Assembly: GCA_030762935.1 (NCBI GenBank)
Contig: CM060880.1
Coordinates: 11,132,501-11,196,500, forward strand
Length of the DNA: 64,000 bases
DNA from: Hymenopus coronatus
Taxonomy: Eukaryota; Arthropoda; Insecta; Mantodea; Hymenopodidae
Reading direction: 5' to 3'
Shown here: positions 1 through 64,000 of the stretch, one piece after another
How the letters are laid out: each line of letters opens with the position of its first letter
Numbering within the stretch: position 1 is the stretch's first letter
Notes under the pieces: model-generated
Databases searched by the model: none
Told to the model about the DNA's origin: nothing
Seen by the model: the letters and a program-made list of their open reading frames with translations, nothing else
Made by a program: the position numbers and the translations under genes

Positions 1-739
1 CTAGAAACACCGTAGGGTTAAATCAAAACTTTGGCGCCGTAACATAAACCATACAAGGAAGCACTTAGCGTTCCACTGTGTTATTTGTTACTATGATTAT
101 CATTATTAATTTGTTTGGCAGAATAAAAATAAAACATGAAATTTTCATAACGAAGAGCATGCAATCATGAAAACACGTAGTACAGTCTTGGACAGTAAAA
201 ATGTGCCGGCAATTTTGAATCGTGTGACAGGGCCTTTTTGCTTTGCACGGTGGATACGAGGAAGGGGTTGTAAAGCGATTAAGATTCTGAGGGTTCCAAG
301 TGGAGACCCTTTGTTTACTTTCATATCTACAGGCTCGTCAAGTGCCATACACATCAATTAACTCTCTTGATAGTTCGAATGATGCGGTCTATTTCAGACG
401 AATGTCGGAAATAAATCTGAAGGAAATGCCATAAAGTGGTTCCAGCATCTTCGGAATCAGAAAGTCCCCAGTCCCGGGTACAAAACTTCCCAAACATTGA
501 CGAACAAATCAGCCATAGCACAAAATATGGATGGTCTCTGCTGCAAGTGTCGCCGAAGATCAGAAAGTTCGGAAGTCAGGATCGAAATTCATGAGAACTC
601 CAGCAATTTGAAAGATAAAGTGCCATCTTGTGCGCCTGTGGCGGTGTTATTCTACGCATCGGCAATGCACAGTATTGCTGTTCATTTTTGGAACACAACT
701 GCGACCACTTTGAGAAATAAGGAGTGGCACTGAATTAAG
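1..739. other. Unassigned left-edge sequence
   Basis: No gene is supported here. Open frames exist on both strands between 145 and 361 but neither has a recognisable domain or good splice signals. The stretch from about 480 may be decayed upstream sequence of the transposase scrap that follows. Confidence 0.3.
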
Positions 740-912
740 CCCTTGTGATTTTGACTTGATTCCGAAGATGACTTCGTGCCCTTTCCACATTTCCAGAGAT
801 TTAGAAGCTGCTCCATTCGAGCTATCAACATCACAGACGCTGCTAAAGATATCCTTCGACTTTCACGTCGCTGGCAACGTGCTGTACGCAATGCTGATGA
901 TTATTTGATGTA
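740..912 (+). pseudogene. mariner-type transposase C-terminal remnant
   Basis: Two reading frames, separated by at least one frameshift, together look like the end of a mariner-family (DDE) transposase: DFDLIPKM near 747, then the tail LSRRWQRAVRNADDYL before the stop at about 912. In intact relatives the aspartate before LIPKM is the third catalytic acid, and the protein ends with a comparable RWQRVxxxxGDY motif. Only this end survives. A related sequence lies in inverted pairs at 16800-17570. Recognition is by eye from family knowledge. Confidence 0.5.
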
Positions 913-1007
913 AAGTATAGCTTAGCAGCATGTATAACTTTTGTAACAGTTGTAAATAAATAGTTGCCACTATTAAAGTTCCAACTCTCGTATTAAAGAT
1001 ACCTACA

Positions 1008-1320
1008 TATGTCTTGAAATTTCTGGGTATAACATCTGAAAGACTCTTTACTCTGGAGGACTTTTGCGCATAGCCGGTAAACCGTGAGAGATAGAAAACA
1101 TCTTACTACACAGCAATTGTAGATTTGGAGGAGAACTGGCCTTCAATTTCATTAGAATTTAAAAGATTTGGCTATCGTTTAACCTAGTGTATACCAGTAT
1201 TTCCCTTCCACTCAAAAGCAACTAAGTAATTATACAATTTCTACTACTGTTTATCTCGATCAGTATGAACTAGATAGAAGAATACTATGTTGTTGTAATA
1301 GCTTGTTTACAGAACAGATA
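1008..1320 (-). repeat. Hairpin-ended interspersed element, partial copy
   Basis: This matches the internal and TCTGATG-end part of the abundant element described at 1327-2189, in opposite orientation and lacking its hairpin end. It abuts the next copy, so the two form a head-to-head pair. Confidence 0.65.
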
Positions 1321-1326
1321 GAAAAA

Positions 1327-2189
1327 TCTGATGTGTACCATTCACATGACTTTCTCCATATATCTGCAACAAATTATTCTTTAAAACCCTATACTTCTAT
1401 TAACTTCATGCTAATCAGTAAAACGTCAGCAGAAATAGCCATATTACTTGCTTCCTTGTAAGTAGAGGTGAAATAAGGGAGTACCATAGGTTAAAGTGAC
1501 AGTCAAAAGTTGGTTGCTATGTCACTGAAGTTCCTTTGTTTGTATGGACAGCAGTTGACAAATTCCTGTATGAGAAATGTATGTTTTTCATAGCAGAAAC
1601 CAAAAATAAGGAATGTCACAAAAACGACCAACTCCACGAAAAAATGTATATAACATAAATTGTGTGTTTTAAAGTGCTCTACATTTTTTGTGCAGTAAGT
1701 TTTTGTCCATCTGTTACGGTTTAGCAGTTATTCAAAATTTAGTAAAATTCATCCAGTATAAACTACTCTTCAGAGATTATTCACAGAGAATTCAAGATTT
1801 ACATTTTATTTGTCAGGTAAATATCTTTAATATACGAAATTTTAATCAAAATCGTTAGAGCCATTTTTGAGAAAATCAAAATTTTCGAAAAAAGTTCCAT
1901 ATAAAGGGTAGTTGGGGGTGGGGGGATTTTTCTCAAAATCTTAATGTCGCATCCCTGGAAGATAGTAAACTTAAATACCAAGTTTGGTATTTTACCTACT
2001 TTTCGTTTTTGAGTTATCGTGTTCACAGACACATGGACACACACACACACGGACCTTTTTCCGAAAATGCTTTTTTTAGATAAAGGGGACCCTAAAACAT
2101 ATATTTCCGGTGAAATCTTGGTATCGAATTTTTTGGTGGAGTGCAATACATTCTCTATCCACTATGTACATAGTGCGTATAGAGAAAGT
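1327..2189 (+). repeat. Hairpin-ended (Helentron/HINE-like) element, full copy
   Basis: Reference copy of the dominant repeat in the window. It begins TCTGATGTGTACCATTCAC and ends in a palindrome at about 2150-2184 (stem TTCTCTAT/ATAGAGAA around TATGTACATA) followed by AGT. The 5' subterminal ACTTTCTC is the inverse of GAGAAAGT at the 3' end, so there are asymmetric inverted repeats. It has no convincing ORF, an internal CA/GT tract, and flanks of A's (T's on the other strand). This fits a non-autonomous Helentron-associated element; a MITE is the alternative. Strand is given as TCTGATG end to hairpin end. Confidence 0.75.
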
Positions 2190-2195
2190 AAAAAA

Positions 2196-3047
2196 TCTGA
2201 TGTGTTCCATTCACATGACTTTCTCTATATCTCTGTAAATTATTATTGTTAATAAGCTTATCTTTTATATATTTCATGCTAATCCATAAAAATTAGCAGC
2301 AATAGTCTTATTTCTTGCTTTATTGTAAGTAGAAGCGAAATAAGGGAGTACCATAGGTTAAAGTGATAGTCAAAAGCTGGTTACTATGTGACTGATGTTC
2401 CTTTGTTTGTATGGACAGGAGTTGACAAACTCCTGTATGAGAAAAGTATAAGTTTTTCAAAGCTGAAACTAAAAACAAGGAATATCTTAAAAACGATCAA
2501 CCCCACGAAAAAACTGCAATTAACATAAATTGTGTGTTTAAATGTGCTCTACATTATCTGTGTGGTAAGTTATTGTTCATCTCTTACGGTTTAGCAGTTA
2601 TGCAAAAATCCGTAAAATTCGTCCAGAATAAAGTAGTCTTCAGAGGCTGTTCGTAGAAAATTCAAGATATATATTTTATTTGTCAAGTAAATATCTTAAA
2701 TATACGAGATTTTAGTCAAAATCTTAGAGCCATTTTGAAGAAAATAAGAATTTTCGAAATGTTTTCCATGTAAAAGGTATTTTGGGGTGGGGGGATTTTC
2801 TTGAAAATCTTCGTGTCGCATCCTTGGAAGATACCAAACTTAAATACCAAGTTTGGTTTTTAACGGTCTTTTCATTTTTGAGCTATGCTGCCCCCACACA
2901 CACGAGCATTTTTCTAAAAAAAAAAAAAAAGTTTATTCAGGGGGTCTCCTCAAATCATATATTTCAGGTGAAATCTTGGTATCGAATTTTTGGGTGCAAT
3001 ACAATACCTTCTCTATACACTATGTACATACTACGTATAGAGAAAGT
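2196..3047 (+). repeat. Hairpin-ended element, second tandem copy
   Basis: This is a full copy in the same orientation as 1327-2189 and separated from it by only six A's, making a head-to-tail tandem pair. It ends with the hairpin and AGAAAGT at 3047. Internal sequence differs by many substitutions and small indels, so the two copies are not a recent duplication. Confidence 0.75.
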
Positions 3048-3157
3048 AATAATATCTGGTAAGAATAGTTTGTTGTAGAAAGGGTAGAGAATGTCTAGCA
3101 GATTAGATTCTTATTTCTTCTGCACCGCAAATCAAAAGTTGCCTGATCATAACTCAC

Positions 3158-3254
3158 CATTCCTTGAATAATTTAGTCCGAAAGGATCCGGCTTTACACC
3201 TGTGTTGGGTGGAAGATAGCCCTGAGACAATGGGGACTTGTTTCTTGACACCAT
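3158..3254 (-). CDS. Gr-IV gustatory receptor, first coding exon (partial gene)
   Basis: The exon reads from ATG at 3254 for 32 codons plus one base (MVSRNKSPLSQGYLPPNTG..., ending GLNYSRN) to a consensus donor G|GTGAGT at 3158/3157. It is homologous to the first exon of Gr-III (MMELQNKSKLPQWYYPPNNG...) with the same start context CAGCATG, the same phase-1 donor, and shared NKS, PPN and GLN positions. By family analogy it is the cytosolic N-terminus. No second exon was found between 1 and 3157, so the rest should lie beyond the left edge, where a fourth tandem receptor gene is expected. Confidence 0.65.
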
Positions 3255-3954
3255 GCTGTTGATGTTCTCGCAGTGTAACTATAATACGGAAATAATCGAA
3301 TCCTTTTCTGTTATACTACAGTTTATGGGAGCAGGTATATGTTCACAATTACAAACCGTTTTTGTTCCCAGGAGAAAGCTCAACTGATCTTCACCTCTGG
3401 TGAGAAAGTTATATTCAACATTGTGTAACTGCACGCCAGCATTAATAATTTGTTGTAGCGTGCTTAAATAGCGTACCTATGTGAAACTATGAAATGCATG
3501 CTTTATAAAAACTGTTCACTGAGATTAGAGAGGCAGATATGCAATTTAGTTCTTTATTCGTTTGGTATGTCATAAATCACTGTTTATGCAATTACTAGGT
3601 CTCTAGAGCCTTATATTTACTAGGTGGTTATTCATGTTATATGACGTGACAGTAATATGTCCTTTTTCTTCTTTCTTCTCTTCAAGACGAAGAGAAATGA
3701 GCGGAATAAAGAATCTAATGTTGACAATTGAAGAGTTATTCTGTTATATGACTTTACTGCAATGTGTCCTTTTCTCTTTCTTCTCTTGATTGAGAAGTAG
3801 CGGCTCTAGATTGAGAATACCGGATTAACCGGTCGGGAGGGACTCGAGGCGCTGAACACGTCTCACCCTGCATCCCATTCATAACGCCTTCGGGTCGAAA
3901 TGGGGGATTCAGCGGCCAGGCGGTAGGCCAAAGTCCCTTGGAGTTACCATGGAG
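3255..3954. other. Upstream region of Gr-IV; no gene seen
   Basis: This is presumed 5' flank of Gr-IV. It holds two similar segments (near 3650-3690 and 3765-3790) with 'TGTCCTTTTTCTTCTTTCTTCTC'-type pyrimidine tracts, i.e. a degenerate direct repeat of about 115 bp spacing. I see no certain promoter element. Confidence 0.3.
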
Positions 3955-5545
3955 TTACGAGTTTATGTGGAGAACTGACCTTCAAGAGCCAAAAGTGTGA
4001 AATTACACATCTAGTTAAAAAGGCATATGAACTCTATTTTGGATGTCATGTGGAAGACCAAGATAAGTCTCACCCAGCACCTCACACATGCTGCACTTCG
4101 TGCTATAGAAACTTGAAAAATTGTGTACAAGGTAAGCGTAATGCAATGAAATTTGGTGTACCTGCGGTTTGGTGAGAATCTCGTGACAGACTGTTACTTA
4201 TGTTTGGTGGATATAAAATGATATACTTCAAAATCAAAAGGGCAGATCCAGTACCCTAGTTTACCTTCAGCTATCCGACCCGTTCCTCACAATGGACATC
4301 TTCCTGTACCTAAACCTCCACAGCAGTACACCGTTTCAGAAAAAGACCTCCAACGCCTCAGGCTGTAGTAGTCCTACTCGAGATCTAGAGTTTCAACCAT
4401 CTGCATCATATTTACCCTTTAATCACCAAATTATCTCACAAAACGCCCTCAATGATCCTTTGAGGGAATTAAACCTTTCCAAACGTCAAGCAGAATTTTT
4501 GGACTCTAGACTGCAAGAACAAAATCTTTTGGATATCCATGTTAAAATAACTTCGTTTAGAAAACGGCAAATTCATTTTATTGAATGTTTTTCTGAGAAT
4601 GAAGGAATAATTTTGTAGCAATGTGCATAGCTTATTGTGGCATGAACATTATCCAGAACACTGGCGTTTATTTATTGATTCCTCCACACTAAGTCTAAAG
4701 ACAGTATTTAATCGTATGTTCCTATCGTATGTGCCATTCATACGAAGGAAACGTTTCAAGTTATGAATGCAATTCTAAGGTGCACTGAATATACTTCATA
4801 CAAATATCATATGTGGTGGAGGCTTGAAAGTTTTGGACTCTTAATGGGTATGCAACAAGGATATACTAAATGCTGTTTTTGTGTGAGTGGGATAGCCGCG
4901 ACAAAGTAAACCTTTACATTCGGAAAGAATGGCCCGTAAGACAAGGCTATATTCCTGGAGTCAAAAGTGTTTCTTATGAACCACTTGTGAAACCTCCAGA
5001 TATCTTCCTACTACCTTTACACATCAAGCTCGGACTGATGAAAGTATTTGTAAAGGCACTAGACAGAGAAGGACATGCTTCATGCATCTCAAAAATAAAT
5101 CCCAAACCTAAGTGGTACAATCATTAAGGAAGGAGTTTTTATTGGTCCATAAATAAGAGCAGTCTTCCAGAATGAAAATTTTGAAAATAAACTGTCGGAA
5201 GCCAACCAAGCCATTTTCTTCGCAGTTAATCACAATGTACGAACTTCCTTGGGAATAAAAACTCAGTTGACAATGACGTTATTGTAAGAGAATTATTACA
5301 CTACTTTCATGTTGTGGGATGCAACATGTTGAAACTATACATTCCGGACTGTCATCTTGACTTCTTTTCAAGAAAAACCTTGGCGCTGTTAGCGATGGAC
5401 ATGGTGAGAGGTTTCACCATAAATATTTATTAGCCTTTGAAAAACGGTTCAGTGGAAGATGGAATGCAAGTATGCTTGGTGAATATTGCTGGCGAATCAT
5501 CAAAGGCTGGCCATAAGCGCAAACGATCAACAAAGACATTTTAAT
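3955..5545 (+). pseudogene. Decayed copy of a multicopy intronless arthropod gene
   Basis: Several fragments in different plus-strand frames match, in order, an uncharacterised protein family found in many copies in arthropod genomes and probably spread by transposition. They are: a cysteine-containing N-terminal part near 4060-4130; the segment LNLSKRQAEFLDSRLQEQNL at 4465-4525 followed by FRKRQIHF; LFLCEWDSRDK with PLHIKLGLMK at 4870-5060; and HLDFFS near 5350-5370, ending KRKRSTKTF before a stop near 5541. Multiple frameshifts and stops separate them, so it is dead. Family identity rests on remembered motif order; no function is established. Confidence 0.55.
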
Positions 5546-5930
5546 TTGGTGTTTTTGCTATTGTTTCCGCTTATAACTTGTACAATTAAAACGTGTCATT
5601 TAAAATTGGTTCGTAATAGAAAATGTTGGATTTCAACATTATAAAAGCTAGTTCGTGATAGAAAGTTTTGGCTTTCAGAAATGAATTCAACACATTCAGT
5701 TAGTTAAAACCAGTTAGTTTCATAAAGGACAGGAAAAAAAGTTTAAAACTGTTGCACGGTGTAATCAATGCACACGATCTCTCACTGCACCACCGCCGAT
5801 ATGAGCAAATGCAGTCCTAATTACAGCATCCTCGACGTCATCACTTCACCTGATCACAGATTAAGAACGTCTTTTTCCCTCAGGCTTTAACTCCCTAATT
5901 ACTCAAAATATGTACCTTTGACGTAATTCG
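5546..5930. other. Intergenic sequence without recognised feature
   Basis: AT-rich sequence with short internal duplications (for example AATTGGTTCGTAATAGAAA and GCTAGTTCGTGATAGAAAG near 5603 and 5646). No coding or structural signal is supported. Confidence 0.3.
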
Positions 5931-5934
5931 TCAG

Positions 5935-6165
5935 ATGTGGATGCAACTAGATGGGGCAGTGTACACTTCTCGCACGTGTAATTCCAATGATCCTAAGAGA
6001 AGCAACCAATTGCATGGACACTCGCTCCCCTGATCTGGTCCTTCTTGAATTGTTCTTGTGGGAGCATATCAACAGTCTCGTATACGTAACATTAGTTCCA
6101 TCAGGACACTTGCTACATTTGAAGAGGTCCATGAGAAGCGTGATATATATGATAGACTGAGCGTG
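5935..6165 (+). pseudogene. DDE (Tc1/mariner superfamily) transposase remnant
   Basis: Frames with stops and shifts contain MWMQLDGAVYTS (compare the MWFQQDGAPAH catalytic block), then RSPDLVLLELFLWEHINSLV (compare RSPDLTPLDFFLWGYLKS), then IRTLATFEEVHEK. The order fits the second and third catalytic blocks of a DDE transposase. The third aspartate (LD) is replaced by LE here and reading frames are broken. Confidence 0.55.
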
Positions 6166-6320
6166 GGTTCTTGTCAGCATATTGACTTGTTGCTCCGTTG
6201 GTAAGTAAGTCGACCACGTAGACGCTGAATAGCATGGGGGATAGTACAGAGCCCTCAGGGACTCCGCCTCTTATGGCATTTGCGTAGATTTGTGTCCCGC
6301 AACTGAAACAACAAAAGATC
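6165..6320 (-). pseudogene. LINE reverse transcriptase scrap
   Basis: The minus strand encodes GGVPEGSVLSPMLFSVYVVD followed by QYADKN, matching the GVPQGSVLSPLLFxxYxxD and YADD blocks of Jockey/CR1-type non-LTR reverse transcriptase. The second catalytic aspartate of YADD is lysine here. Only about 50 codons survive and the sequence overlaps the end of the neighbouring transposase scrap. Confidence 0.7.
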
Positions 6321-6589
6321 TGTGTTTGGAATATGTGTGTAGTACATGTATCATGTGCGTTGGAAGTTCCAGACGGATGAGATTCAGTAGGAGACCCGCA
6401 TAACAAAAGCAAAAACAAAAACACACCACGTGGTCCTATGCGTGATTTATGTTACGACGCCTTAATGTCTTTATTTAGTCCTTCAGTGCGTCTAGTCTCT
6501 AATGTTAAATAAAAACAGCGTATTTCACAATTATAAAACTAGCTATTGGCGGACATTGGTACTGGTACATTCATAATGAAGAAGTACCC

Positions 6590-6840
6590 ATAGACTATTT
6601 ACAGAAAATTCAAAATGCACATTTTGTTATTAAAATAAATATATTAAATATTTAGTATTTGAATAAAACATTAAAAACATTTTTCTAGAAAAGCAGAACT
6701 AAGTTCCCATGTAAACGCTAGTTTTAGTTGGGAAAATTTTATTTCTCTTCGTGTCGTATCCTTAGAAAAAGCGAAGCTTGAATACGAAATGTTGTGCTCC
6801 TCAGATAGACCAAAAACACGCACACTCACACTCAGAAGCT
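6590..6840 (+). repeat. Diverged hairpin-ended element, internal part
   Basis: This is a strongly diverged internal fragment of the dominant element, recognised by the 'AAATTCAAxATxxACATTTT' and 'CTTCGTGTCGxATCCTT' blocks. Both termini are missing. Confidence 0.5.
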
Positions 6841-7267
6841 TGATGTAGAACTGTTATTCTGTTTTGTTATTTGAGATTATTCAATTAGCTCGTATTGAAG
6901 AACAGACACCAGTTTTAGCCTTTTATCCATGTCACTAAAGCATCACTTGCTATGATTTGCTTGCATAGAGTTAATCTCACCAACAAAGCCAGCTTCTAAC
7001 GGCATATATTAGCAAGACAGAACACTTCCTAACGTTTCATTTTCTTTACACATTTATTTTCTCTAAGTCATAAAAAGTATAACCAGGCAACCTATCATCG
7101 GAATTCCTTTGCAGTTAAGAAATAGAGCGTGTTGTAAGATACCGTCTGGTGAAGCTAGCTGTTGTGTTCATTACAGTAGCTAAACTGCGTTAAGAAACTC
7201 GGACACTAAATCTTCTTCGTACCCGAAACTGAATGTGGTTCCACTGAGTTGTGAGCTTCCAGGAAAA

Positions 7268-7327
7268 TTAACTTGACAGCCGAAATTGCACCAGGACTAC
7301 CAGATAAGTAACCAGCATGGATCCAAT
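7268..7327 (-). CDS. Gr-III exon 8 (C-terminus, last helix)
   Basis: Acceptor TGTTTGCTTTCAG, then IGSMLVTYLVVLVQFRLSS and stop TAA at 7268-7270. TYLVVLVQF is the gustatory receptor end signature. The tail after QF is only four residues. Confidence 0.88.
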   Translation of the reverse strand: MGSMLVTYLVVLVQFRLSS

Positions 7328-8628
7328 CTGAAAGCAAACAATAAATTTAAACCTCTTAAATCTTAAGTAACTGCAGTCGCTTAATAGGGATTAGACTACT
7401 TGTAACATATATACCCCCACCGCTGAATCCTTGCACTTGACAGTTCGGTTGGTTTCGCGTAAGGTTGGCAATGCTGATTTTGCAGTGTTGCCAGAGTAAC
7501 TAGTAAACAACAGCTGATTGCAAATGTCTTTATCGTGTGTAAAGACGAATATGAAGTGAATAATGATAACAATTCGTTATTATTGATATTAATGAAAATA
7601 ACTGATACTATAACGTATGTAGCATACATTACGTGTATGAGACAATATGGAACAAATTAACATAAAACTGCTTGTTGCAATCAGAGAACGGTATAACAAC
7701 GTGCTTTTCACCGATTTGGAATTTTAATGGCTCAATCCCATACAAGTCTCCGTTGTCATCATTCTCGGAAGCATCATCATCATCGTCGTCGTCACCAATA
7801 CATATCATTAGTGATTCACATTCACTGATGACTCCGTCTAATTGCTGTGCTTTTCGTATTACTGTGCGCATGATTCACTTTCTTCTTCCATGAAGCCGCG
7901 TCCACCCTCGCCACACCTTCCCGCAAAGGTCTATCCACTGTAATTGTGAAAGTATTGTTATGCTCCTTCACGTAAAAACAAACGCCAACAACACTATCAA
8001 CAAATATAAATTACAACGAATAATATATAGGTTGTACAGATCATTCTCAACGCACGTCCTAGGTGTTCCCAAACTGAGCACGTGGTTGGAAATAGCCAGA
8101 AATTGCAACGGTGTGGCATCTAGATCCGTTTCCGTTCTCTGACCGACCGGAATGCTGCTTTGTGATTGGTTCAGAAAGTCAAACAGGTAAAGCTTTTCGT
8201 TTGTTATTTGCGGGGGCACTAACTTAGCTCCTAACTGTCAAATGCAAGAATTCAGCGGCGGGGGTATAGTATATTAGTACAACTCAAAAGTGTGTATTCT
8301 CTGTATCCCTATTTACTCGTAAGTTAATATGGCCCAATGAAATATGTAAACTGCGCCACAAAAGTATGAGATTTGCGCCCTGTAGTTATATCCCTTCCAG
8401 GAAGAAAGTATAGTATGGGCCAGGAGTATATTTTACGTTCTCTAAAAGTAGAATCTGAATTGCATCACGACGGTAATATAGTTTGCTCAGTGAAGACGTA
8501 TTCATCTATACTAAGCAGAGAGTGTACTGTGACAAGACAATGTTTACTTTCTCTACACGTACTCTGTACTTAGTGTATAGAGAAGGTATTGCACTCCACC
8601 CAAAAATTCGATACCGAGATTTCACCGG

Positions 8629-8669
<41 letters not shown>

Positions 8670-11600
8670 GGTCCCCTGTATCCAAAAAAATCATTTTCAC
8701 ACAAAGGTCCGTGTGTGTGTGTGTCTGGTGTGTGCCCGTGTGTCTGTGAACACGATAACTCAAAAACGAAAAGTCGGTAAAATACCAAACTGTATTTAAG
8801 TTTATCTTCCAGGGATGTGACACGAAGATTTTGAGAAAATTCCCCCCACTCCAAACAACCCTTTACATGGAACTTTTTACGAAAATGTTTATTTTCTCAA
8901 AATGGTTCTAACGATTTTGATTAAAATACCATACTTAAAATACTTAAAAACTTAAAATACCATATACTAAAGATATTTACCTGACCGGTTTTTACGATAT
9001 TTCTTATTATTGATTTCAGTTTTAAAATACTTATACTTTTCTCATACAGGAGTTTGTCAAAGGTACTTCAATCACATAGCAGCCATATTTTAAAAGATTT
9101 GACTATCGTTTTAGCCTATGCTACCCCCTTATTTCCGTTCCACTTCAAGGAAGAAAAAGCTTCTGCTAATGTTGATCTCGATTATCATGAACCACAAGAA
9201 TTAGCTTTTTAATAATAATTTGTTACAGAGATGTAGAGAAATTCATGTAAATGGAACACATCAGATTGTTTTTTTTAAAAAGCTCCTAATGTCAACCAGC
9301 TATTATGGAATCCGAACAAATCTCAGTTTCGAACAAATGGAATGCTGCATGACTTCTGCCATTTTGAAAAATGCTTCTTGATAAACCTCAGGGTAATGCT
9401 AACTCAGCGTGTTACACATGGTGTGCATTCTGACACTGTATTAGAAGGGCTGCGGGTACAATTAGCTAAAAAATCTGATGTGTTCCATTCACATTACTTT
9501 CTCTACATCTCTGCAACAAATTATTGTTAAAAAGCCTATGCTTCTATTTACTTCATTTTAATCGAGAAAAAATAGCAGAAATACTCTTATTACTTGCTTC
9601 CTTGTAAGCAGAACGGTAATAACTAAACTGACAATCAAAAGCTGGTTGCTATGTGACTGAAGTTCCTTTGTTTGCATGGACAAGAGTTGAAAAATTCCTG
9701 TATGAGAAAGGTATGTTTTTCATGGCTGAAACCAAAAACAATATGTCAAAAACGATCAACTCCACGAAAAAAATGTATATAACATAAATTGTGTATTTTA
9801 ATGTGCTCTACATTTTTTGTGGTTTAACCTTTTGCCCATCTCTTATGGTTTAGCAGTTATGCAAAATTCCGTAAAATTCATCCAGAATAAAGCAGTCTTC
9901 AGAGGCTATTCCCAGAAAATTTATTTTATTTGTCAGGTATTGTCAGGTAAAATCGTTAGAGCCATTTTTGAGAAAAGTTCCATGTAAAGGGTAGTTGGGT
10001 TGAGGGGATTGTCTTGAACATATTTGTGTCGCATCCTTGGAAGATACCAAACTTAAATACCAAGTTTGGTATTTAACGGCTATGAGCTATGCTGTCCACA
10101 GACACACACCACACGCACACACACGTACCTTTTTGTAAAAGTTCTTTTTTTGGATTCAGGGGGACCCAAAACCCATATTTCCGGTGAAATCTCGGTATCG
10201 AATTTTTGGGTGGAATGCAATACCTTCTCCATACAGTATGTACAGAGTACGTGTAGAGAAAGTAAAAAGAGAGTTTATGGATACAAACTGATGAAAGTAG
10301 TTCTCTGTTGATGGTGACGTATCCGTTAAGACTCATCACAGGAGGTTCCACGTCCAGCATCCTAAGAAATGTGTCCACCTGTAACAAAACCCACAACATA
10401 AATGTTATGTAAAAGACATAAATTACATGAAATGTCTGTACACTATCTTGTATTTTATTTCATTTTGCAGAAATGCACTTCGTTGAAGTTACAGGAGATT
10501 GAAACGATAGTCAAATCTTTAAATATTTAAAAAGTGAATCAATATACCCTGCTTTAAATTAAAACAGTTTTACGAATAATGATGGCATGTCAAAATTAAA
10601 TATTTGAAAATTCTAATCCTTACAACGAATATCTAGGAAATAGCTAATGCTGAAAAAACAATATTGTTTTACATAAACTGTGAATTTGAAAAAGATTTAC
10701 ATTTTTTGGGAGTAATTTATTTTCTATTTCTTACGGCTTGCTGGTCATAAAAACTACACAAAGGTCATTGAGAATGAAGAGGACTTCCCAGGCTATTTGC
10801 AGAAAATCAAAGATATACATATCTTAAACGTACGGTACTCTAATCAAAATCTTTAAAGTCATTTTGATCAAATAAAAGTGGCCAACATATTGTATATAAA
10901 AAGTAATTTGGTAGTGATAGCGTTTTCCTGAAAATTTTCATCCTAAGATTTATTTTATCTTCTCTGTTACTTGTAATAAATAGGGGAAATTTTGTATTCT
11001 ATCCAAAAATTCAATTTCGCGATTTCACCGGAAATATGGGTTTTGAGGCCTGCTGAATCCAAAGAAAGCAAGTTTAGAAAAAAGTTCTGGTGTGTGTATC
11101 TGTGTCTGAGTCGGGTTGTCTGTCTGTGAACGCTATAACTCAAAAACGAAACACATTAAGCTCAGCATCTTCCAAGACGACACGAAGATTTTCAAGAAAA
11201 TTCTCCCACCACAAATTACCCTTCACACAAAAACCTTACGTTTCAGATATTTTCATGACAAATAAAATGTGCCTATATCTTGAATTTTCTGGAAATAGCC
11301 TTTAAAGCCCTCTTCATTCAGAATGAATCGTAAGAAATGAACAAAATGTTACAATATAAAAAAATTCAAGTCTCGTTATAGCACACAATTATGTCAAATG
11401 TGTAGCTTATGTGTGTGTGTGTGTGTGTATGTATATACCGGGTGTCCCAAAATTCAATCATACAAATTGGCAGATTTGTAGAGGGGTCCAAGATAAATGG
11501 TTGGAGACAGAAAACTCCTGAGCTGTGGGTTCTAAATTGTTGCTGCAGAATAAAATCTATTAAGGGTTTGCACGCCACTGATCAAACCGCCATGGGGCGT

Positions 11601-14600
11601 TGCTGAACAGCCTAATTTCGGAGAGTGTAGATGTAGTGTTATTATTTAGCGCTATGGTTAGCGTGTGGGCATCGGGTTAAGATGTTGAGGGAGTTGGAGG
11701 TGCAACGCAGAACGTTCCAAAAACAATTGCATGAAACACCTCAATAGGTACACCTTTTGAAGGAGTTTATAAAATACTGTGTATTGCACATTACATTGCT
11801 TGGAAGCTTGGTGCTCGTGGTTGGGCCCGGAAGGCGTGAGAGACTTTAAAATCTGGAACCGTTAAGTGCCGCGTCCATGCTTGCGCCTGACAATATCGGA
11901 TCTGACCGCCCTTCAGGACTCTCCTCTCATCCCTTCTTCCTTGAGGTCACGTAAACCACAAAGGTCTCCAAGGGCATACACGCGGTGCTCTGACCCAGTG
12001 ACTGGGAACCCTGTCGGTGAGTAATTCTGATCCTAATTCTACTTAAATTATGTCCCCAAATTTACATGAACCATTACCAACCAAAGCTCGGAGAGCAGGA
12101 ACTATATTGAAACACAGAAAAAGGAACAAAATAAATTAATGACTAGGCAGAAAATAAGTAACAGAAGGTTTTTAAGTCATCTCTTTGCACATTTGCGCGC
12201 AATTTAGTTTATATAAATAGGGCTAGAAAATGAATAATATTCTAGGATGAAACCGTATGCTTTTATAGAAAAAAATTGTGGCATGTACCCATCAGATATT
12301 CCTCAAAATGCAACACAAACAAATATCAACATCCGATATATAATCTAACATATATTGCATATGTATTTTCAGTGTTTCTTTTCACACCTTATATTTCATT
12401 GTAAATGTCTATTTACCTCAGCATGAACGTTGAAGTATTTGGAATTCACACGAAGGCTTAACAGGTAGTGACGAAAACTTACTCCAACCTGTAGGAGAAA
12501 AAGGGTTTCATTATTCTGATTACGGTTATTCCTAATGGTAAAATTGTGTGGACAGTGTGTGGAGACAATGGATATCATGTACTCCACTGCAAGGCAAAAA
12601 TTCACCTGCTAACATTTTATCCAGATGACAAAAAAAAAAAAAGCCTTGTACAGGCACAGTGTGTTTAATAAATCTTATATCTAAGCAACATTGTCAGATA
12701 CTCGTGCGCTAGCAACGAGAATCCGGAAATGTGCAATTATACTTTTACAGAAGTTGCTAATTGTGGAAGCATGGGTAACTCATACTACGTAATAAACTAA
12801 TCCACTATAATGTTTTTCAAATGGGAAGAGTTCTACTCTGCAGCGAATGAGATACGTTATCGTGCTCAGCGTTGCCAGGTCGCTACCCCCCCCTCTTCAT
12901 ATTTCCCTCTCACTCGCACTCTGAGCATGCAAATCTACCTGGCGACATAATGTTTACTCATGTGTATTATGAAAATTATTTGAGCTAAAAAAAATCTGTT
13001 TTTTTACGGTTATGCTACGAACATTACTCCCTATCTTCTTCGTGAATTATTTTTTGCAAAATTTGAATATTTTGTCTCAGCGCAAGAAGCATTTATGAGA
13101 GACGGAATCACTTAACGCGTTACTCCCCAGTTGAGCGCGAATGCAATATGTCAACACAGCAGCACTCTGGTTGGCTGCCGGCCTGGTGCCACTCATCCCA
13201 TTTGAAAGTACTGTACGAGAGCAGATATCTCCCTCTCGCACCTCAGGCCGGTCCCTTCTACCTTCTTTTAGTAGTCTAGTAGTAACGGTGAGCAGGTTGT
13301 CCTCTAAACTAAACAAAACTCCCATCCAGTAAGAACAATTTTATAGATTACAGGGGGAAATGGTATTAATCCTCTTGTTAAAGCATTTTTATGTGGGTGT
13401 TAATTAATTTTTTCCCACACAAGCCGTGTAAAGGACATGAGTTGGATAAGAGAGACTGAAAAACGCATAGCCGAGATTTGAATCACGGATCTTCCTGACT
13501 CCATTCGGTCTGACTGACCCATCAGTTGGTTAATACCATGAAGCGGAACTTCTTATGACATAAGTCGCCATTGAGGTATAAATAATTTGAGATGTCCTAG
13601 TGGTTTACTTGAAAAAATGAGAGTCACTTGGGGAATTCATATCACGTGGTATGTTGCCATAGTAGCTTAGCGGTTAGAGCAAGCGCCGGAGACTGAGAGA
13701 TCCGTGGCTCGGATACCAGCTATGGCGTTGAATTTTTGAAAAGGATTCAACCTATCAATTGTATTTTATGTCCAAAAGGATAACGCTGTTGTGTTTTACT
13801 GTATAGAAGCCAAGCTGGAAGTAATTAAGAAGTGTTAAACTATGTTATTTTGATGAAATTGTAGTTAAAATATTGGTACCTGTTGATAAACACTAGTGGC
13901 GCCATCGCAGATGATAAAAAGTATTGCAACAGTAACAGATGCTTCACTGACAATCCACATGAGGTCACCACTAATTCCTTCCATCACCATGAAGATGATG
14001 TAGTAGACATACATAGTAATTGTGGCAACAAGGTACACGATCAGATGGCTGTAAACATTACAGTAGGCCGTTCCGATGTAAGTTGATAGTCGACTGAGCT
14101 CCAGCCAGAGTCCCATGTAGTTGAAAATTGTGTCAGAAGGCCGTGTAGAAGCCTCCAAGTCCTGCGGAGAAACAGAAGATTCACCCGTTGCCTTGTGAAA
14201 CATTTACACATTAAAATGTTAATGATATTTACTAAAATTAAATATGTTAAAGATATTTATATGAGGAATAAAATGTATTTCTTTAATTTTCTGAGAATAG
14301 CGTCTGAAACCCTCTTTATTCTGCATGAGTTTTGCTGAATTTTGCATAACTGGTAAACCGTCAGAGATAGACAAGAACATACGTAGAAAATGTAGATTTC
14401 GTCAAAACACAATTTATATCATATACCCTTTTTCGGGAGCTCACCATCCGAGATACTCCTTGATATGCGTTTCAGGTTTAAAATGCTTAACTTTTCTCAT
14501 ACGGGAATTTGTAAGCTCCTGACCATGCAAAGAAACAGATTTCAACAACATGGCAACCAGTTTTTAAAAGATTTGAGTATCACTTTGGCTTAGTGTATTC

Positions 14601-17600
14601 CCTTATTGACCTTCTACTTATAAGGAAGTAAGTAATAAGAACATTCTGTTAATGTTTATCTCGATTAGCATTGTGTTTGTTTGTAGAGCAGCTAGAGAAA
14701 GTCATGTGAATGGAACACATCAGATATTTTATAGTGTTTAACGCCCGCTTTTATTATAAATGGCATCGCAGGCGATAACAATGATGATCCACTGAATAAA
14801 GATGGAGTATGAGACGGCGGCAGAACCGGAGAACCCGGAGAAAACCAGCCCCTGCGCCGCTTTGCCAACCACAAATCCTACATGTGGTAGCTTGGGATCG
14901 AACCCAGGCTTTCTAGGTGAGAGGCTAGTAGTCTAACCACTTGGTCAGGCTATGCATAACATAGGAACAGTATAAAGCTATAGCACACCTGCTTGAAGTG
15001 CCGCAACATCGTCCTTGCGGCCATCTTGGCACTTCTACATAGAACTGCCCAGAGTATAACAACGAAGTTACGCAGCTGAAGCACCAGACAATACACAGTA
15101 ATGTCGCGATAGTTCCAAAATTCGAAAAACTGGTAGTCGTAGAAGAACAGCTCAGAAGTAACTTGCTGGATGATGAGCAATACAGTGGTCACCACAAGCA
15201 GAGTCATCAGGCGGCCGCGATGCAGACCAAACTCTAGGGACTTTTCTGTTCCCCGGGTGTACAGCTGCTGCACAAACAATACATACATTTGGATAGGTAG
15301 AGTCAGACTGAAAAATGCGGTCTCAAGCAGGTTGCTCTACCACTGAGCTACCATGGCAACATACTGGCATAGCACTGAATTTCTCAACTGAGCTAATATT
15401 TTGAGATGACAACACCAATGGCGACTATACCTATCAATACGGACGTTATATCACAACCTTATATGACAATTGAGCACCTCAGTTGTAACATATAGCTTAC
15501 CTGGAAGTTAACCCACTGAGAGAGTAACGTCGCTAGATGTCGGGCCTCGAACCAATGTGTGGCCGGCACAACAATAACCTCCGACGTCAGGACGAGAGCG
15601 AGTAAGCCGAAGATAGTAAGGGAGAATTCCGATGCACCCTTGAAGCTTTCGTTGAACCATTTGAGAAATGCAAGCCGCATGCCAACCAGAAAAACGCAGT
15701 AGGCAAAGAATGAGTAAAGCATGGGCCGCGAGACCAGGCTGAACCGAGCAGTACCTGAAACATGCATTACAATGTTGGAAAAATAAAAATAATGTATTTC
15801 AATCTTTTTAACATTACATTTTTGTGTAAATGTCAGTAACAATAACATACTTTATTTCAAATTGTCAATGTCGAAAATCAACAAAGAGTCAGTATAAAAT
15901 AATAAATAAATCAGTAGATTTAGTCAACTTATGTATGTATGCATTTGTATATATGTATATATCAGTGGCGTAGCGTGGTATATGGAATAGTATACGCACT
16001 CCAAAGTCTAATGCTTAGTAAAATAAAAGGAAAAAATCTTATGCGTTCCATTCACATCACTTTATCTACATCTGTGTAATAAATTGTTGTAAATAAGCTT
16101 GTTCTTCTACCTATTCCATGCTAATTGAGATAAACATTAACAAAAAAGGTCTTATTACTTAGTTCCTTATCAGTGGAAGGGAAATAAGAGAATACACTAG
16201 GCTAAACCGATAGTCAAATGTTTTAAAAGGTGGTTGCTGTATGATCCAACCACATGGAAGAACTGTTGTTCAAAACATATTTCTCAACAAGGTTTATATC
16301 AATACGATTAACGCAGCAGAAGCTTATAAACTAAGATAAAATACTAAGGTTAGTAATACATTACCCATAGCCATTGTCCCTGATATGTGCGTTGGTGTGT
16401 GTGTGGGTGGTGAATAAGTGAAATTAATTTGATATGCAGTAGAGTACAATGCGTGCAAACACATGAGCGTATCTCATTTTGTCCACTTACAATATGAAAC
16501 ACAAATTTCATAGTCTAGCGTGTTTTGAAAAGCTCTGAGCTATGTCTCTGCTGTGTTTATATACATCACTCCACCTATAGTCGGCTAGGGCAAAGCGCAG
16601 AGGAGGATCAACCGCGTGAGCTGTTACTTAAACATCTGAGATAGGGAATAATAGTCCTCCTAAAACACCGTGAACATTTTCTCATGAACATAACTGAAAA
16701 TAGTGAAAAAAACTGCAAATACTATATCATCACATCGTTCTCAAACACTGATACAAATATTTGCACTTATTCACCTCCCACCTTTTATACAAGGGCTTGA
16801 TAAAAAGTAATGAGAACTATTTTTGTTCATCTAAAATGACTTTATTGACAGAGGTACTAATAGTTACACACGTTCCAGATAATCGCCCCCGATATTTATG
16901 ACCTTTTGCTAAATGTTTGGGAGACACCCTTAACCATCTGCACGTCTATTTCTGTTGATGTCCCATGTTGACCGCCCTATAGCATGGGCAATGTCATCTC
17001 TGGTGACGTGCCGGATCCCTCGCAGTGGCTCAAGTCCGGTGAGTACGTTAGATGTTCCAGAATCTCCCATTGCCAGCGGCGCAAGATGTCCTGGACAGCA
17101 GCATCTTGCGCTGTCATACAGAATGGTGGGATACTGTTCCATGAAATATCACCGCTTTCGCCTGAGCGCTGGACGAAGGGAGTGTTGCAGGAACGTGCAG
17201 TAGCAGGCAGATCTTCCGATTCTCCTCGTCCAAAGAAAATGCACACTACACAAAATGCTGGGAAAGTGATGTTCACTGTGGCACATGCCATTGATGGGGG
17301 TAACCTACATCACCAAGGGTGACGATAGTCCCTGTGATTACTATCACTGTGCTAAAGTTAAAGAACCACTGCGAGGGATCCGGTACAACACCAGAGATGA
17401 CATTATCTATGTTAGGGAGCGGCCAATGCCGGATATCAATACAAATAGACGCGCAGATGTTTTACGACGCCTTCCAAACATTTGGCAAAAGGTCACAAAT
17501 AACAGAGGCATTATATTGAAGGTGTGTAACTATAAGTACCCCGTCAATAAAGTAATTTCAGAGAAAAACAAATCTGATGTGTTCCATTCGGATTACTTTC

Positions 17601-20600
17601 TTTCTCTACATCTCTGTAACAAATTCTTCTGTTTCATGCTAATCAAGATAAACATTAGCAGAAATAATCTTATTACTTAGTTCCTTATAAGTAGGAGGGA
17701 AATAAGGGAATAGAGAAGGCTAAACCGACAGTTAAATGTTTTAAAATGCTGTTGCTATGGGATTGAAAGCCACCGCTCTGACCATGAGATCTCAAATTAT
17801 TTTGAAAAGACATCCCAATGACCACTTACAATCTCATATGCACCCTGTCCCATGCATTATAGTTAAATATTAGGCCAATGTGTTTTTCCACAAAATTCAT
17901 GTTTATGATAGGAATTGGACGGATAGAGTCAGACTGAGAAATTGAAATCCTGTCTCTGGCATTGAATTTTTCAGTCTGACTCTACCTATACAACATTAAC
18001 TTTATCTTTTCAATGTATAAGTTTGGTGCCTACCTGAGGTAGAGAACTGTAGAGGCAGGACCCCCAGAAAGCGCAGAACTTGTAGAACTGGCATTATCTG
18101 TTGGGGGAGTGTCTTCTGAAAGCCTACTGCAGACGGTACAACGCGATGGCACCTGTCTTCTTCACTTGCTGTAATATTATAAAAACCTGATGTGATCCAT
18201 TCACAGGCCTTTCTCTACATTTTCAGCAGCAAACTATTCTTACCAAAGCTAATTCTTCTATGTCATTCTAATCAAGATAAACATTAGTCAAATGATCGTA
18301 TTACTTAGTCTCTTATAAGTATAAGGGTAATAAGGCTAAAGTGATAGTCAAATCTTTTAAAACATGTTGCTATATGATTAAAGTCGATAATTTTTGCACG
18401 GCCAGAAGTAAAACATAACAAACAGGAATGACACATTTAAATTCAAACCAATAGCAAGGAATATTTCGGATATGGCTAAATCCATAAAAAAGTATATGAC
18501 ATAAATTCCGTGCTTTAACAAGATCTGCTTTTTTATTTCTAGTTTTTTTTTCTATATCTTTCGGTTTATGGCTATGCAAAATTCGTTCTATTGCCAGAAA
18601 ATTCAAGACATACATTTTATTTTTCATATGGATAAATATCTTTAATGTACGGTATTTTAATAAAAGTCATTGAACCATTTTGGGGAAAATCAACTGCTTG
18701 CATATGAAGTATAGTTTAGGGTGATGGATTTTCTTGAATATGTTCGTGTAGCAGGCTTGATAGACTCGAACTTAAACATAGTTTGATGTTTATCCAACTT
18801 TTCGTTTTTAAGTTAGAGTGTTCAGACACCGAAAGACACACACCTTTTTGTAACAATGCTTTTCATACAGAGAACCCTAAAACGTGCATTTCCAGTGAAA
18901 TCTTGGAATCGAATTTTTGGGTGGAATGCAATAACTTCGTCGCCCTCCGTGGTGTAATGATTACCATGCTAACTTCATATACTCAAGCTCGCGGGTTCAA
19001 ACCCGGTGGAGGACGATGGATCTTTTTCGGGTGTAAAAATCCTTAGCATGGCTTCCTTCGGAAGGGAAGTTGGACCCGTGTTGTAGATTTACGGCACGTA
19101 AAAGAACCTCAAGCCTGATAGAGAGGCCTCTGAGCAAAATTAAGCGGTGTTTCACGCCCAGTATAGAATGGGACGCTGAAAATCACAGCAGTTAAAGAGC
19201 GTCCATAAATAACACGCCGTTTACATTTCGCAATAACTACTGTATAATAAGTAAACAAACAAATCTGGTATCTAAGTTCAGCATCTTACAAAAGATCTCG
19301 CACGAAGGTTTCCTTTTACAAGGCAAAATTTTAGATCCGCCTGGTTAGTGTGGTGGTAGCGTGTCTGCCTCACATTCAAAAGGTCGTGCGTTCGAATCTC
19401 CCTTAGTTTGAGTTACTCGGATAAGGTTTTTATCGGGGTTTTCTCTTGTCCTGAGAAGACGAATGTCAAGTAACTTTAAGCTCCATGGACCCCGAGATCA
19501 TTTGAGTATTATTTCAACCATTTCATCCAAAAAAAAAAAAAAAATAAAAATTGTATTATTTTTATAACTCCCGGTCTCGTGTGCCACAAGCGCTCCATAG
19601 AAATTGGACACAGGATGGATTACTCACACTTATAAAATATGCAGGAACGGCTGGTCATCTTCTCATTCAAAGAAACCAGTTCCTCTACAGTAACGCTTTA
19701 CTCGTTACTCACAGAACCTGTTTTGTTAAAGCTATGCACTAAATTCAATATTGCATTCTACACGGAAGCGGTCTGTCAGAATGTTTGTCACTCCAATTCA
19801 TATTTCCTAAGGTGTTTAACTTGTAAATGTGCTCGTATTGTGAATATACAACCATACTATAGTACGAATACACATTCACTCTAAAGTTTAATATCGCATT
19901 CAATGTATCCGACTTGTAGCAGATGAAGCACGATTTCTACCGAGCACTCGCCGCACGCGAGGTCGTGAATATCACTGAGACATACTGAACTCCGGTATCA
20001 CTTCACATGTAAGTTTCAGGAAAAGGCTAGAAAATGTAATTGCTAGCATGGGAACAATAGATAGATAGACAGAAAAAATTCTCTAGCGTTGGCGTATCCC
20101 TTCAATACAATTCACATGATTTTCTCGATATCACTGTAACACATTTTTGCTAAAAAGATTATTCTATCTATTTCACGATAATTGAGATAAACATTAGCAG
20201 ATATCTTCTTAATTACTTGCTTCCTTGTAAGTAGAAGGAAAATAAAGGAATACACTAGGCTAAAACGAATGTCTAAGCTCTTAAAAAGCTGGTTGCCATG
20301 TGGTTCAAATCCATTTTCTATGCAGGGCCAGGAGTGAGAAAAGTATTTTAAATTTGAAACAAATAACAAGGCGTATCTTAGAAATGGTGAATTCCACGAG
20401 AAAAACCTATGACATAAATTGTGTGTTTTAACGTGATCTTTATTCTTTGTACAGTAAATTTCTGCCTAACTCTAACGGTTTACCAGTTACGCAAAATTCA
20501 TTCAGAATAAAGAGAGCCTTAGAGGCTATTCCTAGTAAGTTCAACATATACATTTTATTTGTCATGTAAATATCTTTAATATACGATATTTTAATCAAAA

Positions 20601-22758
20601 TCGTTCTTCATTTTTGACAAAATCCTGGACATAGCAAGGAAACATTTCTCAGGCTTGAGCCTAAAATTGTGCAGTTGCAATTTCTGAAATACCCCTTCTA
20701 GGTTGTGCAATAACTGACTAAAATTATCGGCAAACACAACTATGTCATCTAAGTATACCAGTGCCTTTTTATATTTCAGATCATCTAGTAATTTAGCTCC
20801 TAAGGAACTGAAAAATCTTGGAGCATTCTTTTAACCACCACTCATTTTTTGAAATTCGTAGACACCAAGTGAAGTCGAAAAAGTTGTGAATTTTTTACTA
20901 TCTTTTGCCACTGGTACCTGAAAATAAACACTAAGTAGATCCAATGTGAAGTACCGTTTGGCATTTCCTAAATAGTTCAAAAGATCATCGATAAGGGGTA
21001 ACGAAAATATCGAATCCTCTGTAATTGCAACATTTCATTATTAAGTCCATTTTAATAATACAAAGTATTCTCTGTGTGACAGCACTTTTCTCAAATGGGA
21101 AATCATCTTTCGTTGGATACCTCTTTTGTTTTACTCTGTCATGCAAAGATAACCGAATTTCAATTGTTTCATATAGCGATAACTTTTAAAAAAATTTGCT
21201 ATCGCGATAGTGTAGTTTTTTCCCTTATTTCCGTCTTCTTACACCGAAGCAAGTAACAAGACACTTTCTGCTAATGTTTATCCGAATTAGTATGATGTAG
21301 ATAAATGAATAATCTTTTTTAAGAATAGGTGGTTAGAAGAACAGGCAGAGAAAGTAATGTGGATAATACATCAGATTTCTTACTTCTGTTATAAATCCTC
21401 GTGTTCATATTATTATTTCTGAGGTGCCTGGGAGAAGTGGTATAAGTGCAAAAATAGTATTTTACATTTGTACAGATTATAATTCGGAAGCAACCCAAGT
21501 AAAGTCCAGTCTTGGTTTGGTAAGTTTTAAATTATCACACTGATAATCTACATCTTTGTGCCGATAAAGTTACTGAAATTAGAAACAGCTGTTTGCGAGA
21601 AATTTCTGAAATTTCTTACTGAAAAATTACAGTTTATTTACTTATACCCCTTAACCCGACACCGGTGATTTATTTCATATTTACTTTCTATTTACTTCTA
21701 CGTTGTATTATTCGTATGCATTTTATAGTTCCCCAATAATGTTTACTTTCTTTACATGTGCTATGGGTATAGAGAAGGTATTGCATTCCATCAAAAATGT
21801 TATACCGATATTTCACCGGAAATGTGTGTCCATGAAAAGTAGGTAAAATATCAAACTTGGTATTTAAGTTTTAGTATCTTCCAGGGATGTGACACAGAGG
21901 TTCTGAGAAAAAAAACCCAATCCCAAACTACCCTTTACATGGAACAAATTTGAAAATGTTGATTCTCAAAAATTGCTCTAACGATTTTGATTAAAATACT
22001 GTATATTAAAGATATTTATATGGCAAATAAAATTATATCTTGCATTTTCTCGGAATATCCTCTAGAGACATTTATTCTGAATGAATCTTGCGTAACTGGT
22101 AAACCGTAAGAGATAGACAGAAACTTACTACACACAAAAAATGTAGATCACGTTAAAACACACAATCTATGACAAATTCGTTTATTTCGGGGAGCTGAAC
22201 CATTTCTGAGATATTCCTTGTTATTTGTTTCAGATTTAAAATCTTAAACTTTTCCCACACGGAAAGTTTTAAACTTCCGGCCGCGCATAGAGACGAATTT
22301 CAAGGCAGCCGGCTTTTAAAAGACTTGACTATCACTTCAGCGTAGTATATACCCTCATTTTCCTTCTACTTACAAGGAAGAAAGTAATTTAGACAGTTTC
22401 TGCTAATGTTTATCTCGATTATCATAAATTAGATAGAAGAATATGCTTTTTAACAATAATTTGTTACTGAGATGTAGAGAAAGCCATGTGAATGAAATAC
22501 ACCAGATTTATATGTTTAAAATCGAGAATTTGAATAACCAGTTTAAATTTTCGGTATTTCTGTGAGTATATTATTGTTATTATCATTATTATATTATTAT
22601 TATTATTATTATTATTGGTAAAAGTTACGCAATTCATCCTTGATCATAAGTAACTTACTATTGCTTGAACAATTCAGTCCAGATGGGCCCGTATGTTCTC
22701 CATTGTTGGGTGGATAGTACCACTGAGGCAGCTTTGACTTATTTTGTAATTCCATCAT
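7268..22758 (-). CDS. Gr-III: gustatory receptor, CO2-receptor-like, 8 coding exons
   Basis: The gene model joins eight minus-strand exons: 22659-22758, 18034-18168, 15501-15754, 14989-15267, 13880-14161, 12417-12488, 10289-10378 and 7268-7327. Together they encode 423 residues with intron phases 1,1,0,0,0,0,0, and every internal join keeps frame. Family evidence is the ALFIICDGA-like end of exon 5, PPVMSLNGYVTINRELL in exon 7 and TYLVVLVQF in exon 8, the signature of insect gustatory receptors. The NGY..INRELL motif resembles Drosophila Gr21a/Gr63a. Length is normal for the family. All acceptors have pyrimidine tracts; the donor after exon 7 (GTTTGT) is weak. It would be a seven-helix membrane receptor subunit with cytosolic N-terminus. 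Ligand is inferred, not shown. Confidence 0.8.
7380..8260. other. Gr-III last intron segment, partly GC-rich, no gene confirmed
   Basis: Open frames on both strands cross an acidic-codon run (seven Asp codons on the minus strand near 7775-7795). The minus-strand frame 7629-7871 starts next to a GC-rich stretch at 7890-7935. It matches no family I recognise and lacks splice or polyadenylation support. Confidence 0.3.
8546..9265 (-). repeat. Hairpin-ended element, full copy
   Basis: Starts ACTTTCTCTACACGTACT with the hairpin and ends CACATCAGA. It carries an (AT)n run at 8629-8667 and a GT tract near 8710-8740. Flanks are GTTT on the left and TTGT on the right, consistent with insertion between two T's. 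Confidence 0.75.
8629..8667. repeat. (AT)n microsatellite
   Basis: About 19 AT units inside the hairpin-ended element, in the part just inside its hairpin terminus. Confidence 0.95.
9474..10263 (+). repeat. Hairpin-ended element, full copy
   Basis: Starts TCTGATGTGTTCCATTCAC and ends with the hairpin and GAGAAAGT, flanked by A-runs on both sides. It has small internal deletions relative to 1327-2189. Its hairpin end lies about 25 bp from the donor of Gr-III exon 7. Confidence 0.75.
10289..10378 (-). CDS. Gr-III exon 7 (30-codon exon)
   Basis: Acceptor TTTTGTTACAG, 90 bp, encoding VDTFLRMLD... PPVMSLNGYVTINRELL SS. The donor TCA|GTTTGT lacks the usual purine at +3. A hairpin-ended element terminates about 25 bp downstream of it. 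Confidence 0.85.
10480..11320. repeat. Two diverged hairpin-ended element fragments in opposite orientation
   Basis: From 10480 to about 10980 the fragment is in plus orientation without its hairpin; from about 10990 to 11320 it is in minus orientation. Recognised by the CACCGGAAATAT, ACACGAAGATTTTC and AAATAAAATGT blocks. Confidence 0.55.
11330..12370. other. Intron of Gr-III, unassigned; possible transposon end
   Basis: A GT microsatellite at about 11410-11430 is followed by CCGGGTGTCCCAAAATTCAA, which looks like a DNA transposon terminus, and by about 170 bp of GC-richer sequence. I could not identify a family. Confidence 0.3.
12417..12488 (-). CDS. Gr-III exon 6 (24-codon mini-exon)
   Basis: Acceptor TTTCTCCTACAG, 72 bp, donor GAG|GTAAAT. 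It encodes VGVSFRHYLLSLRVN... ending HAE. The same-size exon occurs in Gr-II and a 75-bp version in Gr-I; the family equivalent is the loop after ICDxA. Confidence 0.8.
13640..13760 (+). repeat. tRNA-derived SINE, family F, partial
   Basis: GTAGCTTAGCGGTTAGAGCA resembles a tRNA A box and GGCTCGGATACC a B box, followed by the family tail CTATGGCGTTGAATTTTT. Related copies are at 15285-15400 and 31365-31600. Confidence 0.55.
13880..14161 (-). CDS. Gr-III exon 5 (helices 5-6)
   Basis: Acceptor TGTTTCTCCGCAG, 94 codons, donor CAG|GTACCA. It contains MGLWLELSRLSTYIGTAYC and VAILFIICDGA, both strongly family-like. Confidence 0.88.
14225..14723 (-). repeat. Hairpin-ended element, truncated
   Basis: Carries the internal and TCTGATG-end parts in minus orientation (ends GGAACACATCAGA) and lacks the hairpin half. 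It lies in the intron between Gr-III exons 4 and 5, within about 65 bp of exon 5. Confidence 0.65.
14725..14955 (-). repeat. tRNA-derived SINE, family D
   Basis: On the minus strand a tRNA-like head (CTGACCAAGTGGTTAGACTA, then GGGTTCGATCC) is followed by a body with CGGCGCAGGGGCTGGTTTTC and a tail near TTAAACACTA. Copies with the same body are at 50560-50840, 58865-59080 and 62430-62600. Confidence 0.65.
14989..15267 (-). CDS. Gr-III exon 4
   Basis: This exon has 93 codons, the same as its Gr-I counterpart. The acceptor is in a duplicated CAGCAG; I chose the upstream AG (exon starts QLYTRG) because it keeps length equal to Gr-I. The donor is CAG|GTGTGC. Two hydrophobic stretches are visible. 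Confidence 0.8.
15285..15400 (-). repeat. tRNA-derived SINE, family F
   Basis: On the minus strand it reads TAGCTCAGTGGTAGAGCAAC, an A-box-like sequence, followed by the family tail with TCAGTCTGACTCTACCTATCC. It starts about 20 bp upstream of Gr-III exon 4. Confidence 0.6.
15501..15754 (-). CDS. Gr-III exon 3 (membrane helices 1-2)
   Basis: Acceptor GCATGTTTCAG, 254 bp, donor CAG|GTAAGC. It encodes two hydrophobic stretches and ends LLSQWVNFQ, parallel to INKWEHFQ in Gr-I and LQQWVELE in Gr-II. Its length equals that of Gr-II exon 3. Confidence 0.85.
15860..16800. other. Gr-III intron 2, distal part
   Basis: Apart from a partial plus-strand hairpin-ended element at about 16035-16250, starting TCTTATGCGTTCCATTCAC, I see nothing coding or structured. 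Confidence 0.4.
16800..17570. pseudogene. Inverted pair of mariner-type transposase remnants
   Basis: The minus strand from about 17290 to 16860 encodes LTYSPDLSHCE and, in another frame, EPLRGIRHVTRDDIAHAIGR. The plus strand from about 17300 to 17550 encodes KEPLRGIRYNTRDDI and INTNRRADVLRRLPNIWQKV. Both are the C-terminal third of the same mariner-type transposase, placed tail-outward. The outer ends mirror each other (GTTACACACGTTCCAGATAA on the left, AAGGTGTGTAACTATAAG on the right, with the ATTGACxxxGTACTxATAG block). Each half is frame-shifted and lacks the first catalytic block. Confidence 0.6.
17570..17765 (+). repeat. Hairpin-ended element, 5' part
   Basis: Starts AATCTGATGTGTTCCATTCG and is cut after about 195 bp. 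Confidence 0.6.
17915..17990. repeat. Short inverted repeat from SINE family F tails
   Basis: GATAGAGTCAGACTGAGAAAT and its inverse TTTTCAGTCTGACTCTACC flank about 25 bp, forming a foldback made of two SINE-F tail fragments. Confidence 0.5.
18034..18168 (-). CDS. Gr-III exon 2
   Basis: Acceptor TATAATATTACAG precedes the exon. It has two bases, then 44 codons ending VLRFLGVLPLQFSTS, then one base and donor G|GTAGGC. The LRFLGVLPL segment is the family's landmark before the first membrane helix. Phase 1 at both ends matches exon 1 and exon 3. Confidence 0.75.
18186..18942 (+). repeat. Hairpin-ended element, 3' hairpin lost
   Basis: Starts CCTGATGTGATCCATTCAC and runs to GGGTGGAATGCAATAACTTC, where the hairpin should follow; a SINE begins there instead. 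Confidence 0.65.
18945..19240 (+). repeat. tRNA-derived SINE, family A
   Basis: The head TGGTGTAATGATTACCATGC with GCGGGTTCAAACCC is tRNA-like. The body holds GGATCTTTTTCGGGTGTAAA and GGCTTCCTTCGGAAGGGAAG, with the end near GTTAAAGAGCGTCCATAAAT. Copies are at 30345-30590 and, inverted, at 44985-45250. Confidence 0.75.
19325..19530 (+). repeat. tRNA-derived SINE, family C
   Basis: The head TTAGTGTGGTGGTAGCGTGT with CGTGCGTTCGAATCTCC is tRNA-like; the body contains ACTCGGATAAGGTTTTTATC and it ends near a poly-A-type tail at 19529-19545. A diverged inverted relative is at 49790-49945. Confidence 0.7.
20095..20625 (+). repeat. Hairpin-ended element, 5' part
   Basis: Starts near ATACAATTCACATGATTTTC and is interrupted at about 20625 where the Gypsy remnant begins. 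Confidence 0.6.
20600..21065 (-). pseudogene. Gypsy-type LTR retrotransposon reverse transcriptase remnant
   Basis: The minus strand reads, with frame breaks, DLLxxYF...YQWQKIVKN, a PFGL-region equivalent, then VYLDDIVVFADNFSQLLHNL and KLQLHNFRLKPEKCFLAMSR. The YLDD box with VVFADN and the LKPEKC block identify Gypsy-class reverse transcriptase. No LTRs, integrase or protease are visible nearby, so this is an isolated decayed fragment within Gr-III intron 1. Confidence 0.8.
21175..21375 (-). repeat. Hairpin-ended element fragment
   Basis: TCTGATG-end part in minus orientation, ending GTGGATAATACATCAGA; the other half is missing. Confidence 0.6.
21745..22506 (-). repeat. Hairpin-ended element, near-full copy
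   Basis: Starts ACTTTCTTTACATGTGCTAT with a decayed hairpin and ends GAAATACACCAGA. It lacks about 70 bp around the GT tract. It lies about 150 bp downstream of Gr-III exon 1. Confidence 0.7.
22575..22618. repeat. (ATT)n microsatellite
   Basis: An imperfect run of ATT units about 40 bp downstream of the Gr-III exon 1 donor. Confidence 0.9.
22659..22758 (-). CDS. Gr-III exon 1 (N-terminus)
   Basis: ATG at 22758 opens MMELQNKSKLPQWYYPPNNG and ends after GLNCSSN plus one base at donor A|GTAAGT. Homology to the first exon of Gr-IV, including a phase-1 donor and the start context, fixes the start. Confidence 0.7.
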
Positions 22759-22859
22759 GCTGAAAAAGTGCGCATCATCTTCAATTGTTACACACGCACT
22801 GCAACACAATGTGAGCCATGTCTCTGTTTGACGTGTAATAATGCATTACACTGACATTA

Positions 22860-23640
22860 AACACTAAGTACATTAATTCCGAAGTGAGTAAACTTCTTCT
22901 TGTATCACAGTTTATTCTAAGCAGATGCACTTTGATAATAAATTGTTTGTTTTCTTAGTAAAAAGCGATATTCAGGTTTTTCCGCGGAGAAAGTGCGAGT
23001 GCCAACGTTAATACTGTGCGTGTGTCACCGTCACGTATGTGACAGAGGTGAATCGATTAAGTGCTTGCCCGATTTTTACGTTTACAGTACAAACAGGAGC
23101 ACGGAGCTGGAAAACATTAATTACAGACGATTAAGGAGGCACTTTCCATTCCTTCACAACGTTCAATTAAGCGAGGGATTCATATCTGTGTTACCCTGTC
23201 CAACAATCCAAACTTTCATGCCTAATTGTGAACCAATGTACATACAACACGTACCATGCACATAGTAATGTATTGCATTGCACCCAAAAATTCGATATCG
23301 AGATTTCACCGGAAATTCATATTTTCAGAACCCCTGAATTCAAAAGAAAGCAATTTTAGAAAAATATCCTTGTGTGTTCATGTAGGGGGCATTCAGCCAG
23401 AGGTAACTACTGCAATATTACATTCCTCAGGTCACCAACAACCTAAAGTACTCTTTGTTGTTAGATGCTAACGACATTTTGTACCAACCTTGCCGAAATC
23501 TTCATAGTTTAATTGTAGTAATGCAATGACGACATAGCAGAATTCAGTGTATTTGACAGTTCTTTCAATGGCGTTTGTTAAAAACCCGGTAACTACAAAA
23601 TTGGTTTTTTGTGCTACGCTAGTAGTGATATAAAAGAAAC
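22860..23640. other. Gr-II to Gr-III intergenic region
   Basis: Contains a minus-orientation hairpin-element scrap at about 23265-23380 and a minus-strand open frame 23468-23653 whose 5' end overlaps the adjoining minisatellite. That frame has one hydrophobic stretch (FCYVVIALLQL) and ends near a possible donor AAG|GTTGGT, but I do not recognise it. Confidence 0.35.
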
Positions 23641-24755
23641 AATCCTCTATCATTTGGTGAAGTCCTGATATCCCAGAAACTATCCTCTATCATTTGGTGA
23701 AGTCCTGATATCCCAGAAACTATCGTCTATCATTTGGTGAGGCCCTGGTATCTCAGAAACAATCCTCTATCATTTGGTGAGGCCCTGGTATCTCAGAAAC
23801 AATCCTCTATCATTTGGTGAGGCCCTGGTATCTCAGAAACAATCCTCTATCATTTGGTGAGGCCCTGATATCTCAGAAACTATCCTCTATCATTTGGTGA
23901 AGTCCTGATATCCCAGAAACTATCCTCTATCATTTGGTGAGGCCCTGGTATCTCAGAAACAATCCTCTATCATTTGGTGAGGCCCTGGTATCTCAGAAAC
24001 AATCCTCTATCATTTGATGAGGCCCTGGTATCTCAGAAACTATCCTCTATCATTTGGTGAGGCCCTGATATCCCAGAAACAATCCTCTATCATTTGGTGA
24101 AGTCCTGATATCTCAGAAACAATCCTCTATCATTTGGTGAAGTCCTGATATCCCAGAAACTATCCTCTATCATTTGGTGAAGCCCTGATATCTCAGAAAC
24201 AATCCTCTATCATTTGGTGAAGTCCTGATATCTCAGAAACAATCCTCTATCATTTGGTGAAGTCCTGATATCTCATAAACAATCCTCTATCATTTGGTGA
24301 AGTCCTGATATCCCAGAAACTATCCTCTATCATTTGGTGAAGTCCTGATATCTCAGAAACAACCTCTATCATTTGGTGAAGTCCTGATATCTCAGAAACA
24401 ATCCTCTATCATTTGGTGAAGTCCTGATATCCCAGAAACTATCCTCTATCATTTGGTGAAGTCCTGATATCTCAGAAACAATCCTCTATCAATTGAAAAG
24501 GCCCTGATATCTCAGAAACAATCCTCTATCATTTGGTGAAGTCCTGATATCCCAGAAACTATCCTCTATCATTTGGTGAAGTCCTGATATCTCAGAAACA
24601 ATCCTCTATCAATTGAAAAGGCCCTGATATCTCAGAAACAATTTTCTGTCATTTGCTGAAGCCATGATATCTCAGAAATAGTCCGCTATCATTTGCTGAA
24701 GTCCTGATATCTCCTAAACAATGTTCTATCATTTGGTAAAGCCGAGGTATCTCCA
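23640..24755. repeat. 40-bp minisatellite, about 28 units
   Basis: The tandem unit is 40 bp: TATCCTCTATCATTTGGTGA followed by AGTCCTGATATCCCAGAAAC. Units alternate between variants AGTCCTGATA/GGCCCTGGTA and TCCCAG/TCTCAG. One 39-bp unit near 24361 shifts the register, and the last four units (after about 24640) are degraded. There are no unique spacers. Confidence 0.97.
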
Positions 24756-24759
24756 GGGC

Positions 24760-25436
24760 GTGTTTTGACCAAACGCCAAAGAATTATTAATAGGTATTAT
24801 TGTCTTAATTTTATAAATGTTCAACTTCGTACAAATTCACTCTTTGAGCTTTGCATTCTTTCCTTTATCAAAATGTAAATTGCTATTAACTAATAATTAA
24901 TAGGTTGCAATAAGAGTCAGCATTATTAATTTATTGTAAAATGCATAATACAGAGGCAATCTAGTATAACAATGTAGTATAACAATGTAATATAACAGTG
25001 CGTCAGAAGCAAAGTGTGTCTAGTTAACGCGTGTGCAGTTTGGCTACCGCCTTTGAGAGCACAATCGTCTTACAACAAAGGCTCTCCCTCCACTGTTATT
25101 TCTGCAGAGTTTCAACCTCTTAACATCCCCATCTTTTTTCTAGAGCAATTTATGTGTAATTCAACTACATTTGAAAGATTGGAAGCTGAGGTCTCAAGTG
25201 ATGTCACTTCCTTAAAATCAGAGTAGCTATTGGACTTCAAGAATACAGATACAACTTGCCCTTTTCTGGGTTTCGACATGGATTTATGACAGTCATTAGT
25301 TGTGAGTAGGATGCATTTCCATTGTGAGACAACTGCACTCGAATTTACTAGAAAATCCCTATCTGATAAAGGGAGTTATTTCATTTTGATATGCTGTTTA
25401 TATTCTTCCATTGACGTCTACGTTTATACCTTAAGA
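24760..25436. other. 3' flank of Gr-II
   Basis: AT-rich sequence downstream of the Gr-II stop. No other gene is supported; a plus-strand open frame at 25014-25226 has no recognisable features. Confidence 0.35.
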
Positions 25437-25535
25437 TTAATTCTCATTTCCAAAAGAAATAGCGTATGGTGTTTCATGTGATGACATACTAAATTGCAAT
25501 AACACTACCAAATACGTCACCAATGTAGATCCAAT
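25437..25535 (-). CDS. Gr-II exon 8 (C-terminus)
   Basis: Acceptor TTTCTCTTGTTGCAG, then IGSTLVTYLVVLLQFSMSS and a further tail of 13 residues to TAA at 25437-25439. Confidence 0.88.
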   Translation of the reverse strand: MGSTLVTYLVVLLQFSMSSHETPYAISFGNEN

Positions 25536-28500
25536 CTGCAACAAGAGAAAAAGAAATACAACAATGTTTAACATTTCATTAACATAAATCCAGGTGCCTC
25601 TCTAGAAGAACTATTTCACTTACCGAAATTAGCATGTGTCTGTTAGCCTCGGCGTACCCTCCAAGGTCTATAGCAGTATCTCGCGTGTGTATTACATGTG
25701 CAAAATTATTAAGCTGAAACAAAACACATTTAAAATTGTTTTATAAAACGTAAATGAGTTTCTATCCATTGTAAAATACTTATATATACTTTTGTATGTT
25801 TTTATTTTATTTATCTGTTTATTTAGTTTTTTAAGTTTTAAGTCCTTTATCCTGATTAGTCATACTATGAATGAAATCGGTGAGTTGACAAGTTCCCGTG
25901 TGATAAAAGTTAAAGTATTTTAAAACTGAAATATATCAAGAAATATCTCGAAAACGTTCAACTTGATGAAAAAAAATATATATAACGTAAATTGTGTGTC
26001 TTATCGAGATCTATGTATTTTGTGTAATAAGTTTTTGTCTATCTCTTACGGTTTACCAGTTTTGCAAAATTCAATAAAAATCACCCAGAATAAAGAGGCT
26101 ATTCCCAAAAAAATTCAAGATATACATTTTGTCATGTAAATATGTTAGAGCCGTTTTTAAGAAAAATATTTCCATGTAAAGGGTAGTTGGATGTGGGGGA
26201 ATTTTCTTGAAAATCTTCGTGTTGCATCTTTGGAAGACACCAAGCTTAAATGTCAAGTTTGGGATTTAACGGTCTTTCGGTTTTGAGCTATGCTGTCTAC
26301 AAACACATGCGCACACGCGGATCTTTTTCTAATTTTTTTTTTTTTAAGTTCAAGCATGTGCTGAAAATTCGAACTCGTATAGTAAATCTCATCAGGTCAT
26401 CTTCTGATTGTTCAGAAAGCTTTTGAATATAACATATTCTGAACTCACATATTTCTTCATGCAGACTTAAATGGCCTAGTAGCGAAAAATTGTGGAACGA
26501 TTTTGCAGTCTTTTGAATGAGATCATCAATATTGTCAAGAACTTAGCGATATACCAAGCTCCTAGCATTAGGGTTGTTGGCTAATCAGCCTCAAAATGAA
26601 TTGAGCTAAACCTCGAATTGCAATGAAAAACTGTCAATCATGATAAGCATTGTAAATGATTTCCGGAGGAAATGAACTTATGGATTGCAAATTTAAAAAG
26701 AAATCCCCTATTACAATTTCCAACTTTGGAACCGTAAATATCGGCGAATGTGATGTTCTATCTTTTGCCCAGCATCTTGATATTCTAATCATAAACAGGT
26801 TTAGCCAGTTTTCAGCACTTGAGCCACTGTTTTTGTTTATCAATAACCCATTCGCTTCGGTTGACATTACTCAACTTGGAGGTGCGACATGTGAGATTTT
26901 GGACATTGTAATCTAGAAGAATTAAAATCTTCAAGAAGATGTATCTTTGAAATCATGTTTATGAAGTTCAAGCAGCTTCTGGACTCTGGTGGACAGGATA
27001 AATATCCCATCATTGAAAGTGCTGCTTTAAAAACATTCCTTTTCTGGCTGGGCACATTTTTACTTTCTCTATATGTACTATGTACATAGCGTATAGAGAA
27101 GGTATTGCACTCCACCCAAAAATTCGATATCGATTCGATTAGGGTCCCCTGTATCTAAAAAAAGCATTTTCGGAAAAAGGTCCGTGTGTGCTTGTGTGTG
27201 TGTTCGTGTGTCTGTGAACACGATAACTCAAAAACGAAAAGTTGGTAAAATTCCAGACTTGGTATTTAAGTATCTTCCAGGGATGCGACACGAAGATTTT
27301 GAGAAAAATCCCCCCACTCCTAACCACCCTTTGCATGGAACAAATAAATGTATATCTTGAATTTTCTGGGAATAGCCTCTGAAGAGTACTTTATTCTAGA
27401 TGAATTTTACGGAATTTTGAATAACTGCTAGACCGTACGAGATGGGCAAAAACTTACTACACAAAAAATGTAGAGCACTTTAAAACACACAATTTGTGTT
27501 ATATACATTTTTTTTTTTTTTTTTTTTTGGTGGAGTTCATCGTTTGTGAGACATTCCTTGTTTTTCGTTTCTGCTATGAAAAACTTGTCACATAGCAACC
27601 AGTTTTTGACTGTCACTTTAACCTATGGTACTCCCTTATTTCGCTTCTACTTACAATGAAGCAAGTAATATGACTATTTTCAGATTTGCATGAAGTAAAT
27701 AGAAGCATAAGCTTTTTAACAGTAATTTGTTGCAGAGATGTAGAGAAAGCCATGTGAATGGAACACATCAGATTTTTGGGTCTCATTTTCGTCTACATAT
27801 GAGCATCATCACTGCCAAGCTACACATTAATTGTGTAAGTTATAAAGCTAGGCAATTTTAATTGTAATTCTTTGAAATTGTTTTACAGCGATAAAAAATT
27901 AATGATTGCAAAGATAGTGGCGCCGGCACCTATGTGAATGTGCCCGAGCAGAGGAGAAAGTTTATCAGTTGTATAAAAATGAACAGAATTGGATAACAGC
28001 GTCCTTTCCCACATCTCAAACATACTGTGTAAGACATGGAAATGTCTTAAACATATTGTATGTTAATAAAAATCTTTAGAAAGCATTTTGAGAATATTAA
28101 AATCGATATCGATATCGAATTTTTGGGTACAAAACAATACTTGATCTAACTACTACAGTTAAGTTGTGGAGAAAGTGCAAACTTGAACAGAGCCTTTAGT
28201 CAGTGCTACCAAAACTTTAAGAACGCCTTATAGCATACCTCGTATTGTAGTTCAAGATTCTCTGTATCCATCTTCATCGTCAACAAGTTGTCTAGGAAAG
28301 CGCTTCCAATCTGTAACACAAATCGAAAGTGCTCTTTGAGGAAAGAAAATCATATGGCTTTTACGCGCAGGAATATTCAACACTAATAAAATTGCTCTGA
28401 ATGATGTATGCGTTCCATCTATAAATACAAAACATGATTCCTATGTTTGTGAGATGTGGGAAGTGATCCTGTTTTCCCAGAAAGAGTCCTTAGAATGTTG

Positions 28501-31500
28501 ACCCGACATTTCTTATTTAAATGTGCCAAACAAATGACATTCTGAATGAGAAAGGTTCATGAAGCGTTTATTATATTTTGCTATATTTGTCTGCTCATCT
28601 TGGAGGATTTGTAGAACAAATATTGATTATTGACTAAATTCATTAAAATATTTCATAGAATTGTATTTACATTCCATTGTGCTAAGAAACTAAAATTTAT
28701 ATTTGGTTTTTCTATCATTCCCAATGCCATTTTTTCTTTGTAGCCTATGCAAAATAATTGCAAGTGGTTTTAAACCGTTTTCTTCAGAAACTTGATATTG
28801 ATGTATTTCCCGGAAAAGGGGTTTTTCTTTGCCATCGTGCTGCTGACGGCTACATAGGGTTTTAACGAAAGAAACGAATATAGGCTATCCAGCCTATTAT
28901 CACCTCAAGGCCACAGGTCTGCAACACGCATTACGTTTAGTTTCTCCTAAAGTCTTTTTTCTAACAGGGATAAGAAAATTTCACCATCAAGCCAACCCTT
29001 GTGTAGTCTATTCACATCTCTACCTCCAAATTGGTTGACACTACACTATCTTCTTGAGTAATCATTAAACGCAATCTGTCAGTGTGCTATTTCCATTTTA
29101 TATGTGCATAGTGTATCCCTTCTTAAATGAAAATACAGTGACAGTCTTATACTTTAATTTATTTTTATCAAACCATTCTATTACGTGTCCCATAAACCTT
29201 AACTCGGCTGATACACTACATTCTGTTTATTTATTTCTGTATTTATCTCAGTTTTTATAACTCTCTGTTGCAGAACTTTCTCTCTTTTTATCTCTCCCTC
29301 CCCTCAGGCATAATCTTCGTTTAAAAGTAATGGAGTCATACTCTTTGCTTGACGTTATGCTTAAACTATATACTCCTATTCAATTTGGTTTAATATATAA
29401 ATATTTTGAGCTTATCGTGTTTCCTGGACAACCACTTCACTGTCAGCGTATAATAAGAAGCTTACGGGTTTATTTTAATCCCAAATTGTATTAAAATTTC
29501 CGTTTACTAAGAAGAGCTTTAATATATTATTTAAACAACTAAGTCAAACGCTACAGCCTAATTGTTTAGTGTCCTTGTGCCTTGTAAGTGATATTGGTAT
29601 CTTAGCCTTGAAGGAGAGCTCGGTTGATTCACTAGCAGACGATGAACATTATCCTCATGAAACTCAACTTGAAGGAATGCTTGTTTGGCTGAGAAGCAAA
29701 CGTGCAACTCACCTGGGCGAAGGCTTGGTTTGCTGGTCGTAGATGATAAATATGATCATCATTATCATAAAACTCACCTTGATTGACAGCTTAGTTGGGA
29801 GTCGAAGATAATGACCATCATCTTTATAAAAATTGTCTTCAAGGAGCACTTGGATTGCTCTCGCAGACGACGAAGTTAAAACACCCACGAAACTCACCTT
29901 GAAGGAGGTTGGGTTGGCTGAGTCGCAAATGAGAAACTGTTTGAAACTCACCTTAATGACGGTTTGGTTGGCAGAGTTAAAGATGATTTAATCTTCTTGG
30001 TTGGCAGTGGTGTTGCCATAATTTTCATAAAACTCAATTTGAAAGAAGTTTGGTTTACTGAGTTACAGATGATCATTTAATCTTCTTGAAACTCATCTTG
30101 AAAGGGACTTGGTTGGCAGTGGTGTTGCCATAATTTTCATAAAACTCAATTTGAAAGAAGTTTGGTTTACTGAGTTACAGATGATTATTTAATATTCTTG
30201 AAACTCATCTTGAAGGAGGTTTGGTCGGCTGAAACGCAATGATGTTGGCATAATTTTCATGAAACTCACTTTGAAGGAAGTTTGGTTTACTGAGTTACAG
30301 ATGATGAAGATTATGTTGCTATCATCTTCGCGTAACTCGCCTTGAAGGAGGTTGTTACCAAGGTCGCGGGTTCAAATCCCGTGGAGGGTGATGGATTTTT
30401 TCGGGCGTGAAAATCCTCAGCATGGCTTCCTTCGGAAGGAAAATAAAGCTGTAGTGTTAGATTTACGGCACATAAAAGAATTTTAAGCCTGATAAAAAAG
30501 CCTCTGAGCAAAATTAAGCGGCCTTGCACGCCCAATATAGAATGGGACGTTAAGAACCGCAGCAGTTAAACAGCGTCCATAAATAAAACTCAATTTTAAT
30601 TTTTGAAGGAGGCCCTTCAGTCTGGGTAGCTCAATTGGTTAGATGCTGGCCTTATCTCAAGGTCGGGGATTCTAACCCAGCCCAGACACAAGGTTTTAAA
30701 TGTGATTAAAAGCGATAGCCCCTTACCAGTTGATTTAGTGGAAAGTAAAAGAAAGCCTACGAGGTAAAATTCTTGCACACCGGCGGCGTTGATGTGGTTC
30801 TAGCAATTGATAACTACATTAACGAAGAAAATAAATTCTTGAAGGAGGCTTAGTTGTTTAAGTCACAAATCACGAACACCATCTTCATTAAACTCACCTT
30901 GGAGTACGCAGGATGTGTTGCTATCGTTTTCATAAAACTCACCTTGAATGTAGCTCGGCTGGCTGAATCGCATATGATGAAGATGACATACACCATGAAG
31001 CAACACTCCACGGCCAAGAACAACAGGTCGATACGAGCTCCATGGGACAGGTTACTCAGGGCGTGGTACACGAACAGAGTCAGCGTCAGGAATATGTAGA
31101 GGAGGTAGAAGCCGTAGGTATAGCACAAAACTCTGCCTGTCTGACTGGCAAGTCTACTCAGCTGGAGCCAGAGGGCACTGTATCTCCGAACGGTGGCTCG
31201 ACTCTTGTGGACCTCCTGGATATGATTATAAAGAGTTTTACTGCGCGAACTTTGGAGTAATGGAGCGTTAAGGCTGGTTCATAATACATTGGGAACGAGA
31301 ATGAGAACAAGGATATACAGTGATAATTTTAATTGTTTTTTCACAGAAACCGTGTGTAGGACAGGAGTTGGACAGGTAGAGTCCATAACAGTTGGCCATA
31401 CTATGAATCCTGGGACTTAAAGTACTTGCAACATTGTAAGTTGTCATCTCAAAATAATTTGAGATCACCTTGTGGTTTACCGGGAAACTTGCGAGTCAGT

Positions 31501-34500
31501 TGAGAAATTCAATGCTATGCCGGCATGCTGCGATAGTAGCTCAGTGGTTCATATCCTGGCTATGGCATTGAATTTTTCAGTCTGACTCTACCTATCCAAG
31601 GATATACAGGTTTGCTTCACACACCTTGGAAACGTAAATAAGAATTGTTATCAATAGCAAAATTTTAAATAATGCTTAAAGCCAGTTCTTACTAGTAACA
31701 TTACTCAAGTGACGGACATTGATGACATCTGAAATGAATTAATGATTTGGGAAAGGAAGCATTTCACATCAGGACATGGTCCTGGTGGGATTTCAACCGT
31801 AGATCTCACCAGCCTGTGCCTATGACTGTGTTGGTTTGATAGCAATCTGGAAAGTCGAATGGATGCATCGATGAGTGACATGTTCATTGCACTACAATCA
31901 ACATAATTTTGTTTAACAAATTTCGAATTTCGGTGTAATAAACACTTCCAAAAGTTCCACCAGTATTTTTTCTGATTTCTCCTGCGAAAACTTCAGTCTA
32001 ATATGTTTGTAATAAATGGAATACATTAAAATTACTTAATATGCGTTGTTTTCGGTATTTTGCTGTTCAGATTTTGTTTTTTTATCTTTGGGTTTCACAG
32101 CTTTAGTTTACGGCCTTCTTGGATAAATTTTGCCATGAAGATAGCTAACCGAAATAAAAGTCCAATTTACGAGGGTCGGCTGATAAGACCCGGGCCTCTG
32201 AATAAAAACAGTATTTAAAAAAATTGTTTTCCTTTTATTTCTCAACATAATCTCCAGAAGGACTAATACATTTGTCATATCGGTGTTCTAATTTAATTAA
32301 ACCATCTCTGTAGAGCGATTTATCAAGGTCCTCGAAACGGCTGTTTACCGCATTAATGACCTCGTTGCTGTGAAATCTTTGTCCCTCAAGAAAGTTTTAG
32401 GTTTGGGAACAGATGGTAGTCACTGGGTGCTAGATCTGGCGAATATGGTGGATGTTCAAGCAATTCCAACTTTAATTCGCACATTTTTCCCGTTGCAATG
32501 ACTGTCTTTTCACCTCATCACTCAAACGTTGCAGTTAGCTTGCGTAGTAAAAGTGCTACTTTTACCCTTTTCCAAGTAATCAATAAAAATAATTCCCAGT
32601 GCATTCCAGAAAACTCTCGCCATAAACTTATCTAACAAAATTGACTTTGCCTTTTTTGGAGTTGGTTCACCTGGCGCAATCCACTGCTTTGACTGTCGTT
32701 TACTTTCTGGAGTGTATTGATGTATCCAAGTTTTATCCATGGTAATAAGCCGTCTCAAAAATTCACTGGAATTTTTACTGTAGAGCTCCACATTCTTAAC
32801 AGAAACAGTTTTTCTTTGCAACATTTGATCAGGTGTCAACAAACGCGGCACCCATCTTGCACAGACCTTGTGAAAGCCCAAAACATTACTTAAAATATTA
32901 CCTGCACGTTCTTTTGATATGTTTACAGCCTCTGCTTTCTCAAACAACTTTAATCTGCGGTCTTTCAGTACTAAACGATGAATTTTTTCAATGATCTCTG
33001 TAGTTGTCACTTCTACAGGGTGTCCAGAACGAGGCTCATCACTAGTGCTCGTACGTCCCATTTTAAACTCTGCAACCCACCTTTTAATCATTGAATATGA
33101 AGGGGCAGTCTTTCAATGTACTGTCCATTTCCTCCTTGATTTCTTTAAGCGTTAAGCCATTCAAATGGAAGTGTTTAATTACTGCTCGTTTTTCCAAATC
33201 CTCCATTTTCGTGAAAACTCTAAAGTTGTCTTGTTTAAAATGCTGTCATTGGAGAACTAAACAAGCTGTTGACCTGTAACTATGGATACAAGCTAGTCTA
33301 GAGTTAAACTATACGATGCTACAGTGTAACTGGCCTAGTGGCGCCATATCTGTGTGAGGCCCGGGACTTATCAGCCGACCCTCGTATAGAGAAGGTATTG
33401 TATTGCACCCAAAAATTGATTACGAGATGTCACCGGAAATATCTGTTTTGAGAGCCCTGAATTAAAAAAAAAGCATTTTTAGAAAAATGGCTGTGTGTCT
33501 GTTTGTGGGCAGCATAGCTCGAAATCTAAAAGACCGTTAAATGCCAAATTTGGTATTTAAGTTTGGCATCTTCCAAGGATTCGGCACGAAGATTTTCAAG
33601 AAAAGTCCCTCACCCCTAATTAACCTTTAGATGGAATATCTTCGAAAATTTTGATTTTCTCAAAAATGGCTAACGATTTTTATTAAAATATATTATGTTT
33701 AAGATGTTTGTATGACAAACGAAATGTATATCTTGGATTTTCTAGGAATAGCCTCTGAAGACCTCTTTCATTCTGGAAGACCTTTGTAGAACTAGTAAAC
33801 CGTAAGAGATATACAAAAATGTAGATCCCATTAAAGTGCACAGTTAATGCCATAGGCGTTTCCGTTTAAGAGATACTCAGGAGTAATGACTTCAATTTTA
33901 AGCCACTTAAACTTTTCTCAAATGGGAAGGCGTTTTTTTTTTTTTTTTGTCGTTTCTCATTTGTTTACTCCTGGCAAGCAAAGAGATTGGAATTTCAATT
34001 GTTTCACATAGCGACCGGCTATCGTTTTAGCCTGTGCATGTTCATATTTCGCTTCTACTTAGAAGGAGCTAGCAATAAGACTACTTCTGCTTATGTTGAT
34101 CTTGATTAGCTATTGTAGATTAATTTTTGAATAAAAGGTTTGTTTGTCAAACAGCTAGAGGTCATCATGTGAATCCAACACCTCAGAGTTTATTTTTCTT
34201 GAAATGCGTTTACTTTTTATGGGAGGCGATGGCAATTCATAACCAGACTTCTTCTGATGTCCTGCATGACAATTCAGCACTGTAAGATCTTCCAAGAACA
34301 AAAATCTCATGTTACATTCACATGACTTTTTCTAAATTGTTGTAACAAATTATTGTTAAACAGCTTATTCAGAAGAATAAGCTATTAGAATAGGTGGATA
34401 GAAATAGAATTATACAATTTATGATAGTTGAGATAAGCATTACCAAAAGCTACTTGCTTCCTTGTAAGTAGGAGTAAAATAAGGGAATACACTATGCAAA

Positions 34501-37500
34501 AACGATAGTCAAATCTTTTAAAAGCTAGTTGCCACGTGGTTGAAATCCATTTCTATGCTAGGCCAGCAGTTTACAACTTTTCATGTGAGAAAAGTTTAAA
34601 TATTTTAAATCTGAAACAAATAACAAAGAATACCTCAGAAATTGTCAATAAATTGCGTGTTTTAACGTGATCTACAGTTTTTGTGGTAAGCTTTTGTCTA
34701 TCTCTTACGGTTTACCAGTTACCCAAATTCAGCAAAATTCATTCAGAATAAAGAACTCTTCAGAGGCTATCCCCAGATACTTCAAGATATACGTGTTATT
34801 TGCCACATAAATACCCTTAATATACGGCATTTTAATCAAAAACGTTAGTCATTTTTGAGAAGCTTAAACTTTTCCAAATTTTTCCATGTATAGGGTAGTT
34901 TTGGGTGGGGGGATTGTTCTCAAAATCTTCGTGTCGCATCACTGAAAGATGCTAAACTTAAATACCAAGTTTGGTACTTTTCGTTTTTGAGTTATCGTGT
35001 TCACAGGGATCTTTTTCCAAAAATGCTAAAGGGAGAACCTAAAACATGTATTTTCGGTGAAATCTCGATATCGAATTTTTGGGTGGAATGCAATACGTTC
35101 TCTATACACGATGTACATAGTACGTGTAGAGAAAGTAAAGATGTGAAGGTTAACTGTACCTTGTGGAGAATGTGTTGAAGTGAAACCGCCGTCCTGCTGA
35201 GGGCGACACAAATGAGGTGCCAGAAGGCGGGCAGGGAGAATCTTACAATGTCCAGATACACCTCCTTCACCAACACTGCCCAGTCCATGTGTCCGAATAC
35301 CATCTGGTAGCCAAGCTCGTACACGAAGGCTGACAGAGGAATGACAACCGTCAGGACCCACGCTCGGCGCTTCAGCCTCAGAGTTAGGGTACATCCAGTC
35401 ACTCTCCGGTACTCCGTCTGCTCAACGAGGAATTTGTCCATGCCAAATAAATACAAAAAAAAAATCTGATGTGTTACACTCACATGCCTTTCTCTAGCTA
35501 CTCTACAAACAAGCTTCAAAAGATAATTCTTCTTTCAACACTCGCTAATCGAGATAAACATTACCAGAATGTTATTATTTAGTTCCTTATAAGTAGAAAA
35601 GAACTAAGGGAATGCACTATGCTAAAATGATAGTCAAATGCTTTAAAAGCTGTCGTTATGCGATTTTCTTTGCAAATCGCTTCTTTGCTTGGCCAGGAGT
35701 AGAACAAAAGAAAAACGGACGCTCCAGTCTGAGAAAAGTTTAAGTACTTCACAACTGAAACTCATAACAAGGAATATCTCGAAAACGGTAAGCTCCAAGA
35801 AAAGAATGTATACGACATAATTGGTGTATTGTAACAAAACCTACAGTTTTTGTACAGTAAGTTTTTGTACTAGTTATGCCAAATTAAGCAAAATTCATCC
35901 AGAATCAATAGGGGATTTAACCGTTTTTCGTTTTTGAGCTATGCTGTCCACAGACCCATACACACACGCGGACACACACGGACCTGTTTCTTAAATGCTT
36001 TTTTTGGACTTAGGGGGTCCTAAAACATATATTTCCTGTGAAATCTCGATATCGAATTTTTGGGTAGAATACAATACATCTCTATCCCTAAGTACACTGT
36101 ACATATAGAAAGTAAACATCTTATGTGTTCCATTCGCATGACTTTCTCTACATCTCTGCAATAAATTATTGTTAAAAAGCTTATTCTTTTACTTACCTAA
36201 TGCTAATAGACAAAAAATTGGCAGAAAGGGTCTTACTACCTACTTCCTTGTAAGTAGAAGAGAAATAAGGAGTACCATAAGCTAAACCGATTGTTGAATC
36301 TTTTAAAAACTGGTTGCTATGTGATTGAAGTACCTTTATTAGACAAATTCGCGTATGAGAAAAGTATAGGTAAGTATTTTAAAGCTGAAACTAATAATAA
36401 GGAATATCTCAAAAATGTTCAAGTCTACGAAAATAAAGGTATAAAACATAAATTGTGTATTTTATGCAAATTTCCGCAAAATTCATCTACAGTAAATATG
36501 TCTTCAGAGGCTATTCACAGAAAATTGAAGATGTAAATTTTATTTGTTACATCAATATTTTAAATATAAGAGATTTTAATCAAAATCTTTAGAACCATTT
36601 TTGAGAAAATCAAAACTTTCGAAAAATGTTCCATGTAAAGTGTAGTTGAGGTTGGAGGAATTTTCTTGAAACTCTTCGTGTCGCATCCTTGGAAGATACC
36701 AAATTGACTTTTCGTTTTTGAGCTATGCTGCCCACAGACACACATGGACATTTTCTAAAAATGTTATGTTTTATTCAGGGAGTCTCAAAACAGGTATTTT
36801 CAGTGAAATCTAGGGTATCGAACTTTGGGTGCTTACAATTTTACCAGTCACACAATATTCCGCAAAATTCATCCAGAATAAAGAGGTATTTAGAGGTTAT
36901 TCCCAGAAAATTCAAGATATGCATTTTATTTGCAATATAAATATCTTTAATATACGGTATTTTAGTCAAAATTGTTAGAGCCATTTTTGAGAAAATTCGA
37001 TTTTTTTCCATGTAAAGGTAGTTTGGTGTTGGTGGATTTTTCTCGAAAGCTTCGTGTTGCATCCCTGAAAGATACTAAATTTAAATATCAAGTTTGGCAT
37101 TTTACCGACTTTTCGTTTTTGATTTACCGTGTTCACAGACACGCGTACACACTCATGCGGACCTTTTTTCTGAAAATGCTGTTTTAAGATAAAGGGGACT
37201 ATAAAACGTGTATTTCCGGTGAAATCTCGTATCCAATTTTTGGGTGGAATGCAATACTTTCCCTATACACCAATACACCACGTAACAAGGATAACGATAT
37301 TCAGTGTCACAAAATGGCGTACATGGTATAGTTTATGCTTTCATTATAAGATGCCTGTACTGACCTCTAGCTCTACCCACTGTTGCAGATAGCCGGCCAG
37401 TTTGCCCGTTTCCGTCCAGTTGAAGAGAGGTATACAAATAACGAGGAGGAAGTAAGATGCTGCCATTACTGTGAAGAGGCTCGCGCTAAAAGCACTATAG

Positions 37501-40500
37501 CCGGCCATGATACTACTGAGGCGCCGCACCATGGTAAACCAGAGAAGTAACATCTCAGATGCGTACACGAATACAGCAATCAGCATGGCCATGGACATCA
37601 GACGATATCTGGGCACCCCTGTAACATCCATAAATCTTGTTAAAGTAAGTAAAAGATTATTATTTTATTTATTTGTTTATTATTATTTATTAGGTGAAGC
37701 TAACACTGATATAGACAGTAGGGAACGACACTCCAAAAAGGAAATATGCTACATATGGAAACTATGGGCATTAGTGAAACGAAAATATATTAAAATCTTT
37801 AAAGGGTAAAATCAGGTTACATGAAACAAAACACATGTTACAGCTACCACCTCTATCCGTTTTAACCAATTTATAAATGAGATTGATATAACGTAAGCAC
37901 ACAGCGTTCACTGTCAGCATCTATGGCTTACTTTTTACTTTCTCTACACGTATTATGTAAATAGTGTATAGAGAATGTAGGTATTGCACCCAAATTTCGG
38001 TACGCAGATTTCACCGTAAATACATTTTTTGGGACACCCTGAATACAAAAAAGCGTTTTTAGAAAAATGGCAAGGTGTGTGTGTGTGTGTGGGGGGGGGG
38101 GGCGGGGGTCTGTGTGTGTGTGTGTGTCTGTGGGCAGTATAGCTCAAAACGAAAAGTCTTTTAAACATCAAACTTGATATTTAAGTTGAGTATCTTCCAG
38201 GGATGCGACACGAAGATTATCACGAAACCAGCCCCCCCCCACCATCATAAACTACCCTTTACATGGGAAAAATATCGAAAATTTTTATTTTCTCAAAAAT
38301 GACTAACGATTTCGATTAAGATCTCTTATATTTAAGATATTTACAAGGCCAATAATATGCATATCTTGAATTTTCTGGGAATAGCCGCTAAAGACCTTTA
38401 TTCTGGGTGATTTTTATTCGGGTATCCTGTACCCAACAAGCTTTATATTGAGCCTCCGTTTCCTCATCGGGCTCCACAGTAATCTGTGCCATTTGCCTTT
38501 TTCTTCACATTTTAACGTTAATTTAGACGTGTCTTGCAAATTGAGTGTAATAGTGTGAGCTTCCAAGATAATAATTGCCTTATATTGATTCACGAAATCC
38601 GCACCTGGTGGAAGATCATGAGCAAATTCCTTAACTATGAGAACGTTTTCTCAAAGGGATGCCTTCCTTTTGAAAGTATAGTCTCGTAGAATTGCAGGCG
38701 TTTAAGAGCTTGTTGTCTGCTGTCCATAATATTAAGATTTTGGGTTGTGGTGGTTGGGTGTGGTTACAAATCTTTCCTGGATTATACTTACAGTGTCAAA
38801 CAAAATTCTTATGGTCTGGTTGTCAGACATTGCACCTACCTTGTATTGTGAGTACATTGACCGGCTGAATGAGTGAGGTCATATGACTGTGTATCAGTGG
38901 AAATAGTCGTCACAGAATTTATTCCTGTGACGTACTTTGCTTGTTGGGTGCAGTGGTTGCCTGCAGTTGAGAGTCTACCCGCAATTTTTTACATCGGAAG
39001 CATATAGAGCGGCCGTCCGTTATGTGGCCGTTTTGGTTATGTCTGCCCCATGTACCCGTTTTCCGGGTTTAGACATTTTCTGTCTGGTTGATTGAACTGT
39101 GTTGAGTAAAATTATTACTGGGACTAAAGTTACCTCGGGCGCAGACACACCTTATAGTGTAATTTCGGGTGATTGATGCCGAAATTATCCCTGGGTTTGA
39201 GCACGTCACAGCGGCATTCGTTGTGTTTGCTGCTGGAGATTGCGAACCTCTTTTGCTAGATTAGCAACGGGATTTACTGTACTCGTATTACTGACGAGAG
39301 CAACCGTAGTGGACCTAAGCGGTGGGAGAAGATCCACACGCTGTCCCGCCAGATATCTTGGAGCTTCTATGCGGCGTACAAATTTAGTCAGATTCCCCAC
39401 TGTTTGAGGACCGACTGGTAGCACTTGTTTAAGAAGAGATGACTTTAACCCACACATAATGGCGGGGTTGTTTGCTCGTTTGTTGGCAGAGCACCAAGGT
39501 GGGTTCAGCAAGGTCTTGAACATTTTGACGAAGACATTCAAGTTCTTCTGGGCTGCCCATGCGTGCTCAATATATCTGTGGGCGACAGTTTTGAACCAGT
39601 TGGCGGCAGCTTCCTGCAGGTAACATGATAGTTTGTTTTTTGCAGTTTTCATCCTAACCATTGACTGCTGCTATAGTTTCGAAATTACAATGACAGGTAG
39701 AAATGTACTGACGGCTTTACCCTTAAACAACACCAGGTTCGATGAATGGGCGTGCAAATGATACTGGATTGGTCATGATTGTTTCTTGGAGGCCGAGGTT
39801 CCAGCCAATGCTTCCGATGCAGCTCCTGCAAGATCTCAACTTGACACATTCTCCAAGGTGAGTCCATACAGGAATACTTAACCATTGTTGCTAATGTGAT
39901 ACTTTCCGCTTAGAAGCATGGCCCGAACTACTGCACACCATCAACTCAGGATCATGTAGTTAAACATATGCAATTGGTAAGCTTAACACGAGTGCCTCTT
40001 CCATCTGATTCCTTAAAACTGTTTCCCCTGGTCATCATCCCCTAGGTTTATGATATATGTTGGAGGCGCGATTTCGATCCTCGGTTGTCATCGTGAGACG
40101 CCCAACTCTGAGGACAGTTATGGCGTACAGAATTCTTAATAACTGTCAAAGCGAACAAAGTACTGTGTCTTTTTAAAATTGAGATTTCTTTAACCTAAGT
40201 GCATTAACATCATGCATTAAAGTTAACCATGAAATGCGATACCATTACTATAGGACTGTTAGTTTTATTGTGGTTAGTCTTTGGTATTCAGTTTTGCAAA
40301 TAACAGGAGTTATAAGGCTTCCTAACGGGTGTTATTGCAGGGATCCTCATTTTTCATGAGTATATGGAGTTATTGTCAGAATTTCAAAGTGATAGCCCGG
40401 TTAGTACTGGAATTCGGAAATTGATTGGAGACATTTCAGGGCAACCTAGAAGCATACGCTGTTGCTGTTAAGGATGTAAAGCTATTATCACCCGAACTTG

Positions 40501-41444
40501 CAGATTTACACCGGTCCATGTCCAATTTTAATCAGGGTCGTTAGAGACACACTTAAGAAATCAAAAAAAATTTTTAAATGTTCCAGTAAAAGGTGGTTTT
40601 GGGTGGGGGAATTTACTTGAAAATCTTCTTGTCGCATCCTTGAAAGAAGAACTTAAATATCAAGTTTGGTATTCAACGGACTCTTCGTTTTTGAGTCACG
40701 CTGTTCACAGAGACACAAATTCACTACGGACACACAAACGCTCACGTAATTCGTATTCAAGGAACCTTAAAGCCTATATTTCCAGTGAAATCTCGACATT
40801 GAATTTTTGGGTGGAATGTAATACCACCGCTACTTACTATACATGGTAGAGATAGTAAAACGAATTAATTTTAGTTTTACTTGACTTGCAGAAGACCATG
40901 AATATTAGATTGTACTTATTTTACGTTCAGCTTTTTATGTTACAAGAGCTTTGGAAATGTTTGGCTGCTTCGTTTCGTAAGCACTCGGCTACGGATAAAT
41001 TCCGCACATTAAATTAGAGTTTACAAGGTTAAATTCCAATAACTTAATTTTTGGGATGCTGAACGAATTAGAACACAGACGTGTTCGAAATAAGCAAAAG
41101 GTTGTTAAATGATCAGCAGAACGCCGTAATCAATGTATCAAGAACCCGCATTTGAAATACACAAGTATTTTAAATATAAGATAACTCACCTTTTATGAAA
41201 GTTAAGGGAAATACACCTGTTGCTCTCAGGACGAATATAACTGGACGCAGATCCTTGTAGAGTTCATCCTGAGGGAGCATCTCGACCTTTCCTGTGAAAT
41301 AGATCGGGGCTCTGTGGTAATATAGCTGTTATTATTAAGTTAACACAGTGAACACCAAACCTTACCTTTAACGGGAACATGGTGTACCCGAGTGTTGGGC
41401 GACAGACGTATCTCCTGGGCCCACATTACGTTCTTACTGACCAG
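25437..41444 (-). CDS. Gr-II: gustatory receptor, CO2-receptor-like, 8 coding exons
   Basis: Eight minus-strand exons join in frame: 41366-41444, 41190-41291, 37365-37618, 35160-35417, 30943-31215, 28239-28310, 25624-25713 and 25437-25535. They give 408 codons with phases 1,1,0,0,0,0,0, the same as Gr-III. Landmarks are LYKDLRPVIFVLRATGVFPL (exon 2), LWLQLSRLASQTGRVLC and FIICDSA (exon 5), DLGGYAEANRHML (exon 7) and TYLVVLLQF (exon 8). Exon 7 lacks the PP of its paralogues. At the position of the start codon in Gr-III and Gr-IV this gene has CTG; the first in-frame ATG is six codons later (41426), giving 402 residues. No frameshift or stop was found, so it may still be functional. Confidence 0.78.
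25624..25713 (-). CDS. Gr-II exon 7 (30-codon exon)
   Basis: Acceptor TTTTGTTTCAG, 90 bp, donor TCG|GTAAGT. It encodes LNNFAHVIHTRDTAIDLGGY and AEANRHMLIS; the GYxxxNR core is kept but the PP motif is replaced by RD. Confidence 0.82.
25880..26340 (+). repeat. Hairpin-ended element, 3' truncated
   Basis: Internal part in plus orientation, ending in a poly-T run at 26331-26345 after the GCGCACACGCGG tract; the hairpin is absent. Confidence 0.6.
26400..27050 (+). pseudogene. hAT-like (ZBED/GTF2I-repeat type) transposase remnant
   Basis: The plus strand contains, across frames, a basic stretch then FINNPFASVDITQLGGATCE, LEELKSS, and MKFKQLLDSGGQDKYPIIES. This follows the C-terminal NPFxxDV, ELxELQ and KYPxL order of hAT-derived ZBED5-like transposases, just upstream of where their LFGSTYxCE block would come. 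Several stops make it dead. Identification is by motif order only. Confidence 0.45.
27062..27772 (-). repeat. Hairpin-ended element, near-full copy
   Basis: Begins ACTTTCTCTATATGTACTAT and ends GGAACACATCAGA, with T-runs on both flanks (TTTTT on the left, TTTTT on the right). Internal deletion relative to full copies; an 18-bp T run lies at 27511-27528. Confidence 0.75.
28239..28310 (-). CDS. Gr-II exon 6 (24-codon mini-exon)
   Basis: Acceptor GATTTGTGTTACAG, 72 bp encoding IGSAFLDNLLTMKMDTENLE and LQYE, donor GAG|GTATGC. Same size as Gr-III exon 6. Confidence 0.78.
28320..29600. other. Intron between Gr-II exons 5 and 6, no feature seen
   Basis: AT-rich, no coding capacity, no known repeat recognised beyond short homopolymer and pyrimidine-rich tracts (29275-29310). 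Confidence 0.4.
29640..30345. repeat. About 60-bp minisatellite built from exon end plus splice donor (Gr-II exon 5)
   Basis: About 12 units of 57-65 bp lie directly downstream of Gr-II exon 5. On the minus strand each decodes as FIICDSANxTSFK followed by GTGAGTTT, i.e. the last 13 codons of the exon plus its donor. Donor positions on the plus strand are marked by AACTCACCTTG at about 29707, 29769, 29888, 29945 and variants through 30333. Three further units lie nearer the exon (30836-30942) beyond two inserted SINEs. Some units have lost the GT. Confidence 0.85.
30345..30590 (+). repeat. SINE family A, inserted in the donor minisatellite
   Basis: GCGGGTTCAAATCCCGTGGA, TTTTTCGGGCGTGAAAATCC and GCTTCCTTCGGAAGGAAAAT match the copy at 18945. 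Its 5' head is truncated; minisatellite sequence (AACTCAATTT) resumes after it. Confidence 0.75.
30612..30835 (+). repeat. tRNA-derived SINE, family B
   Basis: GGGTAGCTCAATTGGTTAGA and GGGGATTCTAACCC form a tRNA-like head; the body has GATAGCCCCTTACCAG and CACCGGCGGCGTTGATGTGG. Partial copy at 48410-48520. GAAGGAGG flanks it on both sides (30605 and 30841), perhaps its target duplication. Confidence 0.7.
30836..30942. repeat. Donor minisatellite, exon-proximal units
   Basis: Contains the two units next to Gr-II exon 5, including the in-frame alternative donor AAG|GTGAGT at 30898. The SINE insertions separate them from the main array. Confidence 0.8.
30943..31215 (-). CDS. Gr-II exon 5 (helices 5-6)
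   Basis: Acceptor ATAATCATATCCAG, 91 codons beginning EVHKSRATVRRY and ending FIICDSASRATFK, donor AAG|GTGAGT. A second consensus donor 45 bp downstream (30898) is in frame and would add 15 residues. The donor region is the founder of the adjoining minisatellite. Confidence 0.87.
31365..31600 (+). repeat. SINE family F copy
   Basis: Has GATAGTAGCTCAGTGGTTCA and the tail TTTTTCAGTCTGACTCTACC; the B box is deleted. Lies about 150 bp upstream of Gr-II exon 5. Confidence 0.6.
31610..32160. other. Gr-II intron, no feature seen
   Basis: No coding region or repeat is supported between the SINE and the mariner. Confidence 0.35.
32170..33384 (-). mobile_element. mariner element with intact terminal inverted repeats
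   Basis: The 1215-bp element begins CGAGGGTCGGCTGATAAGAC and its other end is the inverse with one mismatch across about 29 bp. It is flanked by TA on both sides, the mariner target duplication. The transposase runs on the minus strand. The right end lies exactly inside the hairpin arm of a hairpin-ended element (TATAGAGAAGG follows). Confidence 0.9.
32235..33206 (-). pseudogene. mariner transposase, broken
   Basis: The start MEDLEKRAVIKHFHLNGLTL is at 33206. A frameshift near 33100 precedes IKRWVAEFKMGRTSTSDEPR, the helix-turn-helix region. The first catalytic acid is in ITMDKTWIHQ. The reading frame breaks after KGKSS..., and the block that should hold the second catalytic acid (HQDNAPVH) is deleted. 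The third block PPYSPDLAPSDYHLFPNLK and a GDYVEK ending before TAA at 32235 remain. It cannot encode an active enzyme. Confidence 0.9.
33385..34193 (-). repeat. Hairpin-ended element, split by the mariner insertion
   Basis: Starts TAGAGAAGGTATTG, i.e. inside the hairpin arm, and ends CCAACACCTCAGAG. The missing outer arm is not found on the far side of the mariner, so part was lost. Confidence 0.7.
34305..35136 (+). repeat. Hairpin-ended element, full copy
   Basis: Starts TCTCATGTTACATTCACATG and ends with the hairpin and GAGAAAGT. Its hairpin end is 24 bp from the donor of Gr-II exon 4. Confidence 0.75.
35160..35417 (-). CDS. Gr-II exon 4
   Basis: Acceptor GTTGAGCAG, 86 codons beginning TEYRRVTGCTLTLRLKRR and ending LQHILHK, donor AAG|GTACAG. 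Hairpin-ended elements terminate 24 bp downstream and about 48 bp upstream. Confidence 0.85.
35465..36113 (+). repeat. Hairpin-ended element copy
   Basis: Starts TCTGATGTGTTACACTCACA about 48 bp upstream of Gr-II exon 4 and ends ATAGAAAGT; a roughly 200-bp internal deletion. Confidence 0.7.
36119..36832 (+). repeat. Hairpin-ended element, hairpin lost, tandem to previous
   Basis: Starts TCTTATGTGTTCCATTCGCA only five bases after the previous copy, head to tail. Its 3' end is cut at GGGTGCTTACAA. Confidence 0.7.
36838..37280 (+). repeat. Hairpin-ended element, 3' half
   Basis: Internal start (ACCAGTCACACAAT) to a decayed hairpin near CCCTATACACCAATACACC; the third member of a tandem run 35465-37280. 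Confidence 0.65.
37365..37618 (-). CDS. Gr-II exon 3 (helices 1-2)
   Basis: Acceptor GGATGTTACAG, 254 bp, donor GAG|GTCAGT; begins GVPRYRLMSMAML and ends LQQWVELE. Two clear hydrophobic segments. Confidence 0.87.
37937..38415 (-). repeat. Hairpin-ended element, hairpin half
   Basis: Starts ACTTTCTCTACACGTATTAT and has GT and poly-G tracts at 38074-38130. The other half is lost where Gag-like sequence begins. Confidence 0.7.
38430..39890 (-). pseudogene. LTR retrotransposon Gag-like remnant
   Basis: A 152-codon minus-strand frame (39661-39206) contains LQEAAANWFKTVAHRYI and FVRRIEAPRYLAGQRV, typical of a Gypsy-type capsid. Downstream, in another frame near 39040-38960, NGHITDGRSICFRCKK resembles the nucleocapsid region. 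Stops and frameshifts follow into a possible protease area. No LTRs were recognised. It lies in Gr-II intron 2. Confidence 0.6.
39900..40500. other. Gr-II intron, no feature seen
   Basis: No ORF, SINE head or element terminus recognised. Confidence 0.35.
40525..40858 (+). repeat. Hairpin-ended element, 3' part
   Basis: Has the GGTTTTGGGTGGGGGAATTT, CTTGTCGCATCCTTG and GAATTTTTGGGTGGAATG blocks and a reduced hairpin end (CATGGTAGAGATAGT). Confidence 0.65.
41190..41291 (-). CDS. Gr-II exon 2
   Basis: Acceptor CTATTTCACAG; two bases, 33 codons (KVEMLPQDELYKDLRPVIF...), one base; donor G|GTGAGT. Phase 1 on both sides fits exons 1 and 3. Confidence 0.8.
41366..41444 (-). CDS. Gr-II exon 1 (start codon uncertain)
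   Basis: By alignment to Gr-IV (MVSRNKS...PNTGV) this exon reads LVSKNVMWAQEIRLSPNTRV and ends VPVK plus one base at donor G|GTAAGG. The aligned start is CTG at 41444; ATG at 41426 is the first Met. An in-frame TGA lies three codons upstream of the aligned start. Confidence 0.55.
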
Positions 41445-41762
41445 CGTGGTCCGTTCTCAGGTTGATTGTGTTGTGTTCTACAAGGAGGTCGTGAATCGAT
41501 CCGACTTTCTGATGAGCGTCATATATCATCTTCGGATATAAACATGTTTATGGGAATGAAGGTGTTATTTCCTAAAATGTAAGTCAGTTTGGCTGAAAAT
41601 CTTCGCTCAACATTGTGTTATGTTTTAAATTTCGTTTCAGGTATAATTTTGTTTTCTTTGTAGGTACAAAGGCGGATACAGGAATTCGTATGGTTAGTCC
41701 CATATTTAGCGCCTGTTCAGTATATGTTAGCTTTGAAATGTCGTACTTATTCCGAGATATTA

Positions 41763-41788
41763 CAAAAAAAAAAAAAAAAAAAAAAAAC
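41763..41788. repeat. Poly-A run
   Basis: About 25 consecutive A's upstream of Gr-II, possibly the tail of an unrecognised retroposon. Confidence 0.9.
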
Positions 41789-41934
41789 TATACAGCGACA
41801 GCGCCTCAAGAAAATTACACAAGTAATGAACTTTTCGTATCAGTAATAGAGAACAGCTTGGCAGTGGATGATGCTACGGAAAAAATTTATTTGAAATAAA
41901 TTCTGTGTATGAATGAGATATCCATGTTTTAGTA

Positions 41935-42710
41935 TTACAGTGTACATAGTAGGTACAGAAGATATTGTATTCCATCGAAAAATTCGATACAGAGATTTCG
42001 ACGGAAATATATGTTTTGAGACCCTTCAGTTCAACAACAACAAAAATTTTAGAAAAAGATAGCTACATGTATGTGTGTTTGTGTCCATGTGTCTGTGAAC
42101 AACACAATTAAAAAAACAAAGAGTCCGTTAAACACTAAACTTGGTATGCGACAAGAGTTTCAGGAGAATATACCACTGTAACTACCGTTTAGATGGAGTA
42201 TTTTTCGAAAATGTTGTTTTTCTCAAAAAACGGGCAAACCTTTTTGATTAAAGTACCTTAAGTTTAAAAATTTTCCTGAAAAATGAAATGTAAACTTGAA
42301 TTTTCTGGGAATAGCCATTCTGAATGATTTTTGCAAAACTTTTGTATAACTGGTAAACCTCAAGGGATATACAAAAAATGCAGATCTTATTAAAACATGC
42401 AATTTAGGTCATATACATTTTTTGCAGATTTAACCATTTTTGAGACACTCCTTCTTATTGGTTTCAGTTTTAAAATATTTTTCTCATATGGAAATTTGTA
42501 AGCTCCTGTCCATGCATAGAAACGGATTTCAACCACATGGCAACCAGCTTTTAAAAGATTTGACTATCGCTTTAGCCTAATGTATTTCTTTAATTAATAA
42601 AGACAATTTCTGCTAATGCTTATCTCGATTATCATGAAGTAGATATAAGAATAAGTTTTTAACAACAATAATTTGTTACAGAGATGTAGACAAAGTCATG
42701 TGATTCGTAA
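41935..42710 (-). repeat. Hairpin-ended element copy
   Basis: Begins with a decayed hairpin (GTACATAGTAGGTACAGAAG) and ends GACAAAGTCATGTGA; the outermost TCTGATG end is eroded. Confidence 0.65.
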
Positions 42711-42714
42711 TGGA

Positions 42715-43690
42715 ATTAGGTTTCAGAAGTTTGTCATCTCTTTAACTACAGAAAACACTGCTATTTTATGACACATGTTAAACCAAAGTACATGAATTTG
42801 CTTAGTCTATAGGCCTAGGGTTTTAACAAGAATGAAATGACACGATCTGTCGAAGTAAAAGGTAAAATAAACACCTCAATAACTCATTGACGATGTGACA
42901 GGTTTTGTGGGAAAGCGTGTCAAGAAAGAGAACGGTAAGAAACAGTATTATAAATTACCCTTTCACCACTCAGTCTTACACACTCAATATTTTTTTTATA
43001 TTTCAAATTCCCCGCTTATTATTTTGTGAATGATATTGATTTGCAATGAATTTTATGACATAAAACACACACTCTATCATACTCTGAAGTGTTAAATTAA
43101 TAAAAACATTACATCCGAGGTGCAGCCCATTTCTTTAAATGGAAAAAACATAATACTTTGGTTTCATTTTTCGTAAATATTGAAATTATATTTTATCTAA
43201 ATCGTAAGAAAATTTTGTATTTTTTAGGCTGTTCCAAAATAACTTTGGCACTATTTAAATGTTTACAATGCTTTGTCCATATTAGCTATAAAACTGGTAT
43301 TCCGAGGCATACGTTTTAAAATGAACCACAAGTACATTAGGAAAACAATTAATACAAAATTCATCATGAAACAATGTATCCGTTTTGAATAATGCAATTG
43401 AAAATATTTTCTGCTAAACTGCATTTTCAGTATTTAATATTCCATATCAAATAACGTTTAAAATATACGAGTAATAGTTATGTGCTGAAATTTTCTTTAT
43501 CACATTAGTTATAAAATGTAAATACAATTTTAATTATTTGAGACTATATAAATATTTGTCTAATCATCTACGTTTTGTTAAGAATACGAAAAAATTTTAA
43601 AAATTGCGTATTCTCATAGTTCAATGTTTTCTAAGCATGGTTTTGTCTATTTTAACGTTTCCTTGCAATATACGGCTGCCAAAACTAAAT
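42715..43690. other. Gr-I to Gr-II intergenic region, AT-rich
   Basis: Very AT-rich, no recognised gene. TTTTTTAGGCTGTTCCAAAA near 43222 could be a transposon edge but its partner was not found. Confidence 0.35.
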
Positions 43691-43699
43691 CTAATAAAG

Positions 43700-44115
43700 T
43701 TGATTTCAATGTGGTATTTACGGAAAATTCAAGATGTACATTTTATTGTTAGTATAAATATGTTTCCTATATGTCAATGTCATATAATAAAAATCCTTAG
43801 TCATTTTAGAGAAAATAAAAAATAAAAAAGCTTTTTCAAGTAAAGAAATAGTTTGGGAGGGGATATTTTCTGGAAAAATCTTCATGTCTCATCGTTGGAA
43901 GATTCTAAAATGAAACCCCTAGGTTTGTAACTATCCGATTTTTCATTTATTAGCTATGTTTGTCACACATGTGAGATCACAAGAATCTGTTTTAAAATTG
44001 ATATACATATTATTATTATTATTATTATTTGTGGGACCTCATATATTTCTGATGAAACGTCGATATTGAATATTTTCTTGAAATACAATACTTCCTGTAC
44101 ATGGAAGTGGTAGAA
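43700..44115 (+). repeat. Diverged hairpin-ended element fragment
   Basis: Internal part in plus orientation, with an ATT microsatellite at 44010-44028 replacing the GT tract region; the hairpin is replaced by TACTTCCTGTACATGGAAGT. Confidence 0.5.
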
Positions 44116-44483
44116 AATGTAATATAATAAAAAATGAAAGGAAAGAAAGAGATAAGAAGTAAAACTGCCAGAAATAAATACTGTGGATGCAAAAAGCTAT
44201 GAATATATAATTGCATTTATTTACGATCATAATTCTCATATCTTGACATACTAAACTATAGTATTACATTTATTGTTTTTTAAAGAAAGGACTTACAAAA
44301 GAAACCCTTTTTTATATAAATTAAGAATATACCACAGCTGATTTTGATAATTCAAAGCATCCCCACAAAATTAAATATGAAGTTGCATGCTAGTTCCCCT
44401 GTTGATTAGGCAACTTCTCCTTCACATCTGTTATGCTCGTCAGCCACGATACCCAGGCGTTTCTTGTATATTCTTTGAATAGC

Positions 44484-44594
44484 TCATGTTCCAACGGCTG
44501 TATGTGAGACGTTTGTCAAGCTGCCGTTTTCTGGTATAGATGACAATTTGAACTGTAGAAGGACGACTAGGTAGGTTACGAGGTTTGAAACAAG
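44484..44594 (-). CDS. Gr-I exon 7 (C-terminus)
   Basis: Acceptor CTTCTCTGTTTCAG, then LVSNLVTYLVVLLQFKLSSI and a 16-residue tail to TGA at 44484-44486. A minus-strand AATAAA lies at 44269-44274, about 210 bp downstream. Confidence 0.88.
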   Translation of the reverse strand, partial: LVSNLVTYLVVLLQFKLSSIPENGSLTNVSHTAVGT

Positions 44595-47500
44595 CTGAAA
44601 CAGAGAAGGGCATGTTTTAATTTTCCTATAAAACAGTTTTAATCCATTTTAAGTTATTCCTGGTATTATTGTTTGAAGACAGGTTTTAAACTAATGCTTT
44701 TTGTTTTTTAAATTAAACAATGTGTATTAACTTTATTAATATATAACATTATGCAATAAGTACTAATACGCTATGAATGATGTTTAAACATTTTGTTTGA
44801 AATATTGGTTACTTTAGGAACGACTTGGTCAGAAAATATACTAGGTCCGCAGCTGCCCCATATTTGACGTTTGCAGATGTCCCTTTGTGTGTCAAAAGAG
44901 TTGCGAAACTCAACGGGTCTATTGCATGTTAAAACCCATAAGTAAGAAACTGCCTTAAAATGGAGTTTTCTATCTATGAACGCTCTTTAGCTACTGCGGT
45001 TCTCCACGTCCCATTTTATATTGGGCCTGAAAGACAGCTTAATTTTTCTCAGAGGCCTCTTTATCAGGCATGAGGTTCTTTAACGTGTCGCAAATTAATG
45101 AAACGGAACCAATGGCTTTATTTCTCTTCTGAATGAAGCCACCCTGGGGATTTTTACGCCCGAAAAAAACTATCAATCTCCGCCGGGTTTGAACTCGCGA
45201 CGTTGGGTATATGAAGCTAGCATGGTAATAACTACACCATGGAGGGCAACACGAACTGGCTGAGCGACCTTTGACCCCTCTTGCTTATCAGTGGAGATGC
45301 TCGCTACTTCTCCACTGGCCAGCTATATATTGAAATAGCTCCGCTGAGTTCTGCAACTTCGTTTACGCACGAAGGAATATCTGCAAACTCAAATACCGAA
45401 CAGTTGGTCCACCTGATATGAATCCGATTTTTACAAAATGTACATTTTTAACGGCTAATAAAGTGTTTTACATAGCTCAATTGAATAAATTATCGTAAAC
45501 CAATTCGATTTTTACTCTTTAATGTGATTAAATATTTTACTGGCCTAGTTTGATTAGAATTTGTAAAATATCTAATGTAACTCTGTTACAAATGTTTCGA
45601 GGAAAGAAATTTAGAGTTCATAGTAGTGTGTTACAGTACCATTTAAAAAAATCTGATGTGCTCCATTCAGATTCTTTTTTAAAGTTATTTCTCCACTAGA
45701 TCATGATTTCTTGAGTGATTCAGAAGACCTAAATATATGTGTTTCCGATGAAATCTTGATATAGAATGTTTAGGTGCAACGGAAATTATTTTAAATATTA
45801 ATAAAATGTATAATCTTAAATTAGAAGTTTGATGTGAGAAAAGACATACTGAGACTAGGAGACCCCTGTTGACTGTAACGTAGCCCCCGAGACTTATAAC
45901 TGGTGGACTCATTTCCAGTGTTTGCAAGAATGTGGATATCTGTAACAAAGAACATAAAGTGTGACATATACAGAGGCTGTCCTAGAAGTACCCGACCTGA
46001 CGTATAGATAGCTGTTGTTGTTTCAAACAATAACACTGTTATTAGTCCAACTAATATTAAAGCTGAGCTAGATTCTACTTTGGGGGAGTCTGCTCCTTCG
46101 TTTACAACAGTGAAATATTGGGTGGTAGAGTTTAAGCGCGGCCGTAAGAGCTGCCAAGACGAACATCGCAGTGGTCGCCCAAATGAGGCTACCAGTCCAA
46201 AAATTGTAAAGAAAATACACAAAATGGTATTGGATGATCGTCGACTGAAAGTGCGCGAGTTAGCAGATTATTGCAGACATTTCTAAAAGTTTTGTACATC
46301 GCATACTGACTGAGTTTAGATATCATGAAGTTGTATGCAAGGTGAGTGCCGCGTTTACTCACAATAGAACAAAAACAGCGTCATCAGGATGTTTCAGTCG
46401 AGTGTTTGGCAATGTATCGCCGCAATAAAGTGAGTTTTGCGTCGATTCATAACAATGGATGAAACCTGGGTCCATCACTTCACACCTGAGACGAAGGAAC
46501 AAACAAAACAGTGGATTGGCAGGGGAGAATCGGCTCCAAAGCAGGCGAAGACAGTTCCATCTGCAGGCAAGGTCATGGTGTCAGTTTTCTGGGACGCACG
46601 CGGGATAATTTTCATTGCTTATCTCAGAAAAGGAAAGGTAATCAATGGCGAATATTATGCGAACTTGTTACAGCGTTTGAGTGATGAAATCGAGCAAAAC
46701 GACCGCATTTAGTGAAAAAAAAAAGTTTTGTTTCATCAAGACAATGCACCAGTTCACACATCCATTATAGCCATGGCAAAATGAATGAGTTAAAGTTCGA
46801 ATTGCTTCCTCATGCACCCTATTCGCAAGATTTAGCCCCCTCTGATTATTTTCTGTTTCCAAACTTGAAGAAATGGCTTGGTGGTGGAAGATTTGCCAAC
46901 ACTGAAGAGGTGGAGTCTGTAGTTGATGGCTATTTTGCAGACCTCGATAGTTGTCACTATAAACAGGGTATCGGAGCTATTGAACATCGCTGGGAAAAGT
47001 GTATCAAGCTGAATGGAGACTATGTAGAGAAATAAAGATGTTTTTCCCCAAAAGGTTTGTGCTTTCTTTGTTAGATCGGGTACTTCTAGGACAACCCTCA
47101 TGTTTACATTTTGGTGAAGCGAAGCGTGACCTACCTCATTATGTAAGCTTCTGGTACATGCCAATGATGTTTGTGCAGTAAGTAATGCATCTCTAAAAGC
47201 CACGTGAATCTGAAACACAATCAAAATTATGCACTTAGAAAGATCCTTTAGGAAAAATCTAATGTGTCCCATTCGCATGATTTTTTCTACCTGTTCTTAC
47301 AGGGGATTGTTTTATTTAAATCATGCTAATCGAGGTAAACATTTATAGATTTTCTCTTATTACTGGCTGCTTACAAGTAGAAGGGAAATAAGGTAACACA
47401 CTAGCTAAAACGATAGTCAAATCTTTTAAAAATTGGTTGCTCTGTGAACATTAGAAGTTCGGTTTTCTTTGAGTGACCAAGAGCAAAATAAAAGATAGAC

Positions 47501-50500
47501 GAAATAAAAGATGCCTTCCCGTTGGAGAAAAGTTTAAGTAGTTTAACCCTTTGTTGCCTGTCGGTACCTATAAGTTCCGCTTGTTTTAAGCGTAAGGTTG
47601 TACTCTAGGATTAATTTTATGTTATACTAACCTTGAACCATAAAATTGCAGTGACTTTTTTAAATAAACAAAAGAGAAAACTGACATAACTACAGTAAAA
47701 TGTAACCCGATTAGCTTCCAAGCATCACACCGATTATTTTATCTGGGTTCTCCCCATCCTTTACCACAATCACTGGGATTTGAACTTGCAACATTTGGCT
47801 TTGAATGGATGGCCAGTCCATTATCTATTACTTAACACTCATGGCCATTTGAACTACTTTTTGAAACTGCCTTTGGCAGCATTATGAAAACTGATTTAGA
47901 AGAATTTAAACTTTTAATTGGGAATCAAAATATTAATAAAGAATCTACATTTATTGTCATTTCTATTTTCTCTATTATTTTATATAATCATTTTATAGGT
48001 TTATTCCCAAATGTTTTTGCTAGAACTCCAGTTTTAAACTTGAATTAAAGGAAAAACGGCATGTGTAGTTTACTAGTGCAGGCAACTAAGGGTTAAAACT
48101 GAAACCAATAACAAGGAATATCTCGGAAACGGTTAACAATTCAAAGCATGCATACCATATACATTTTGCGTTTTAACGAGATCTATATTTCTTGTGTAGT
48201 AAGTTTTTGTCTATCTCTCGCGATTTACAGTGACGCAAAATTCATTGAGAATAAAAATGCCTTTAGAGGTTATGCTCAGAAAACTCAAAATATTAATTTT
48301 ATATTAGTGAACATCTTTAATATATGTATTTTAATCAAATCATTAGAGCCATTTTGAGAAAAACAAAGATTTCAAAAATGTTTCCGTGTAAAGACCGACA
48401 GTTTTTAAGTGAGCTTAAAAGTAACAGCCCCATGCATGTAGATTTACTGGCATGTTAAAGAATTCCTGCGGAGCACCGGCGGCGCTGATACGAACCTAGC
48501 CGTTGTTAATAAATAAAATAATTTGCTTTATTCAAAAGGATAGTTTAGAGTAGAGGGATTTTCTTGTAAATCGTGTCGCATCCTTGGAACATACTAAACC
48601 TAAATACCAATTTTGGTATTTAACAGTCTTTCCGTTTTTGAGCTATGCCATTCACAGACACAGGGACACATACTGACCTTTTTCTAAAAGTGTCTTTTTT
48701 TGTTTATGGAGCCTCAAAACATTTATTTCCGGTGAAATCTCAGTGTCGCATTTTTGAATGGAATACAATAAGGTTTTAACTTTCTCTACACGTACTATGT
48801 ACAAAGTGTATAGAGAAGGTATTGTATTGCACCCAAAAATTCGATACCGAGATTTCACCGGAAGTGCATATTTTGGGACTCCCCGAATACAAAAAAAAAC
48901 TAGAAAAATGTCCTTGTGTGTGTCTGTCTGTCTGTGGGTAGGATAGCTCAAAAACGAAAAGTCCGTTAAATACCAAACTTGATATTTAAGTTCAGTATCT
49001 TCCAAGGATACGACACGAAGATTTTTAAGAGAATCCTCCCACCCTAAACTACCCTTTACATGGAAAAAAGTTCGAACAGTTTGATTTTTTCAAAAATAGC
49101 TCTAACGGTTTTGATTAAAATCTCTTATTTTAAGATATTTACATGACAAATAAAATGTATATCTTGAATTTTTGGGGAATAGCCCCTGAGGACCTCTATT
49201 CTGGATGGTTTTTATTGAATTTTGCATAACTGTTAAGCCGTAAGAGATACACAAAATTTATTTCACAAAAAATGTAGATCACGATAAAACACAATTTATG
49301 ATATATACATTTTTTTGTGGATTTGGCCGTTTTCGAGATATTGATTTGAGTTTTAAAATGCTGACCTGACGTTGCACGTGGCTGGCTGCATCACACACCA
49401 GGAACAGGTGCACGGAGATGCTGAAGATCAGCACAGCAAGATAGAATACGCTGGTGAACTCTAACAGCGTGGACTGCAGTTGGAACAGCCTGGCCAGCAG
49501 ATCATAGGTGGCCACGGTCAGCAGCAGAAACAGGTGAAGAATGAAATAGCCGGCCGTGTAACAGAAGGCGTTGCCCAGCTCTTGAGTCAGGGTACTCAGC
49601 TCCAACCATATGCCTCTGTATCGGGACACCGTCTCGGCCTCCTGCAAAGATTACGGTACACAATCAGGGAAAGCATTTATGGGCTAGGTCGTAATGTTTT
49701 CTTCTTCGTTCGCCACCAGATACGGTGATCCGCAGAGCCCGGATAAAACCCACCACAAATTCTACATGCGGTTCCCTGGAATGGAATCCATCGACCTTAC
49801 GATTATCTGATATTCATCTTTTCAGGATAAGGGAAACCCCCTTATCAAGTAACTCACCCTGACCGAGATTCAAACTCGGGACCTCTTGAATGCGAGGTAG
49901 ACACGCTGCAACACGCCACACAGACGGGCAATAGGAGCTGTTTATTTGCGCATCGTTCATCAAACAGTCGCTTCACAAACATTTGGCCTCCTCGTTTTGC
50001 TGAGGTTCCCATGACCTCCAGTTTCAAGTGATGCAGGAATTTTTAGATAATGTATATGTTATTGCATCTGAAAATACTCACAAGAGAAGTGTTTCTGAAT
50101 GCAGCCAGCAGACTGCGCCCCGACCTGGCAAGTGCTAAGCACACCAAATACCACAGCAAAACTGGACACGATTTCACCAGAACCTGGTACATCGAAAGGA
50201 AGTCACCCACGAGAGTTGACATTGTGAACTGTCTCCTGTTCACGCATGCGTAGAACACTTGCAGTAGCAAGGGAACTGCTACAAGACTCGCGCTGAACCA
50301 AGTTGCTTGTCGCCTCAGATCCAGACTTAGAGTTGACCCAACAACCCTCCGATACAGAACCTGTTAACAAAAGACAGTGACATTTCAAATTAAACGTATA
50401 CTTATATCGTAATTATTAGTTTATTACCTTATCATGTATGTGCAATGTAGATAGTGTGTGCGTGAGTGTGATGCCGGATGGGATACCACGCTGCAACCAT

Positions 50501-50837
50501 TTGCTTATTGTAAGTGGGACCCCAAGAGGATAGAATGATAGAGCAATTTCAAACGGCGGCCAAAACCAGACAGCGGAGAAGAGCCACCGTGGAGGGTCCT
50601 TTTTGATACTGTTTAACCCCGCTTTTACTACTTGTGGCACCGCAGGAGATAACACTGGTGATACATGGAGCGAAGATGGAACACTCGTGGAATGCGATGG
50701 TGGAGGAAACCGGTGAACCCGGAGAAAACCCACCCCTGCGCCGCTTTCTCCACCACAAATCCCACATGCGGTCGCTCCGAATCGAGCACAGGCCACATTA
50801 GTGAGAGGCGAATGGTCTAACCACTCGGTCATGGCGC

Positions 50838-50900
<63 letters not shown>

Positions 50901-53900
50901 TATTGGAGGGGATTCCACACCGCAGCTATTTGCTTATTGTGCGTCAGACCCCAGGAGGATAGGATGAGTAATTTCAAACGGCGGCTGAAACCGGACAGCG
51001 GAGATGAACCACCTTGGAGGGTCCCTAACATTTCCAAGCCGTTCATCACGACGCGGGGAGCGCTAGAAGCCCGCACCACAGGTCGGACCCAAACTCTCTG
51101 AGTCTGCAGATGACTTCCACCGCCATCCCGCTGCCGAGAGAGGTATTTCCAGAGCGTAGTCACCTCCACGAAAGGGTGCAATCACCGCAGACCTCGCCGA
51201 CAGTTACAGCCGTTAAAGAGACCGGGTGGGTGAAATGCAGATGAAATTAATGAAGTTCGGGGGAATGAAGATACTTCCTCGGGATTTGCCCAGTGACTCG
51301 GGAAAACCCCCGAAAAACCCATGGGTCAGAGTGATCCGTCGCCCATGAAAAACTGCTTTGACTATGTTACGGACGCTCCATAGTGGCTCTTTACTCGTGG
51401 GCTGGCTTCGGCCGCCCATAGATAATACTCTCATTTTATCCTATCTTCCTAGGGTGTGATGCACAAGAAGCCCATGGTGGCTGCAGAGTAGAGCCCCCTC
51501 CGGAATAATACACACACACCTACTCGTCACAATAATCCCCTTTAGAGGTTGTATTTCATAACATGTTTGTTCTTTTGAGCTTCTCTGGTCATATTGGTAA
51601 CATTGGAATTGGAAACAATTCTTTGGTGTAGTTGATGCTCGTTTGTTTGCCTGTGTGTATGTGAAAAACACCTGAATGTATTTCCCCGTGTTGATATATC
51701 TGTAACCCATTCACTCATATGCAGTGGTACTCCCTGACTCACCTGGAAGTGTTCCGACTTCTTGATATATGAGCAGTGTTCTAACCCATTCAGTCAAATG
51801 AAATGGTACACACTGACTCACCTGGAATTGTTCTCACTTGTTGAAATATCTGTCAATTAGCAATTACTCTAACCCGTTCACCCAAATGCCGTGGTACTCC
51901 CTCACTCGTCTGGAAGTGTACCCATTTCTTGATATATCTGACAATGACCAACTGCTCTAACCCATCCAGTCAAATGGAATGGTACTCCCTGACTTACCTG
52001 GAATTTTTCCCATTTGTTGATGTGTCTGACAATCAGCAACTGCTCTAACCATTTCACCCGGACTCATTTGGAAGTGTTCTCAATTCTTGATATATCTGGC
52101 AATGACCAACTGCCCTAACCCGTTCACCCATGCAGTGGTACTCCCTGACTCATCTGGAAGTTTTCCCACTTCTTGATATATCTGACAATGATAAACTGCC
52201 CTAACCCGTTCACCCAAATACAGTAGTACCCCCTGCCTCACCTACAAGCGTTCCCACTTGTTGATATATCTGACAATCAGCAACTATTCTAACCCATCCA
52301 GTCAAGTGAAATGGTACTCCGTGACTCACCTGGAAGTGTTCCCACTTGTTGATATATCTGACAATCAGCAACTGTTTTAAACCAACTCAGACAAATGAAA
52401 TGGTACGCACTGACTCACCTGGAAGTGCTCCCACTTCTTGATATATCTGACAATCAGCAACTGTTCTAACCAACTCAGTCAAATGAAATGGTACACACTG
52501 ACTCACCTGGAAGTGCTCCCACTTCTTGATATATCTGACAATCAGCAACTGTTCTAACCAACTCAGTCAAATGAAATGGTACTCACTGACTCACCTGGAA
52601 GTGTTCCCACTTGTTGATATATCTGACAATGGCACAGATCTCCCGCCATTGTACCAGAGGCAGTAGAGTGATGGGCAGCACTCTCAAGGTATGGAACGTG
52701 TGCGTCACCGAATAGTCAAAGGAATCTCCACCGTTCACGAGGTCAATGACGTCACTTCCCACTTGAAGCCATAGCAGCGCCATCACGCCCAGATATATGA
52801 GAAGCGAGTATATCATCGCTAGAGAGCGTAGGCTGAACTGAACACCGACATCTGCACAATAGTGTATGATTCGTTAATGAGGTATAAATATGAAGTTTTC
52901 AAACTCTACATTTTATATACAGAAATATCTTCTTTTGCGGTTTTTTGTTTGTTGGCTGTGTAAAAGGTGTGTCGTCTTCTGCAATTATTTTACATATTAT
53001 TGCCAATTAAAACGTTACATCTTTGACTTAAACTATTCTTAGTGGAAGGGATTTTATTTCTTATGGTAATACTTAACATATTTTTCTTTCACGTATACCT
53101 TATGTTCGGACTTTTCAATTTGTTATTTGTAATTATGATTTTATGTGGTTTAGAAAATAAATGGGTGCTTTGGTCAGCGGTGTTTCAGCAATATGCATTT
53201 TATGAAATCTTTTATTTACAGTATATGGCTGGCAACAATTAAATTGATCCACAAATTGCAGATTGTTTTTAATAGTTTCTGGAATTACCTTGAAGATACA
53301 TAAATCAAATTATGGAAATTCAGTGCATGTTTGGCTGTCTTAGCGAGGGAGTGCTGATAAGCTTAAAAGTTCCATTATCATTTTACAATAAAATTGCCAG
53401 GAAAATACTCAATTTTTGCCTACGGAATTTGTGGATTCCGAGCAAAGTGTCCCTGTAAGTTGGCACAAAGCACAAAGGAGGCTCTTGTACCTACTGAATC
53501 TTTGCCAGGAAGGAGAGTTGTGAAGCACACAGGAGGCGACCGGATCGGGACAGCAAAAGGGGGCCCCTAACGTCTCTGAGATCCCAAAGTCGGGGACCAG
53601 CACAGTAGCATGCTTCCCCAAGGCGAGGTCTCCTTGGGATTCTTCACGTGCCAGACTTTGGGATAATCTGTTCCTTAAAGTAAATTCCACAGCCACGGGT
53701 CTCGCCATGCCGTTCATTCGCCTGATACTCGACTCAATAACAGAAAACATGATAAGGAAATTAAATAATAGGAAATGGGGACTGGAAAATCAGCGACATA
53801 TTAGAAACGTTCCCAGCATTCGTTTTCCAACCCAGAAATACCGCTAAAAACGTTCAGGATGGCCATTCCAACGGGAATCGAACTCGGGGCCACCTGATTA

Positions 53901-56711
53901 TGAGCGTTGTATTTTACCGTGGAACTGTCTCACTCGTTGAAACCACTCTCAAAGCGCCACTCCACATGGCAGGGAATGATTCTGTTATTCCGTAGTGTCA
54001 CTTTGACTTCTTGGTCATGTCTTGACTGTTACTGTAGGTTCTGACTCATGAATGCTAATCCTAGTTGCGAAGTCGCCTTTCTGTCCGTTTATTTGTTCCT
54101 ATTTCTTTTGTTATGTGGGTGGATTAGAATTATCGCGGATGGAGCCTGTCACCGGGCAGAGTATCGCACATGGGTAATTGTGGCCCTTTGACTTATATGA
54201 TTTCTGGGAGATAGGGATGAGAAAAGAAACCCGAAGGGTGAGTAGATCCGGATGACGACAGACACAAACAAACATAGGGTCCCTAACGCTTCCAGATCGC
54301 CCATCCACAACCCGCCGAACACCATCTTCTGGTTCTTCGACCCTGAAACAGGATGAGTAAGAAAAATATGGACAGAAGAGTTTTTATAGAAAATTAACCA
54401 ACCCAATATTCGCCTACCGACCCGAGAAAACCACGAAAATATGCATGGGACCTCCCAAAAGCAGGCCACAAACTTACCAACTGAGCCATCTCGCTAGGTT
54501 TATGTACATAGGTGGAATTTTAAGTCATGTTAATGAATATCCAATCAGGGGTTTAATGACAAGAGAGGAAGATTATGAAGAAATGTTAAATTGGCCGCCA
54601 TATTATTATTGTACCTACAACCTCCCGAATGCGACTTAGAGAAGCAAAGACCTGAAATATATAGTTATTATGTGATTTTATTGTACTTTATGTATTATAA
54701 TTAAAAATGTTGCCTACATAACTAGATTTGTTTACATTTTCATGGTTAATACATGGTACATTTTATGCTGTGTTGTTTGTAGATATATTTTAGTGCTGTA
54801 AAAATTGGTTTAAGATTATAAAATACATTCAAAACTATGATATGCGTTGAAAAGTGAAAGCGTGTCATCATTTCCAAAAGAGTTTTGAATCAATGAATGA
54901 TAACATAAATATGATAAGAAAATTTCTGAATGTAAAGAACAGCTCAGGGAAAAACCCATAAGTAGCAATTGCTATTAAGAAACAATAAGTGTTTTGAAAA
55001 TAATGCTTTTTCGTTTTGTTTCATATGTGTAGCCCCCTCCCCTTTAACTCCCATGGTTATATAGACTGACTCTTAGTTGTTACTCGTTGAACTGCAGGTT
55101 ATCTTAACGATTGTGTTTGTTTGTTTGTTTGTTTTTTACTTTCTCTACCAAGTTCTAAGCACACATATTAGGAAGAGAAGGTATTGTATTCCACCAAAAA
55201 TTCGTTACTGAGATTTCACCGAATATACATGTTTTAGGGCCCCTGAATTAAAAAAAAACATTTTAACTAAAAGATATGTGGGTAGCATAACTCAAAAAGA
55301 AAAATTCCGTTAGATACCAAAGATGTAACACAAAGACTTTCAGAAAAATCTCCCACCTATAATTGTCCTTCACATGGAACACTTTTTATTTTTTTTTTTT
55401 TTATTTTCTCAAGAAATGGTTTTAACGATCTCGTTTACAATACCATATGTTTAAGATGTTTTTATGACAAACGAAACTTATATTATCTAGAATTTCCTGG
55501 GAATAGACTCTGAAGATATCTTCATTATGGATTATTTTTATAACTGACTATTTCGTTCATGGCACGTGATCGTAAGAAGTGGCCAACCGAGTACATTAAA
55601 TTGTAATCAATCGGAACTCATTATCTCTGAATTTTAATCTTTTGTTTTTATCACACCCACGTGCAATTGTTTTTCTAAATGTATCGCACCCACGTGTCTT
55701 TGGTTTCTCTCTGAACTAATGTTCGTCTCATAATAATAGTATCAGTGTGCAGTGATATTCCCGTACATAATGACGGAAGTTCCAAAACGTTTTGGGGAAA
55801 AGTCTGTCGCTGAAATGGCCATATTAATTGAAAACTCAAAGACGCAGAATACTAAAAACAACAGAGAGAGTGTGCGGAATCAGTTCAACGGATTTTGTAA
55901 GCAACGAGGCCATGATTGATGATATGGACATCAAGTTGCAGTGATTTCAGTGATTTTAGAAATATTATTCTTCGTGTCTATATTGGCTAATCATTGTTAT
56001 TTTATTCACGAAATAGTCTTATTAAATACAACTCGAGCTACAACTTTTCTCGCAACAAGTTGCTCGAGAATTTATCGATATAAGTTGGAGCTCTGTAAGA
56101 GATAGGAAAAAACTTACTACACAAAAAATGTAGATCTCATTACAGTTTGTCATGCAGGAACTTTCTTTTAAGAGTTAACCATTTCTGAAATATCCCCTGT
56201 TATTGGTTTCAGTTTTAAAACACCTGAAATTTTCTCGAACGGGAAATCGGCATTCATTTCATATATCTTTTGTTTTACTCCTCGCCATGCAAAGAGAACA
56301 GAGTTTAATGTCAATCGCATAGCGGCAGGTTTTAAAAGATTTGACTGTCGTATTATTCTATTGTATTCTTTTATTTCCTTACTATTTACAAGGAAAGCAT
56401 GTATTTCTGGTGAAATCTCGGTATGAAATTGTTGGGTGCAATACAATACCTTCTCTATACAATATGTACATAGTACGTGTAAAGAAAGTAAAAAAATTGT
56501 TTTTAATTAACTGTAAGTGAAACCTTTATGAAAATGGATGGACTATTAGTTACGTACCTCCAGCAAGGAACTGTATGGGCAAGGCTCCGATCAGCTTCAT
56601 CTCACAAAGGACAGGCCTCAGGTTCTCGACCAAGACGTTCCGAGGACGGACATGGGCACCCGCAACAAACACCATCTTGTGACCTTCACGTCTCCACTTG
56701 CACATCTTCAT
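44484..56711 (-). CDS. Gr-I: gustatory receptor, CO2-receptor-like, 7 coding exons found
   Basis: Seven minus-strand exons join in frame: 56558-56711, 52595-52851, 50082-50360, 49366-49641, 47135-47209, 45850-45939 and 44484-44594. From ATG 56711 they give 413 codons. Landmarks are ENLRPVLCEMKLIGALPIQF (exon 1), WREICAIVRYINKWEHFQ (exon 2), GIWLELSTLTQELGNAFC (exon 4), SPPVISLGGYVTVNRGLL (exon 6) and TYLVVLLQF (exon 7). The paralogues have a further N-terminal exon joined in phase 1; none was found upstream, though exon 1 does contain a phase-1-compatible AG (ACAG|TG before ATG). A mariner, a piggyBac-like MITE and a donor-derived minisatellite sit in its introns. No internal stop was found. 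Confidence 0.78.
44985..45250 (-). repeat. SINE family A, inverted copy
   Basis: The reverse complement gives a TGGTGTAGTTATTACCATGC head and CGAGTTCAAACCCGG, with the same body as 18945-19240 (GGCGTAAAAATCC, GAGGCCTCTGA). Lies in the last Gr-I intron. Confidence 0.75.
45255..45640. other. Gr-I intron, no feature seen
   Basis: No repeat or coding signal recognised; a small plus-orientation hairpin-element scrap follows at about 45648-45800 (TCTGATGTGCTCCATTCAGA). Confidence 0.4.
45850..45939 (-). CDS. Gr-I exon 6 (30-codon exon)
   Basis: Acceptor TTCTTTGTTACAG, 90 bp encoding ISTFLQTLEM then SPPVISLGGYVTVNRGLLVS, donor TCA|GTATGT. Confidence 0.87.
45971..47106 (+). mobile_element. mariner element inside a short Gr-I intron
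   Basis: The ends share GTCCTAGAAGTACCCGA in inverted orientation (45979-45995 and 47075-47091). Fragments of mariner transposase lie between on the plus strand, antisense to the receptor. About 30 bp separates each end from a Gr-I exon. Exact outer ends are uncertain by a few bases. Confidence 0.85.
46059..47035 (+). pseudogene. mariner transposase, broken
   Basis: The first 40 or so residues are deleted; it starts at ELDSTLGESAPSF. FTTVKYWVVEFKRGR is the second helix-turn-helix region. A frameshift near 46284 and one near 46430 separate the parts. ITMDETWVHHFTPET has the first catalytic acid, a frame-broken LFHQDNAPVHTS near 46730-46765 the second, and AHYSQDLAPSDYFLFPNLKK-like sequence the third. 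It ends NGDYVEK before TAA at 47035. Confidence 0.88.
47135..47209 (-). CDS. Gr-I exon 5 (25-codon mini-exon)
   Basis: Acceptor TTGTGTTTCAG, 75 bp encoding IHVAFRDALLTAQTSLACTR and SLHNE, donor GAG|GTAGGT. Confidence 0.78.
47257..48410 (+). repeat. Hairpin-ended element split by a piggyBac-like insertion
   Basis: Left half 47257-47546 (starts TCTAATGTGTCCCATTCGCA), right half 48093-48410; the halves rejoin at TTTAA/AACTGAAACC as in uninterrupted copies. The hairpin end is missing. Confidence 0.75.
47547..48092. mobile_element. Non-autonomous piggyBac-like element (MITE)
   Basis: A 546-bp insert begins CCCTTTGTTGCCTG and ends CAGGCAACTAAGGG, an imperfect inverted repeat, flanked on both sides by TTAA. 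TTAA targets and CCC/GGG ends are typical of piggyBac. It carries no transposase. The host sequence is the hairpin-ended element, so the insertion is later. Confidence 0.8.
48410..48520 (+). repeat. SINE family B, 3' part
   Basis: Matches 30612-30835 in TAACAGCCCCATGCATG and GCACCGGCGGCGCTGATACG. The tRNA-like head is missing. Confidence 0.6.
48535..48772 (+). repeat. Hairpin-ended element, 3' part
   Basis: Runs from AGGATAGTTTAGAG to AATACAATAAGG; the hairpin is shared with or replaced by the next, inverted copy. Confidence 0.65.
48779..49360 (-). repeat. Hairpin-ended element truncated at the Gr-I exon 4 donor
   Basis: Starts ACTTTCTCTACACGTACTAT with the hairpin and runs to GATTTGAGTTTTAAAATG, where it stops a few bases before the splice donor of exon 4. 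It forms an inverted pair with the preceding copy. Confidence 0.75.
49366..49641 (-). CDS. Gr-I exon 4 (helices 5-6)
   Basis: Acceptor GTAATCTTTGCAG, 92 codons ending VHLFLVCDAASHVQRQ, donor CAG|GTCAGC. The intron becomes hairpin-element sequence within a few bases of this donor. Confidence 0.85.
49715..49945 (-). repeat. SINE-derived fragments (families D and C)
   Basis: 49715-49790 has the CCCGGATAAAACCCACCACA body of family D; 49790-49945 has GAGATTCAAACTCGGGACCT (B box) and GCGAGGTAGACACGCTGC, an inverted family C head. Confidence 0.55.
50082..50360 (-). CDS. Gr-I exon 3
   Basis: Acceptor CTTTTGTTAACAG, 93 codons beginning VLYRRVVGSTLSLDLRRQ and ending AAFRNTSL, donor CTT|GTGAGT. Two hydrophobic segments. 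Confidence 0.87.
50600..50836 (-). repeat. SINE family D
   Basis: On the minus strand the head is ATGACCGAGTGGTTAGACCA; the body has GGCGCAGGGGTGGGTTTTCT and ends near TAGTAAAAGCGGGGTTAAAC. Confidence 0.7.
50838..50899. repeat. (GT)n microsatellite
   Basis: About 30 perfect GT units at the head end of the SINE D copy. Confidence 0.97.
51030..51660. other. Gr-I intron 2, GC-richer unassigned repeat
   Basis: Sequence with GACTCGGGAAAACCCCCGAA and GTTACGGACGCTCCATAGTG resembles a moderately repeated SINE body or older transposon. No coding region is supported. Confidence 0.35.
51664..52594. repeat. About 88-bp minisatellite built from exon end plus splice donor (Gr-I exon 2)
   Basis: About 11 units lie immediately downstream of Gr-I exon 2. 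On the minus strand each reads as the last 12 codons of the exon (IVRYINKWEHFQ) followed by GTGAGTCAG and about 40 bp of intron. Plus-strand marks ACTCACCTGG occur at 51737, 51816, 52324, 52413, 52501 and at the real donor 52589, with ACTTACCTGG at 51992; variants at 51904, 52062, 52148 and 52236 have lost part of the site. Spacing is mostly 88 bp. Units nearest the exon are most alike. Confidence 0.92.
52595..52851 (-). CDS. Gr-I exon 2 (helices 1-2)
   Basis: Acceptor CTATTGTGCAG, two bases, 85 codons (VGVQFSLRSLAMIYSLLIYL...), donor CAG|GTGAGT. The end of this exon is the founder of the 88-bp minisatellite that follows. Confidence 0.88.
52870..53400. other. Gr-I intron 1, proximal part
   Basis: AT-rich and no recognised repeat. 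A plus-strand 66-codon hydrophobic frame at 53042-53242 looks like chance AT-rich coding. Confidence 0.4.
53405..53960. repeat. Unclassified GC-richer repeat with SINE-like end
   Basis: An open minus-strand frame (53750-53409) has no known motif. 53775-53960 reads, on the minus strand, like a tRNA-derived head (GGGAATCGAACTCGGGGCC in plus orientation is a B box complement). Inverted GATCCCAAAGTC and GACTTTGGGAT lie at 53579 and 53652. Confidence 0.4.
54245..54510 (-). repeat. SINE-like element, family H
   Basis: On the minus strand the head is CTAGCGAGATGGCTCAGTTG, an A-box-like start; the body contains ATATTGGGTTGGTTAATTTT and GGTTTTCTCGGGTCGGTAGG. The 5' end of gene-like sequence was not seen. 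Confidence 0.45.
54515..55130. other. Gr-I intron 1, no feature seen
   Basis: AT-rich, nothing recognised. Confidence 0.4.
55138..56394 (-). repeat. Hairpin-ended element with a 550-bp insertion
   Basis: Starts ACTTTCTCTACCAAGTTCTA with a diverged hairpin. Element sequence is interrupted at about 55545 and resumes near 56095 (GTAAGAGATAGG). It breaks off at TATTTACAAGG (56394). Confidence 0.7.
55545..56095 (+). pseudogene. Possible Crypton/KIAA1958-like recombinase N-terminal scrap within an insertion
   Basis: Within the insertion a 49-codon frame from ATG 55770 reads MTEVPKRFGEKSVAEMAILI, later NTKNNRESVRNQFNGFCKQR, then a stop. The NTKxxxxxxVxxFxxFCxxRG pattern resembles the N-terminal domain of Crypton-type tyrosine recombinase derivatives. 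No recombinase domain follows. The call is tentative. Confidence 0.3.
56395..56490 (+). repeat. Hairpin end of an inverted element copy
   Basis: AAGCATGTATTTCTGGTGAA through GTGTAAAGAAAGT, i.e. only the hairpin end, fused directly to the broken end of the preceding copy. Confidence 0.7.
56558..56711 (-). CDS. Gr-I first exon found
   Basis: ATG at 56711 (MKMCKWRREG) to donor G|GTACGT; ends GALPIQFLAG plus one base, phase 1 like the paralogues. The frame is open upstream to 56753, so an acceptor rather than the ATG may define its start. Confidence 0.65.
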
Positions 56712-56859
56712 CCTCACTGTCTCAGAGTAACACCAGAGTATCGATTGGCCCACCCGCTGTTAATTCTCACAGCAAACTCGTTTATCAAGATGAACGCATT
56801 CTAAATTTATCAGCTTGTGTTTTACGACCTGACACATGACACCTTCGTTTGTGTTTTTA

Positions 56860-57240
56860 CTGTCAGGACAAGCGTTGAAGAGGAGGTGGAGGAGGAGGGG
56901 CAGAAGAGCACGTAGAAGGAGGAGGAGGGTCAAAGGATGAAGAGAAGGAATAGAGATTGTAATTACATTAATGGTATAATAAAATTTGTATGAACCATAA
57001 TGTATGCTTCGTCCAATGAGTACATAAATACAAATAAAACATTGAAGCGCCATTAGCACTGAGTCTCCGTAAAGTCAGCCATAAATATGAAGAGAGGAGC
57101 AGGAGCAGAAGATAAAAGAGGAGGAGAGACAGAAAAAAAAAGTAAGAGTAGGAGGGGCAGAAGGAGTAAGATAACAAGTTACAGAAAAAGAAGAGGGAAG
57201 AGAAGGAGAAAGAGCAGAACAGGACGAGGTCTAGAAAGTG
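56860..57240. repeat. Purine-rich low-complexity tracts
   Basis: Two GGAGGAGG/GAAGAAG-rich stretches (56875-56950 and 57085-57240) lie upstream of Gr-I exon 1. A Lys/Arg-rich plus-strand frame here is an artefact of this composition. Confidence 0.7.
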
Positions 57241-57417
57241 ATCAGCCGCTGTTTCCCCTCATTCCAGGTGGTCCACCAGGATCTGACATTCAGCATGAAG
57301 TTCATAGACAACTAAACTTCGATCTCAGTTCATATTCCAGGATCCAGCTGTCAACAACCGCTTAAATTTAATGAAAGAGAAAAACCTCGACAACTTTTTC
57401 ACACTTTGGTAATGAAA

Positions 57418-57559
57418 TACTTACAAGGAAGCAAGTAATTAAGACAGTTTCTGCTAATGTGTATCTCGACTATCATAAAGTACATAGAAGAATATATGTT
57501 TTAATAAGAATTTGGTATAGCGATGTAGAGGAAGTCATGTGAATGAAATACATCAGATT
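57418..57559 (-). repeat. TCTGATG end of a broken hairpin element
   Basis: Starts TTACAAGGAAGCAAGTAATT, exactly where the copy at 55138-56394 breaks off, and ends AAATACATCAGA. Together they look like one element torn apart around Gr-I exon 1. Confidence 0.7.
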
Positions 57560-58290
57560 TTTTTTCATGAGTGTGTAATGCGGAGTTTTAGGATACAAAA
57601 ATTCCCCGGTGTAGTAGACTGTGTGTGGAGCCTGCATACAGGTGTTCCGGGCCGGACCATAAAACGACTGCTCTGTACTTGTAAGTCTTGGGCTTCATAG
57701 CTAACCACTATCATTAGCTCTGCCATGTCAATCACTAGCTCAAACAAGGTTTTAAGTCAATCCTTTGTTTCCTAATGCTAGGTTCTTGTAAATCTTCTAA
57801 GCGAAAACTGTTGAAGGCGATATTTATTTCCGTATGGATCAGTTACGCCGTGCTGTGTGAAAAGCAGACTGCTCCGCTGATGCTTTAAAGGGATATGTCA
57901 CATTAAATAGCTATACTTTAAATTGCATAGCATTTCCTTTTATAGACAGAAGAAATGGTTATTACTTTCACATAAACTAAAGTGCGTTACCTGTTGTTCC
58001 TATTTTCTCATTAAATATCATGTTGTTGATGTGTACTGTACACGCCTACAAACTTAATTGTGCTCGTGGGTGACTGATATGTAGAGTAGATTACAAGCGT
58101 GTGTTTGCGCTGGGTACACAATAAACTTGCCGCAGCTGCAAGTGAAGGCTGCTCATTGCATGACGCAATGAAAGCGAAACGCGCTTGTCCCACTTGTCAT
58201 AATTAAACACCAATAAATACTTCAAATAATACATAAACGTTTTTAAAGGGTAAGCATTTTAATTCTTCTTTTTTTTTCTCCTTTTCCCCA
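57560..58290. other. 5' flank of Gr-I, no confirmed exon
   Basis: A short minus-strand frame MIFNEKIGTT ending ACA G|GTAACG (about 58022-57989) has a phase-1 donor as the missing first exon would need, but shows no similarity to the first exons of the paralogues. Confidence 0.25.
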
Positions 58291-58299
58291 AGAAGTATT

Positions 58300-58737
58300 G
58301 ATTCTATGTCGAGATTTCACCGAAGAATGTTTTCAGGTTCTCAATAAAACAATCTTTCTTTTTTTTTGTATGGTATTTATAGTAGGTAAGTGGCAATATT
58401 GTCTTCCGTCTCAAAATTCGACATCGAGAATTCACCGAGGAAACACAATTTTGAAGTCTTCCGTATTCCGAAAAAGCATTTTTTTAAAAAAAAATCTCCC
58501 TATTTGTATGCATGTATAACATAAAACGGTAAGTTTTGATAAACTTGATAGATATTGAAGTTCCATATCTTGCAAAGATGCGACACGAAGATTTTCGAGA
58601 AAATTGTTCCCCAATCCAAAATAAATCATCTTTTACCTGAAAAAATCTTCGATAGCTTTCACTTTCTAAAAAAAATGACTATAATGATTTTGATCAAAAT
58701 GTTATACATTTCAAATAATTAAATGACTAATTACATT

Positions 58738-58776
<39 letters not shown>

Positions 58777-58860
58777 ATTTTGCATGACTAGTAAATCATA
58801 AGAGACAGCAAAAACCTTAGTACACAGAGAATATGGTTCTGTTTGAAATGAACAATTTCT
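58300..58860 (-). repeat. Hairpin-ended element, rearranged
   Basis: Two partly duplicated starts (GATTTCACCGAAGAATG near 58311, GAATTCACCGAGGAAAC near 58427), internal blocks, and an (AT)n run at 58740-58774. Confidence 0.6.
58740..58774. repeat. (AT)n microsatellite
   Basis: About 17 AT units within a hairpin-ended element. Confidence 0.95.
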
Positions 58861-58864
58861 TTTA

Positions 58865-59080
58865 TTTCTTTTGGTAGTGTTTAACGTCCGCTTTTACTAC
58901 TTGTGGCACTGCAGGCGATGACACTGGTGATACATAAAATGAAGATGAAGCACCGGTGGAATGCGATGGCGGGGAAAACCGGAGAAAACCCGTCCCTACG
59001 CCGCTTTGTCCACCACAGATCTCGCATGCGGTCGCTTGGGTGAGAGGCGAGTGGACTAACCGCTTTGCCACGGCGAACGC
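58865..59080 (-). repeat. SINE family D
   Basis: Same body as 50600-50836 (GGCGTAGGGACGGGTTTTCT on the minus strand), inserted in the preceding hairpin-ended element. Confidence 0.65.
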
Positions 59081-59445
59081 GTTTTGTGGCATAGCCATTT
59101 CCAAGATATCCGTGTTTATAATAGTGCTAGTCGATCACGGTGTGAATACGTTGAGTGGTAAGACGAACTAAGCAGTTAGGGTGGAGCATTGGAAGTGCAG
59201 TGAGGTAAAGAAACATACGCAGAGGTGCTGCTTCGAGAAAACTAATGCGAAGACAGCAGCAGTTTAATGGCGTTTTCTCGTGCAACTGTACCTTCCCATT
59301 AAAAGGAGATTCGAAATTATTGTTGTCGCTAAGTTGGTACAACTTTCCTCTATACCCACGCGGAGTTTGATCGTCATCTGTCATCTAGTTTGTTTACAGT
59401 ACGCAATTTTGTTAGTTCATCTCAAAGGTGATTTTAGATTTTACG

Positions 59446-60345
59446 ATGGATACAAATATTGAAGAAATCTGTCTCAAATTTTGCATTGCAAATGGTATTT
59501 CGTGTGCCGAATGGCTGAAAATGCTACAGAGGGCTTACGGTGAATCAACTTTATCAAAAACACGTGCATATGAGTGGTACAGTGCATTCAAAAGTGATCG
59601 AGATGTAGTGGAAGATTTACCTCGCTCTGGTCGGCCATCAATGGTTTCAACATCGCTAAAGTGAAGAAAATTGTGTCTGAAAATCATCATTTAGGTCTAA
59701 GAGAGATTGCCACTGAACTTTCTGTGTCTCAAGAATCGATTCGTACCATTTTAAACGATTGTTTGGGCATGACACGCGTAGCAGCTCGGTTAGTTCCGAA
59801 AGACTTGACTTTTCTACAAAAACTCAATCGCGTAAGGATTGCTGAAGACATGCTAGAATGAGCCAGTTCCGACCCCACATTCATGAAACGCATTGTAACT
59901 GGTGATGAGACGTGGGTTTACGAGTTTGACACTCAAACCGGTCAACAAGCTTCCGAATGGCGCCCTCCAACTGAACCGAAACCTAAAAGGGCACGTCAAA
60001 CTCGATCAAAACTGAAGGTCATGTTGACAGCTTTTTTCGATTATCGCGGTGTTGTGCACTCAGAGTTCTTGCCAGAAGGTCAGATGGTAAATAAAGACTA
60101 TTATCTAAACGTTATGCGGCGTTTGAGAGAACAAATACGGCGAAAAAGGCCAGATTTGTGGAATGACAACTCATGGATTCTGCACCACGATAACGCACCA
60201 GCTCACAAGGCTATTATTGAGAATGAATTTCTGGCCAAAAACTCAACAAATTTCATCGAACAACCACCGTATTCACCTGGTCTGGCTCCTGCTAATTTCT
60301 TTCTCTTTCCAAAACTCAAGTTACCACTTCGAGGCACCCGTTTTC
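59446..60345 (+). pseudogene. mariner transposase, broken, C-terminus deleted
   Basis: ATG at 59446 (MDTNIEEICLKFCIANGISC). A frameshift near 59650 and a TGA near 59859 interrupt it. GDETWVYEFDTQT holds the first catalytic acid and LHHDNAPAHK the second; the third is changed (PYSPGLAPANFFLFPKLK, with N where D is normal). The protein then jumps at TRFQ straight into an inverted-repeat-like end (GATACTTCTGGGACAGCCCT at 60351-60370), losing the last 60 or so residues. I could not find a matching left terminal repeat. Confidence 0.88.
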
Positions 60346-60384
60346 AGTTGGATACTTCTGGGACAGCCCTCGTATTGTGTCATT

Positions 60385-60820
60385 CTACACAAAAACAGTA
60401 TAACTTATATCTTATACATTGAAAGCTGAGGTGGGACGAGAGAGTGAACTGTTGCATAGCCATTATTTTCACGCGCTATAAGAGCGGTGTGTGTCATATT
60501 TTTGTTACACTCTGTACACCAGTCACCATGCTGGTCAGCAGTTCTACAACTTATGCTGTGACATATATCATGTAGTGCAGAAATAAGCGTGAGTTGTTTC
60601 AAGTTTATGTAGGTAATTAAACAGCACTTGACACTTCATCGCTGGCGAGTATCTAGGTCATGACCAGTACTCCCTTACACGGGCTCTTATTGCTTGTGGT
60701 CAATTGCAATAAACAGGAAAATGTTTAATATACGACAGTATCTCTCTTTATTAACATTTCAGAACATTGTATTTCCAATTCCGCATAGTGCTTTTGACTC
60801 TAAAGGATACTCATATATGC
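60385..60820. other. No feature seen
   Basis: Unique-looking sequence without a supported gene. Confidence 0.35.
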
Positions 60821-60892
60821 AGAAATCTGATGTTACATGACACGACTTCCTCTAGCTGTTCTGCGACAAACTTTTCTTACAAAAGCTTAGTT

Positions 60893-62102
60893 TTATTTTC
60901 TCTAGCACATATATACACACAATGTGCATAGTAAATAGAGAAGCTATTGTATTCAACGCAAAAATTTGAAACGGAGATTTCACCAAAAATCCATCTTTGA
61001 GACTCCCTGAATCCCCCCAAAAAGAGAAGCATTTTTTATAAAAATGTCCTTGAATCTGTGTCTGTGGGCAGCATAGCTCAGAAATGAAAAGTCTGTTAAA
61101 TACCAAACTTGGTATTTAGGATCAGTATCTTCCAATGATAGGCGGCGCCGTAGGTGAGTGGTTAGACCGCTCGCCTTCCATCTAGGCGGCCCGGGTTCGA
61201 TCCCCATGCGCCTGCATGTGGGATTCGTGGTGAACGAAGCACCGTTTGGTGCGTTTTCTCCGGGTCCTCCGCAATTTCTCTAATTGCTCCATTATCACCT
61301 TTCCAATCATCAATTTCGCTTACATTTCATGTCATCCACTTCCTCATATTCCTGCCTGACTACGGGCCAACCCCTCGTAACAGGTTCTCCTTTCTGTGGT
61401 TTCGTGCCGTAGGCTCCCCGACAGGCTTCTGACCCCTAGGCATTGGCTTGTAAGTCCTAGGGGGGTGTCAGTCGGGGAGGGTAAGCCGATTACGAATCTT
61501 CCAATGATGCCACACGGAGATTTTCAAGAAAATCCCCATATCCCCAATTACATGGAACATATTTTCGAAAGTTTTGACTTTCTAAAAAATGGCTCTAACG
61601 ATTTTTAATACAGTTTTAAAGATATTTTCATGAAAAACGAAATATTAGCAGCCTCTGAAGAACACAGTTCTGGATGACTATTGCATAACTGGTAAATCGT
61701 AAGAGATAGACAAAAATCTACTACATAAAAATGTATATCACATCAAAACTCAGAATTTGTGTCATATACATTTTTGTTGTGGAACTAACCGTTTTCGAGA
61801 TTATCCTTGTTATTGTTTCAATTTTAAAATACTTATAATTTTCTCAGACAGAAAGTTGCCCGTGTTTCTTTCGTTTTACTCCTGGCCATGTAAAGAAGCC
61901 AATTGCATAGTAGCGGCTTTCAAAACATTTGACTATCGCTTTAGCATAGTGCATCCCTTTAGTTCCTTTCTACTTATAAGGAACTAAGTAATAAGAAATT
62001 CTGCTAATGTTTATCTCGACTAGCATGGTGTAGAGAGAAGAATAATCTTTTATAAGAAGTTTGTTTGCAGAGAAAGTCATGTGAATGGAACACATCTGAT
62101 TT
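60893..62102 (-). repeat. Hairpin-ended element interrupted by a SINE
   Basis: Hairpin half 60893-61139 and TCTGATG half 61496-62102 (ends GGAACACATCTGA). The SINE E between them is flanked by a duplication of element sequence. A 65-bp plus-orientation scrap precedes it at about 60824. Confidence 0.75.
61140..61495 (+). repeat. SINE family E with 13-bp target-site duplication
   Basis: tRNA-like head GTAGGTGAGTGGTTAGACCG with GCCCGGGTTCGATCCC, a body with TGCGTTTTCTCCGGGTCCTC, and a 3' part with CTAGGGGGGTGTCAGTCGGG. It is flanked by ATCTTCCAATGAT at 61127-61139 and 61496-61508, a perfect target duplication. Confidence 0.85.
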
Positions 62103-62429
62103 TTTCAATAAATAATTGAATGGTGTGGAGCAAATTTTCAAAATAGTAAAGGCTACAATATTATTATATTAATTAAGAAGTAATATCTCTGGAACTTAAT
62201 TTTAAAATATTTATGAACCTTTGTGTAGATGTTGCGACATGATTGTCCAGCTTTCTTTAGATTATTTTATTACCTATTTTAATTTTAATTATTTCATTAT
62301 TCATGTGAAAACATAAAAAACGGGTGAGCCTTTAACTTTTTACCAAATAATATCCTGTTCAAATATACAATTAACTCATTTACAAGTATGATCTAGTTTA
62401 ATTTTATCTATCACTTCATTTTTCTTTTC

Positions 62430-62600
62430 GACCTATCGGTCACTTAGGCAAGCAACCGCATGTGGGATTTGTGGTGGCAGGAGTGGGTTTTCTCCGGTTT
62501 GCCCCGCCAATATTCCATTTCATTCCATGTATTATCAGTGTCATCGCCTGTGGTACCAAAAGTAGTAAAAGCAGGCATTAAACATTACCCCATAATAGAC
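62430..62600 (+). repeat. SINE family D, partial
   Basis: GGGTTTTCTCCGGTTTGCCC and GTATTATCAGTGTCATCGCC match family D bodies; the head is truncated. Confidence 0.6.
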
Positions 62601-62609
62601 GTCGGCCTT

Positions 62610-62800
62610 TTTTTAAACATTTGACTGTTTTATTTTAATGTAGTTGCTTATTTCCCTTATACTTATAAGGAAATGTAGTAAGACCATTTCTGCTAAAGTT
62701 TATCTTGATTAGCAAGAAATAGATAGAAGAATAAGCTTACTAACAATAACTTGCTACAGAAATGTAGAGAAAGTCATGTGAATGGAACACATAAGATTTT
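62610..62800 (-). repeat. Hairpin-ended element, TCTGATG end
   Basis: Ends GTGAATGGAACACATAAGA; only about 190 bp remain. Confidence 0.65.
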
Positions 62801-62804
62801 TAAA

Positions 62805-63375
62805 GTATGTTTTATTTCTTTTGATGAAGCCATGAAGACATTGTATTTCTTAAGGTGAATATCCTATCAATGTATTTAGATTTAAAATCATTGGAACCTC
62901 CACAAAGTGAAGCAAATAACGAAATTATGGAAAATGAATCAATGTTAAGCATTTATATTGCTCCAGTTGCCAAATTACTGGCAGGAAAAGTTTCAACGAC
63001 CTACTGTCCCCATACTCTGCTACTGATCAACCAACCAGATTCCCCAATTTTCTGCCCCAGATACTGTAGCATTATTTAGTGTGAGGTTGCTGAATTTCCA
63101 AGTTTGTAATTCCATGTTCAAAAGTTTGGTATATACCCATAAGCTCAGTTCTTTGTGATCAAAAACTGATTTTAGCAACTTGACTGTTTATTCTACTATA
63201 GAATCACAATTAACATTTATAATAGAGAAGGTGGGATTTGTGGTTAATGAAAAATAACTGATAATTCGTAATACTTAACATAGACAGTAGGTTTAATAAG
63301 CAATCACACAAAAAAACTTTCTAAACATGTAAGTCGTATATTATATTACTTTATATTTAGAAAAATGGCAATAAA
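62805..63375. other. No gene confirmed
   Basis: A plus-strand 74-codon frame (62855-63079) has no recognised motif. The remainder is AT-rich. Confidence 0.3.
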
Positions 63376-63379
63376 GGTA

Positions 63380-63560
63380 ATGCTATGAGCAGGATTGCTC
63401 AGACAGTAACACCTGTGGCCCCCATTTGGGAGGTACTGTGTTCAAATCCCATGGGCTGGCAATCCAGTTGGGCTTTTTTGTGGTTTTCCTCAGTTATTAT
63501 GGTAAACACTGGATTGGATATTTAATGGCACAATCCAAAGTTCCACCTTCAGACTAAAAA
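63380..63560 (+). repeat. SINE family G
   Basis: AGCAGGATTGCTCAGACAGT and GTTCAAATCCCATGGGCTGG form a tRNA-like head, followed by GGGCTTTTTTGTGGTTTTCC. The 3' end is uncertain. Confidence 0.6.
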
Positions 63561-63898
63561 TAGATGGTAATTGCACTGACATCTATCCACAGATGGTGTA
63601 AGCAGTAAACTAGACTCCATTTGCTTGTTGTTGAGCTAAGTGGTAGATATGGTTGAAGAGATGAGACCTTAAACATGAACAGCTAGACTGCACGGCCCTG
63701 TAACACTATCTGCTTGGCACAAAGCGAAGGTAGTGTGGTTTGGGAATGAGACCTTAAAAGATTACTGAACATTGCAATATGGCTATGTTGTTAAAACAAT
63801 ATAAATAATATTTAAGAAAGAAAAAAATGATGTTTTTGGTGTAGAAGTGCTGCATGATAAGATGTGACAAACTAACCAATACAGGTGTGCACACTTAC

Positions 63899-64000
63899 TT
63901 GCATTTGTAGGTACTATTGTCGGATCGCATGACCAGTTTGTGATAATACACAGCTGAAGACATCAGAAAAGTCTCCAGACTAGAGTACATGTTCATTTTG
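63899..64000 (-). CDS. Possible coding exon at the right edge, product unknown
   Basis: The minus strand is open from the window edge, with KMNMYSSLETFLMSSAVYYH then KLVMRSDNSTYKC, to a consensus donor AA|GTAAGTG at 63899/63898. The donor falls in phase 2, which no intron of the receptor genes uses, so it may belong to a different gene. Two Mets (63996, 63990) could start it. There is no homology I can name. Confidence 0.3.

Follow-up and report, generated by a model that had tools for sequence, protein, structure and literature searches.

A minisatellite spanning a predicted exon-intron boundary, with seven near-identical splice donors, in a gustatory receptor gene of Hymenopus coronatus

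Minisatellites whose tandem unit spans an exon-intron boundary are known from lancelets, where such "mirages" are described in Adh3, in the globin genes BflGb6 and BflGb9 and in troponin C, with similar repeats in PGBD5 (PMC3902484). The lancelet units are given as 10 to 160 bp (PMC3087553); length instability is reported there, and Adh3 data and globin RT-PCR suggest that regular splicing is undisturbed (PMC3087553, PMC3902484). The nearest functional analogue is the minisatellite of human IFI6, in which, according to a citing paper, two downstream repeat units act as donors and give rise to three mRNAs (PMC4526556). Duplication of splice motifs within a gene is also described as altering intron structure, Drosophila included (PMC2891723, PMC2812944), and introns gained through tandem duplication in Drosophila are in print (PMC2891723). 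For insect chemoreceptors, the available part of a study of sugar receptors describes a novel exon and intron gains and no boundary repeats (PMC2667405).

We analyzed a 64-kb stretch of the H. coronatus genome, hereafter the window, whose positions are used below. Its minus strand carries three predicted gustatory receptor (Gr) genes, B, F, and I, between 7.2 and 56.7 kb, with open models and common intron positions. Each model has five exons, and the intron phases run 1, 0, 0, and 0; for gene B the phase of the first intron was preset to agree with the frame of the two other genes. The Gr-I model comprises 346 codons without a stop and consists of the following predicted exons (a slash marks the exon-intron junction here and below).

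56558 to 56675, minus strand: exon 1, 118 nt, ending in phase 1 with donor GAG/GTACGT; placed by its match to paralogous first exons, the open model, and splice sites
52595 to 52851, minus strand: exon 2, 257 nt, whose last 36 nt (52595 to 52630) are the exonic half of unit U0; placed by probe, unit alignment, and gene model
50082 to 50360, minus strand: exon 3, phase 0; gene model
49366 to 49641, minus strand: exon 4, phase 0; gene model
44484 to 44594, minus strand: exon 5 with the stop and the VTYLVVLLQF tail; gene model

The whole Gr-I model scored 34.9 bits against the Pfam 7tm_7 profile, above the cut-off of 26.6, as an insect gustatory receptor should. Exons 2 to 4 alone, joined at provisional junctions, reached 17.9 bits, under that cut-off, and a word-limited search with them found no protein homologue at E 0.001. 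Insect gustatory receptors have a TY..V.L.QF-like C-terminal motif, encoded by a final exon that follows a phase 0 intron; in Gr-I, VTYLVVLLQF lies near the start of exon 5, also after a phase 0 intron. Genome-wide, most of the best 111 7tm_7 matches listed cover almost the full profile within a single frame, in a best-first ranking that favors intronless genes.

The introns flanking Gr-I exon 2 measure 3,706 and 2,234 nt. At the end of this exon the minus strand reads ATTGTCAGATATATCAACAAGTGGGAACACTTCCAG up to the last exon base (52595) and GTGAGTCAGTGAGTACC from the first intron base (52594) onward. Downstream of the predicted exon, intron 2 contains ten extra copies of this boundary and one relic. 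The repeat unit comprises the final 36 nt of exon 2 (12 codons, IVRYINKWEHFQ), the GTGAGT donor, and, in full units, 46 further intron bases; it is 88 bp long in most copies and 70 to 89 bp overall. From the exon outward, the real donor and its copies on the minus strand are as follows.

52587 to 52597, minus strand: real exon 2 donor, CAG/GTGAGTCA, first intron base 52594; aligned with paralogues B and F and similar at locus L012
52455 to 52542, minus strand: copy U1, 88 bp, CAG/GTGAGT, first intron base 52506 (this copy and U2 to U10 from the unit alignment)
52366 to 52454, minus strand: copy U2, 89 bp, CAG/GTGAGT, first intron base 52418
52278 to 52365, minus strand: copy U3, CAG/GTGAGT, first intron base 52329
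52190 to 52277, minus strand: copy U4, weaker donor TAG/GTGAGG, first intron base 52241
52104 to 52189, minus strand: copy U5, donor lost (AT)
52034 to 52103, minus strand: copy U6, 70 bp, internal deletion, donor lost (AT)
51946 to 52033, minus strand: copy U7, CAG/GTAAGT, first intron base 51997
51858 to 51945, minus strand: copy U8, donor lost (AC)
51779 to 51857, minus strand: copy U9, CAG/GTGAGT, first intron base 51821
51708 to 51778, minus strand: copy U10, 5' end diverged, CAG/GTGAGT, first intron base 51742
51664 to 51707, minus strand: relic U11, GTGTTT; found with the probe and left out of the unit alignment

A 45-base boundary probe (37 exon and 8 intron bases) matched the ten copies at 35 to 44 positions and the relic at 30, and its next best match elsewhere on both strands of the window was 26 of 45. 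Alignment of the units with the exon 2 end thus reveals identity beyond chance, as the original prediction of an array that is not anonymous requires; the proposed unit of about 88 bp with the last 12 exon codons, the donor, and intron sequence was likewise recovered, its intron part amounting to 46 bases beyond GTGAGT. Tandem Repeats Finder reported periods of 88 and 176, among others. The units differ from one another at 3 to 30% of aligned sites, and the array matched once in the 3.13-Gb assembly in a search that skipped very common words.

We compared this boundary with its paralogues. Exon 2 is 254 nt long in both gene B and gene F (which starts from 41280) and ends at the position aligned with the end of Gr-I exon 2. 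A paralogous exon at C1:2494463 ends in WTRFQ followed by GTGAGT (donor CAG/GTGAGT). No copies were found at the matching donor of gene B, gene F, or the C1:2494463 exon. Since these paralogues have the exon end without the copies, the exon end is ancestral and the repeats were added on the intron side. The claim that the array grew into the intron only agrees with the exon lengths, 257 nt in Gr-I against 254 nt in both paralogues.

As modelled, the Gr-I array has the structure that defines a lancelet mirage, and the kind is therefore already known. Like mirages, it has a tandem unit that spans an exon-intron boundary, here a predicted one (36 exon nt, the donor, and 46 intron nt); many but not all copies keep the AG/GT signals, with GT retained in 7 of the 10 Gr-I copies; and the unit, typically 88 bp and ranging from 70 to 89 bp, falls inside the 10 to 160 bp of the lancelet repeats. 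For the mirage pattern of homogenization inside with the edges left out, the far edge of the Gr-I array is degenerate (U10 and U11), and units at the exon edge rank with the most similar ones (97%). In lancelets, the BflGb6 array is on the acceptor side and BflGb9 has a duplicate of the donor-side boundary, whereas both arrays described here are donor-sided and lie in neighboring insect-type Gr genes. With IFI6, the locus shares a minisatellite whose units carry donors. A 1995 study of IFI6 reportedly gave a repeat unit of about 12 bp, in frame; the Gr-I unit, unlike it, is 88 bp and out of frame, with a stop three codons into the read-through. As in intron gain by duplication of proto-splice sites, splice motifs were duplicated inside a gene, but no new intron is predicted in Gr-I, where the old one only grows. 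We found no insect boundary minisatellite in the open-licence literature, which is weak evidence of absence; to that extent the Gr-I array may be the first to be met there.

The array is rich in donors. Seven are near-perfect, the real one and six copies with CAG/GTRAGT; among U1 to U10, GT is kept in seven, the full consensus in six, and GT is lost in three. The motif MAGGTRAGT occurs 16 times in the window against 2.12 expected, a count that none of 100 shuffles reached, and 7 of the 16 matches are the real donor of Gr-I exon 2 and its six array copies. The six extra donor positions proposed at the outset (51737, 51816, 51992, 52324, 52413, and 52501) are the exact starts of such matches. 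An eighth, weaker donor in U4 (TAG/GTGAGG at 52241) had been overlooked. Computed pairing with U1 snRNA was -12.1 to -12.2 kcal/mol for the seven donors, -10.0 for U4, and between -2.6 and -6.7 for the four remaining units; the three other donors of Gr-I gave -6.9 to -8.1 kcal/mol. A search of intron 2 for inverted repeats of at least 14 nt that might hide donors yielded three pairs, none inside the array.

Reading through the real donor gives V-S-Q-stop, in line with the claim that a TGA follows after three codons, and use of a later donor is predicted from this stop to yield a 128-residue product. Exon 2 would then measure 345, 433, 522, 610, 854, 1,030, or 1,109 nt. It had been argued that the cell must choose one of seven near-identical donors. 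The seven donors are there, and in principle a choice among them; there may be no contest, however, given the exclusive upstream use seen in human minigenes. In Carranza et al., strength-matched donors flanked by long introns show a preference for the upstream donor in human (PMC9225289), and in five exon-defined human minigenes with two identical CAG/guaagu donors the upstream one was used exclusively (PMC9225289). The same source puts the downstream donor ahead with short introns, and also across human events as a whole (about 60%) when donors are not matched for strength (PMC9225289).

We consider it likely that the repeat in Gr-I intron 2 is a boundary ("mirage") minisatellite whose copies are silent through choice of the exon-side donor. 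A tandem duplication across the boundary would have started the array, and unequal exchange or slippage would have expanded it. After each duplication the exon side would still hold an intact exon with its donor, and the extra copies would all be intronic and costless as long as the first donor wins. With long introns on either side (3,706 and 2,234 nt), exon definition would select the exon-side donor and disfavor later ones, which would stretch exon 2 from 257 nt to between 345 and 1,109 nt. Messages spliced from a later donor would meet the stop after three codons and probably end in nonsense-mediated decay. Because long flanking introns are the exon-definition setting in which human minigenes favor the upstream donor, we expect the array to be silent, with rare leakage into decayed messages. 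The donor rule is carried over here from human data, in which the minigenes pitted two donors against each other, compared with six or seven rivals in Gr-I. With seven near-identical donors of which only the first is predicted to give the full protein, the locus offers a natural test of the choice among equal donors and can probe whether the cross-exon proximity rule of the human minigenes holds with many rivals.

Unit comparisons suggest how the array changes. Adjacent units at the exon side are 97, 97, and 86% identical, the two highest values being those of U0-U1 and U1-U2, and farther out identity is 73 to 76% in five of seven pairs and 84 and 86% in the other two. Since the most alike neighbors sit on the exon side, this is probably where the array last duplicated, and turnover probably involves the exon end as well. 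Two intron types partly alternate along the array (U3/U4, U7/U8, and U9/U10), which would explain the 176-bp period. For U0 to U9, the exonic part is less variable than the intronic part (minority cells, 7.2% versus 14.6%; p 0.012, with columns treated as independent and unit relatedness ignored), and within the exonic part third codon positions vary most (14.2% versus 4.2 and 3.3%). On the simplest reading, U0, held by selection on the protein, keeps joining duplication, and copies would inherit coding-like differences. The lower exonic variation fits such repeated reseeding from a constrained exon but could also hint that copies are used. A permutation test on the same units, U10 and U11 being left out, gave no sign of selection keeping the donors: variation in the donor columns was neither significantly higher (p 0.58) nor significantly lower (p 0.43) than elsewhere in the unit, as expected if the donors are free of selection.

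If the copies did serve a function, one form could be a rheostat of unproductive splicing, in which copy number sets the share of productive mRNA and the remainder ends at the TGA and is decayed. The equal or nearly equal U1 snRNA pairing of the seven donors, with -10.0 kcal/mol for U4, speaks for it, as does the TGA at the fourth codon after the donor (52583 to 52585, minus strand), which among U0 to U10 only U0 carries, the ten copies having TGT, TGC, or GGN. However, the donor columns are no better conserved than the rest of the unit, three of ten copies have lost GT, and, by the human data, exon definition and the long extended exons disfavor later donors; we therefore regard a rheostat as unlikely. 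Another form could be a reservoir, from which unequal exchange moves copies to the place of U0, supplying variants of the last 12 codons (e.g., N to K at codon 6) and a spare donor. Over 88 positions U0 and U1 show 3 differences (two exonic, one intronic), and exon-part differences are richest at third codon positions, both of which fit this idea; stops in the exon part of three copies (U4, U6, and U9) speak against it, and we hold it to be quite unlikely.

The copies might also be small cassette exons, with TTGTCAG inside each unit as the acceptor. CTGATTGTCAG indeed spans the unit junction in several units and is followed by 28 nt and then a donor, but our reading of the sequence finds no pyrimidine tract, any branch-like CTGAT lies just a few bases from the AG, and inclusion of 28 nt would break the frame, which makes this very improbable. 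That the array is an assembly or chance artifact, or an anonymous satellite that abuts the exon by accident, is scarcely credible: the units differ mutually at many sites, their exonic half lines up with the end of the exon, paralogous exons show that end to be ancestral, and the array has a single match in the genome. We thus retain the silent boundary minisatellite as the probable reading.

Gr-I is not alone: gene F holds a second boundary array, more eroded than that of Gr-I, at the predicted donor of its exon 4.

29600 to 30942, minus strand: eroded boundary array at the gene F exon 4 donor (junction between 30943 and 30942; exon 4, 30943 to 31215); supported by scans, shuffles, and donor motifs

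Its unit consists of the last 36 exon bases, the donor, and about 25 intron bases, and copies reach to about 29600, with an interruption by other sequence from about 30837 to 30340. Besides the real donor, it has five extra donors of the form AAG/GTGAGT or CAG/GTGAGT and one AAA/GTGAGT. A 1.6-kb scan with the gene F boundary gave ten matches over the working threshold, nine of which also lay above 15.0, the highest of 40 null scores, and a 1.4-kb scan gave seven boundary-spanning copies at a score of at least 14. Unit statistics were based on 14 of 16 donor-like anchors, 30593 and 30340 being left out. All 13 copies beat 500 letter shuffles, a result that is overstated since the anchors were picked by a donor-like pattern; with the donor-pattern columns removed, 10 of 13 still beat all 500, and those at 29777, 29712, and 29606 failed. 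The part of the array from 29600 to 30340 matched once in the genome. Exon 4 of gene F is flanked by introns of 3,944 and 5,407 nt, again an exon-definition setting. The first extra donor is in frame, 45 nt beyond the real one, and splicing from it would add VSFMKTIATHPAYSK (15 residues); reading on meets a stop after 30 codons. This donor illustrates a way in which boundary arrays could give rise to a new in-frame isoform. With two independent arrays of this sort in neighboring genes, the seeding of repeats by exon ends does not seem confined to lancelets. What the present case adds is the many equal donors, a second array in the adjacent gene, and the clear predictions that follow.

Across the three Gr genes of the window, boundary arrays occur at 2 of 12 predicted donors and none of 12 acceptors; we attach no significance to this enrichment, since one of these two arrays was the reason for choosing the window. 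Mirages as a common trait of the genome were not borne out: none of 43 candidate donors elsewhere had a boundary-spanning copy, at settings that recovered nine copies at Gr-I exon 2 and seven at gene F exon 4. The candidates came from 30 odorant-receptor loci (26), 30 P450 loci (11), six other Gr loci (5), and the paralogue at locus L014 (1), where the second place tested held no candidate donor; they are guesses from motif and frame, and many of the odorant-receptor matches lie near the C terminus, perhaps without any donor. A looser scan of 70 loci gave one match each at L029, L031, L043, L057, and L072 and no array except at L010, the Gr-I locus. It would be a far-reaching proposal that Gr donors recurrently seed minisatellites in this genome, with copy number as a heritable, fast-mutating dial of expression, in which equal rival donors kill the message, and exon exchange rewriting a receptor loop; we consider it distinctly improbable.

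Other repeats were observed along the way. A 93-bp array of 17 copies (96% matches) lies at L014:6115-7700, near a paralogous Gr gene at C1:2.49 Mb, and its unit resembles, by eye, sequence near window position 30510. Between genes B and F, outside predicted exons, the window has a 40-bp tandem array at 23635 to 24741 (27.7 copies, 91% matches). By eye, we also noted open frames resembling mariner-type transposases on the plus strand of the window, at 46008 to 47035 and 59416 to 60422.
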